A stretch of 39,642 bases of DNA, from the NCBI GenBank assembly GCA_030609325.1, contig JAUWCL010000029.1, positions 1 through 39,642 on the forward strand, in the 5' to 3' direction. Under the pieces are notes generated by a model. That model saw only the letters and a list, made by a program, of their open reading frames with translations, did no database searches and was not told the origin of the DNA. The position numbers and the translations under genes are program-made. Positions 1-39,642 of this stretch are shown here, in pieces (within the stretch, counting starts at the first letter, position 1; every line of letters begins with the position of its first letter). Source of the stretch: Candidatus Krumholzibacteriota bacterium (GTDB taxonomy: Bacteria; Krumholzibacteriota; Krumholzibacteriia; Krumholzibacteriales; Krumholzibacteriaceae).

Positions 1-486
1 TAGAATAGCGACAATTACCGATGGATCGCCTGTTGTGTAGTTATCCCACCCTTCTTGAGCCTCGATTTTTCGCAGTGGCCACTGCTCATCAAAATACTCA
101 TCAAGAGTATGAAATGTTCCTACATAATTTAAATTGGCGGCCTCTATAAGGGCATCATTTTTAAGTTCGCTCTGAATCTGCAACAGGTCAGCCGAGACTG
201 GAAATCTCACAACCGAATGCCTGTTCTTTGTAAATGCGTCGCTGTTAAATATTTCTGCGCTATAGCCTGACAGAAGTGTCATAACATCATTGATGTTTAC
301 ACCAGTTTTTGGTTGCACAAGCAACTCGCGAGCAATGTATTTGTATGAGCCGGTACTAAGTTCCAGTGTTTTAATGTCGGGAGGTGTAGTCGAATAAGTC
401 GACATTTCTGGATTTGAGTAAGCAACTGAAATAGATATAATAACGATTCCGAGTATATATATCGACTTTCGGCGTATATTCACCAT
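1..486 (-). CDS. Subtilisin-like secreted serine protease (S8), N-terminal part, cut by window edge
   Basis: The frame is open for 162 codons from an ATG at 486 to the window edge. A purine-rich Shine-Dalgarno (AGGGGGG) lies directly upstream of the ATG. The product starts with a basic n-region and a hydrophobic stretch (residues about 8-23), a likely signal peptide. The middle (about 35-125) looks like an S8 propeptide: it has a '.VNINDVMTLLSGY.' segment and 'RFPVSADLLQIQSEL'. The last residues, 'DEQWPLRKIEAQEGWDNY' followed by 'VIVAIL', match the junction into a subtilisin catalytic domain just before the catalytic Asp (D-x-G), which lies outside the window. Catalytic residues are therefore not seen and the family call rests on this junction motif. 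Base composition is clearly more AT-rich than the rest of the window, which suggests a transferred or island segment. Confidence 0.8.
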   Translation of the reverse strand, partial: MVNIRRKSIYILGIVIISISVAYSNPEMSTYSTTPPDIKTLELSTGSYKYIARELLVQPKTGVNINDVMTLLSGYSAEIFNSDAFTKNRHSVVRFPVSADLLQIQSELKNDALIEAANLNYVGTFHTLDEYFDEQWPLRKIEAQEGWDNYTTGDPSVIVAIL

Positions 487-504
487 TCCCCCCTGTTAAA
501 CGAT

Positions 505-534
505 AACATACGACTTAAAAAGCTTCTACTGCAA
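505..534 (-). promoter_or_regulatory. Possible sigma-70 promoter of the subtilisin-like gene
   Basis: On the minus strand, TTGCAG (529-534) and TATGTT (505-510) are separated by 18 bases, upstream of the ATG at 486. The match is moderate and the surroundings are AT-rich, so chance is possible. The rest of the stretch 535-690 holds no gene that I can see. Confidence 0.3.
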
Positions 535-673
535 GGCTCTTTGCAGATTCGCTTACAGGAAACTTTTCTTGCGATATATTTTTACTAATTCGGATATTTC
601 CCAATAAGATGTTTATAATTCCATTATATTTATAGTTGGATAGTTGTCAATTGTATATAACCTAAAATCTTGA

Positions 674-1264
674 AATTTTACGCCAGTACTAATGGATGGC
701 CCTGAATGCTTTCTATCTCCATTGGTTGCTCGGCGCTCGAAGAAACCGGTTCAATTGGATCTCTTCGAGCTGGTGGCCTGGAATTATTGTTACAAGGTGA
801 TAGTGACCAACAAGCGGATCTCCGCTAAAAACGTTATTGCTTTCCATCATGGGCGCGGATCGCAGGAGGGTCTCATCGGCGAGGTGAAGTCACTTTGTCA
901 GATGGATTACATCCCGACGCGCAGTTGGGCAGGCAATCGGATGTACATGCATGCGGGGATCATGGCCCACAACCTGACCCGAGAGTTTCAGATGCAAACG
1001 AAACCACGTTGCCGCACAACTACTGCCACAAGACCGGCACTCTGGGTCTTCGAGAAGCTTTCAAGCATCAGAAACATTTTGATCCGCCGTGCAGGCCGTC
1101 TTACAAAACCTGGTGGACGGTTGGTCTTAACCATGAGCGGCAATGAGGCCGTCCAGCGAGACTTCAAAGTTATATTGCAAAGCCTGCTGAATGCAGCGTA
1201 TTTTATAGTATTGACTGAGTTTTATGCATCATTGGGGTTTACTGTGAGACCGACCGAGACCTAA
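674..1264 (+). pseudogene. IS1380-family transposase, 3' fragment
   Basis: The frame encodes about 190 residues resembling only the C-terminal third of IS1380-type (DDE group 1) transposases. Seen: 'YKVIVTN', then 'AFHHGRGSQEGLIGEVKS' with the expected catalytic Glu region, 'AGNRMYMHAGIMAHNLTREF', and the C-terminal 'LSSIRN...AGRLTKPGGRLVLTMSGN'. The first ATG is at 692, but an in-frame TGA at 671-673 blocks the frame and no upstream transposase sequence is visible. The N-terminal two thirds, including the first catalytic Asp residues, are missing, so this is an inactive remnant. Its last 26 bases overlap the stop end of the opposing GH57 gene. The tail after about residue 165 (from 'YFIVLTEF') may be read-through beyond the natural end. 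I could not identify terminal inverted repeats. Confidence 0.8.
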
Positions 1265-3344
1265 TAGTCAATGTGAACCTCTCCGCTTCTCCCGGCTCGA
1301 GATCAAGTCTTCTCACCGCCACGACGGCTGAGCCCTGATAGACCCTCTCGAATCCCGAGTCGGAATTCGAGACGGTCTCGATAGGATATCTCCACAGGCC
1401 GGTGCCGGGCGACATCTCGAGGGTCACGGAGAGGTCCATCCACTCGTCTATGATTCTCAATGTCTCCACGTCCTCCTCGACACCTCTCGAGGCGAGGTTC
1501 CTCCCCCCACCGATCTTCCGGCCGGGGATCTCGAAATACCTGTCGGGCGCGTCTCCGGCGAGGAAGGAAAAAACGTTCTCGACGGCGAAAAGACATGAAA
1601 GCCCTTTCCCGCCGGCCGTAACCGTGTAGTCGACGTTCATCGACACACCGCCGCCGTCGAGCGTGATTCTCTTTTCGACCCTTACCGGCACGGGAGAGCC
1701 GTCCGGTGCGACCGAGCCGTCCCTCGCCATAATGACAACGTCATCGCCTTCGGTCTCGATATCATACAGGCCATCGACGAAGTCGCCCAGCTCCGCGTAG
1801 GCGCCCGACGCGAACTCGTCGAGCGTTGTATCGGCGGGCATGAATCTGTCCGAGAGGGAAGCCTTCGGCCAGCGGTCGTAAAGGAGCCTCTTCGCAAGCC
1901 CCTCCTCCTTAGCCGTGGCGAGATTGTGAATGCTGACCGCCTCTCCTCCCCCGGTCTCGTGTTTTTCGAGATCCCTGAGATTCCTGTGATATATCTCCTC
2001 GCGCCGCGTCAGAGTATCGGTAAGGTTGAACCTCGCGCGCATGTCATCGAGCTCTCGCAGGACGCCGCCCTTCGCCTTGAAGAAAGCCTGCATCTTCGGC
2101 GAGGAAAAGATCACCTCCTCCACCCCGTCACCGTCGATATCCGTTCGTTCCAGGGCGGGCCGTGCCATGACCGCCTCCATCTCGAGGACATGTCTGAATA
2201 TCGCGCTGCGCAGATGCGGCAGATAGAGACCGCCGAAGAGACCGTGCCAGTAAGCACAGTTGCACTGCGCCTGGTAGAGATGGCTCCTCGCCTCCGCATC
2301 GACCTTCCCGGATTCATCCAGAAGCGCGCTGGCACGCAGCATCCTCTTGTGCATCCAGTTCGCCTCCTCGTACTTGACGAGGAAGTTACGCCAGAAGCCG
2401 CCCTTCACCACCTCGGCCGCGTCGGGGAAACGCCCGCTGCCTGCGAGGAGTCCCTTCGCGTCCTGGTAGGCCTCCTGCGCACGCAGCGGGAGGGCCCATT
2501 CCATCATCTCGCTGTACGAGGCGGTGGGAAGATACACGATGCCCCTGGGATGAGTCTCATCGATGACCCTCGAGAATGTCGACACCTCGAGCCAGTCGGA
2601 ATTCTCCATCAGGGCGTCGCAGAACCTGCGCAGCCATTCGCGCCTGTAGACAAGGTCATACGTCCCTGTCCAGAGGCCGAACTTCTCGCCGTCGTCGGCC
2701 AGCACGGCGATCTTCCTCTCACCGCCCGGCTCCTCCGAGATCGCTCTGAGATGCACTATCGCCTCTTGCGGATCGTGGAAGGGGGTCAGGTACCGCAGCG
2801 TCTTGTCTATCGGGAATACGTTTATGTACACGCCGTTCTCCTCGGAAAGGAAAAATCCGCGCATCTGCTGCGAGGTGAAGCCGGTGCTCTTGAAGTGGGA
2901 ATCGTCGACGATCACATATTCAAGGTCCGCCTTCGACAGTGTGTCGGGCAGGTGCGGGTCCCAGATCCTCTCGGTCAGCCAGCAGCCGCGCGGTTTCACG
3001 CCGAACGCGCCGTCGACGAAATCCTTCATCATCGCCAGCTGCCCCTGCCTGTCCCTCTCGGGGATGATCGTCAGGATCGGCTCGTAGTAACCGCCCGACA
3101 TGATCTCGACCTGGCCGGCCGAGACCATCGAAGCGACCGCTCCGGTATATTCGGGATGCTTTTCTGCGAACCAGTCCCATAGTATCCCGCTGCAGTGCAG
3201 TGCGAACGGGACGCGCGGATAGTCCTTCATCACCTCTATGAACGGCAGGTAGGCCTTCTTGCAGGCCTCTTCGATGACATGATCGAAATTGCCGACCGGC
3301 TGATGATTGTGGATCCCCAGAATGAATGTCACCTTACCCGGCAT
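1239..3344 (-). CDS. GH57 family alpha-amylase / 4-alpha-glucanotransferase
   Basis: A 701-residue cytoplasmic enzyme (no signal peptide) with the hallmark GH57 regions: HNHQP (residues 12-16), 'EIMSGGYYEP' (80-89), WLTERIW (122-128; Glu125 expected nucleophile) and 'LADDGEKFG' (215-223; an Asp here is the expected acid/base). After the barrel come the helical middle domain and a C-terminal beta domain, the architecture of Thermococcus-type 4-alpha-glucanotransferases and amylases (EC 2.4.1.25 / 3.2.1.1). Substrate is inferred to be glycogen or maltodextrin. The gene is last in the operon, 16 bases after the PTS EIIB gene, which hints at carbon-flux control. The final residues (about RSRSVSQ) are encoded within sequence that overlaps the IS1380 remnant, so the original C-terminus may have been replaced by a few residues. 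The choice between amylase and transferase cannot be made from sequence alone. Confidence 0.9.
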   Translation of the reverse strand: MPGKVTFILGIHNHQPVGNFDHVIEEACKKAYLPFIEVMKDYPRVPFALHCSGILWDWFAEKHPEYTGAVASMVSAGQVEIMSGGYYEPILTIIPERDRQGQLAMMKDFVDGAFGVKPRGCWLTERIWDPHLPDTLSKADLEYVIVDDSHFKSTGFTSQQMRGFFLSEENGVYINVFPIDKTLRYLTPFHDPQEAIVHLRAISEEPGGERKIAVLADDGEKFGLWTGTYDLVYRREWLRRFCDALMENSDWLEVSTFSRVIDETHPRGIVYLPTASYSEMMEWALPLRAQEAYQDAKGLLAGSGRFPDAAEVVKGGFWRNFLVKYEEANWMHKRMLRASALLDESGKVDAEARSHLYQAQCNCAYWHGLFGGLYLPHLRSAIFRHVLEMEAVMARPALERTDIDGDGVEEVIFSSPKMQAFFKAKGGVLRELDDMRARFNLTDTLTRREEIYHRNLRDLEKHETGGGEAVSIHNLATAKEEGLAKRLLYDRWPKASLSDRFMPADTTLDEFASGAYAELGDFVDGLYDIETEGDDVVIMARDGSVAPDGSPVPVRVEKRITLDGGGVSMNVDYTVTAGGKGLSCLFAVENVFSFLAGDAPDRYFEIPGRKIGGGRNLASRGVEEDVETLRIIDEWMDLSVTLEMSPGTGLWRYPIETVSNSDSGFERVYQGSAVVAVRRLDLEPGEAERFTLTIRSRSVSQ

Positions 3345-3360
3345 ATGCCCCGCCTTCCGA

Positions 3361-3834
3361 TCAGACCACCTTCGAGTTGATCGTTACTCTCTCGTCGCCC
3401 GGAAGCGCCCTCGCCTCGAGCGTTATCCCCTTCTTCACTATATCGCGCAGGACTCCTCTCTCCCCTTCGTCGACCCAGACGTTCTCGGTGATCTTCTCCC
3501 GGCCCTCACGGAAGTGAAGCCCGCCGACGTTTATCTCTGTCGTCTCCAGCCCCATGTCGAGTATCTCAAGCGCCTCTGCCGGCCCCCTGACGAGCAGGAA
3601 GATCTTCTCGCTGTCGAAGACGCCGCCGACGATCTGCCCGGCCGCCTCGGCGAGGGAAAGGACCGTGGCCTTGAAATCGGGCCCGGCGGCGCTCGCGTAG
3701 AGTTCCTTCTCCCAGTCCTCGGCGTTCACCAGGTCGTCGGCAAGCACTATCCGGTCGGGCTTCAGCCTTCTCCCCCATCCCACCACGACCTGCGCGTGTA
3801 TGAACCTGTCGTCTATACGGAACAGAATCACCAT
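3361..3834 (-). CDS. PTS mannose/sorbose-family EIIB component
   Basis: Starts at the ATG at 3834, which has a good GGAGGGA Shine-Dalgarno and gives the family-typical N-terminus 'MVILFRIDDRFIHAQVVVGW'. A longer frame to 3900 would add 22 atypical residues. His13 in the RIDDR-x-IH-x-Q motif is the expected phosphorylation site. Length is 157 residues, normal for EIIB of the mannose (PTS-Man) family. It would take phosphate from the EIIA encoded just upstream (70-base gap). No EIIC or EIID membrane subunits occur in the window, so sugar transport by this pair is unsupported; a regulatory relay is the more likely job (inference). Confidence 0.9.
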   Translation of the reverse strand: MVILFRIDDRFIHAQVVVGWGRRLKPDRIVLADDLVNAEDWEKELYASAAGPDFKATVLSLAEAAGQIVGGVFDSEKIFLLVRGPAEALEILDMGLETTEINVGGLHFREGREKITENVWVDEGERGVLRDIVKKGITLEARALPGDERVTINSKVV

Positions 3835-3904
3835 CGTTCTTCCCTCCGACCCTTGCTGTACTGTGGAATCTTCCGCCCGGCCGTTAACCGCCGCCGTCAC
3901 CTTG

Positions 3905-4300
3905 TCAGAGCTCTATGACCCTGACGCTTTCCCGGCCGCGGTGGATCAGATGGTCCACGATCTCGTCGAGCCCCATGATCCCCTGCTTCGTGACGAAATC
4001 GAGCAGGATGGGCAGGTTCACCCCGCTGATGACCTTTACGCCCTCGATCCCGCGGGTCGCCCTTACGCACAACGCGCCGCAGGAACCCCCGAAATAATCG
4101 ACGAAGACCACTGTGCCCTTCGCATTATTCCTGTCGAGTATCTCGTGAATCGACCTGACTACCTTCTCGTCTCCCAGGTCGGAGCTCGACAGCGCGTAAC
4201 AGTCGTGGACCTCGCCGACGATCAGGCCGACCGTCCTGAGAAGTTCCTCGCCGAGTTGTCCGTGGGTAACTATTATCCCGGTAATGTCCTTGTCTGTCAT
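3905..4300 (-). CDS. PTS mannose-family EIIA component
   Basis: A 131-residue EIIA-Man fold protein. The N-terminus carries 'GIIVTHGQLGEELL', with His13 as the expected phospho-acceptor. 'VVFVDYFGGSCG' and 'VISGVNLPILLDFV' match the conserved loops around the active site and dimer interface. The start ATG lies six bases from the end of hprK, with AGGAG very close to the start codon. It normally receives phosphate from HPr, whose gene is not in the window, and passes it to EIIB (next gene). Clustering with hprK, as in many non-Firmicute genomes with incomplete PTSs, points to a signalling role. Confidence 0.92.
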   Translation of the reverse strand: MTDKDITGIIVTHGQLGEELLRTVGLIVGEVHDCYALSSSDLGDEKVVRSIHEILDRNNAKGTVVFVDYFGGSCGALCVRATRGIEGVKVISGVNLPILLDFVTKQGIMGLDEIVDHLIHRGRESVRVIEL

Positions 4301-4305
4301 GGCTC

Positions 4306-5274
4306 CTACTCGTGATCGTAGAGAAGATAGCGCCTCGTCTTCTTGTCGCTCTCCATCATGTCGAGAAGCTGCTGGTCGAGGCGCTTGGCGGCGTCGATGC
4401 CGTAGACCTTGAGCATGTGATTGAGCGCGATCGTCTCTGCGATCACAGTGATGTTCTTGCCGGGAAATATCGGGATGACGACCTGGCGCACTTCGATGCC
4501 GAGAATATCGGTGTAGTGCTCGTCGAGCCCGTGGCGGTCCCAGTCCTTCGACGGGTCCCAGTCCTCGAGCTGGACCACGACCTCTACTCTCTTCTGGATC
4601 CTTACCGCCCTGATCCCGAACACGTCCATCACGTTGATGATGCCGATGCCGCGGATCTCCATGTAGTGTTTGAGGTGCTCCCGTCCGCGCCCGAGTATGG
4701 CGTCCCCGTGCCTGACCGTCTCCACGACGTCGTCTGCGACGAGCCTGTGGCCCCTCTCGACGAGGTCGAGGGCGATCTCGCTCTTTCCGATGGCGCTGCG
4801 GCCGGAGAAAAGGAGCCCCACTCCGTAGACGTCGACCAGCGAGCCGTGTATCAGCGTCCGCGGCGCGAAAATCAACTCGAGATACCCGGTCAGTTCGTGG
4901 ATGAACTCGGTCGTCTGCATCGTGGTTCGCAGCAGCGGCACACCGTGCTCGACGGTGAGATCGAGAAGCTTCTTCGGTACGTCGAGGCCCTTTGTGACAA
5001 TGATGCAGGGAAGCGGCTGGGAGAAGAGCCGCGCAACAGCGTCTGCGACCTGTCCCTTGTCAAGCGACTCGAGATAGAGCAGCTCCGTCTCGCCTATGAT
5101 CTGTATACGCTTGTGGAGGAAGTTCTCCATGAACCCCGTCAGCGCGAAAGCCGGCCGGTGTATGTCCTCGCTGGTGATCGGTATCGGACCCCCGAGGTTG
5201 TCCGTCAGGACCTCGAGATCGAACTCTTCGGAATTCTCCTCGAAGAATTCCTTTACCGTATATTCCTGTGGCAC
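4306..5274 (-). CDS. hprK: HPr kinase/phosphorylase
   Basis: A 322-residue protein with both HprK domains: the N-terminal MurF-like domain (1-130) and the C-terminal P-loop kinase domain. Seen: 'IHGSLVDVYGVGLL' (His143 expected catalytic/coordinating), P-loop GRSAIGKS (158-165), 'VADD' (179-182) and the HprK signature MEIRGIGIIN (205-214). Relative to the classic GDSGIGKS loop, Asp becomes Arg and Gly becomes Ala; the Lys-Ser that binds phosphate is intact. The start is GTG at 5274 with GGAGG six bases upstream. It phosphorylates or dephosphorylates a regulatory Ser on HPr in response to ATP/PPi and phosphate. The gene is between hpf and the PTS EIIA gene. Confidence 0.95.
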   Translation of the reverse strand: MPQEYTVKEFFEENSEEFDLEVLTDNLGGPIPITSEDIHRPAFALTGFMENFLHKRIQIIGETELLYLESLDKGQVADAVARLFSQPLPCIIVTKGLDVPKKLLDLTVEHGVPLLRTTMQTTEFIHELTGYLELIFAPRTLIHGSLVDVYGVGLLFSGRSAIGKSEIALDLVERGHRLVADDVVETVRHGDAILGRGREHLKHYMEIRGIGIINVMDVFGIRAVRIQKRVEVVVQLEDWDPSKDWDRHGLDEHYTDILGIEVRQVVIPIFPGKNITVIAETIALNHMLKVYGIDAAKRLDQQLLDMMESDKKTRRYLLYDHE

Positions 5275-5307
5275 TGGTTTCCTCCGGATCGAGAACCTCG
5301 GCCCCTG

Positions 5308-5856
5308 TCAGTCGAGACTGTTGATGACCCCGTAATGGCCATCGGACCGTTTGTACACGAAGTTCAGTTTACCCGATTCCGCATTATTGAAAAGGAGAAA
5401 ATCCCTCTCCTGGTCCACCATGGATATTATTGCCTCCTCAACGCTGAGGTGCGCTATCTCGTGGGGAATCTGGGCCATTACGTCGATCCCGCCTTCGCTT
5501 CCGATACTCTCCGCTTTGATGATCCTCTCGGCTGAAGTTACCTTGATGCCGTTCTTCCGGGGATGGTGCTGGTTACCAATCTTCTTTCCCTTGAATTTCT
5601 TGATCTGTCGTTCAAGACTCTTGGCCGAGAGGTCTATCGAACCGTACATGTCCTCCGACTCTTCCTTGGCTGTGAAATCGTGCCCGTTGACATGAACGTT
5701 CACCTCGGCAATATGACGGAATTTTTCGACGTCCATGATCACGTGGACGTTGAGAATATGGTCGAAGTATCGCTTGAGCCTGCCGATCCTTTCTTCGATG
5801 TGCTCTATGAGTTCGGGACTGGCTTCGAAATGTCTTGCTGTCGTCGTGATAATCAT
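5308..5856 (-). CDS. hpf: Ribosome hibernation promoting factor, long form
   Basis: Start chosen at the ATG at 5856, preceded by GAGGAGG seven bases upstream; it gives 'MIITTTARHFEASPELIEHI', the normal HPF/YfiA N-terminus. A TTG or ATG a few codons earlier is in frame but would overlap the Shine-Dalgarno. The product is about 182 residues. An N-terminal ribosome-binding domain (1-100) is followed by a linker and the C-terminal dimerisation domain, with 'LSVEEAIISMV', 'DFLLFNNAESGKLNFVYKR' and 'GHYGVI'. Long-form HPF dimerises and forms inactive 100S ribosomes in stationary phase. The rpoN-hpf-hprK/PTS neighbourhood is common in bacteria; here lipA sits between rpoN and hpf. Confidence 0.94.
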   Translation of the reverse strand: MIITTTARHFEASPELIEHIEERIGRLKRYFDHILNVHVIMDVEKFRHIAEVNVHVNGHDFTAKEESEDMYGSIDLSAKSLERQIKKFKGKKIGNQHHPRKNGIKVTSAERIIKAESIGSEGGIDVMAQIPHEIAHLSVEEAIISMVDQERDFLLFNNAESGKLNFVYKRSDGHYGVINSLD

Positions 5857-5873
5857 TACACATCCTCCTCGCA

Positions 5874-6779
5874 TCAACCAACCGGCATCGTCCGGCCATC
5901 TTTGTGACGAACTCCCGTACGGTTCTCCTGGTACGAACTTCTTACCAGGGGCCCCGCTGTCACCTCGAGAAACCCCATTGCGCGTGCCCTGTTCCCGATT
6001 TTCGAGAACTCCTCCGGACTCAGGTACCGGCCGACCGGCGCCTGGTCCAGCCCGGGCCGCAGGTACTGGCCGAGAGCAGCGAAATCCACCCCGGCAGTTC
6101 TGAGGTCCCCGAGCGCTTCGAAGATTTCTTTGGGCGTCTCGCCCAGTCCGAGCATGAAAGATGACTTCGTGAGCACCTCCCTCTTTCGTTTCTTCGCTTC
6201 GGAGAGGAGAAGGAGCGACCTGTCGTAGTCGGCCCCCTTTCTTATCTCCGGATAAAGTCTTCTTACTGTTTCCATGTTGTGTGAGAAGATATCCGGGCCG
6301 GCGTCCAGCACTGTGTCGAGAGCATTCAGGTCGCCGCCAAAATCAGGCACAAGCACCTCTACGACCGGGGCGGGATCGAGGGCGTGAAGCTCCCCGATGA
6401 CCCCGGCGAACCACGAGGCGCCTCCGTCGCGGAGGTCGTCGCGCGTGACGGACGTGACGATCACGTGGCTTAGACCCAACTCGCTCGACGCGTCGGCGAT
6501 CCTCTCCGGCTCTGTGCGGTCGGGCGCTCCGGGCGATCCCTTCGTCACCGAGCAGAATCCGCACCCGCGGGTGCATACGTTGCCGAGCATCATGAAGGTG
6601 ACCTTGCCCTTCGAGTAGCACTCCGCCCTGTTGGGACAAAGGCCTTCCCTGCATATTGTATGGAGATTCCTGCGCCTGACGGCTCCCTCTATCCTCGAAG
6701 ATTCCGTGGCCAGTGGAATCTTTCTCCTCAGCCACGCGGGAAGCCTCTCACTGCGGCGTGTACTCGTGTTGAATGTCAT
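5874..6779 (-). CDS. lipA: Lipoyl synthase
   Basis: A 301-residue radical SAM enzyme that inserts two sulfurs into protein-bound octanoyl chains (EC 2.8.1.8). The auxiliary [4Fe-4S] motif C-x4-C-x5-C is seen at Cys43, Cys48, Cys54, and the radical SAM motif C-x3-C-x2-C at Cys69, Cys73, Cys76. The C-terminal RSSY motif (about 280-283) completes the auxiliary cluster ligands. No lipB or lplA is in the window. The gene lies 32 bases after rpoN and 17 bases before hpf, so it is probably cotranscribed with them. A link to rpoN is not expected from function, so the placement looks like an insertion into the usual rpoN-hpf order. Confidence 0.96.
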   Translation of the reverse strand: MTFNTSTRRSERLPAWLRRKIPLATESSRIEGAVRRRNLHTICREGLCPNRAECYSKGKVTFMMLGNVCTRGCGFCSVTKGSPGAPDRTEPERIADASSELGLSHVIVTSVTRDDLRDGGASWFAGVIGELHALDPAPVVEVLVPDFGGDLNALDTVLDAGPDIFSHNMETVRRLYPEIRKGADYDRSLLLLSEAKKRKREVLTKSSFMLGLGETPKEIFEALGDLRTAGVDFAALGQYLRPGLDQAPVGRYLSPEEFSKIGNRARAMGFLEVTAGPLVRSSYQENRTGVRHKDGRTMPVG

Positions 6780-6811
6780 CTATAGCCTGTCACCTTAAAG
6801 GCATTCAATAT

Positions 6812-8236
6812 CTAGTACTCTTTCCGGTGCCTCGCCGGGAGGATCCCCAGCTGCTCCCTGTACTTCGCGACGGTGCGCCGCGCTATGATCAGCCCGTCCT
6901 TCCTGAGAAGGTTGGCGATCTTCTGGTCGCTCATCGGCTTTTTCGTATCTTCTTTCGAGATGATCTCCTTGATCCTGAGCTTCGCGCTTTTAGCCGAGAC
7001 CTCCCCGCCCGATTCGGTGCTCAGCGCGCTGCTGAAGAAATACTTCAGCTCGAATACGCCGCGCGGAGTCTGTACGTACTTGTTCGTCGTCACCCTGCTG
7101 ACGGTCGACTCGTGCATACCGATCTTCCCCGCCACCTGCTGAAGCGTCAGCGGCCTGAGGTAGCCTGCGCCCTTCTCGAAAAAATCCATCTGCGCCTCGA
7201 CGATGTTCTCCATCACCTTTATCATCGTCCGCCGGCGCTGCTCGATTGTCTGGATCAGCCACTTGGCGTTCTTGAGGCGCCCCTGGATGAAGTTCCTCGT
7301 CTCATCGCTGATCTCGTGGTTGCTCTGGAGCTCGCTCCTGTACGACTGGCTTATCCGCAGCCTCGGGACGTTGCGGTCGTTGAGAAAGACAACGAACTTG
7401 TCGCCCACGCGCTCGACAATCAGGTCGGGGATGATGTACTTCGGATCCTCTGAGATGATGTCGAGGCCGGGCTTCGGGCTGAGACTCCCGATGACTCCCG
7501 CCTGCGCCTGAACCTCCTTGATCGATATCTTGAGCTTCTTGCTGATGTCGAGATACTTCTTCTGCTTGAACTCCTCAAAATGTTCGGCGACGATCTTCGC
7601 GGCCATGCTGTCCGAGAGGCCCTTCACCTCGAGCTGGATGAGAAGACCTTCCCGCAGGTCTCGCGCGCCGATCCCGGACGGCTCGAAAGTCTGGATGATC
7701 TTCAGCACATCCTCGACCTCCTCGATTGATGCGCTGCAGGTGCGCGAGATATCCTCGAGGGGACATACGAGGTATCCCGAGTCGTCGAGATTGCCGATGA
7801 TGTACTCGCCGATCTCGAGGACCTTCTCGTCCTTGGTGGCGAGCCTGAGCTGGCTCATGAGGAACTCCGAGAAACTCGGCTTGGCGACGGGGACCCTCTC
7901 GAGGAAATCTTCCCTCTCCTCGATCTCCGCCTGCGTACCGCCCATCCCGAAGGCCGTCTCGAAGTAGTCGTCCCAGTTTTCCTGGTCGTCCTTGGCCGCC
8001 TGCTCGTCCTTCTCCACCCCCGCCGCTTCTTCTTCCTCTTCCACCGGCGCTTCGTCCTCGAGATTCTCCTCGATCTCGTCGACTTCCTCGAGAAGCGGGT
8101 TCTGCAGGATCTCCTGGCGGAGTACCTGCTGGAGCTCCTGGGTAGGCATCTGCAGCAGTTTCAGGGCCTGCTGCAGCCGCGGCGTCATCACCAGCCGCTG
8201 CTGCATACCCAGACGCATACCTAGTTTCATTTCCAT
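6812..8236 (-). CDS. rpoN: RNA polymerase sigma-54 factor
   Basis: A 474-residue sigma-54. Region I (1-50) is Gln/Leu-rich: 'QQRLVMTPRLQQALKLLQMP'. Region II (about 50-80) is strongly acidic (EEVDEIEENLEDEAPVEEE). The core-binding domain and DNA-binding helix-turn-helix follow, and the C-terminus carries the RpoN box ARRTVAKYRE (452-461), which recognises the -24 element. It is complete. It needs enhancer-binding ATPases to open promoters; none is in the window. The gene follows lptB with a 16-base gap, as in many diderms (lptC-lptB-rpoN-hpf). A perfect sigma-54 promoter upstream of the operon suggests autoregulation. Confidence 0.97.
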   Translation of the reverse strand: MEMKLGMRLGMQQRLVMTPRLQQALKLLQMPTQELQQVLRQEILQNPLLEEVDEIEENLEDEAPVEEEEEAAGVEKDEQAAKDDQENWDDYFETAFGMGGTQAEIEEREDFLERVPVAKPSFSEFLMSQLRLATKDEKVLEIGEYIIGNLDDSGYLVCPLEDISRTCSASIEEVEDVLKIIQTFEPSGIGARDLREGLLIQLEVKGLSDSMAAKIVAEHFEEFKQKKYLDISKKLKISIKEVQAQAGVIGSLSPKPGLDIISEDPKYIIPDLIVERVGDKFVVFLNDRNVPRLRISQSYRSELQSNHEISDETRNFIQGRLKNAKWLIQTIEQRRRTMIKVMENIVEAQMDFFEKGAGYLRPLTLQQVAGKIGMHESTVSRVTTNKYVQTPRGVFELKYFFSSALSTESGGEVSAKSAKLRIKEIISKEDTKKPMSDQKIANLLRKDGLIIARRTVAKYREQLGILPARHRKEY

Positions 8237-8252
8237 CTATATCCGTCCTTAC

Positions 8253-9005
8253 TTACAGACGAAACGCCTCGCCGAGGTAGATTTCCCTCACCTCGGGGTC
8301 GGAGGCCAGATCATCCGCGGTTCCGGAGCGCTTTATGCTTCCCTCATACATGATATACGCTCTGTCGGTTATTGACAACGTCTCCCGGACATTGTGATCG
8401 GTGATGAGGACGCCGAGTCCCCTCTCGCGGAGTTTCATGACGATCCCCTGCAGGTCTGCCACGGCGATCGGGTCGATTCCGGCAAACGGCTCGTCGAGAA
8501 GCATGAAGGAAGGCTCGGTAACGAGCGAACGGGTCACTTCGACCCTGCGCCTCTCTCCACCGGAGAGCTGGTAGCCGTAGCTCTTGCGCAGGTGCTCGAC
8601 GTTGAGCTCCCTCAGGAGGCTCTCGAGGCGCTCCTCCCTCTCGGCCTTCGAGATCTTCAGCGTTTCGAGGATCGCCTTGAGATTATCCTCGACCGTGAGC
8701 TTGCGGAAAATCGACGCCTCCTGGGGGAGATAGCCTATCCCCTTACGGGCCCTGCGGTACATCGGCAGCCCCGTGATATCATGGCCGTCGAGGTAGACCG
8801 TCCCGCCGTCTGGCTTGACCATGCCGACGATCATGTAGAAGCACGTTGTCTTCCCGGCGCCGTTCGGGCCGAGAAGACCTACAACCTCGCCGCGGCTGAC
8901 GTTTATCGAGACGTCGCCGACGACCCGTCTCTTGCCGTAGGCCTTGACCAGGCCGTCGCAGCCAAGTCCCCTGCCGTTGCTCCTGCTGGCGGAAGAATCA
9001 CTCAT
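8253..9005 (-). CDS. lptB: LPS export ABC transporter ATP-binding protein
   Basis: Start chosen at the ATG at 9005, which overlaps the lptC stop (ATGAGTGA, translational coupling) and gives about 250 residues; a frame extending to 9047 would run far into lptC. All ABC ATPase motifs are present: Walker [11 protein letters not shown]-loop (LPQEASIF), signature LSGGERRR, Walker [13 protein letters not shown] and the switch His in ITDHNVRE. The sequence is LptB-like throughout. It powers extraction of LPS from the inner membrane with LptF/LptG, which are not in this window. Confidence 0.95.
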
Positions 9006-9603
9006 CCCCACTTCCCTTTCCTTCCTTTTCCTTCCTGACTTCCTCATCTATCAGGCCCTCCTCGTCGCGCAGGGAGGCCCTCACGTCGCGTTTTATTTCT
9101 ACATTCTTCAGTTCCGGATATCCCTGGAAACCGTATCCCGTCAGGACGTCGTTCCCCCTGGTGATCTTGACGAAATCTTCCGAGTGTATCTCTCCGAGCT
9201 CGCGGATCATTATGAGGCTCTCCGTCTCGAGGGTGTACCCCTCAGTCGTCGTGACGACGACGTTCCCCAGGGCGGTCAGGTCGTGGGAGACCTGGTTGTA
9301 CTCGCCCTTGTCCGCGGTCAGTACTGAGGTGACCTCGCCGTTCTCGTCGTAGAAGGTAATCTTCGGATTGTCGGTCACAAGCAACTTTCTGAGGTTATAT
9401 ACCCTCGCCACCGGCGCTTCGAGGGTCCACTTCACCCGTCCCGAATCGCTCTCCATAGTGGTGAAGTCGGAGAACTCCTGGTCGGCCATCTCCGTCGTGC
9501 CGAGCGACCGCTGCGGCCTGTCGCCCTGGCCGCACGAGAGCGCCGCCGCGGCCAGCGCCGCGCAGGCAAGGAGTATCGCTGTTTTTTCTCTCGTCATCTT
9601 CAT
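8998..9603 (-). CDS. lptC: LptC family LPS-export periplasmic protein, predicted lipoprotein
   Basis: Start chosen at the ATG at 9603 with GGTGGAGG five bases upstream; a GTG four codons earlier is also possible. The product is about 201 residues. An N-terminal hydrophobic segment ends in a slightly degenerate lipobox (AALSC, Cys24), so anchoring as a lipoprotein is likely, unlike the single transmembrane helix of E. coli LptC. The rest reads as an LptC/OstA-like beta-jellyroll: '[12 protein letters not shown]', '[22 protein letters not shown]', '[20 protein letters not shown]' and '[15 protein letters not shown]'. The C-terminus is very charged (Glu/Lys). No separate lptA gene is adjacent. 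Position directly before lptB supports the call. Confidence 0.88.
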
Positions 9604-9655
9604 CACGGCCTCCACCAGGTCCGCGCTGTATTATACACCCGTGCGGACGGCGCGT

Positions 9656-10621
9656 TCACGCGGTACCATCCATCTCAAGATATCCCGAATTCTCGACTTT
9701 TTCCAGATGTTCCGTACGAATGTGCCACCTGTCATGAAACCAGACCCACTGCTGCGGATAGAGCCTCACGAGCTTCTCTATCGCCGCAGTCAGGTCTTTC
9801 GTGAGAACGGCCTGCCGTTTCTCCTCGGGCAGGTCCTCCTGTGGATGCTCTATCTCGGGCAGTATCGTGATGTGGTGCATCCCGCCGGGCTGCATGTGGA
9901 TCGCCATCGGTACAACCGCCGCCCCGCTCCGCAGGGCGAAGACGGCCGGGCCTAACGGCGTCCAGGCGGGCCTGCCGAAGAAGGGAACCATGATCCCGTC
10001 GCTGTTGATGTTCTGGTCGACCAGCATCCCGAGAATCTCCCCTCTTCTCAGAGCGCGGTACCCGGCGACCGCCGTGTTCCCGCGGTGGAACGATTCCACT
10101 CCGTGCCTGTACCTCATCTCGATGAGCATCCTGTTGAGCGTCCCGTTGCTGAGCCTTCTCGTTATCACGCTGACCCTGTACCCCTTCCCGGAGAGGTAGG
10201 CGCCGAGCACCTCCCAGCATCCGATATGGCCGGTGATCGCCAGCACTCCCCTTCCGCGGGCCAGGGCACGCCCGAGGTTCTCCTCGCCCGAGACAAGACA
10301 CGACTCGAGCACCTGCTGCTTCGTCTGGCGGGTCAGCCTGAGGGCATCGAGGGAATTCTTCCCGATTGACCTGAAAGCCCCCCTGGCTATCGCCTTCACG
10401 ACAACCGCCGGCGTGCCGGGGAAAGCGCGTGCGATGTTCTCGTGGGCGCGCACCCTATTCTTCCGATAGCAACTGTACGAAACCATTCCGAAAAATGTAA
10501 ACAGTGAGAGACCAGTGCGTCGCGGCAGGGTAACGGCCAGAAAGACGAGCGTTTTGACGAGAACTGTCTCGCCGAGCCGTCGGGCCGTTTTTTTTATTCT
10601 TTTCCGCAGGTCACTGGACAA
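9656..10621 (-). CDS. LpxL/HtrB-family lipid A acyltransferase
   Basis: A 321-residue membrane-associated acyltransferase with an N-terminal hydrophobic helix (about 23-45), the family HX4E catalytic motif (His132 to Glu137 in GHIGCWE), 'LVDQN' and a C-terminal 'QQWVWFHDRW'. It transfers a secondary acyl chain to KDO-lipid A or a related glycolipid. Start is TTG at 10621 with AGGAGG seven bases upstream. It is the first gene after the predicted sigma-54 promoter and leads into lptC. LpxL, LpxM and other HtrB-like acyltransferases cannot be told apart here. Confidence 0.88.
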   Translation of the reverse strand: MSSDLRKRIKKTARRLGETVLVKTLVFLAVTLPRRTGLSLFTFFGMVSYSCYRKNRVRAHENIARAFPGTPAVVVKAIARGAFRSIGKNSLDALRLTRQTKQQVLESCLVSGEENLGRALARGRGVLAITGHIGCWEVLGAYLSGKGYRVSVITRRLSNGTLNRMLIEMRYRHGVESFHRGNTAVAGYRALRRGEILGMLVDQNINSDGIMVPFFGRPAWTPLGPAVFALRSGAAVVPMAIHMQPGGMHHITILPEIEHPQEDLPEEKRQAVLTKDLTAAIEKLVRLYPQQWVWFHDRWHIRTEHLEKVENSGYLEMDGTA

Positions 10622-10737
10622 CCCTTTTCCTCCTGTGCCCTACCGCCACGAAACGCGTCATCTCACGTAACATGTTGAAAAACAAGGCAAATAACTTACC
10701 GCTTTTCAAGGTATAACACAGGTCTGGAGATGATTAA

Positions 10738-10753
10738 AGCAATTAATGTGCCA
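10738..10753 (-). promoter_or_regulatory. Sigma-54 (-24/-12) promoter upstream of the lpxL-lptC-lptB-rpoN operon
   Basis: On the minus strand the sequence TGGCACATTAATTGCT matches the published sigma-54 consensus TGGCAC-R-N4-TTGCW at every defined position, with the required spacing. It lies in the 187-base gap between the stop of the large membrane protein gene (10809) and the TTG start of the acyltransferase gene (10621). It points towards that gene, with a predicted transcript start near 10727 and a ~106-base leader. No clear sigma-70 promoter was found in the gap. The sigma factor that would use it is encoded four genes downstream in the same operon. Confidence 0.75.
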
Positions 10754-10808
10754 TAATATTCAAGAGGTGTTGATTCAGAGGGTTAGAGAGGCCGCCCGGA
10801 TGCACGCG

Positions 10809-13800
10809 TCAGTCTTTCTTTATCCACTTGACCGCGTCGGCAATAACGTAGAGCACCGGTGACTCGTCGGAGAGCTCGATGATCGCCTCTCCCGCCTCGA
10901 ACCAGTACCTGCCGAGCATGTTCCACCCGTCCTCGCACCGGTCGGGAAGGAGCACGATCTCGCTCGAGCCGTCCGAGTAATAGACGGTGTAATGGTGCTC
11001 GATCCGGTCGAGGCCATGCTTTTTTCTGCTCTCCGGATTGGACCCTCGAAAACGATCATAGATATAGCAGTAAACATCGTACGAACCATCTTCTGGTATC
11101 CGGGCCCGCCAGACCGCCTTCGATCCGCCGACGCCGGCCCTGATACAGCTGGCGGACCTGACATATGTACCGAAAAATCCTTCATGGAGCGCCGTGCTCC
11201 ACCTGGAAGGCGGCTCCTTCATGACCTCTAGGATGTCGATGAACTCTCGATCACCATCCGATCCGGGCAGCAGTCTTCGCAGGAACCCTCCTCCGTCCCC
11301 GTCAATCGTCCTAAATCTGGAATCCTGATCGTCTGCGACGATGCTTCCGTCTTCGAAATCGGACATATCGATTCCCCCGGGATCCCTGCGCCCTGCACCG
11401 CACGAGCCGCGAACCTCTATTCCGGGACCCCAGGTTATCCGAGACGGCACGTTCCTCGATATCATCGTATTTATCCATACCGTTATCGGCTCGTAATCAA
11501 GTGTAAACTCGACACGCCGCGATTCTCCGGGTTCAAGAGCCTCAATGGCAACAACCGGATTCTTGACCTTCCGTTTCAGGGTCTTCCTTACCACCTGCGT
11601 ATATTTGAGGGCGGCTGTGATCACGAGCACCCCCCGGAGACTCTCGCGGTTCCACACATCGAAACTCAGCCTGAAGCGCTCCCTGTCACCGTCGACAAAC
11701 GAACAACAATCGAAACCCGAATATACATACCCCGGAATATCGACGGGATTCTCCAGATCGATAACTACCGACTCGAGCCTGAACCCGAACCGTTCAGCGA
11801 AGGATTCGAGCAATACGTCTTCCTCGATATTCCTGAACCTGTTCGACTCGACGAGATCCCGCAGAAATATTTCAAGAGTTCCATTCGGCGACGCGGCGTC
11901 GATGAGATAATAATGATGGCTCGCCCAGTTCCCGATCATGTTGCCGGCCCACCCGTAGTCGTGAGGCTTCATGACCGCTTCGAGGAGTTCTCCGCGCATG
12001 ATCGTCAGGCTTGCGCGCTCTCCGTCGGTGAAGCCGTCACTCGTCCAGCTTCTACGGCGCTCCCGGCAAAGGACGTTTTCTCCGGTCAGATGCTCGAAAA
12101 GCAGGCCGAGATGAGGATATTGCGACGTGGCGATACCGGTCGAATGTCTGAAATACATCGGGTAGATATTGTGTTTGAAAGAACACACGTTGGACAGGAA
12201 CTCCCCCAGAGACCAGAAAACCAAAAAAAAGTTATTCTCTTTGATCGTTCCCCGTCTCCTGCCTTCATTTCTTTTATTATCACCGATCCATACCGGGAGA
12301 GAGGAGATTCCTTTCGTCATGCCTCTCTCGTGAACGAGGATTAACTCGGGCTGGATTAAACCGAATCCGGTGTCCCGCAGGGGTCGATTGAAGGGCCAGA
12401 ACGAAGCCGGGACCTCCAGCAGGGTCAGTCTTCTGAAAGGATATGACAGGCCCAGGGAATATTCGAACTTGTCCCTGCGATAAGAGATCATGCCAGGCAG
12501 CGTATCCGAGACACATTCCATCAGGCCGATCAGATCCTCGCTGCATGGGGTGGAACAGAGGGAATACTCCAGTGAATCAATCTCTATCGTCCTCGTCCTG
12601 AAATCCCCGATAGCCAGTGTTATACCCGTCAGCGGATACTCCGGTTCGAACAGAAAGTCCCCGTCTTCGCCGAAGGTCGTCTTTCCCTGCGAAACGGCAT
12701 CGAGGCCCTTGCGGGGCCTGACACGCATCCTGAATCTCGAGAAAACCCTGTGATCGTCTTCCGGATTTCGCGGATCGTAGGGAAGTCCGGGCACGGGGTA
12801 CCACATGGCGGCGGGAACGAGAAGCATGTAATCGTAGCGCAGAGGCGCCAGATCCCTTGGCACCCTGAAAAGATCCATCCCCGAAAAACGTACTCGTATA
12901 CCTGTAATAATATCATTGAACGAGAGGTTATCGGAGCGTATTCCTTCCGGGATATCGCTGAACATCGCCCTGCAGTCCACGATCCCCTCGTACCGGATTT
13001 CGATTGTGTCCCGTCCGCTGGGTTTCAATGGCTGCGGGGGCACCGCCTCGAGGATGTGAACGTCGCGCTTGAATTCGATGCTTCGAGTTCCCCTCATGAT
13101 ATTGGTCACCCGCAGACCGGGGTTGAGAGTCAGGACATACCTGTCAACAGGCGACCCCGTCCTGTTTTCGAGGACCATGCGGACGATGCAGTCGATCGCA
13201 CGGCCTTCCTGATCGACCGAGATGTCGTAATCCAGAGGTACGATCCTGGGAACGGGGCGGAAGGGGGCGCTTGCCTCCCTTATATTTTTCCTGAGTTCTT
13301 CTCCTGTCAAAAAGTAATTGACATACTGGATCCCTGCATAGATGGAGATCGATAGAAGAACAGCAGTGACCACCGATACTGCCGCAGGCGTCAAACGTCT
13401 GCCAGGGGGTCGACGCGAGGTGATCGCGGTCACACCGGCCAGTGCCAGCCCCGCCGAGAGATAGAAAAGGCGCTGCCGGGCAATGAGCTCCGGGAACGAA
13501 AAGCCGGTTATCCTCGAAAAGAGGAGCGGCAGCCGGAACGCGGTGATGTCGAATAGATGAAAGTACCTGTCAGCCGTGGAGACCGAAAGCAGTACCGTCG
13601 CCGTGATAATCAGCAGGGAAAACATCTGATTTCGCACGATTCTTGAGATGAGCATCGATAAGCCCGCTATGAAAAAGAAGGCCGGTATACAGATTATCAG
13701 GGGGTACAGCAGATAACCCTCCTTGAAGATCATCATCCCGGGGCTGTACAGGTTGATTCCGAGAGTGAACAGGAGAACAAAAACGGTCATGATAATGAAG

Positions 13801-14162
13801 CAGATCATCTGCCCGGCCAGTTTCCCGATTGCGTACTCGACATTCGACCAGGGTCGGACCCTCGCCGCATCGAGGGTATCGAGTTTCCATTCCCTCCATC
13901 CGGAATTTGTCGCGACCGCCGCGAGAACGACGCCGGAATAGACTGAATACAGGATGGTCACTATCCACGGTGTCGATTCGGGGCTGATCTGCCAGCCGAT
14001 TATCAATGCAACGGCAAATCTCGAATGAAAGATTCTCGTAAGCAGAAACACGCCGAGGAATACAAGGGGCAGCAGGAAGGCCGTGCGGAAGGTCCACCCG
14101 CGCATGATGACTTTCGCCTCATAGCGCGCCATGGACCAGATCCTGAAGATCGAATCAGACAT
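10809..14162 (-). CDS. Large membrane protein: ABC-2-type permease domain + M1-peptidase-like ectodomain + golvesin-like C-terminal domain
   Basis: About 1117 residues from the ATG at 14162 (a TTG three codons earlier is an alternative). Residues 1-285 hold seven predicted membrane helices in an ABC-2 permease pattern ('SMARYEAKVIMRGWTFRTAFLL' at the N-terminus). The Arg-rich loop before helix 7 places the long C-terminal part outside the cytoplasm. About 290-900 resembles the ectodomain of permease/M1-aminopeptidase fusion proteins ('PLDYDISVDQEGRAIDCIVRMVLENRTG...' then a beta-rich and a helical part). The zinc motif HExxH is not found, so catalysis is doubtful. The last ~122 residues look like a golvesin-type C-terminal domain, ending 'YVIADAVKW'. 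No ABC ATPase other than lptB is nearby. It is 36 bases downstream of kdsD, occupying the place where kdsC often lies. Function unknown. Confidence 0.75.
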   Translation of the reverse strand: MSDSIFRIWSMARYEAKVIMRGWTFRTAFLLPLVFLGVFLLTRIFHSRFAVALIIGWQISPESTPWIVTILYSVYSGVVLAAVATNSGWREWKLDTLDAARVRPWSNVEYAIGKLAGQMICFIIMTVFVLLFTLGINLYSPGMMIFKEGYLLYPLIICIPAFFFIAGLSMLISRIVRNQMFSLLIITATVLLSVSTADRYFHLFDITAFRLPLLFSRITGFSFPELIARQRLFYLSAGLALAGVTAITSRRPPGRRLTPAAVSVVTAVLLSISIYAGIQYVNYFLTGEELRKNIREASAPFRPVPRIVPLDYDISVDQEGRAIDCIVRMVLENRTGSPVDRYVLTLNPGLRVTNIMRGTRSIEFKRDVHILEAVPPQPLKPSGRDTIEIRYEGIVDCRAMFSDIPEGIRSDNLSFNDIITGIRVRFSGMDLFRVPRDLAPLRYDYMLLVPAAMWYPVPGLPYDPRNPEDDHRVFSRFRMRVRPRKGLDAVSQGKTTFGEDGDFLFEPEYPLTGITLAIGDFRTRTIEIDSLEYSLCSTPCSEDLIGLMECVSDTLPGMISYRRDKFEYSLGLSYPFRRLTLLEVPASFWPFNRPLRDTGFGLIQPELILVHERGMTKGISSLPVWIGDNKRNEGRRRGTIKENNFFLVFWSLGEFLSNVCSFKHNIYPMYFRHSTGIATSQYPHLGLLFEHLTGENVLCRERRRSWTSDGFTDGERASLTIMRGELLEAVMKPHDYGWAGNMIGNWASHHYYLIDAASPNGTLEIFLRDLVESNRFRNIEEDVLLESFAERFGFRLESVVIDLENPVDIPGYVYSGFDCCSFVDGDRERFRLSFDVWNRESLRGVLVITAALKYTQVVRKTLKRKVKNPVVAIEALEPGESRRVEFTLDYEPITVWINTMISRNVPSRITWGPGIEVRGSCGAGRRDPGGIDMSDFEDGSIVADDQDSRFRTIDGDGGGFLRRLLPGSDGDREFIDILEVMKEPPSRWSTALHEGFFGTYVRSASCIRAGVGGSKAVWRARIPEDGSYDVYCYIYDRFRGSNPESRKKHGLDRIEHHYTVYYSDGSSEIVLLPDRCEDGWNMLGRYWFEAGEAIIELSDESPVLYVIADAVKWIKKD

Positions 14163-14198
14163 GTGTCCCAATGTTCGGGGCGGGGTCTCTATGATCCC

Positions 14199-15266
14199 TT
14201 ACTTGAGCCCGGCGCGCAGGATGTCGTGGATGTGGATCAGTCCCTCGAGCTTGCCTTCTCCGTCCACGACGAAGAACTGGGTGATCGGGCCTTTCGGATT
14301 CATCTCCATCTGCTCGAGCGCCTCTACTGCGAGAACCCCGGCGCCGGTGGTGAGCGGAGACTTCGTCATCAGGTCCGATACTGGAAACCCGAGCGCGTCG
14401 GCATTATTTATCATTATCCTCTTGAGATCACCATCTGTGATGATCCCCGCGAGCCTGCCGTCGCCGTCGGTGACCGCCGTGCAACCGAGCCGCTTTTCGA
14501 CTATCTCGATCAGGGCGTCGCGCAGCGGGGTCTCGAGGCCGACGGAAGGCACCTGTTTGTCCCTGTGCATCAGCTCGCCGACGGTCAGAGTCAGTCGCCT
14601 GCCGAGCACGCCGCTCGGATGCAGGCGGGCAAAATCTTCCTTTCCGAAATCCCTCTTCCGGAACGCCGCTACGGCGAGTGCGTCACCGAGCACCATCGAT
14701 ACGGTCGTGCTCGTCGTCGGCACGATGTCCATCGGGCAGGCTTCCTTTCCGGCCGGTATCAGGATGACAACGTCGCTCTCCTTCGCAAGCCTCGATTCGG
14801 GATTGCCCGTTATGGCGATCATCTTCACGCCGATAGCCTGGAGGTAGGGCAGGAGCTTGGAGAACTCGTCGTCTCCCCCGCTCTTGCTCACCGCGAGGAA
14901 GATGTCGTTCTCGGAGACCATTCCCATATCGCCGTGGGCCGCCTCGACAGAGTGGAGAAAAACCGACGGGGTGCCGGTGCTGCTCAGCGTCGCTGCGATC
15001 TTGCGGGCGACGAGCCCCGACTTGCCGATGCCGCAGACTATCACCTTGCCGTCGCAGGAGAGGATCAGCTCGACAGCCTCGCCGAACTGCGGCCCAATCG
15101 ATCGATGCAGCTCCTCGAGGCCTTCGATCTCGACGGCGATCACCTCGCGGCCGAGATCGAGGGCTTCCCCTTTGAGATCAGCGCCGGGAGAATCGGCCGT
15201 ATCGAGACACTCATCGGCAGATTGTTTTATATCCTGATTTTTGTTCGATCCCGTTTTTTCAGTCAT
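14199..15266 (-). CDS. kdsD: Arabinose-5-phosphate isomerase (KdsD/KpsF/GutQ)
   Basis: Start chosen at the ATG at 15266, which overlaps the kdsA stop (ATGACTGA) and gives about 355 residues. The first ~40 residues are polar and variable. Then a SIS sugar-isomerase domain ('VIVCGIGKSGLVARKIAATLSSTGTPSVFLHSVEAAHGD') is followed by two CBS domains from about residue 235 ('VGELMH', 'AVTDGDGRLAGIITDGDLKR', 'VSDLMT'). It converts ribulose-5-phosphate to arabinose-5-phosphate for KDO synthesis. Neighbouring kdsA and kdsB support that role over GutQ-type sugar metabolism. Confidence 0.94.
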   Translation of the reverse strand: MTEKTGSNKNQDIKQSADECLDTADSPGADLKGEALDLGREVIAVEIEGLEELHRSIGPQFGEAVELILSCDGKVIVCGIGKSGLVARKIAATLSSTGTPSVFLHSVEAAHGDMGMVSENDIFLAVSKSGGDDEFSKLLPYLQAIGVKMIAITGNPESRLAKESDVVILIPAGKEACPMDIVPTTSTTVSMVLGDALAVAAFRKRDFGKEDFARLHPSGVLGRRLTLTVGELMHRDKQVPSVGLETPLRDALIEIVEKRLGCTAVTDGDGRLAGIITDGDLKRIMINNADALGFPVSDLMTKSPLTTGAGVLAVEALEQMEMNPKGPITQFFVVDGEGKLEGLIHIHDILRAGLK

Positions 15267-16080
15267 CTCTGTTCCCGTGGAATATCCTCGACGCATCGCG
15301 GAGCAGCCCCTCCAGGCCGGTCAGCGGCAGCATCACCTCGGCGTCGCAGCTGCACGACAGCGGATCGGGATGGGTCTCAATAAACAGGCCGTCCGCTCCG
15401 GCCGCCATGGCCGCACGTGCCAGCGCCGCCGCGAACTGCGGCCGCCCGCCCGAGCGGTCCCCGAGGCCGCCGGGGAGCTGCAGCGAGTGCGTCGCATCAA
15501 ATATAACCGGAACGCCGAACAATTTCATCCTCGGAAAGGCCGTCATGTCGACGACGAGGTTATTGTATCCGAAAGAGGTCCCCCGTTCGGTGATCATGAT
15601 CCCGGCCGCGCCCCCCGCCTTCGCCTTCTCCACGGCGTTGCCCATGTTCTCGGGGGAGAGGAACTGACCCTTCTTGATGTTCACTACCTTCCCCGTGCCG
15701 GCCGCAGCGAGTATCAACCGCGTCTGGCGCGAGAGGAACGCTGGGATCTGCAGGATGTCGCAGACCTCGGCGGCAGGGCCGACCTCCTCCCTGCAGTGCA
15801 CATCGGTCAGGACCGGCACGCCCGTCTCGGTGCGTATCCGCTCGAGCATCCCGAGACCTTTCTCGAGCCCCGGCCCTGTGTATGAATCGACCGAGGACCT
15901 GTTGTCCTTCAGATAGCTTGACTTGAAAACGTAGAGAAAATCAAACTCGTCGGCCAGCTCGACGCAGGCCGAAGCGATCCTCATCGCCTCGTCCTCGTCT
16001 TCGAGAACGCACGGGCCGGCGATCAGGAGCGGCATGCGCTCCGGCTCCCAGATCAAGTCTCCTATGGAAAGAGAATCCAT
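15259..16080 (-). CDS. kdsA: 3-deoxy-8-phosphooctulonate (KDO-8-P) synthase
   Basis: A 273-residue TIM-barrel aldolase-like enzyme joining PEP and arabinose-5-phosphate. Seen: 'PLLIAGPCVLED' with Cys24, 'FKSSYLKDNRSS', 'PVLTDVH', 'ILQIPAFLSRQTRLI', 'VNIKKGQF', 'FDATHSLQLPGG' and 'ETHPDPLSCSCDAEVMLPL'. The Cys in the IAGPC motif, with the His, Glu and Asp in the later motifs, marks the metal-dependent class (Aquifex type; the E. coli class has Asn instead). The gene is 11 bases after pyrG and overlaps kdsD by 8 bases. Confidence 0.95.
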   Translation of the reverse strand: MDSLSIGDLIWEPERMPLLIAGPCVLEDEDEAMRIASACVELADEFDFLYVFKSSYLKDNRSSVDSYTGPGLEKGLGMLERIRTETGVPVLTDVHCREEVGPAAEVCDILQIPAFLSRQTRLILAAAGTGKVVNIKKGQFLSPENMGNAVEKAKAGGAAGIMITERGTSFGYNNLVVDMTAFPRMKLFGVPVIFDATHSLQLPGGLGDRSGGRPQFAAALARAAMAAGADGLFIETHPDPLSCSCDAEVMLPLTGLEGLLRDASRIFHGNRDD

Positions 16081-16091
16081 AGCTTCTCCCG

Positions 16092-17747
16092 CTAACCGTC
16101 GTGGCCCGCGGCGACCGTGCCCTCACCCTGCGCGCGGGTGCGGCTCAGCTCTTTCGAGGCGGCCACGAGCCCCCTGAAGAGGGGATGCGCCCTCATGGGG
16201 CGGGATTTCAGCTCGGGGTGGAACTGTCCTGCGATGAAGTAGGGATGTCCCGGTAACTCTATTATCTCGACAAGATCGCCATCGGGGGAGAGCCCGGAGA
16301 ATACGAGGCCATTAGCGGCGAGTGTCTCGCGGTACGCGTTGTTGACTTCCCAGCGGTGTCGGTGGCGCTCGCTTATCTCGTCGACGCCGTAGAGCTCACG
16401 GGCGCGCGTCCCCTCCTGCAGAACGCAGGGGTAGGTGCCGAGACGCATCGTGCCGCCCATCTTCGACTTGCTGCGCTGGTCAAGCATCAGGTCGATGACG
16501 GGATGCGGGACGTCGGGATCAAACTCGCTCGATCCGGCGTCGAGGCCGCAGACGTTGCGGGCGAACTCAATTACGGCCATCTGGAGGCCGAGGCAGATCC
16601 CGAGGTACGGGACGCCGTTCTCGCGGGCATATTTGACCGCCTTTATCTTGCCCTCGGCCCCCCGTTCTCCGAAGCCGCCGGGAACGAGGACACCGTCTGC
16701 GCTCTCGAGCCACTTCTCCGGTCCATCCTCCTCTATCTTCTCCGCGTCGACCCACCTGAGGTTTACGTGGACATCGTTGGCGACGCCGGCGTGGGTGAAC
16801 GACTCTATGATGCTCTTGTAGGCGTCGACGATCTGGATGTACTTGCCGACGATCGCGATGTCGATGCTCTCGGTCATCGAGAATATCTTGTGGACCATTT
16901 TCTCCCACTCGTCGAGATCCGGAGGTCCGACATCGAGGCGGAGCTTCTCGACCACAATGTCGTCGAGTCCCTCCTTCCACAGCTTCAGCGGGACGTAGTA
17001 GATCGACTCTGCATCTATCGCCTCTATCACCGAGCGTTCCTCGACGTTGCAGAAAAGCGCTATCTTCGCCTTGATCTCCTGCGACAGCGGCCTGTCGCAC
17101 CGGCAGAGCAGGATATCGGGCTGGATACCGATTTCGCGCAGGCCCTTGACGCTGTGCTGGGACGGCTTGGTCTTTATCTCATGAGCCGTCTTGATGTACG
17201 GAACGAGCGTAAGATGAATGTACAGAACGTTATCGCGGCCCTGGTCGAGCCTCATCTGCCTGATCGCTTCGAGGAACGGAAGCCCCTCGATATCGCCGGT
17301 CGTTCCCCCGATCTCTGTGATTACCACGTCGGCGTTCTCGCCGTTCTCGGCGGCGAGCCTGATCCTTTTCTTAATCTCATCGGTGACGTGCGGGACGACC
17401 TGGACCGTCTTGCCGAGGTAGCCGCCGTTGCGCTCGCGGTTGATGACCGACTCGTAGACCTGGCCGGTCGTCACGTTGGAGCGCTGGCTGAGGTTGCGGT
17501 CGATGAACCTTTCATAATGGCCGAGGTCGAGATCGGTCTCGGCGCCGTCGTCGGTAACGAATACCTCGCCGTGCTGGAATGGGCTCATCGTCCCTGGATC
17601 GACGTTGAGATAGGGATCGAATTTCTGGAGTACGACGTGGAGCCCGCGCTGCTTGAGGAGGAGTCCGAGGGATGCGCTGGCGATACCCTTGCCGAGAGAC
17701 GAAACCACCCCCCCCGTTACAAAAATATATTTCGTCTTCTCTCCCAA
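16092..17747 (-). CDS. pyrG: CTP synthase
   Basis: A two-domain enzyme: N-terminal ATP-dependent amidoligase ('[16 protein letters not shown]', '[25 protein letters not shown]') and C-terminal class I glutaminase with the nucleophile Cys in GICLGLQ and the His-x-Glu in QFHPELKS. No ATG start is available. I chose TTG at 17747, preceded by GGGGAG, because it yields 551 residues (E. coli has 545). A TTG at 17786 would add 13 residues. It makes CTP, the cosubstrate of KdsB, whose gene is just upstream; kdsB-pyrG-kdsA is a familiar order. Repeated 'aaatcgtgc' words lie at the possible upstream start. Confidence 0.95.
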
Positions 17748-17819
17748 ACTGCTCCCCGCCAGGGTATCGGCTGACAAATCGTGCAAATCGTGCGAATCGG
17801 TGGTTGATCGTCGATTACA

Positions 17820-18539
17820 CTAATGGCTGCTCAGCCATTTTTCAACTCTTTTTATGTCTTCAGGCCTGTCGACGCCGACAGACCGCGCCCTGCAAGGCAG
17901 AACTCTCACCCTGAACCCGTTCTCCAGGGCCCTGAGCTGCTCGAGGCCCTCTGCCTTCTCGAACGGTCCCGTTGGCATAGCGTCGTATCCGAGCAGGAAT
18001 TTCCGCCTGAATGCGTAGATGCCGATGTGCTGGAGAAACTTGTCGGTGCCGTGCGGAACGGGCGAGCGTGAAAAGTACAGCGCGTACCCCTCCCTGTTGA
18101 CGGCGACCTTTACGACGTCGGGCCTCTTCATCTCGTCGGCGCCGCTTCCCGTGGTGGCGAGCGTCGCCATCAGCAGCCTCTGGTCGGAACGCATGACGGT
18201 CACGAGCCGCTCGACCGCGGCCGACGGCAGCAGCGGCTCGTCGCCCTGGACGTTGAGGACTATGCTGCAGCTGCGGCGGCCGGCCACCTCGGCGACACGG
18301 GCCGAGCCGGTCCTGTGACGCTTGGACGTCATCTCGGCGATGTGTCCGTCTGCCTTCACGACGTCCATGATGCGCTCGTCGTCGGTGGCGACGATTACTT
18401 TTTCGATGCCCCTAATCCCCGAAACACGTCTTGTGACGTGCAGGATCATCGGCAGCCCGGCGATCTTCGCCAGCGGCTTGCCGGGAAAGCGCGTCGACCC
18501 GTACCGGGCCGGGATAACAGCGAGGACCTTGATCGACAG
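17820..18539 (-). CDS. kdsB: CMP-KDO synthetase (3-deoxy-manno-octulosonate cytidylyltransferase), non-ATG start
   Basis: The first ATG in frame (18449) would remove the nucleotide-binding N-terminus. Reading upstream in frame gives 'IKVLAVIPARYGSTRFPGKP' and 'LAKIAGLPMILHV', exactly the conserved CMP-KDO synthetase start, and no ATG, GTG or TTG occurs between there and the previous gene's stop. The best start is CTG at 18539 with GAAGGGAG seven bases upstream, giving 239 residues (E. coli 248). An ATC at 18533 is the only close alternative. Later motifs are normal: 'ATDDERI', 'NVQGDEPLL', 'HIGIYAFRRKFL', 'LEQLRALENGFRV', 'GVDRPEDI'. It activates KDO with CTP for transfer to lipid A. Confidence 0.92.
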   Translation of the reverse strand: MSIKVLAVIPARYGSTRFPGKPLAKIAGLPMILHVTRRVSGIRGIEKVIVATDDERIMDVVKADGHIAEMTSKRHRTGSARVAEVAGRRSCSIVLNVQGDEPLLPSAAVERLVTVMRSDQRLLMATLATTGSGADEMKRPDVVKVAVNREGYALYFSRSPVPHGTDKFLQHIGIYAFRRKFLLGYDAMPTGPFEKAEGLEQLRALENGFRVRVLPCRARSVGVDRPEDIKRVEKWLSSH

Positions 18540-18588
18540 GTTGTGACTCCCTTCGGGATTCGCGTACTGCCCTGCTTCGCGAATTGAT

Positions 18589-19140
18589 TTACTTCGCGTA
18601 CTTCTTCTGGCCTTCCTCGTAGACGTTGCGGCCGTGGCAGTCCTGCGCGACGATCACGGGGAAGTCCTTGACGGTCAGCTTCCTGATCGCTTCGGCGCCG
18701 AGATCCTCATAAGCGACTATCTCAGCGGAAGTTATGCTTCGCGATATGAGCGCCGCCGCGCCGCCGGTGGCGGCGAAATAGACGGCCGTGTTCTTCTTCA
18801 TCGCATCGACGACAGCGTCGCTCCTGGCTCCCTTGCCGATCATGCCCTTGAGGCCCCTGTCCAGCAGAGCGGGGGCGTAGGGATCCATGCGGTAGCTCGT
18901 CGTCGGGCCGGCCGAGCCTATCGGCTTGCCCGGCGGCGTCGGCGAGGGACCAACGTAGTAGATGATCTGCCCCTCGAGAGGTATGGGAAGATCCTTCCCC
19001 TCGTCGATCAGATCGACGAGCCTCTTGTGCGCCGCATCGCGGGCCGTGTAGATCGTGCCGGTGAGCTTCACCGTATCTCCTGCCTTCAGCTGCCTGACGT
19101 CGTCGCCGCCGAGCGGGGTGGTAAGTGAATAATCAGCCAT
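18589..19140 (-). CDS. Fumarate hydratase class I, beta subunit (C-terminal domain type)
   Basis: Start chosen at the ATG at 19140 ('MADYSLTTPLGGDDVRQLKAGD') with AAGGAG upstream; about 183 residues. The beta/alpha fold carries 'TGTIYTARDAAHKRL', 'YVGPSPTPPGKPIGSAGPTTS', 'RMDPYAPALL', 'GMIGKGARS' and 'YFAATGGAAALI', all typical of the C-terminal half of class I fumarases and tartrate dehydratase TtdB. With the alpha subunit it hydrates fumarate to malate. Fumarase is preferred over tartrate dehydratase on general grounds, but the sequence does not decide. Confidence 0.92.
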   Translation of the reverse strand: MADYSLTTPLGGDDVRQLKAGDTVKLTGTIYTARDAAHKRLVDLIDEGKDLPIPLEGQIIYYVGPSPTPPGKPIGSAGPTTSYRMDPYAPALLDRGLKGMIGKGARSDAVVDAMKKNTAVYFAATGGAAALISRSITSAEIVAYEDLGAEAIRKLTVKDFPVIVAQDCHGRNVYEEGQKKYAK

Positions 19141-19188
19141 GTCCGGATCGCTCCTTCTCGTCAATATTACTTCGGCCTTGCCGACCGC

Positions 19189-20031
19189 TTAGAGCTCGAT
19201 ATATTTGTGCCTCGCTGCGTGGCAGTTGACGTTCATCGACACAGGGAACGAGGCGATGTGCCTCGGGGCCGTCTCAATGTGTACAGCCAGCGCCGTCGTT
19301 CTGCCGCCGAGCCCCATCGGGCCGACGCCGGTGTCGTTGACCATCTCGAGAAGCTCCTTCTCGAGAGCAGCGTAGAACTCGTCGGGATGCGTGGAGCCGA
19401 TCTCTCTCAGCAGGGCCTTCTTGGCGAGCTGCGCGCACCTCTCGAACGTCCCCCCGATACCGACACCGACGATTATCGGCGGGCAGGGATTGCCCGAAGC
19501 GGCCTTCACGTTCTCCACGACGAACTTCTTGATCCCTTCGACTCCATCGGCAGGCTTCATCATCGCGATGTGGCTCATGTTCTCGCTGCCGCCGCCCTTC
19601 GGAACGACCCAGAGCTTCAGGGTCTCGCCCGGCACAATGGTCGTATGGATCACCGCGGGGGTGTTGTCGCCGGTGTTTCCGCCCCTGATCGGATCGGCGA
19701 GGGCCGACTTGCGCAGGTACCCTTCCGTGTAGCCCTTCGCGACGCCCTCGTTTATTGCCCCTTCGAAATCGCCCCCGGTGATATGGACGTCCTGTCCGAT
19801 CTCGACGAATATGACCGCCAGGCCGGTGTCCTGGCACATCGGTATCCGCTCGTTCCTCGCGATATCCGAGTTCTCGATGATCTGCCTGAGGACTTCCCTG
19901 CCCGCGGGCGATTCCTCTGCATCGTGGGCCTTCTCAAGGGCCTTCTGCACGTCATCCTCGAGCTCGAAGTTCGCCTCCATGCACAGGCGCGCCACTTCTT
20001 CCGCGATCCTCGAGGCTTCGATCTCCCTCAT
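19189..20031 (-). CDS. Fumarate hydratase class I, alpha subunit (iron-sulfur)
   Basis: A 280-residue alpha subunit with the three expected [4Fe-4S] cysteines: Cys66 in PMCQDTG, one in GNPCPP, and Cys270 in NVNCHAARH. 'GGNTGDNTPAVIHTTIVPG' and 'GVGIGGTFE' are also conserved. The start ATG at 20031 has an AGAGGGG ribosome binding site. The gene is 23 bases after the metallo-hydrolase gene and 48 bases before the beta subunit. An oxygen-labile class I enzyme fits anaerobic or microaerobic life, but that is only suggestive. Confidence 0.94.
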   Translation of the reverse strand: MREIEASRIAEEVARLCMEANFELEDDVQKALEKAHDAEESPAGREVLRQIIENSDIARNERIPMCQDTGLAVIFVEIGQDVHITGGDFEGAINEGVAKGYTEGYLRKSALADPIRGGNTGDNTPAVIHTTIVPGETLKLWVVPKGGGSENMSHIAMMKPADGVEGIKKFVVENVKAASGNPCPPIIVGVGIGGTFERCAQLAKKALLREIGSTHPDEFYAALEKELLEMVNDTGVGPMGLGGRTTALAVHIETAPRHIASFPVSMNVNCHAARHKYIEL

Positions 20032-20054
20032 CTGTGTTCCCCTCTTTCTTCCGG

Positions 20055-20711
20055 CTACAGGGCCGGATCAAGGACTATCACCTTTGACCCGGCGGGCAGC
20101 GATCCAGCCGTCAACTCCAGCTCGCTTCCCCCCGCGTCTTCGAATTCTCCCATCAGCATAGTGAAATCGTCGACGGGCGCTATCGGTAACCCGCACTTTC
20201 CCGTCTTGTAGTGCATCGGAACGACGATCCTTGGCGAAAACTCATCCACAATCGCCTTCGCCGCGGCGGCGTCGATAGTGAAATATCCGCCGACCGGCAC
20301 GATCATGACATCGACGCCCTTGAGCGCCGGCGCGTCCGCCCTCGTGACGGGATGCCCCAGATCACCGAGATGGGCGATCCGCAGCCCCTCGGCCTCGATG
20401 ATCGAGATGAGGTTCGTCCCACGCTCGCTCCCTTCCGACTCGTCGTGAAAAGTCGGGATGGTCGTGATCCTGACGCCTTCGATGTCGGTCTCGCCGGCCC
20501 CATCCACTACCGTACCGGCCTGCGAGGTGACTCCCTCGAACCTGTGGTCAGGGTGATCGTGGCTGACGACGGCGATGTCGTGGGGACCCTCGATAGGACC
20601 GTAACCGAGGGCTCCGTCGTAAGCCCCGGATTCGTACGGGTCGAAGACGATCCTGCGGCCGCCTTCGAGCTCAAGCTCGAAGGCGGAATGCCCGAGGTAC
20701 CTGAGTTTCAT
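20055..20711 (-). CDS. Metallo-beta-lactamase-fold hydrolase (UPF0173 type)
   Basis: About 218 residues from the ATG at 20711 ('MKLRYLGHSAFELELEGGRRIVFDPY'), preceded by AGGTGG. The HxHxDH zinc motif is seen in 'VVSHDHPDH', followed by 'GVRITTIPTFHDESEGSERGTN', 'RIAHLGDLGH', 'VPVGGYFTIDAAAA' and 'VVPMHYKT'. This is the UPF0173/YtkL-like group of the superfamily, whose substrate is not known. It is the first gene of a run leading to fumarase and the KDO genes, with its own possible promoter overlapping the rpmA terminator. Confidence 0.88.
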   Translation of the reverse strand: MKLRYLGHSAFELELEGGRRIVFDPYESGAYDGALGYGPIEGPHDIAVVSHDHPDHRFEGVTSQAGTVVDGAGETDIEGVRITTIPTFHDESEGSERGTNLISIIEAEGLRIAHLGDLGHPVTRADAPALKGVDVMIVPVGGYFTIDAAAAKAIVDEFSPRIVVPMHYKTGKCGLPIAPVDDFTMLMGEFEDAGGSELELTAGSLPAGSKVIVLDPAL

Positions 20712-20734
20712 CGCCCATACCACCTGTTTCGGAC

Positions 20735-20777
20735 AAAAAAACGGAGAATCCGGCAGGTTTACCTACCCGGACTCTCC
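20735..20777 (-). terminator. Rho-independent terminator after rplU-rpmA
   Basis: On the minus strand GGAGAGTCCGG (20777-20767) pairs with CCGGATTCTCC (20753-20743 side), and the stem extends through GTAGG/CCTGC, making about 16 base pairs with two G-U wobbles and a TAAA loop. Seven T residues follow directly. It sits 48 bases after the rpmA stop and is a very strong intrinsic terminator. Confidence 0.9.
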
Positions 20778-20779
20778 AG

Positions 20780-20808
20780 ACCTTACACGATAACCGCGGG
20801 GCTGTCAA
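20780..20808 (-). promoter_or_regulatory. Possible promoter of the metallo-hydrolase/fumarase/kds operon
   Basis: On the minus strand a perfect TTGACA (20803-20808) is followed after 17 bases by a weak -10, TAAGGT (20780-20785). The predicted start (about 20773) falls inside the upstream arm of the rpmA terminator, so transcripts from here would lack a full hairpin and escape termination. Confidence 0.45.
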
Positions 20809-20824
20809 TTATGCCTGTCGGCTT

Positions 20825-21082
20825 TCAGTTTGCCGCGTAGACGCTGACCTTCTTCTTCGACCTGCCGAGGCGCTCGAACTGCACCGTGCCGTCGATCAGC
20901 GCATACAGCGTATCGTCTCCACCCTTTGCCACGTTGAGGCCGGGGTGGATCTTCGTGCCCCTCTGGCGGATTATGATAGTCCCCGCCCTGACCAGACGGC
21001 CGGAGGGCGCCTTGACACCGAGGCGCCTGCCTTCGCTGTCACGACCGTTCCTGGAACTTCCTACGCCTTTTTTGTGAGCCAT
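20825..21082 (-). CDS. rpmA: 50S ribosomal protein L27
   Basis: Start chosen at the ATG at 21082, giving '[24 protein letters not shown]', the normal bacterial L27 N-terminus without the cleavable extension found in Firmicutes; GGGAG lies seven bases upstream. The 85-residue product continues with '[18 protein letters not shown]' and '[13 protein letters not shown]'. It is the second gene after rplU (13-base gap). No obg gene follows, unlike in many bacteria. Confidence 0.97.
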
Positions 21083-21095
21083 TATCAATCTCCCG

Positions 21096-21407
21096 TTATA
21101 CGGATATATCCTTTATCTTCAGCAGGGTAAAACCCTGGCGATGGCCGTTCTTGCGGCGGTAGCCCTTCCTGCGCTTCATCTTGAAGACGATGATCTTCTT
21201 TTCCCTGCCGTGCTCGACGACCTCGGCGGTCACCTTGACGCCGTCTACCTTCGGCTGTCCGACACGGACATCGTCGCCGTCCGAATAGAGAAGCACGTCG
21301 TCGCACTGGATCACGCTTCCGACTTCGACGTCAAGGAGCGGAACCCGAATATTCTCGTCAGGCCTTACCGCAAACTGCTTTCCGGCCAGATTCACGACCG
21401 CGTACAC
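21096..21407 (-). CDS. rplU: 50S ribosomal protein L21
   Basis: A 103-residue L21: '[24 protein letters not shown]' at the start and the signature '[16 protein letters not shown]' near the C-terminus, which binds 23S rRNA. The start is GTG at 21407 with AGGAGG nine bases upstream. The gene heads the rplU-rpmA pair and has a near-consensus sigma-70 promoter. Confidence 0.97.
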
Positions 21408-21442
21408 TTCTCCGAACCTCCTGAAAATGCTAAAGAGGTATA

Positions 21443-21471
21443 TTTATAACGAACTAGCCCATATAAGTCAA
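21443..21471 (-). promoter_or_regulatory. Sigma-70 promoter of rplU-rpmA
   Basis: On the minus strand TTGACT (21466-21471), a 17-base spacer and TATAAA (21443-21448) sit about 30 bases before the GTG start of rplU. Five of six positions match consensus at each element, as expected for ribosomal protein genes. Confidence 0.8.
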
Positions 21472-21498
21472 GGGAGAAATGCGCGGTGCTGTTTTCAC

Positions 21499-21527
21499 TT
21501 TTCAACTTCCGGCTAATCTGATATAAT
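21499..21527 (+). promoter_or_regulatory. Extended -10 promoter of the plus-strand secreted protein gene
   Basis: On the plus strand TGATATAAT gives a TG-N-TATAAT extended -10 with a perfect hexamer at 21522-21527. TTTTCA at 21499-21504, 17 bases upstream, is a 4-of-6 match to the -35. The leader to the ATG at 21644 would be about 110 bases; I see no known riboswitch in it. Confidence 0.6.
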
Positions 21528-21643
21528 GCATAAAAAGGCCATAAAATGAAGGGGGCGAAAGATATCGGCAATTTGATAAATTTTCCCTGAAAAAAACCAG
21601 ATTATCCTGTAGAGAAATTGTTTTTCCTGCTTCTTGAGGGGAT

Positions 21644-23749
21644 ATGGGAAGCAAAAAGTGTTTCTATGTTGTCCTGCTGGTGGTATTAATAACGGCTCAT
21701 CCGGGAACTCCTGCTCAAGCACAGGGAACCGGTGTAATATCCCTTTTCGTGGATTCTCTAAAGACCGATGTCATTACTAACCCCAACTTATATTCGCCAT
21801 TCGATTTTTATGTAATCATCCAGCCGGGCTCCGACGGACTATACACTGCGGAATACCGCCTCGAACTCCCTTCGAGCATCTACGAATATTCATATACACC
21901 TAATCCGGCTATCCCACTTATAAGTGAGACGGGCAACATCTTTGAACCGGGGATCAGGTCAGAATATGGTGGTTGTCAGCGTGGCTGGTTCTGGGCACAG
22001 AAAATAACATGTCTTACCTTTAGTACGGAACCCGCTTTCATATGGGTGGTTCCACATGATGAATCTGGGATTCGCGGCGCCGAGAGCTGCAGCGAACCTG
22101 ACCGGCTAATCGAGGATTATCTCTCTCCCTCTCCGCTTTGTGTAAACAATTGGGAATATTACCATGTACGCCCGACTCTGAATCTCGTTGAAGCAAGCAG
22201 CCCGACCAGCGTCTACGCCGAATTCAGCCAGAGAGTCGTTACCTGGAATTCAATGTTCTATAATGACCTTTTTTTCATCTATGACTCTTCGAATATCCAA
22301 GATACGATCAGGGTCTACAAAGCGTGGCAGGAGGGATACGAGGCCCCAAACTTCACACTCGCCCTCGTTTCTCCCATGGTTCCCGGCACGGACTACGTGC
22401 TGGTTGCAAACGATATCTGTTGCGTTGGGCATGGCTGCGCCAGTTCATCCATGTATTTTCACTATGACGGCAACTTCGAGGACAAGCCGGATCTATGGCC
22501 GATCGACATGACGTCTGAGACCTTTTCGCCGAGCGCCTGCGAATCCTTCCAGGCAGGATACAGTGTCAATAATATGGGATCGCTTCCGGCCGGACCTTTC
22601 AGCGTCAGGGGCATTGTATCCTATTACACTGACGGAGCAAGGATTCAGGAAACTATCTTTATGAAGGAGTACCCGGGACTCGATGCGGGCAGTACGCTGA
22701 AAGACAGTCTCGAGATCTCCGTGCCCGACAACTTCTCTCTCCATACGTACGTCGGTATTCACGTCGATTACTATGATGAAGTCGATGAATGGACCGATTA
22801 CAATAATTACTGGACACTAGATTTCTTCAACTACAACCCTGTTATAGTTTCGGTAGAGGACCTTCCTGAAGATGCGGGCGGATGGCTGACGTTGTTTTTT
22901 AACAGCTCCAGATTTGAAAGTCTAAACGAAGATATAAGCGTGAGATACGACATCCTTCGACGGATAGACGATTCCGAGGTATGGGATGTCGTCGGCCAGG
23001 TTCCCGGCTCCGGAACCAATACATATCAGTGCAATGTTCCCACTGCTGCCGACTCCGGTGACGGGGAACAGACAAACTGGTCGGTCTACAGGGTCTCGCT
23101 CATAGTCCCGGACGGCGTACCGCCGGAAGAAACACAGATTTATACATCCTGCCCCGACTCGGGATACTCCCTGGATAACAGCATATCGACGTTGCTCCAG
23201 GCCCACTCCGCCATGCTGGATGATTCCAGGGTCCTTCTGACCTGGAAACTGTCAAACAAAGGATCCAGCGGGATATTCACGGTCGACAGATCTGAGAACG
23301 GATCCCGGTTCATCCGGATTGCGGATCCCGACATCGAAGGAAGAGGCGGCGAATATCGCTTCCTGGACGATACAGTGCTGCCGGGCAGGAGTTACAGATA
23401 CAGGGTAGGCTATATCGATAAGGAATCGGGTATCGTTCTCTTCGAGACGCAAGCAATACAGATTCCGGGGGCGGACCTCGCCCTCTACCAGAACAGTCCG
23501 AACCCGTTCAATCCCTCCACGACGATCTCGTGGTTGCTTCCCGACGCGATGCGGGTCCGGCTGGAGATATTCGATGTCTCGGGACGGTCCGTGTATCTTC
23601 TTCTTGATAAAAAACTCGAATCGGGCCGCCATTCGACCCGGTGGGATGGAATTGGAAGCAAGGGTTCTCCTCTTTCCTCGGGTATTTATTTCCTGCGACT
23701 TTCGGCCGGCAAAGAATCCATTACGAGAAAGATGGTGCTCCTGAAATAA
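21644..23749 (+). CDS. Secreted protein with FlgD-like / type IX-type C-terminal sorting tail
   Basis: A 701-residue secreted protein. Residues 1-27 form a signal peptide (basic start, hydrophobic core, Ala-Gln-Ala cleavage area). The N-terminal ~260 residues are Cys- and aromatic-rich and not recognised. About 280-390 has CARDB-like character ('KPDLWPIDM...YSVNNMGSLPAGPF...'). About 540-625 looks like a fibronectin-III-type domain ('TWKLSNKGSSGIFTVDRSENG'). The last ~85 residues are a FlgD-Ig-like/T9SS type tail: 'NSPNPFNPSTTISWLLP', 'VRLEIFDVSGRSVY', 'WDG', 'SSGIYFLRLSAG', 'RKMVLLK'. It has a GAGGGG ribosome binding site, its own promoter and terminator, and the opposite strand to its neighbours. 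No enzymatic motif seen; a surface or matrix role is inference. Confidence 0.85.
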   Translation: MGSKKCFYVVLLVVLITAHPGTPAQAQGTGVISLFVDSLKTDVITNPNLYSPFDFYVIIQPGSDGLYTAEYRLELPSSIYEYSYTPNPAIPLISETGNIFEPGIRSEYGGCQRGWFWAQKITCLTFSTEPAFIWVVPHDESGIRGAESCSEPDRLIEDYLSPSPLCVNNWEYYHVRPTLNLVEASSPTSVYAEFSQRVVTWNSMFYNDLFFIYDSSNIQDTIRVYKAWQEGYEAPNFTLALVSPMVPGTDYVLVANDICCVGHGCASSSMYFHYDGNFEDKPDLWPIDMTSETFSPSACESFQAGYSVNNMGSLPAGPFSVRGIVSYYTDGARIQETIFMKEYPGLDAGSTLKDSLEISVPDNFSLHTYVGIHVDYYDEVDEWTDYNNYWTLDFFNYNPVIVSVEDLPEDAGGWLTLFFNSSRFESLNEDISVRYDILRRIDDSEVWDVVGQVPGSGTNTYQCNVPTAADSGDGEQTNWSVYRVSLIVPDGVPPEETQIYTSCPDSGYSLDNSISTLLQAHSAMLDDSRVLLTWKLSNKGSSGIFTVDRSENGSRFIRIADPDIEGRGGEYRFLDDTVLPGRSYRYRVGYIDKESGIVLFETQAIQIPGADLALYQNSPNPFNPSTTISWLLPDAMRVRLEIFDVSGRSVYLLLDKKLESGRHSTRWDGIGSKGSPLSSGIYFLRLSAGKESITRKMVLLK

Positions 23750-23771
23750 GATAGATTTATAGAAAGAATGA

Positions 23772-23808
23772 CGGCTGGGGAGGCAGCACCTCTCCGGCCG
23801 TTTCCGTT
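23772..23808 (+). terminator. Terminator after the secreted protein gene
   Basis: CGGCTGGGGAGG and CCTCTCCGGCCG form a 12-base-pair stem with two G-U wobbles and a five-base loop, followed by TTTCCGTT. It lies 22 bases after the stop codon. The T tract is short, so efficiency may be partial. Confidence 0.7.
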
Positions 23809-24086
23809 ACTCTTTCGTGATACGTGGATTGATTGGTCCTGCCGGAATCCCTCAGGGACCCTCTCATTTGTTAAATTCGAGAAAACCGATCCAGAGTCCA
23901 TGGCAGCCAGCTATGCGGCCAGTTTATAGCGATTCGTAATATACACAAAGATTATTTCATTGTTGATGATTTTGACTCCCGGATTTCTACTTTTTTTAGT
24001 TCCGGGGTGAATTGTTTTTTCTTGGGGGCGACATGAGTATGACGGGTGGTGTGATCCGGGGATGATTTGGTTTGGGATCGGTTTTG

Positions 24087-24151
24087 ATCCCGGCATTACC
24101 CCGAAGAAAACGTGTGTCCTCACTCCGGTTTCGGAGAAGTAATGCCGGGAT
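24087..24151. repeat. Perfect 13-bp inverted repeat with 39-base centre, just downstream of RNase G
   Basis: ATCCCGGCATTAC at 24087-24099 is exactly the reverse complement of GTAATGCCGGGAT at 24139-24151; two more bases match after one mismatch. It lies 12 bases beyond the stop codon of the RNase G gene (minus strand). Inside, CTCCG-AAA-CCGGAG-like pairing could form a second small hairpin. No T tract follows on either strand, so it is not a standard terminator. The rest of the 23809-24162 stretch holds no gene I can support. Confidence 0.75.
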
Positions 24152-24162
24152 TAATTGAATCG

Positions 24163-25704
24163 CTATACGAACTCGGCCTTCAGATCGCGCTTCCCGTCGA
24201 GCGAGAATATCTCGTAGTCCTCCCGATGCATCCTCGCATCGTCTATAATTACGATCTCGAGCCTGTACCGCGCGGAGAGCTCGCGGAGATTCTCCTCGCG
24301 GTTCTCGCGCAGGAAGATCCCGAGCATCGGGTTGACGCGGAACTGCAGGCCGGTGACCCTCTTGACAGAGCCGATGCGTCTGATCCAGTGCTCGATCTTC
24401 ATCGCCATCGACTCGATCGACAGGATCTTGCCGCTTCCGGCGCAGTAGGGACACTCGTCGCTGTAATAGTGGAGGAGACTCGGGCGCACGCGCTTCCTGC
24501 TCAGCTCGATCAGGCCAAGGTCGCTGATCTGCGACACGCGTGCCCTCGAGCGGTCCTTGCGGATCGCGTTGCGGAACTCGTTGTATACCTTCCGCCTGTT
24601 CTCCTCGCGCTCCATATCGATGAAATCGATGACTATGATGCCGCCGATGTCCCTCAACCGCAACTGGCGGGCGATCTCGCGCGCAGCGATGAGGTTCGCC
24701 TCGAGGATCGTCTCCTCCTGGTTCTTGCGCCCGGTGAACCGGCCGGTGTTGACGTCGATCGATACGAGCGCCTCTGTATGCTCGATGACGATGTAGCCGC
24801 CCTTCCTCAGCCAGATCTTGCTCTCGAGGGTCTTCTCGATCTCCGACTCGATCTCGTAGTAGTCAAATATCGGCGCCTTTTCCTTGTAGAGCTGGACCTT
24901 CGAGGCGAGCTCCGGGGCGAAAGACTTGAGGTACTTGGCCAGCCTGTCGCGCTCGTCTTCGTTGTCGATCACAATCCTGTTGATGTCCTTCGAGAAGAGG
25001 TCCCTGATGGCGAAAATGGTGATATCGACGTCCTCATGTATCAGTGTCGGCGGTATGGCCCTGTCGATCTTCTTTTGGATCTCCTTCCAGCGCTTCTCGA
25101 GCGAGCGGATATCGTCGCGGAGCTGGTTGTCATCGACTCCCCTTCCGGCCGTGCGGACGATGACGGCGCATCCCTTGGGTCTGTTCTTCCTGACGATGTC
25201 CCTCAGCCTGTGGCGCTCTTTCCGCGACTCGATCCTCTTGCTTATCCCGATGTGATCGAGGTTGGGCATCAGGACCGCGTACCGTCCGGGCAACGAGAGC
25301 TGGGACGATATCCTCGGCCCTTTTGTACCTATAGCCTCCTTGCGGATCTGCACGAGGATGTTCTGCCCCTTCTTCAGAAGGTTCTCGATAGGGGGATATT
25401 CGCGCCTCCTGCGGCCGTTCTGGAAGTCGAAGTCCTCGTCGATGTCGATCAGGTCAGGATCGAGCGAGCCTGTGGCCACGTCGCTGACGTGGAGAAAGGC
25501 CGCTTTCTCCTGCCCGATTTCTACGAAGGCGGCCTGGATCCCGGGTATCACAGCGTTGATCTTTCCCAGATAGATGCCGCCGACGGTCCTCCTGCTCTCC
25601 TCGCGCTCGATGAGGAACTCGACGAGTTCCCCGTCCTCGAGGATCGCGATCCGGACCTCCCTGCTTGTGTAGCTGATTACGATTTCTTTTTTTACTCTGG
25701 CCAT
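24163..25704 (-). CDS. rng: Ribonuclease G/E family endoribonuclease
   Basis: A 513-residue RNase G (no long RNase E scaffold tail). The N-terminal S1 domain is split by an RNase H-like part as usual ('GGIYLGKINAVIPGIQAAFVEIGQEKAAFLHVSD'). Catalytic Asp317 is in 'SIDVNTGRFTG' and Asp360 in 'VIDFIDM'. The zinc-link CPYC (418-421) joins protomers. 'ISKRIES' and 'GLVEL/GLIEL.SRKR' blocks are also typical. It matures 16S rRNA and degrades mRNA. It directly follows the radical SAM/DUF2344 gene (one base between stop and start), a pairing conserved in many genomes. Confidence 0.95.
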   Translation of the reverse strand: MARVKKEIVISYTSREVRIAILEDGELVEFLIEREESRRTVGGIYLGKINAVIPGIQAAFVEIGQEKAAFLHVSDVATGSLDPDLIDIDEDFDFQNGRRRREYPPIENLLKKGQNILVQIRKEAIGTKGPRISSQLSLPGRYAVLMPNLDHIGISKRIESRKERHRLRDIVRKNRPKGCAVIVRTAGRGVDDNQLRDDIRSLEKRWKEIQKKIDRAIPPTLIHEDVDITIFAIRDLFSKDINRIVIDNEDERDRLAKYLKSFAPELASKVQLYKEKAPIFDYYEIESEIEKTLESKIWLRKGGYIVIEHTEALVSIDVNTGRFTGRKNQEETILEANLIAAREIARQLRLRDIGGIIVIDFIDMEREENRRKVYNEFRNAIRKDRSRARVSQISDLGLIELSRKRVRPSLLHYYSDECPYCAGSGKILSIESMAMKIEHWIRRIGSVKRVTGLQFRVNPMLGIFLRENREENLRELSARYRLEIVIIDDARMHREDYEIFSLDGKRDLKAEFV

Positions 25705-25705
25705 T

Positions 25706-28354
25706 TCAAATATTTCCTGTAATTAAATCCAGTGGTTCGAGCAGGGCATCGCCCTGCCTGTAATAAATCCCTGTCCTCCTGATCACCGCGAGCCGGGCTG
25801 CCGGCCCTGGTATCACCGCACGCAGCAGATCGGCCGGCCCCGGAGCATTCTCCGGGCCGGACTCGATGCGCAGCATTAGTTTTCCCGCGTCCCCGCACTT
25901 GCGGACAGAACACCCGCGCGTCGACCTCGTCCTCCCCTTTCTGTCTGTCAATTCCTCTCCCGACGAGAAAAGCGAGGACCACCTATCCTCCAGCCATCCG
26001 ACCGCGTCTCCTGCAGGCCCTCCTCCGGGCCATTCCGACGGGTCGCCGGCGCCGAGTTCCTCGCGGAGACGATACCACACATCCTCTCCCGCAGACAAAT
26101 CTTCTTCCGATAACGGTTTCCCTTTACCGGCCTGTCCGAGCATGCAGATCACCGGACCGAGGTCGATCTCGTACTCGAATACGGTCTTTTCGGGAAGCTT
26201 TCCCCCGGCCCGGTTGAACGGGCCGGCGCTCGACGTCACTTCCAGCCCCGGCGGCATGAGCCCGTCGAAGGCGCGGAATGTGATGTCGCCATCGCTGGTC
26301 AGCTCGACGTCGAAGAACTCCATCTCGCCCGCCGTGCCGACTGCCAGCGCGGGACTAAGCGACATCTTCACGTGGGGATGGAACCCTTTGCTGAACCTCA
26401 GGGGCAGCCGGCTCCTGCGGAGGGCCCTGGTGATGATGTTGGTCAGCTCCCTGTGCGAGAAGAACCTCGCCTTCCCCGTCTTCCTGTAGACAAAACGGTA
26501 ACGTATCTGCTCGTGTTCGTTCCCGACCTCGTGCTCGTACCTGTTCCTTGTACCGGGGACGGTGTCATTGTCTGCGGGGGCGAATGCGGCGTTTCTCTCT
26601 TCCTCACTGCTGCAGGCTCCGCACCCCCCGCAAGCCCCGTCCCGGCAGTCCGGCGTCGGCTCGACGCCGAGGGCCCTTTCCCTCTCGCGGAGGAGGAACC
26701 TCTTCGAAACCTTGACGGTGAATGCTTCCCACGGCAGGGGCGCGGCCGGGTCGAGCCCTGCCAGGAGCCGGTCGATACTCGTGCCGTGTCTTTCGATGGC
26801 CCTTTCCCACAGATCGAACCTCAGCCTGTCGCGCCAGCTGTCGAACCGGCACCCGGATCTCCACGCATCCAGGACGATCGGCCAGACGTCGCGGCTCCCC
26901 CTTGCGAGGATGCCCTCGAGTGCGCTGACCCGGGGCTCGCGGAGGCTGAGATCGACCTTCCTGTTCCTGATTCGGGAGGCGAGGTACCTTTCCTTTTCCG
27001 CGATCTCTTCGATCGAGCACTGCTTCTCCCACTGAAAGGGAGTGTGGGACTTGGGCACGAACGGCGAGATGGTCACGCCGAGCCTGAATCGTCCCCTCGT
27101 GCCGCGCATGCTCATGATCCGCCCGATCAACGATATTATCCCGTCGAGATCCTCCCTTGTCTCCGTCGGCAGACCGATCATGAAGTAGAGCTTGAGGTTC
27201 TGCCAGCCGGCATCGAGGATCCTCTCACACCCGCCGAGGATGTCCGCGTCGCTCATGTCCTTGTTGATCACCGAGCGCAGACGCGCGGTACCCGCCTCCG
27301 GTGCGATCGTAAAGCCCGATTTACGGACCGCGGAGGTCGCCTCGATTATCCTGTCGGTCACCGTCTCGGGGCGGAGGCTCGGAAGGGCAAGGGAGATGTG
27401 GCGCTTCTCGAGTTCGGGGGCGAGCCGCTCGAGCAGTTCCTCGAGCCTCGAGTAGTCTGACGTCGACAGAGAGAGGAGCGAGACCTCCTCCCATCCCGTA
27501 GCGTCCAGCCCTTCGGAAACGGCGCGGACGATATCGCCCACCTTCCTCTCCCGTCTCGGCCTGTACGTCATCCCCGCGTGGCAGAACCTGCATCCGCGCG
27601 TGCATCCTCTCATCACCTCTACGGCCAGCCTGTCGTGCACGACCTGGGCCGAGGGGACGATCGGGGCGGCAGGAAGGTTCTCCGGGCCGAGCAGATATGT
27701 CCGCGCTGAAACCTTCTCGCTGATCCCTTCGACGTAGACGCCTTCGATTCCGGCGAGCGTCTCGAGTTTCTCACGCCGTCCGGCGCCGCCGGCTGCCATG
27801 AGGGCATTCACCGCCTCGACAAGAGACTCCTCACCGTCGCCGAGAAAGAATGCGTCGAACGCGCCGATAACGGGGAGGGGGTTGGAGACGCACGGCCCGC
27901 CGGCTACGACCAACGGGTGGCTGTCATCCCTCTCCGCCGCGACTACGGGCAGCCCCGCCAGGTCCATTATCGTGAGGGCGTTCGTGTAATGAAGCTCGTA
28001 CGGAAGGGTTATGCCTATGAGGTCGAACCGCGACGCGGGTGTCCCCGTCTGCCACGACCTGAATCGCTCGCCGGACGCCCTTATGCCGTCCTCCATATCG
28101 GGCCACGGGGCGAAGGCGAATTCTACTCCGACGCCATCGACCCGGCTCAGGGCGTGGTAGAGGAACCTCAGGCCCTGGTGGGACATGCCGATCTCGTATA
28201 CGTCGGGGAAAACGAGCAGGACGTTGAAATCTCCACCGGCGAATCCCTTCGAGGAGAGGTTGAGCTCGCGGTCGATATACCTCGAAGGCTTCTCCACCCC
28301 GGGAAGGATCCCGTCGTAGTACGCGTCGCAGACGTATGACTGTCTGCTGCTCAT
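25706..28354 (-). CDS. B12-binding-like radical SAM protein fused to a DUF2344 domain
   Basis: Start chosen at the ATG at 28354, which overlaps the tldD stop by one base (TGATG); about 882 residues. The N-terminal part is a TIGR03960-type radical SAM protein: cobalamin-binding-like domain ('LLVFPDVYEIGMSHQGLRFLYH'), radical SAM motif in 'GCTRGCRFCHAG', and 'FTIAPEAGTARLR', 'KLYFMIGLPTET'. A conserved C-x4-C-x2-C-x2-C cluster follows ('DCRDGACGGCGAC'). From about residue 615 there is a DUF2344 (TIGR03936) domain: 'RYRFVYRKTGKARFFSHREL', 'RALRRSRLPLRFSKGFHPHVKM'. Often these are one protein or two neighbours next to rng. The reaction is not known; a tRNA or rRNA modification role is speculative. 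The domain is complete here. Confidence 0.9.
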   Translation of the reverse strand: MSSRQSYVCDAYYDGILPGVEKPSRYIDRELNLSSKGFAGGDFNVLLVFPDVYEIGMSHQGLRFLYHALSRVDGVGVEFAFAPWPDMEDGIRASGERFRSWQTGTPASRFDLIGITLPYELHYTNALTIMDLAGLPVVAAERDDSHPLVVAGGPCVSNPLPVIGAFDAFFLGDGEESLVEAVNALMAAGGAGRREKLETLAGIEGVYVEGISEKVSARTYLLGPENLPAAPIVPSAQVVHDRLAVEVMRGCTRGCRFCHAGMTYRPRRERKVGDIVRAVSEGLDATGWEEVSLLSLSTSDYSRLEELLERLAPELEKRHISLALPSLRPETVTDRIIEATSAVRKSGFTIAPEAGTARLRSVINKDMSDADILGGCERILDAGWQNLKLYFMIGLPTETREDLDGIISLIGRIMSMRGTRGRFRLGVTISPFVPKSHTPFQWEKQCSIEEIAEKERYLASRIRNRKVDLSLREPRVSALEGILARGSRDVWPIVLDAWRSGCRFDSWRDRLRFDLWERAIERHGTSIDRLLAGLDPAAPLPWEAFTVKVSKRFLLRERERALGVEPTPDCRDGACGGCGACSSEEERNAAFAPADNDTVPGTRNRYEHEVGNEHEQIRYRFVYRKTGKARFFSHRELTNIITRALRRSRLPLRFSKGFHPHVKMSLSPALAVGTAGEMEFFDVELTSDGDITFRAFDGLMPPGLEVTSSAGPFNRAGGKLPEKTVFEYEIDLGPVICMLGQAGKGKPLSEEDLSAGEDVWYRLREELGAGDPSEWPGGGPAGDAVGWLEDRWSSLFSSGEELTDRKGRTRSTRGCSVRKCGDAGKLMLRIESGPENAPGPADLLRAVIPGPAARLAVIRRTGIYYRQGDALLEPLDLITGNI

Positions 28355-29748
28355 CAGCCGACTTCTCCTCCAACCGTTATCGAGGGTATCCTGATCGTCG
28401 GCTGCGCGTCGGAGACGGGGACATGCTGCCCGTCCTTTCCGCACGTGCCGATGTCGAACCCGGGATCGTTTCCGACCATGTCTATCCGTTCCAGCACGGC
28501 CGGGCCGTTGCCGATCAGCGTCGCGCCGCGGACCGGCCCCTTCACCCTGCCACCCTCGATCAGGTAGGCCTCGCTGACCTTGAACACGAAATCGCCGCTC
28601 GAGGTATCGACCTGTCCACCCCCCATGTGGACGACGAAAAGCCCGCTTTCGACGCTCGCGATTATCTCTTCCGGATCGTGCCCGCCGGGCGCGATCATCG
28701 TGTTGCTCATACGCACTATCGGCCTGAAACGGAAGTTCTCCCGGCGTCCGTTCCCCGTCGGCTTCATCCCGAGCTTCATCGCCGACCTGCGGTCGAGAAG
28801 ATACCCGGTCAGCACTCCGTTCTCCACGGCGACGGTCTTCTGCGAGGGTGTTCCCTCGTCGTCGATACGGAATGATCCGCGTTTCCCTTCCAGTGTGGCG
28901 TCGTCTATGACGGTGACGAGATCCGATGCGACTTTCTCGCCGAGCTTTCCGCTGTAGATCGAGAGGCCCTTGAATACCGCGTCGCCCTCCAGTCCGTGAC
29001 CGATCGCCTCGTGGATCATCGTTCCCCCGGCCTGCCCCGACAGCACGACCGTCATCCTGCCGGCGGGGGCCCCGGGGGCGTGAAGCGTCCGTATCGCGCT
29101 TTCGCCCGCCTCGTGCGCCAGCCGTTCCACTTTCGAAGCATCGAGCCGCTCGAGACCGTACTGGCCGCCCACCGATCTCATTCCGGTCTGCAGGATATTC
29201 CCGTCCGACGAGACCGCCCTGACGCTGATGACCACCTGGGGCCTGACATCCGCGGCCGCGACGCCTTCGCTGTTAAAGACGGATATCTTCCTGATGCTGT
29301 CTCCGTAGCGGACCCTGACCTGTGTGATCTCTCCGCCTGCCGATCTGGCCGCGCGGTCGGCCGCGCGGACCAGTCCCGTCTTCGCCTCGAGAGTCTCATC
29401 GGTGAAAATGTCTCCATCACCGGCATCCCATGCTTCGGCCGGCTCGCCCGTCGCGGCAAAAGAGCCCTTCCCGCGGGAGCCGAGGTCATCGAGCACGGCG
29501 GCCGCGACACGCATCATCTCATCGCTCGTGATGACGCTCGAGTAGCCGTAGGCGGTCCTGTCATCCGAGACCAGCCGGAGGCCGAAACCGGTGTCCGTGC
29601 CGCTCGAGATCCGTTCGATGCGCCCGTCGGCACACTCGATCGAGCGCACGCCGGTCGACTCTAAGAAGAGCTCGGCGAACCCGGCCCCATTCGAGACGGA
29701 GAACTCGAGCGCGTCGTTTATGTCGGAGGAGAACGGTCTTCTCAGCAT
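28354..29748 (-). CDS. tldD: TldD-family zinc metalloprotease
   Basis: Start chosen at the ATG at 29748, which overlaps the purF stop (ATGCTGA), giving about 464 residues. The HExxxH zinc motif is seen in 'MIHEAIGHGLEGD' (His246, Glu247, His251) and a Cys ligand in 'GTCGKDGQ' (Cys436). 'SIECADGRIERISSGTDTGFGLR' is the conserved N-terminal block. TldD normally acts with TldE/PmbA as a heterodimer that clips unfolded peptides and matures some RiPPs; no tldE is in the window. The neighbours (purF, radical SAM protein) do not explain its job. Confidence 0.9.
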   Translation of the reverse strand: MLRRPFSSDINDALEFSVSNGAGFAELFLESTGVRSIECADGRIERISSGTDTGFGLRLVSDDRTAYGYSSVITSDEMMRVAAAVLDDLGSRGKGSFAATGEPAEAWDAGDGDIFTDETLEAKTGLVRAADRAARSAGGEITQVRVRYGDSIRKISVFNSEGVAAADVRPQVVISVRAVSSDGNILQTGMRSVGGQYGLERLDASKVERLAHEAGESAIRTLHAPGAPAGRMTVVLSGQAGGTMIHEAIGHGLEGDAVFKGLSIYSGKLGEKVASDLVTVIDDATLEGKRGSFRIDDEGTPSQKTVAVENGVLTGYLLDRRSAMKLGMKPTGNGRRENFRFRPIVRMSNTMIAPGGHDPEEIIASVESGLFVVHMGGGQVDTSSGDFVFKVSEAYLIEGGRVKGPVRGATLIGNGPAVLERIDMVGNDPGFDIGTCGKDGQHVPVSDAQPTIRIPSITVGGEVG

Positions 29749-31130
29749 TTGTTCTCTTTCGCCTCCGGCACCCTGTCCCGGCCCTTGCGCTCGACGGGAT
29801 AGTCCCCGCAGAAGCAAGCGGTACAGTAGTTTTCCGGGTCGTCGACGCAGGAGAGAAGACCTTCCCGGGACAGGTAGTGCAGACTATCCACTCCGAGATA
29901 CTGTCTTATTTCCTCGACGCTGTGGGAGGAGGCGATCAGCTCTCCACGCGTGGGCGTATCGATCCCGTAATAACACGAATGCGTTATCGAGGGAGAGCCG
30001 ATCCTGAGATGGACCTGGGCGGCGCCGGCGTCTCTTATCATCGAGACGATCTTGCGCATCGTCGAGCCGCGAACGATAGAGTCGTCGACGACGACGATGC
30101 TGCGGTCCTCGAGGACACCACGCACCGGGTTGAATTTTATCCGCACGTCCCAGTCGCGTTCATCCTGCCTCGGCCGAATGAACGTGCGGCCTACGTAATG
30201 GTTCCTTATCAGTCCGAATTCGTACCTGAGCCCCGAGCCCTCGCTGAAGCCCAGCGCGATAGTGTTGCTCGAGTCCGGCACCGATATGACGATATCGGCC
30301 GGGGCGGGGGCTTCATCGGCGAGCTTGCAGCCGAGCTTGCGGCGGACCTTGTCGACGTTCTCCCCGAACACCCTGCTGTCGGGTCTCGAGAAGTAGATGA
30401 ACTCGAAGATGCATCTCGAGAGGCGCTTCGCCGGTTCGGCGAACCTTATCGAGCGGGGCTCCCCGCCGTCGATCACCAGTATCTCGCCCGGCTCGACCTC
30501 CCTGACGTACTCCGCGCCGATTATGTCGAACGCGCAGCTTTCCGACGCGACGATCCACGTGTCGCCGTCGCGGCCGAGGGAAAGGGGCCTGAAGCCGTCA
30601 GGGTCACGGCCCGCGATGATCCTGTCCTTCAGCAGGAAGACGAGCGAATATGCGCCGCGTACCTGCAGGAGCGACTCGACCATCATCTCCTCGATCGTCC
30701 CGGCCTTGCTGCGGGCGATCAGGTGGAGCAGGACCTCGCTGTCCATCGTGCTGCGGAAGATCGATCCTTTCTCTTCCATCTCGTGGCGCAGCTCGACGGC
30801 GTTGACGAGGTTGCCGTTGTGCGCCACGGCGATCTTCCCGATCTTGCAGTTGACAAGGAAGGGCTGGGTGTTGACGGCATGGGACATACCGGTCGTCGAG
30901 TACCGGTTGTGGCCAATCGCCATATGACCCGTCAGGCCGTCGAGCGTCTCTTTCGAAAAAACCTTGGAGACGAGACCCATCGCCTTATGTTCGTACATGC
31001 GGCCGCCGTCGGACGAGATGATCCCCGAACTCTCCTGCCCCCTGTGCTGGAGGGAATAGAGACCGAGGTACGTCATCAGCGCCGCCTGATTGCTGCCGTG
31101 GATCCCGAATACGGCGCATTCCTCTTTCAA
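29742..31130 (-). CDS. purF: Amidophosphoribosyltransferase (first step of purine synthesis)
   Basis: A 462-residue enzyme. A four-residue propeptide (MKEE) precedes the N-terminal nucleophile Cys5 of the class II glutaminase ('CAVFGIHGSNQAA', 'GLYSLQHRGQESSGI'). The phosphoribosyltransferase domain has 'RSIVVVDDSIVRGSTMRKIV'. Cys residues in 'RCIFEFIYFSRPDS' and the C-terminal 'YCTACFCGDYP' fit the [4Fe-4S] type (Bacillus class). Start is TTG at 31130 with AAGGAG six bases upstream. Confidence 0.97.
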   Translation of the reverse strand: MKEECAVFGIHGSNQAALMTYLGLYSLQHRGQESSGIISSDGGRMYEHKAMGLVSKVFSKETLDGLTGHMAIGHNRYSTTGMSHAVNTQPFLVNCKIGKIAVAHNGNLVNAVELRHEMEEKGSIFRSTMDSEVLLHLIARSKAGTIEEMMVESLLQVRGAYSLVFLLKDRIIAGRDPDGFRPLSLGRDGDTWIVASESCAFDIIGAEYVREVEPGEILVIDGGEPRSIRFAEPAKRLSRCIFEFIYFSRPDSRVFGENVDKVRRKLGCKLADEAPAPADIVISVPDSSNTIALGFSEGSGLRYEFGLIRNHYVGRTFIRPRQDERDWDVRIKFNPVRGVLEDRSIVVVDDSIVRGSTMRKIVSMIRDAGAAQVHLRIGSPSITHSCYYGIDTPTRGELIASSHSVEEIRQYLGVDSLHYLSREGLLSCVDDPENYCTACFCGDYPVERKGRDRVPEAKENKC

Positions 31131-31140
31131 GGTGCACTCC

Positions 31141-31737
31141 TTACTGACCGTCGATCTCGGCCGTGCCTATGAACTCGAACGTCTGGTAATGAGGATTGAG
31201 AAGGAGTCCGTGCTGTCGCGATCTCGTCACCGCCATCTCCTCGACCTTGCGGGCGGCTTCCTCCGCACCTTCCGCCCTTACGAGGATGCGCCAGACCTCG
31301 CCTGACTTCATCCCGGTGACCTTCGCGCCTGCAAGCCTCGCGTTGAGCCTCGATGCGTACCCGCTATCCTTCCCGCCTCCCTGTTCCGACACGAACAGGT
31401 CGCAGGCGAATATCCTGCCCCCGCATTCTCCGCGGGGAAAATCCCTGTCGATCATGAGGTCGCCTGATGCGGCCTTGTCCCCGCCACCCGAGACGACGAG
31501 GCAGTAGAAATGCTTGTTTTGATTGGTAAACGCGCTGTCCATCCGGATCTCGCGGTCGATCGCCTCACAGACCGCCCCGGCATTCTCCCCCTCGGCTTCC
31601 ATGGCCCAGTAGGAGTATCTCAGCACGCCGCAGAGGTCGTCGGCGAAACCCATCTTCTCTGTCAGCGTCATCCACGCCGTCTGGGCGACGAGGTCTGTTA
31701 CCTTGAGCCTGACCCACAGCTTCGCTTCGGTCTTCAT
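31141..31737 (-). CDS. Tandem (double-domain) PurS-like protein, FGAM synthase small subunit
   Basis: About 198 residues from the ATG at 31737, whose ATGA overlaps the purQ stop. It sits where purS is expected, with a small-type purL and purQ upstream. Normal PurS is about 80 residues. This protein shows two PurS-like beta-alpha-beta-beta-alpha-beta units. Unit 1 (about 5-82): 'KLWVRLKV', helix 'AWMTLTEKMG', 'VLRYSYWAMEAEG', helix 'NAGAVCEAIDREI', 'KHFYCLVV'. Unit 2 (about 108-191): 'RIFACDLFV', helix 'ASRLNARLAG', 'GEVWRILVRAEG', helix 'AEEAARKVEEMA', 'LLLNPHYQTFEFI'. The second helix and the 'LL.NPHYQTFEF' ending are closest to PurS. The functional call is inference from fold pattern and context. 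Confidence 0.65.
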   Translation of the reverse strand: MKTEAKLWVRLKVTDLVAQTAWMTLTEKMGFADDLCGVLRYSYWAMEAEGENAGAVCEAIDREIRMDSAFTNQNKHFYCLVVSGGGDKAASGDLMIDRDFPRGECGGRIFACDLFVSEQGGGKDSGYASRLNARLAGAKVTGMKSGEVWRILVRAEGAEEAARKVEEMAVTRSRQHGLLLNPHYQTFEFIGTAEIDGQ

Positions 31738-32567
31738 TCGCCGCCCTCCTTCCATCTTCTCAGTGATTCGAAAAATATCCTGCCCGGGCCGGCAGCCTCC
31801 ATCTTTCCTGAATCGCCGCCGGCTTTACTTCTCTTCATCCCCCACCCGCCACCGAGGTCCTCGGGCACCTGACGCAGCCAGCTCGCCCTCTCGGGGTGCG
31901 GCATCATCGCCAGCACGTTTCCCTCGCGGTTGCATACGCCCGCCATGCTCTCGAGCGATCCGTTGGGATTTGTGGGAAACGACGGATCAATCTGTCCAGC
32001 CTGTGTGCAGTACCGCAGGACGATCTGCCCGTTTTTCTTCATCCCTTCGAGTACTTCCATGTCATCGGTGGTGAACCGGCCCTCGGCATGTGCGATCGGG
32101 ACCGGGACGACCTCCTCGTTTCCGATGGCCGAGGTCCACACGCAGTCGGTTCCACCGTGCAGCAGATGTGTCCACGAGCAGTAGTAGCCATCCCTGTCCT
32201 CCATAACGTTGGGAGCGAGCGCCAGGTCTACACTCTCCCAGTGGATGCCGGGGATGAATCCCGACTCTACGAGCACCTGTGCGCCGTTGCAGATCCCGAG
32301 GATCGGGTGCCCGGCGGCGGCCAGCTCGCTGAGCTTGTCCATTATGTGGTCTTTCGCCGACACCACGCCGGCCCTGATCCTGTCCTGGTAGGAAAACCCG
32401 CCAGGGACGATCACGCCGAGGGCATTCTCGAGAAGAGCGGGGTCCTCGTTCCAGCGCAGCAGGTCCGCACCGAGCCCGACCGACCTCACCGCATCGACCG
32501 TCTCGTACTCGCAGTTCACGCCGGGAAACTGGATTATCGCAACCTTGTCCTTGAAGGATCTGGCCAC
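31734..32567 (-). CDS. purQ: FGAM synthase glutaminase subunit
   Basis: A 277-residue class I glutaminase. 'AIIQFPGVNCEYET' opens the protein, the nucleophile Cys93 lies in GICNGAQVL, and 'MMPHPERA' carries the catalytic His and Glu. It feeds ammonia to PurL. It is somewhat longer than the ~230-residue Bacillus protein, with an extra polar segment near the C-terminus ('WGMKRSKAGGDSGKME'). It abuts purL with no gap. Confidence 0.95.
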   Translation of the reverse strand: MARSFKDKVAIIQFPGVNCEYETVDAVRSVGLGADLLRWNEDPALLENALGVIVPGGFSYQDRIRAGVVSAKDHIMDKLSELAAAGHPILGICNGAQVLVESGFIPGIHWESVDLALAPNVMEDRDGYYCSWTHLLHGGTDCVWTSAIGNEEVVPVPIAHAEGRFTTDDMEVLEGMKKNGQIVLRYCTQAGQIDPSFPTNPNGSLESMAGVCNREGNVLAMMPHPERASWLRQVPEDLGGGWGMKRSKAGGDSGKMEAAGPGRIFFESLRRWKEGGE

Positions 32568-34949
32568 CTACTCTCCTTTCTCGATGCCGAATATCGAGCG
32601 GCACCCGGTCATGTATATCCCGGCCAGCTCGCCGAGCTCCCATGAAGCGAGGGCCTTCCCGTTCGAGACGACCTCGAGCTTTGGCGACGCCTTCAACATG
32701 CCCAGCTTGTGCAGCTTGACCCTGTTGCGGGCGCATATGGCAAGAATCTCCCGCTCGTTCCCCGGCGGCAGTTCGACGATGAAGCATCCCGTCTCGGAGA
32801 AGAGGACCTTCTCCGGCGGCAGTCCGGTCGAGTCGAACTCGTCGAGATTTACGGCCAGGCCGAGCTTTCCGGTGCCGTTTCCACCGAGGGCCATCTCGGC
32901 GAGCGCCGTGAGCATCCCGCCCTGTCCCGTGTCGTGGCACGACCTGACCCAGCCGTGCGAGTGGATGTCGAGGACCGTTCTTATCTGTCCCCGCTCGCGG
33001 ACGAAATCGGCCTCGGGAACGTTGGCGCCGAGGGTTCCGTAGATCGTCCTGTAGTATTCGCTTCCGCCGAGCTCGTCCAGCGGCTCCCCGATGAGGAAAA
33101 CCTCGTTGCCCTCCTCCTTGAAGGTCATCGAACGGCTCTTCGAATAGTCCTCTATGACGCCGACGGTGCAGATGATCGGCGACGGCGGGATCGCCTTTCC
33201 GCTCTCGCCCTGGTTATAGAAGCTGACATTCCCCGACACGACGGGCAGCGGGTGGTTGCCGTCGTGGGAGAGCAGTCCGATCCCCCTGCAGGCGTCGCTG
33301 ATACCCCGCACGCCCTCGAAAAACTCCCAGAAGACCTCCTCGATCTCGGGGTTGCCATAGTTGAGACAGTCTGTGATCGCTGACGGTACTCCGCCGACGG
33401 CGGCTACGTTGCGGGCCGATTCGCAGACGGCCAGCGCGCCCCCCTGGTACGGATCGATGATCCCGTACCACGGATTGCCGTCGACCGCCACGGCAAGCCC
33501 CACCGGGTTCCCCGCTACCGGCGCGAGCACGCCCGCGTCGGCCTCGCCCGGCCTGATCACGGCCCTTCCCTGTACCTCCGAGTCGTAATGCTTGAAGACA
33601 TAATTCTTCGAGGCGATGTTCGGCGAGGCCATGATCTTCAGGAAATCATCATGAAGGGAACGGTCTTCCTGCCACTCGGGTTCCTCGAAGAGGACCTTCC
33701 TCGGACTCTTCGGCCTGTCGTAGGCGATGCCGGTCGTGATGACCTCGACCGGAGTCTCGCAGACCTTCTCGCCGCCGCTCTCGATCGTGTAAAGCTCATC
33801 GCGTGTGACGTCGGCGATGACCACCGCGCCGGCCCCGTGATAGAGATGGGGCAGCTCGAAATCCTCGTTGTATATCTTCATGACGTCGTCGACGAAATCT
33901 TCCGGTACCGCCAGTGCGTACCGCTCCTGGGTCTCGGAGCACGAAACGACCGGCGGCGGGTAGTGATGCCCGGCGGCGACGTTCACCGCGTCGAGATCTA
34001 TCTTCACTCCGAAGCCGCCCGCATGTGCAAGCTCGGAGGTAACGCACGCGATACCGCCGGCGCCGAGGTCCTTGAACCCGACCTTTATGCCGCGATCCTC
34101 GGCCAGATCGAGAACCTTCCTGTTCGCCACGGCCAGCACCCGCTTTAGGAACGGGTCTGGTACCTGGACCGCTCCCCTGTTCGCTTCCTCGCCTTCGACA
34201 AGGTCTTCTGAGGCGAAAGCCGCCCCGCCGAATCCCGAGTCATCGGTCGGTTTACCTATGAGGATGATCTTGTATGGAGTATCGGCCGCCTCGGCCGGTA
34301 CCCGGCTTCGCAGGACGCGCGACTCCCTGATCGTTCCGATCGCGACGACGTTCACCAGGCAGTTCTCGTCGAACCCCGCGTCGAACGCGATGTCGCCGCC
34401 GAGGTTCGGGACGCCGAGCGGATTGCCGTACTGGGCGATGCCGTCGACCACGCCGCGCGCGATCGAGATGACCTGGCGGGCGTTCGGCCCCTTCGGGTCG
34501 CCGAAACGAAGGGGATCGAGGACTCCGACTACGTCGGCGCCCATGCAGTATACGTCGCGCACGATCCCGCCGATCCCCGTCGCCGCGCCCTCTACGGGCA
34601 GGACCTGCGAGGGGTGGTTATGGCTCTCGTGCGCTATGACGAGGCAGTGCCAGTCGCCGTCGCCCGTCTCGGCGTACCTGAACACGCCCGCGTCCTCGCC
34701 CGGCCCCATCACGACGTTGGGGGCCTTTGTGGGCAGGAGCTCACCGAGGATCTTCCTGCTGCTCTTGTAGCTGCAATGCTCGCTCCACATCGTGTTGAAG
34801 ATCGTCAGCTCCACGAGCGTCGGGTCGCGGCCGAGAAGCTCGATCACGCGCCTCGCCTCGCTCACGGCGAGGTTCAGACCGTTCTCCTTCAGCAGTTCCC
34901 CCACGCGGGAGTCGTCACTTTCCGTGATCGGGATGGTGCCTTTCAGCAA
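32568..34949 (-). CDS. purL: FGAM synthase synthetase subunit (small type)
   Basis: A 793-residue small-type PurL, lacking the fused PurS-like and glutaminase domains of the ~1300-residue large type; it therefore needs PurS and PurQ. Seen: 'FNTMWSEHCSYKSSR', 'ESHNHPSQVLPVEGAATGIGG', 'GVPNLGGDIAFD' and the second AIRS-like half with 'GISDACRGIGL' and 'HDTGQGGMLTALAEM'. Start is TTG at 34949, overlapping the purB stop. It turns FGAR into FGAM using ATP and ammonia. Confidence 0.96.
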   Translation of the reverse strand: MLKGTIPITESDDSRVGELLKENGLNLAVSEARRVIELLGRDPTLVELTIFNTMWSEHCSYKSSRKILGELLPTKAPNVVMGPGEDAGVFRYAETGDGDWHCLVIAHESHNHPSQVLPVEGAATGIGGIVRDVYCMGADVVGVLDPLRFGDPKGPNARQVISIARGVVDGIAQYGNPLGVPNLGGDIAFDAGFDENCLVNVVAIGTIRESRVLRSRVPAEAADTPYKIILIGKPTDDSGFGGAAFASEDLVEGEEANRGAVQVPDPFLKRVLAVANRKVLDLAEDRGIKVGFKDLGAGGIACVTSELAHAGGFGVKIDLDAVNVAAGHHYPPPVVSCSETQERYALAVPEDFVDDVMKIYNEDFELPHLYHGAGAVVIADVTRDELYTIESGGEKVCETPVEVITTGIAYDRPKSPRKVLFEEPEWQEDRSLHDDFLKIMASPNIASKNYVFKHYDSEVQGRAVIRPGEADAGVLAPVAGNPVGLAVAVDGNPWYGIIDPYQGGALAVCESARNVAAVGGVPSAITDCLNYGNPEIEEVFWEFFEGVRGISDACRGIGLLSHDGNHPLPVVSGNVSFYNQGESGKAIPPSPIICTVGVIEDYSKSRSMTFKEEGNEVFLIGEPLDELGGSEYYRTIYGTLGANVPEADFVRERGQIRTVLDIHSHGWVRSCHDTGQGGMLTALAEMALGGNGTGKLGLAVNLDEFDSTGLPPEKVLFSETGCFIVELPPGNEREILAICARNRVKLHKLGMLKASPKLEVVSNGKALASWELGELAGIYMTGCRSIFGIEKGE

Positions 34950-36271
34950 TTGGCCTGTCCTTTCCTGGGCCTGCCCCTGTTCGACAGCACCCTGCTGAAG
35001 ATGAAGTCGACGTTCTTCAGGTGAATCTTCAGGTCAAACGCTTCCTCGAGTTCGTCTTCGGAAACGACCTTCGTGAATCTCCCGTCTTCCGCGAGATGCT
35101 CGCGGAAGCTCTTCTTCCCGTCCATGCTCTTCATCGCGGCACTCTGGACGATCGAGTAGGCGCCCTCGCGCGACAGTCCCTTTTTCACGAGCATCAGCAG
35201 GATCGGGTGCGAGAAGATCAGTCCGCCCGTCAGCTCGAGGTTCTCGCGCATCTTCTTCCTGTCGATCCGCAATCCAGATACGACCCAGGTGAACTTCTCG
35301 AGCATGTAGGCAAGGATCATAGTCGAGTCGGGGATGATGATCCTTTCGACCGAAGAGTGGCTTATGTCCCGCTCGTGCCAGAGCGTGACGTTTTCCAGTG
35401 CGGCCTGCGCGTTTCCGCGGAGCAGCCGCGCCATGCCGGCGATCCTCTCGGTGAGTATCGGGTTACGTTTGTGCGGCATCGCGCTCGAGCCCTTCTGGCC
35501 CTTGGTGAACGGCTCTTCCGCCTCGGCGATGTCGGTGCGCTGCAGGGCCCGGATCTCGGTGGCCATGTTCTCGAGGGATGCGCCGATGACGGCAAGCGTC
35601 GTCATGTAATACGCGTGGCGGTCGCGCTGGATGATCTGAGTCGTTACGGGAGCGGCCTTGAGGCCGAGCCTCGTCATAACGTAACGCTCGACCCTGTGGT
35701 CGGTGTGCGACATCGTCCCCACCGTGCCTGTGATCTGGCCGACCGATATCTCCTCGATTATCCGATCGAGCCGGGCGATGTCACGCTCTATCTCCGAGTA
35801 CCAGACGAGAAACTTCAGCCCCATCGTAATCGGTTCGGCGTGGATGCCGTGACTGCGGCCGACCATCGGTACGTGCCTGTACCGCAGCGCCTGCCGCTTG
35901 AGGACGGTGCGCAGTTTCTTGAGCTTGTTCTGCATGACCATCCCGGCTGCGCGCATCTGGCAGGCCAGGGTGGTGTCGAGAAGATCCGAACTCGTCATCC
36001 CCATATGGAGATACCTGCCGGACTCCCCGATGTATTCGGACATGTTCGTGAGGAATGCGATGACGTCGTGGCGTGTCTTCTTCTCTATCCTCAGAACCTT
36101 CTTGATGTCGTAGTCGGCCTTCTTCCTGATCTCCCTGGCGGCCTTTTTCGGGATCAGGCCGTACTCGGCGAGGCCCTCGCAGTAGAGTACCTCGATCTCC
36201 TTCCAGAGATCGTACTTGTTTTCATCTGTCCAGATACCTGAGATCTCGGGGAGTGAATATCGCGGAATCAA
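34943..36271 (-). CDS. purB: Adenylosuccinate lyase
   Basis: A 442-residue member of the fumarase/aspartase superfamily. Signature 'GSSAMPHKRNPILTERIAGM' carries the mobile-loop catalytic Ser. 'MGMTSSDLLDTTLACQM' and 'GRSHGIHAEPITMGLK' (catalytic His) are also present. It acts twice in purine synthesis (SAICAR to AICAR, and adenylosuccinate to AMP). Start is TTG at 36271 with AGGGAGG six bases upstream. The 114-base gap before it holds no clear promoter. Confidence 0.96.
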   Translation of the reverse strand: MIPRYSLPEISGIWTDENKYDLWKEIEVLYCEGLAEYGLIPKKAAREIRKKADYDIKKVLRIEKKTRHDVIAFLTNMSEYIGESGRYLHMGMTSSDLLDTTLACQMRAAGMVMQNKLKKLRTVLKRQALRYRHVPMVGRSHGIHAEPITMGLKFLVWYSEIERDIARLDRIIEEISVGQITGTVGTMSHTDHRVERYVMTRLGLKAAPVTTQIIQRDRHAYYMTTLAVIGASLENMATEIRALQRTDIAEAEEPFTKGQKGSSAMPHKRNPILTERIAGMARLLRGNAQAALENVTLWHERDISHSSVERIIIPDSTMILAYMLEKFTWVVSGLRIDRKKMRENLELTGGLIFSHPILLMLVKKGLSREGAYSIVQSAAMKSMDGKKSFREHLAEDGRFTKVVSEDELEEAFDLKIHLKNVDFIFSRVLSNRGRPRKGQANC

Positions 36272-36385
36272 GAGATACCTCCCTTTCGGGACCCTCCATG
36301 CCTTTTAACATTATTGTGCTCGAGCCTCGTCCCCTGCTGTCCAGGACGTTCCAGCCTCGTCTCCCGCAGCCCGAGGCGGATGCTC

Positions 36386-37582
36386 CTATGCCTCTTCCTC
36401 GGCCTCGACGAGCTTCAGTCGTATCGACCTCGTGCTGCCGTTTCTCCATACGATAATATCGATCTCGTCTCCGACCTGCTTGCCGAATATCACCCGGCCG
36501 GCCTGAGCGGAATTTTGAATCGAGACACCGTCCATCTCGACTATTACGTCGCCGACCTCGATCCCGGCCCTTTCCGCCGGGCCACCCTCCTCGAGCGCGA
36601 TGACGACGAGGCCCGTCCTGAACGGGATGCCGAACTGCTCTACGACCTCGGCGGTCAGCCCGGAGACCACAAGCCCGGTCCAGACATTACGGAAGTGTCC
36701 GTACTGGCGGATCTCGTCGATGACCATCTTCACCGTATTGCTCGGTATGGCGAATCCCATTCCGATGTTGCTGCTCCCGCTCGACGTCGAAAAGACGAAT
36801 GTGCTGATGCCGACGACCTCACCCTTCATCGAGACCAGGGGCCCGCCGCTGTTGCCGGGATTGATCACGGCGTCGGTCTGGATCATGTTCTTGAATATCT
36901 GCACCCCGTCGCCCGTCTCCTTGACGTCCCTGTGGAAGGCGCTGACCACGCCGGCAGTGACCGTCGTCTGGTTGTCGTTAAAGAGGTAGGTGAACGGCGA
37001 CCCTATCGCGATCACCGGCTCACCGATGTCGAGATCGTCCGAATCACCGAACGGAGCGTAGGGGAACTCGCTCCCCTCGATCCTGAGCAGCGCGATGTCG
37101 AACTCGGCCGCCATGCCGATCAGAGTAGCCGGCACCTCGGTCGAGTCGATCATCGTCACGTAGATCTCATCGGCCCCGCGGACGACATGCTCGTTTGTGA
37201 CGATGTATCCGTCGGGATTGACGAGCAGACCCGATCCGTAGATCGGGTACTTCTTCTTCTGGTAGGCAGGGATCCTCCCGGCCACTATCTGCCACCACTC
37301 GTACGAGTTTCTCGCCCTCGTCGAGACGATCCTCGTCCTGAGCGTGGTAATCGAGACCACGGCGGGACCGATACGGCCGCGGGCGGCGACCATCGCGTCT
37401 CCGCTGAACAGCCCCGTCCCTCCGAGGACGATATTGCCCGACGACTGGGGGTAGAACGCCTGGCCGATCCGGGCTCGCCTCAGTATCACGATGTTGACAA
37501 CCGTCAGCGCGATAGACAGACCGAACATGATCCCGATTATCCACGGGATCGCCCGGGTCCATTTGGACTGGAACTCTTTCAA
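36386..37582 (-). CDS. Membrane-anchored HtrA/DegS-like serine protease
   Basis: A 398-residue protease with one N-terminal membrane helix (about 12-34) and no cleavable signal, so the active part is expected in the periplasm. Catalytic triad: His132 (TNEHVV), Asp162 (FDIALLRI), Ser245 (NPGNSGGPL). A single PDZ domain occupies about 300-390 ('GPAERAGIEVGDVIVEMDG'). One PDZ plus a membrane anchor is the DegS/HtrA1-like layout of envelope stress sensors. Start is TTG at 37582 with AGGTGAG upstream. It is 63 bases after the transaldolase gene. Confidence 0.93.
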   Translation of the reverse strand: MKEFQSKWTRAIPWIIGIMFGLSIALTVVNIVILRRARIGQAFYPQSSGNIVLGGTGLFSGDAMVAARGRIGPAVVSITTLRTRIVSTRARNSYEWWQIVAGRIPAYQKKKYPIYGSGLLVNPDGYIVTNEHVVRGADEIYVTMIDSTEVPATLIGMAAEFDIALLRIEGSEFPYAPFGDSDDLDIGEPVIAIGSPFTYLFNDNQTTVTAGVVSAFHRDVKETGDGVQIFKNMIQTDAVINPGNSGGPLVSMKGEVVGISTFVFSTSSGSSNIGMGFAIPSNTVKMVIDEIRQYGHFRNVWTGLVVSGLTAEVVEQFGIPFRTGLVVIALEEGGPAERAGIEVGDVIVEMDGVSIQNSAQAGRVIFGKQVGDEIDIIVWRNGSTRSIRLKLVEAEEEA

Positions 37583-37645
37583 ATCAACTCACCTGCCTCG
37601 ATCCACCTTCGGTCTCTCTCGTTACTTTTCAGGGCCGGCGGGGAG

Positions 37646-38296
37646 TTATTTCTTCACCTTTGCCCAGTCGGCGAGGAACTTCTCGATCCCGATGTCAGTG
37701 AGCGGATGCTTGATCAGCTGCTCTATCACCTTTAACGGTATCGTCGCCACGTCAGCGCCGATCATCGCTGCTTCGTACACGTGCTGCACGTTCCTGATGC
37801 TGGCCACGAGAACCTGCGCGGCGAACGCATAGTTCTCGAAGATCTCGACCATATCGGCTATCAAATCCATCCCTCTGTGCCCGATGTCGTCGAGCCTGCC
37901 GACAAAGGGGCTCACGTATGTCGCGCCGGCCTTGGCGAAGAGCAGGGCCTGGTTTGCCGAGAAACAGAGCGTCGCGTTGGTCTCGATGCCCTCGGCTTTG
38001 AACATCTGGATCGTCCTGATCCCTTCCTTGATGCAGGGGACCTTGATGATGATGTTGTCGGCGATCTTGCAGAGCTCCTTGCCCTCCTTGAACATGCCCT
38101 CTGCATCCAGAGCTACCACCTCGGCGCTGACAGGACCGGGCACTATGGAGCAGATCTCCTTCAGTGTCTCGGTGGCCGTCCCCCTGCCCGCTTCCCTTGC
38201 GAGGAGCGACGGGTTGGTCGTAACTCCGTCGAGAAGACCGAGCGCTGCAGCTTCCCTGATCTCGTCGACATTAGCTGTATCGATAAAAAATTTCAT
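37646..38296 (-). CDS. Transaldolase (TalC/FSA subfamily)
   Basis: Start chosen at the ATG at 38296 ('[32 protein letters not shown]'), giving 216 residues; a longer frame would cross the predicted promoter leader. GGGGGG precedes the start. Lys85 in 'IIIKVPC' is the expected Schiff-base lysine. '[29 protein letters not shown]' is conserved. The short subfamily includes true transaldolases and fructose-6-phosphate aldolases; the pentose phosphate role fits next to purine genes but is inference. Confidence 0.94.
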
Positions 38297-38398
38297 TTCG
38301 CCCCCCAGGCTGCATGTTTTCGATTTTTCAGGATTCCGGCGGCCGTTCTTCCGGTGTCTCCACCTGGACCGGCCCCCATATCCGGTAAAGAAACATGT

Positions 38399-38427
38399 AT
38401 TATACAAACATCGGCTTGAACTGACAA
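38399..38427 (-). promoter_or_regulatory. Sigma-70 promoter heading the transaldolase-htrA-pur operon
   Basis: On the minus strand TTGTCA (38422-38427), a 17-base spacer and a perfect TATAAT (38399-38404). Predicted start near 38392, leader about 96 bases to the transaldolase ATG. The leader is GC-rich ('GGGGGCCGG'), and I see no known riboswitch in it. The rest of the gap to truA (38428-38513) contains palindromic CGGGATTCCCG near 38455-38465. Confidence 0.85.
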
Positions 38428-38513
38428 ATAGTTTCGGGCTCCGGCCGAATATCGGGAATCCCGGTCTCTGATCGTATCGATTTATACGTCCCGGCCACTG
38501 AAACGCTCCACAA

Positions 38514-39245
38514 TCAGTATTTTATCTCCATCAGGTAAAGGGCTCCAGGCGAAAGGGTAGGCCCTGCGGCGGAGCGGTCCCCCGAGGCAAGTAGATCGGC
38601 GATAGATACGTTCCCCCCCGTGCCGGCCCTCAGAACGGTTCCGGCGATAGAGCGCATCATATTGTAGAGAAACCTGTCGGCGGTGATCGACAGTGTCACG
38701 AGAGGCCTGTTCTCGATGATCTCGGCCCGCAAGATGATACAGATCGTAGTCTTGACGCTCGAGCCGGACGCAGCGAATGCTGCGAAATCGTGCTCCCCGC
38801 GAAGGGTCCACAATTGCTCCCTCATCGCGTCTATTCCATCCGCGTCGAGGCCCTTCGGGACCTCGTGGTAATAATTCCTCCAGAGGGCGCTCGGGCGGTC
38901 GATGAAGATGTAATGATATCTCCTGCTGCGCGCGTCGTACCTCGCATTGAACGACAGCGGGACCTCCTCTACCGAGCGTACCACTACGTCGGGAGGAAGC
39001 TTGCTGCGCAGCGCCTTCATCATGACGCCGGTAGACATATCGGTCTCGAGCGCGGCGCTGGCCACCTGGCCCGCGGCATGAACGCCCGTATCGGTCCTGC
39101 CGGCGCCGACGATCTTCACGTCACCGGCGGCGATTTCGCCTAGCGCCCTGTAGAGCTTCCCCTGGACCGTCCGCCGACCGGGCTGGACCTGCCATCCGGA
39201 GAACCCGGAACCGTCGTATTCGATTGTAAGCTTGAAGTTTCTCAT
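38514..39245 (-). CDS. truA: tRNA pseudouridine(38-40) synthase
   Basis: Start chosen at the ATG at 39245 ('[19 protein letters not shown]'), giving 243 residues. A longer frame to 39461 would run through the promoter with a non-family N-terminus. Catalytic Asp52 lies in '[11 protein letters not shown]'. '[16 protein letters not shown]', '[13 protein letters not shown]' and '[17 protein letters not shown]' are the conserved TruA blocks. No Shine-Dalgarno is visible; the mRNA is predicted to be leaderless. Confidence 0.95.
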
Positions 39246-39253
39246 ACAACGGC

Positions 39254-39282
39254 AATATAGCAGAATGAGCCGTCCCGTCCAA
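39254..39282 (-). promoter_or_regulatory. Sigma-70 promoter of truA (predicted leaderless)
   Basis: On the minus strand TTGGAC (39277-39282), a 17-base spacer and TATATT (39254-39259). The last base of the -10 is only eight bases from the ATG at 39245, so the transcript would start about two bases before the start codon. This agrees with the absence of a ribosome binding site. Confidence 0.65.
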
Positions 39283-39533
39283 TATCGCGGTATCCCGGCA
39301 GGGTCATAGTCTCTCCGGAGATCCCGACCTGTCCGGAATCGGCCCGGAAAATCGCACATCCGGAGAAACGCTGACACAGAAGAGGAAACGACGCGGGACA
39401 TCAGGGCAACATGCTGCCACACAACAATTTGCAGTGGTACGCCCCTTGCTGTGTACCTCAATTAATACTGATGAGCCGTGATCGATACGTCAAGGATACG
39501 GCCGGCCCAATATCTAAAGCACTGAGCTCTTAA

Positions 39534-39642
39534 TTACTGACAGAACATTCGATACTGCTGGATAGTGATTCGGCGATGCGGGCGCCGGAGCTCGTTTATC
39601 CAGAGGTTGACGCTCGCCTGCTTCACCGGCACGGCCGACCGC
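39534..39642 (-). CDS. Possible C-terminal end of an unrecognised gene, cut by window edge
   Basis: An open frame of 35 codons enters from the window edge and stops with TAA at 39534-39536; it ends 'LRRPHRRITIQQYRMFCQ'. It is too short to recognise. The 288 bases between it and truA (39246-39533) hold the truA promoter and nothing else I can support. Confidence 0.25.
   Translation of the reverse strand, partial: RSAVPVKQASVNLWINELRRPHRRITIQQYRMFCQ

Follow-up and report, generated by a model that had tools for sequence, protein, structure and literature searches.

A sigma-54-type site overlapping a sigma-70-type promoter ahead of the LPS-export/rpoN operon in Krumholzibacteriota and further phyla

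Does sigma-54 control the operon in which its own gene lies and, if it does, would it drive that operon or hold it back? The question is raised by the window analysed here, a stretch of 39,642 nucleotides from a Candidatus Krumholzibacteriota bacterium whose genome measures 2.63 Mb in 56 contigs. On the minus strand of the window, at 10753-10738, stands the sigma-54-type site TGGCACATTAATTGCT, with its GG and GC 10 nt apart, in a gap of 187 nt between an ORF ending at 10809 and an ORF starting at 10621 with TTG. A sequence-only reading had presented it as a perfect sigma-54 promoter from which RpoN would drive its own synthesis, and it was right about the motif, the strand, the coordinates, the GG-N10-GC spacing and the intergenic place. 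The -24 element TGGCAC (10748-10753) and the -12 element TTGCT (10738-10742), both defined by sequence and conservation, would place the start of an Esigma54 transcript 12 nt past the C of the -12 element, at 10727, as judged from the geometry. That all defined positions agree holds for the consensus TGGCAC-N5-TTGCW; against the longer published form TGGCACG-N4-TTGCW, as it appears in an extract of PMC2725144, the site departs at position 7, which is A and not G. A is the commonest base at this position in the relatives as well, and bound sigma-54 sites of E. coli can also carry it there (PMC4591121).

The site points into a run of minus-strand genes for which the order acyltransferase-lptC-lptB-rpoN-lipA-hpf-hprK-PTS-GH57 had been claimed, an order borne out by Pfam and NCBIfam. 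The first gene (9656-10621, start codon TTG), preceded by a leader of about 80-105 nt, encodes an LpxL-like lipid A acyltransferase (PF03279) and is followed by lptC (8998-9615; TIGR04409, PF06835), lptB (8253-9047; TIGR04406, 366.8 bits) and rpoN, the sigma-54 gene (6812-8236; Pfam and NCBIfam). Further down come lipA for lipoyl synthase (5874-6779; TIGR00510, above cut-off), hpf for the long form of the ribosome hibernation factor (5308-5877; TIGR00741, PF02482 with PF16321), hprK (4306-5274; TIGR00679), a PTS EIIA of the mannose family (3905-4300; PF03610), a PTS EIIB of the mannose/sorbose family (3361-3900; TIGR00854, under the curated cut-off) and a GH57 alpha-amylase/4-alpha-glucanotransferase (1239-3344; Pfam). 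As listed, the start of lptB overlaps lptC (8998-9047) and there is no separate lptA between the two, an order that differs from that of E. coli. Junctions from the acyltransferase gene to the GH57 gene are short or overlapping, terminator-like sites within the run are in no excess over shuffled sequences, and an Rfam search of the window returned zero families. The RpoN protein encoded here is intact: all three of its domains (AID, core-binding, DNA-binding) are present, and the RpoN box ARRTVAKYRE stands at residue 452. Sigma-54 is evidently in use in this organism, since its genome encodes about 21 strong enhancer-binding-protein domains (PF00158); no enhancer-binding-protein gene was found on the contig of the window. 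On the other side of the gap lies a minus-strand gene with a golvesin C-terminal domain (10809-14171; Pfam), which is specific to the genus of the window among those examined, kdsD occupying its place in most relatives.

How much weight can the match itself bear? TGGCACATTAATTGCT is the top sigma-54 match of a window-wide PWM, and the exact pattern occurs four times in the genome versus three times for a reversed-pattern control, so that the match is not significant on count alone. Of the four genomic matches, one lies inside a urocanase-like coding frame, one before an SPFH-type gene and one before a lipoprotein gene. The exact site TGGCACCCACCTTGCA (locus L002; G000:C27:20508-20523, minus strand) stands 98 nt ahead of an SPFH/virion-core-like gene. 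At a second conserved sigma-54-type site, TTGGCACAnnnGTTGCT (locus L004; G000:C47:55630-55645, minus strand), the gene that follows after about 70 nt encodes a lipoprotein of about 282 aa (MRKVFxVLLALSL...CSDD), also seen at L148, L141, L142 and L143 in several genera of the family; lipoprotein sites of this type have no overlapping TTGAC. In the window, the second-best PWM match is TGGTACGCCCCTTGCT (39435-39450, plus strand), which has one mismatch, points off the contig end and sits within a listed minus-strand ORF (38514-39461).

Conservation is a better guide than rarity. RpoN was found in 78 of the 80 genomes of the phylum, and we compared 73 loci around rpoN together with nine further stretches. 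The sequence-only reading had staked itself beforehand on the motif recurring in close relatives, and it does: the site precedes orthologous genes in 51 genomes, belonging to 35 genera and 7 families of Krumholzibacteriota. Across the 35 genera, its thirteen positions hold 1.25-1.94 bits, most of them near 1.9, against a mean of 0.07 for the flanks; TGGCA and TGCT show little or no variation (1.75-1.94 bits), the sixth base is C or T, and the GG-N10-GC spacing is constant in every aligned site. Outside the high-GC family f5, G047, with none seen ahead of lptC, is the one genome to lack the site among those in which the region could be inspected. Within f5, the region could be inspected at 27 loci, and at 11 of them a site was not recognisable. 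Both f5 and the phylum of genome G213 have lost the T at -15 (nTGCT), and E. coli sigma-54 is known to bind nTGC sites, those of glmY, hycA and hyfA included (PMC4591121). A chance match, which the near-equal genomic counts of pattern and control would by themselves allow, is refuted by this recurrence, in the same orthologous position, in 51 genomes of the phylum and in three other phyla, and we assign it a practically negligible probability. It is because of this conservation at an orthologous place, and not because the match is rare, that we judge the site to be real.

The neighbours that the site keeps say something about what it may be kept for. In almost all genomes that possess it, the site heads a unit containing rpoN, and where the acyltransferase gene is missing from this place it is retained directly before lptC. 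The exception is genus g24 (G036 and G042; loci L167 and L168), in which kdsA-kdsD-site-acyltransferase form one locus and lptC-lptB-rpoN form another one without the site (kdsA and kdsD being named here from their translated sequences). Since the g24 site has remained on the LPS side of this split, apart from rpoN, autoregulation of rpoN would not be the sole conserved role. Taken together, these gene orders would support a site kept for LPS and also a site kept for rpoN. As a conserved sigma-54-type site heads the rpoN operon, control of this operon by RpoN can be inferred on good grounds.

Such control need not mean activation, for comparison with the relatives brings out a second promoter fused to the first one. 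Their common arrangement is TGGCAY-N5-nTGCTTGAC, followed by N17 and (TGn)TAnnnt, that is, a sigma-54-type site running into the -35 and extended -10 elements of a sigma-70-type promoter. Counting one genome per genus and leaving out the divergent family f5 (25 genera), TTGAC follows directly after TGC in 22 genera, and a spacer of exactly 17 nt separates the -35 hexamer from TA in 23, whereas 20000 shuffles gave a mean of 1.8 and a maximum of 8. Averaged over genera, a -10 PWM scores positive at spacer 17 only (+2.1; other spacers -1.6 to -8.4), and the TG of the extended -10 appears at the same offset in 15 of the 25. Each genome has essentially one copy of the composite TGGCAYN5TTGCTTGAC. 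Family f5 retains TTGAC, with a doubtful -10.

In the genus of the window the sigma-54 half is perfect and the sigma-70 half weak, reading TTTAAT/TTGAAT-N17-TATACC/TATATC with an extended -10. By comparison with the relatives, the window carries on its minus strand a degraded -35-like hexamer TTTAAT (10733-10738), which shares its first T with the -12 element, an extended -10 element TGT (10716-10718) and, 17 nt past the -35 hexamer, a -10-like hexamer TATACC (10710-10715). A sigma-70 start would be expected from this geometry about 7 nt beyond the -10, at 10703. A simple consensus scan for sigma-70 promoters finds no match in the gap because the -35 of the window is degraded, and the sigma-70 half becomes visible through comparison only. 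The idea that TTGAC simply belongs to the local sigma-54 consensus was considered and rejected: other sigma-54-type sites do not have it, and the 17-nt distance to the -10 is preserved. With the composite being single-copy besides, the sigma-70 part is no general feature of the sigma-54 sites of these bacteria. Geometrically, the -35 starts at the base after TTGC, so the footprints of the two promoters overlap, and their holoenzymes should exclude each other.

A block fused to a -35 at a fixed distance, with the first T of TTGC free in some families, invites the thought that TGGCAY-N5-nTGCT only resembles a -24/-12 pair and serves some unrelated regulator as its operator or extends the housekeeping promoter upstream. 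We find this very improbable, given that the sigma-54 consensus is matched wherever it is fixed, the spacing is invariant, the block is not palindromic, the same block occurs without TTGAC at other sigma-54-type sites of these genomes, and the operon nearly always includes rpoN itself.

The composite is not a peculiarity of one phylum. We had entertained that it might be, and abandoned the idea when two matches outside the phylum proved orthologous and further phyla carried the composite in 7/7 and 6/8 genomes. Among 209 genomes, there are five composite matches outside the phylum versus five for the control, and two of these five matches precede acyltransferase-lptC-lptB-rpoN. In the phylum of genome G177, each of the seven genomes has exactly one copy, with TTGACA-N17 followed by TATGCT, TATTGT, TATTCT or TATGGT in six and by GTATCT in one. 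In that of G213, six of the eight genomes have one copy, which in all six reads TTGACA-N17-TAACAT or TTGACA-N17-TAAAAT and stands before the acyltransferase gene and lptC. Genome G285 has TTGACT-N17-TAGATT, and no composite was found in the rest of its phylum. Overall, TA lies at 17 nt in six of the seven lineages of these three other phyla, and their composites are followed by the acyltransferase gene and, as far as the locus reaches, by lptC, lptB and rpoN. Both halves are conserved at fixed geometry in several phyla. In single genomes of four further lineages, to be taken as leads only (G147, G151, G209 and G135; loci L197, L205, L214 and L228), a sigma-54-type site without TTGAC stands 19-155 nt before lptC-(lptA)-lptB-rpoN. 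Judged from these sequences, RpoN control of the lpt-rpoN operon may extend beyond the lineages with the composite.

What would two overlapping promoters do at such an operon? In our analysis, the probable explanation is an overlapping sigma-54/sigma-70 promoter through which RpoN exerts negative feedback on the operon of the lpxL-like gene, lptC, lptB and rpoN, with a double control similar to that of glmY in E. coli. The sigma-70 promoter would most likely provide a steady supply of transcript for LPS export and rpoN. When no enhancer-binding protein is active, Esigma54 would park on its site as a closed complex and block sigma-70, and we propose that more RpoN would in this way mean less RpoN synthesis and less LPS export. 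Once a suitable enhancer-binding protein becomes active, the same bound polymerase could start its own transcript near 10727. Binding of the two holoenzymes, mutual exclusion and the sign of the feedback are all three steps that we infer. The notion that RpoN drives its own synthesis has fared half well: a conserved sigma-54-type site does head the LPS-export/rpoN operon, and a sigma-70-type promoter overlaps it, so that the operon would not be purely activator-dependent. Negative feedback, with unactivated Esigma54 blocking sigma-70, appears to us at least as likely as RpoN driving its own synthesis.

Binding sites for an activator had been predicted to lie within 10809 to about 11000, and none is visible there, nor is there any upstream element common to the relatives beyond coding words of kdsD. 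This region belongs to the upstream gene of the window, which is replaced by kdsD in most relatives; when as much as 260 nt ahead of the site was searched in the relatives for shared words or dyads, only kdsD coding words were recovered. In genus g2 (L078, L080, L081 and L103), the tetramer TTCC is repeated with a 10-bp period ahead of the sigma-54 site, at about -61, -51, -41, -31, -21 and -11 counted from it, an array that is possibly a set of regulator binding sites on one face of the DNA.

The operon could still be a purely activator-dependent one, positively driven by RpoN and an enhancer-binding protein, with the TTGAC and TATAAT-like elements giving at most a weak basal start. This fits the perfect sigma-54 half and decayed sigma-70 half in the genus of the window, the sites without TTGAC before the lpt-rpoN operons of the four other lineages (G147, G151, G209 and G135), the presence of rpoN within predicted sigma-54 regulons of several classes, as an extract of PMC12316311 has it, and a genome with about 21 enhancer-binding proteins. 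We nevertheless regard it as rather unlikely: in no fewer than three phyla TTGAC has been preserved together with an extended -10 at a spacer of exactly 17 nt, which is too much for an idle basal start, a common upstream activator site was not found, and the contig is without an enhancer-binding-protein gene. At the opposite extreme, Esigma54 might bind and never be activated, the site being a sigma-54 operator and all transcription coming from sigma-70. Such a pure autorepressor would agree with the failure to find a conserved upstream activator site, with the fixed overlap with the -35 and with the strict GC at -12, which in E. coli characterises sigma-54 sites that act repressively (PMC4551910). 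But activator sites vary between lineages and can escape detection, and a pure operator would leave unexplained why the genus of the window combines a poor sigma-70 half with a perfect sigma-54 half; we therefore think it improbable. Between these two extremes, negative feedback with an optional activated start is the reading that we retain.

The elements of this reading have precedents. At E. coli glmY, binding of sigma-54 to its own promoter represses the sigma-70 promoter that overlaps it, and the sigma-54 start is switched on by an activator, as recounted in PMC6075780 citing Reichenbach 2009 and Goepel 2011. The two systems share overlapping promoters that read the same gene and serve the supply of the cell envelope, with sigma-54 repressing sigma-70 at glmY while the activator is off. 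They differ in that the glmY promoters overlap perfectly and have one marked start, whereas here the -35 comes after the -12 box and the predicted starts are about 24 nt apart. Also, glmY has activator sites for QseF and here none are seen upstream, and its product is a small RNA whereas the target here is an LPS-export operon containing rpoN. Competition of this kind has been measured in vitro at four overlapping E. coli sites, where purified sigma-54 reduced sigma-70 initiation by 10-60%; all sigma-54-repressed sites of that study have C at -12 (PMC4551910). The class I/II sites described there (argT, chaC, mdfA and patA) resemble ours in having a sigma-54 site inside a sigma-70 footprint, with competition between them; they belong to scattered genes of one species, unlike the single composite kept at one operon over several phyla.

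The genomic setting is also familiar. A sigma-54-type site before a unit that includes rpoN likens our locus to the rpoN autoregulation reported elsewhere in the extract of PMC12316311, where the cases imply sigma-54-dependent transcription of rpoN; that extract describes no overlapping sigma-70 promoter, and the paper does not mention Krumholzibacteriota. The neighbourhood kdsCD-lptABC-rpoN-hpf-PTS is conserved in diderm bacteria and led to the proposal of sigma-54 as a controller of the bacterial exterior (PMC3162934). We find the same rpoN neighbourhood and arrive at the same theme, yet that work rests on gene association, whereas here the promoter of the operon carries a conserved composite. 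The gene order also differs, the window having an LpxL-like gene, lipA and hprK further down and no lptA to separate lptC from lptB. Already known, then, are the proximity of rpoN to lpt, kds, hpf and PTS genes, rpoN in sigma-54 regulons, and overlapping sigma-54/sigma-70 promoters in E. coli. In the open-access literature we found nothing on sigma-54 in Krumholzibacteriota and no report of such a composite at an LPS-export/rpoN operon or across phyla; within that literature, a composite promoter at the LPS-export/rpoN operon, kept over phyla, would be the new element.

It is possible, and we advance it tentatively, that the fixed-geometry composite dates back to an ancestor shared by three or more phyla and has served ever since as a feedback control on LPS export and on sigma-54 itself, and that sigma-54 acts here first as a competitor and repressor of housekeeping transcription at this outer-membrane assembly operon. 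If this is true, it would be a deeply conserved instance of sigma-54 occlusion, of which few cases are documented (PMC4551910). The composite offers a concrete and testable link, in which the level of RpoN would set the capacity for LPS export and its own synthesis via one contested site. Such a self-limiting loop, if true, would explain why rpoN adjoins the lpt genes in diderm bacteria.
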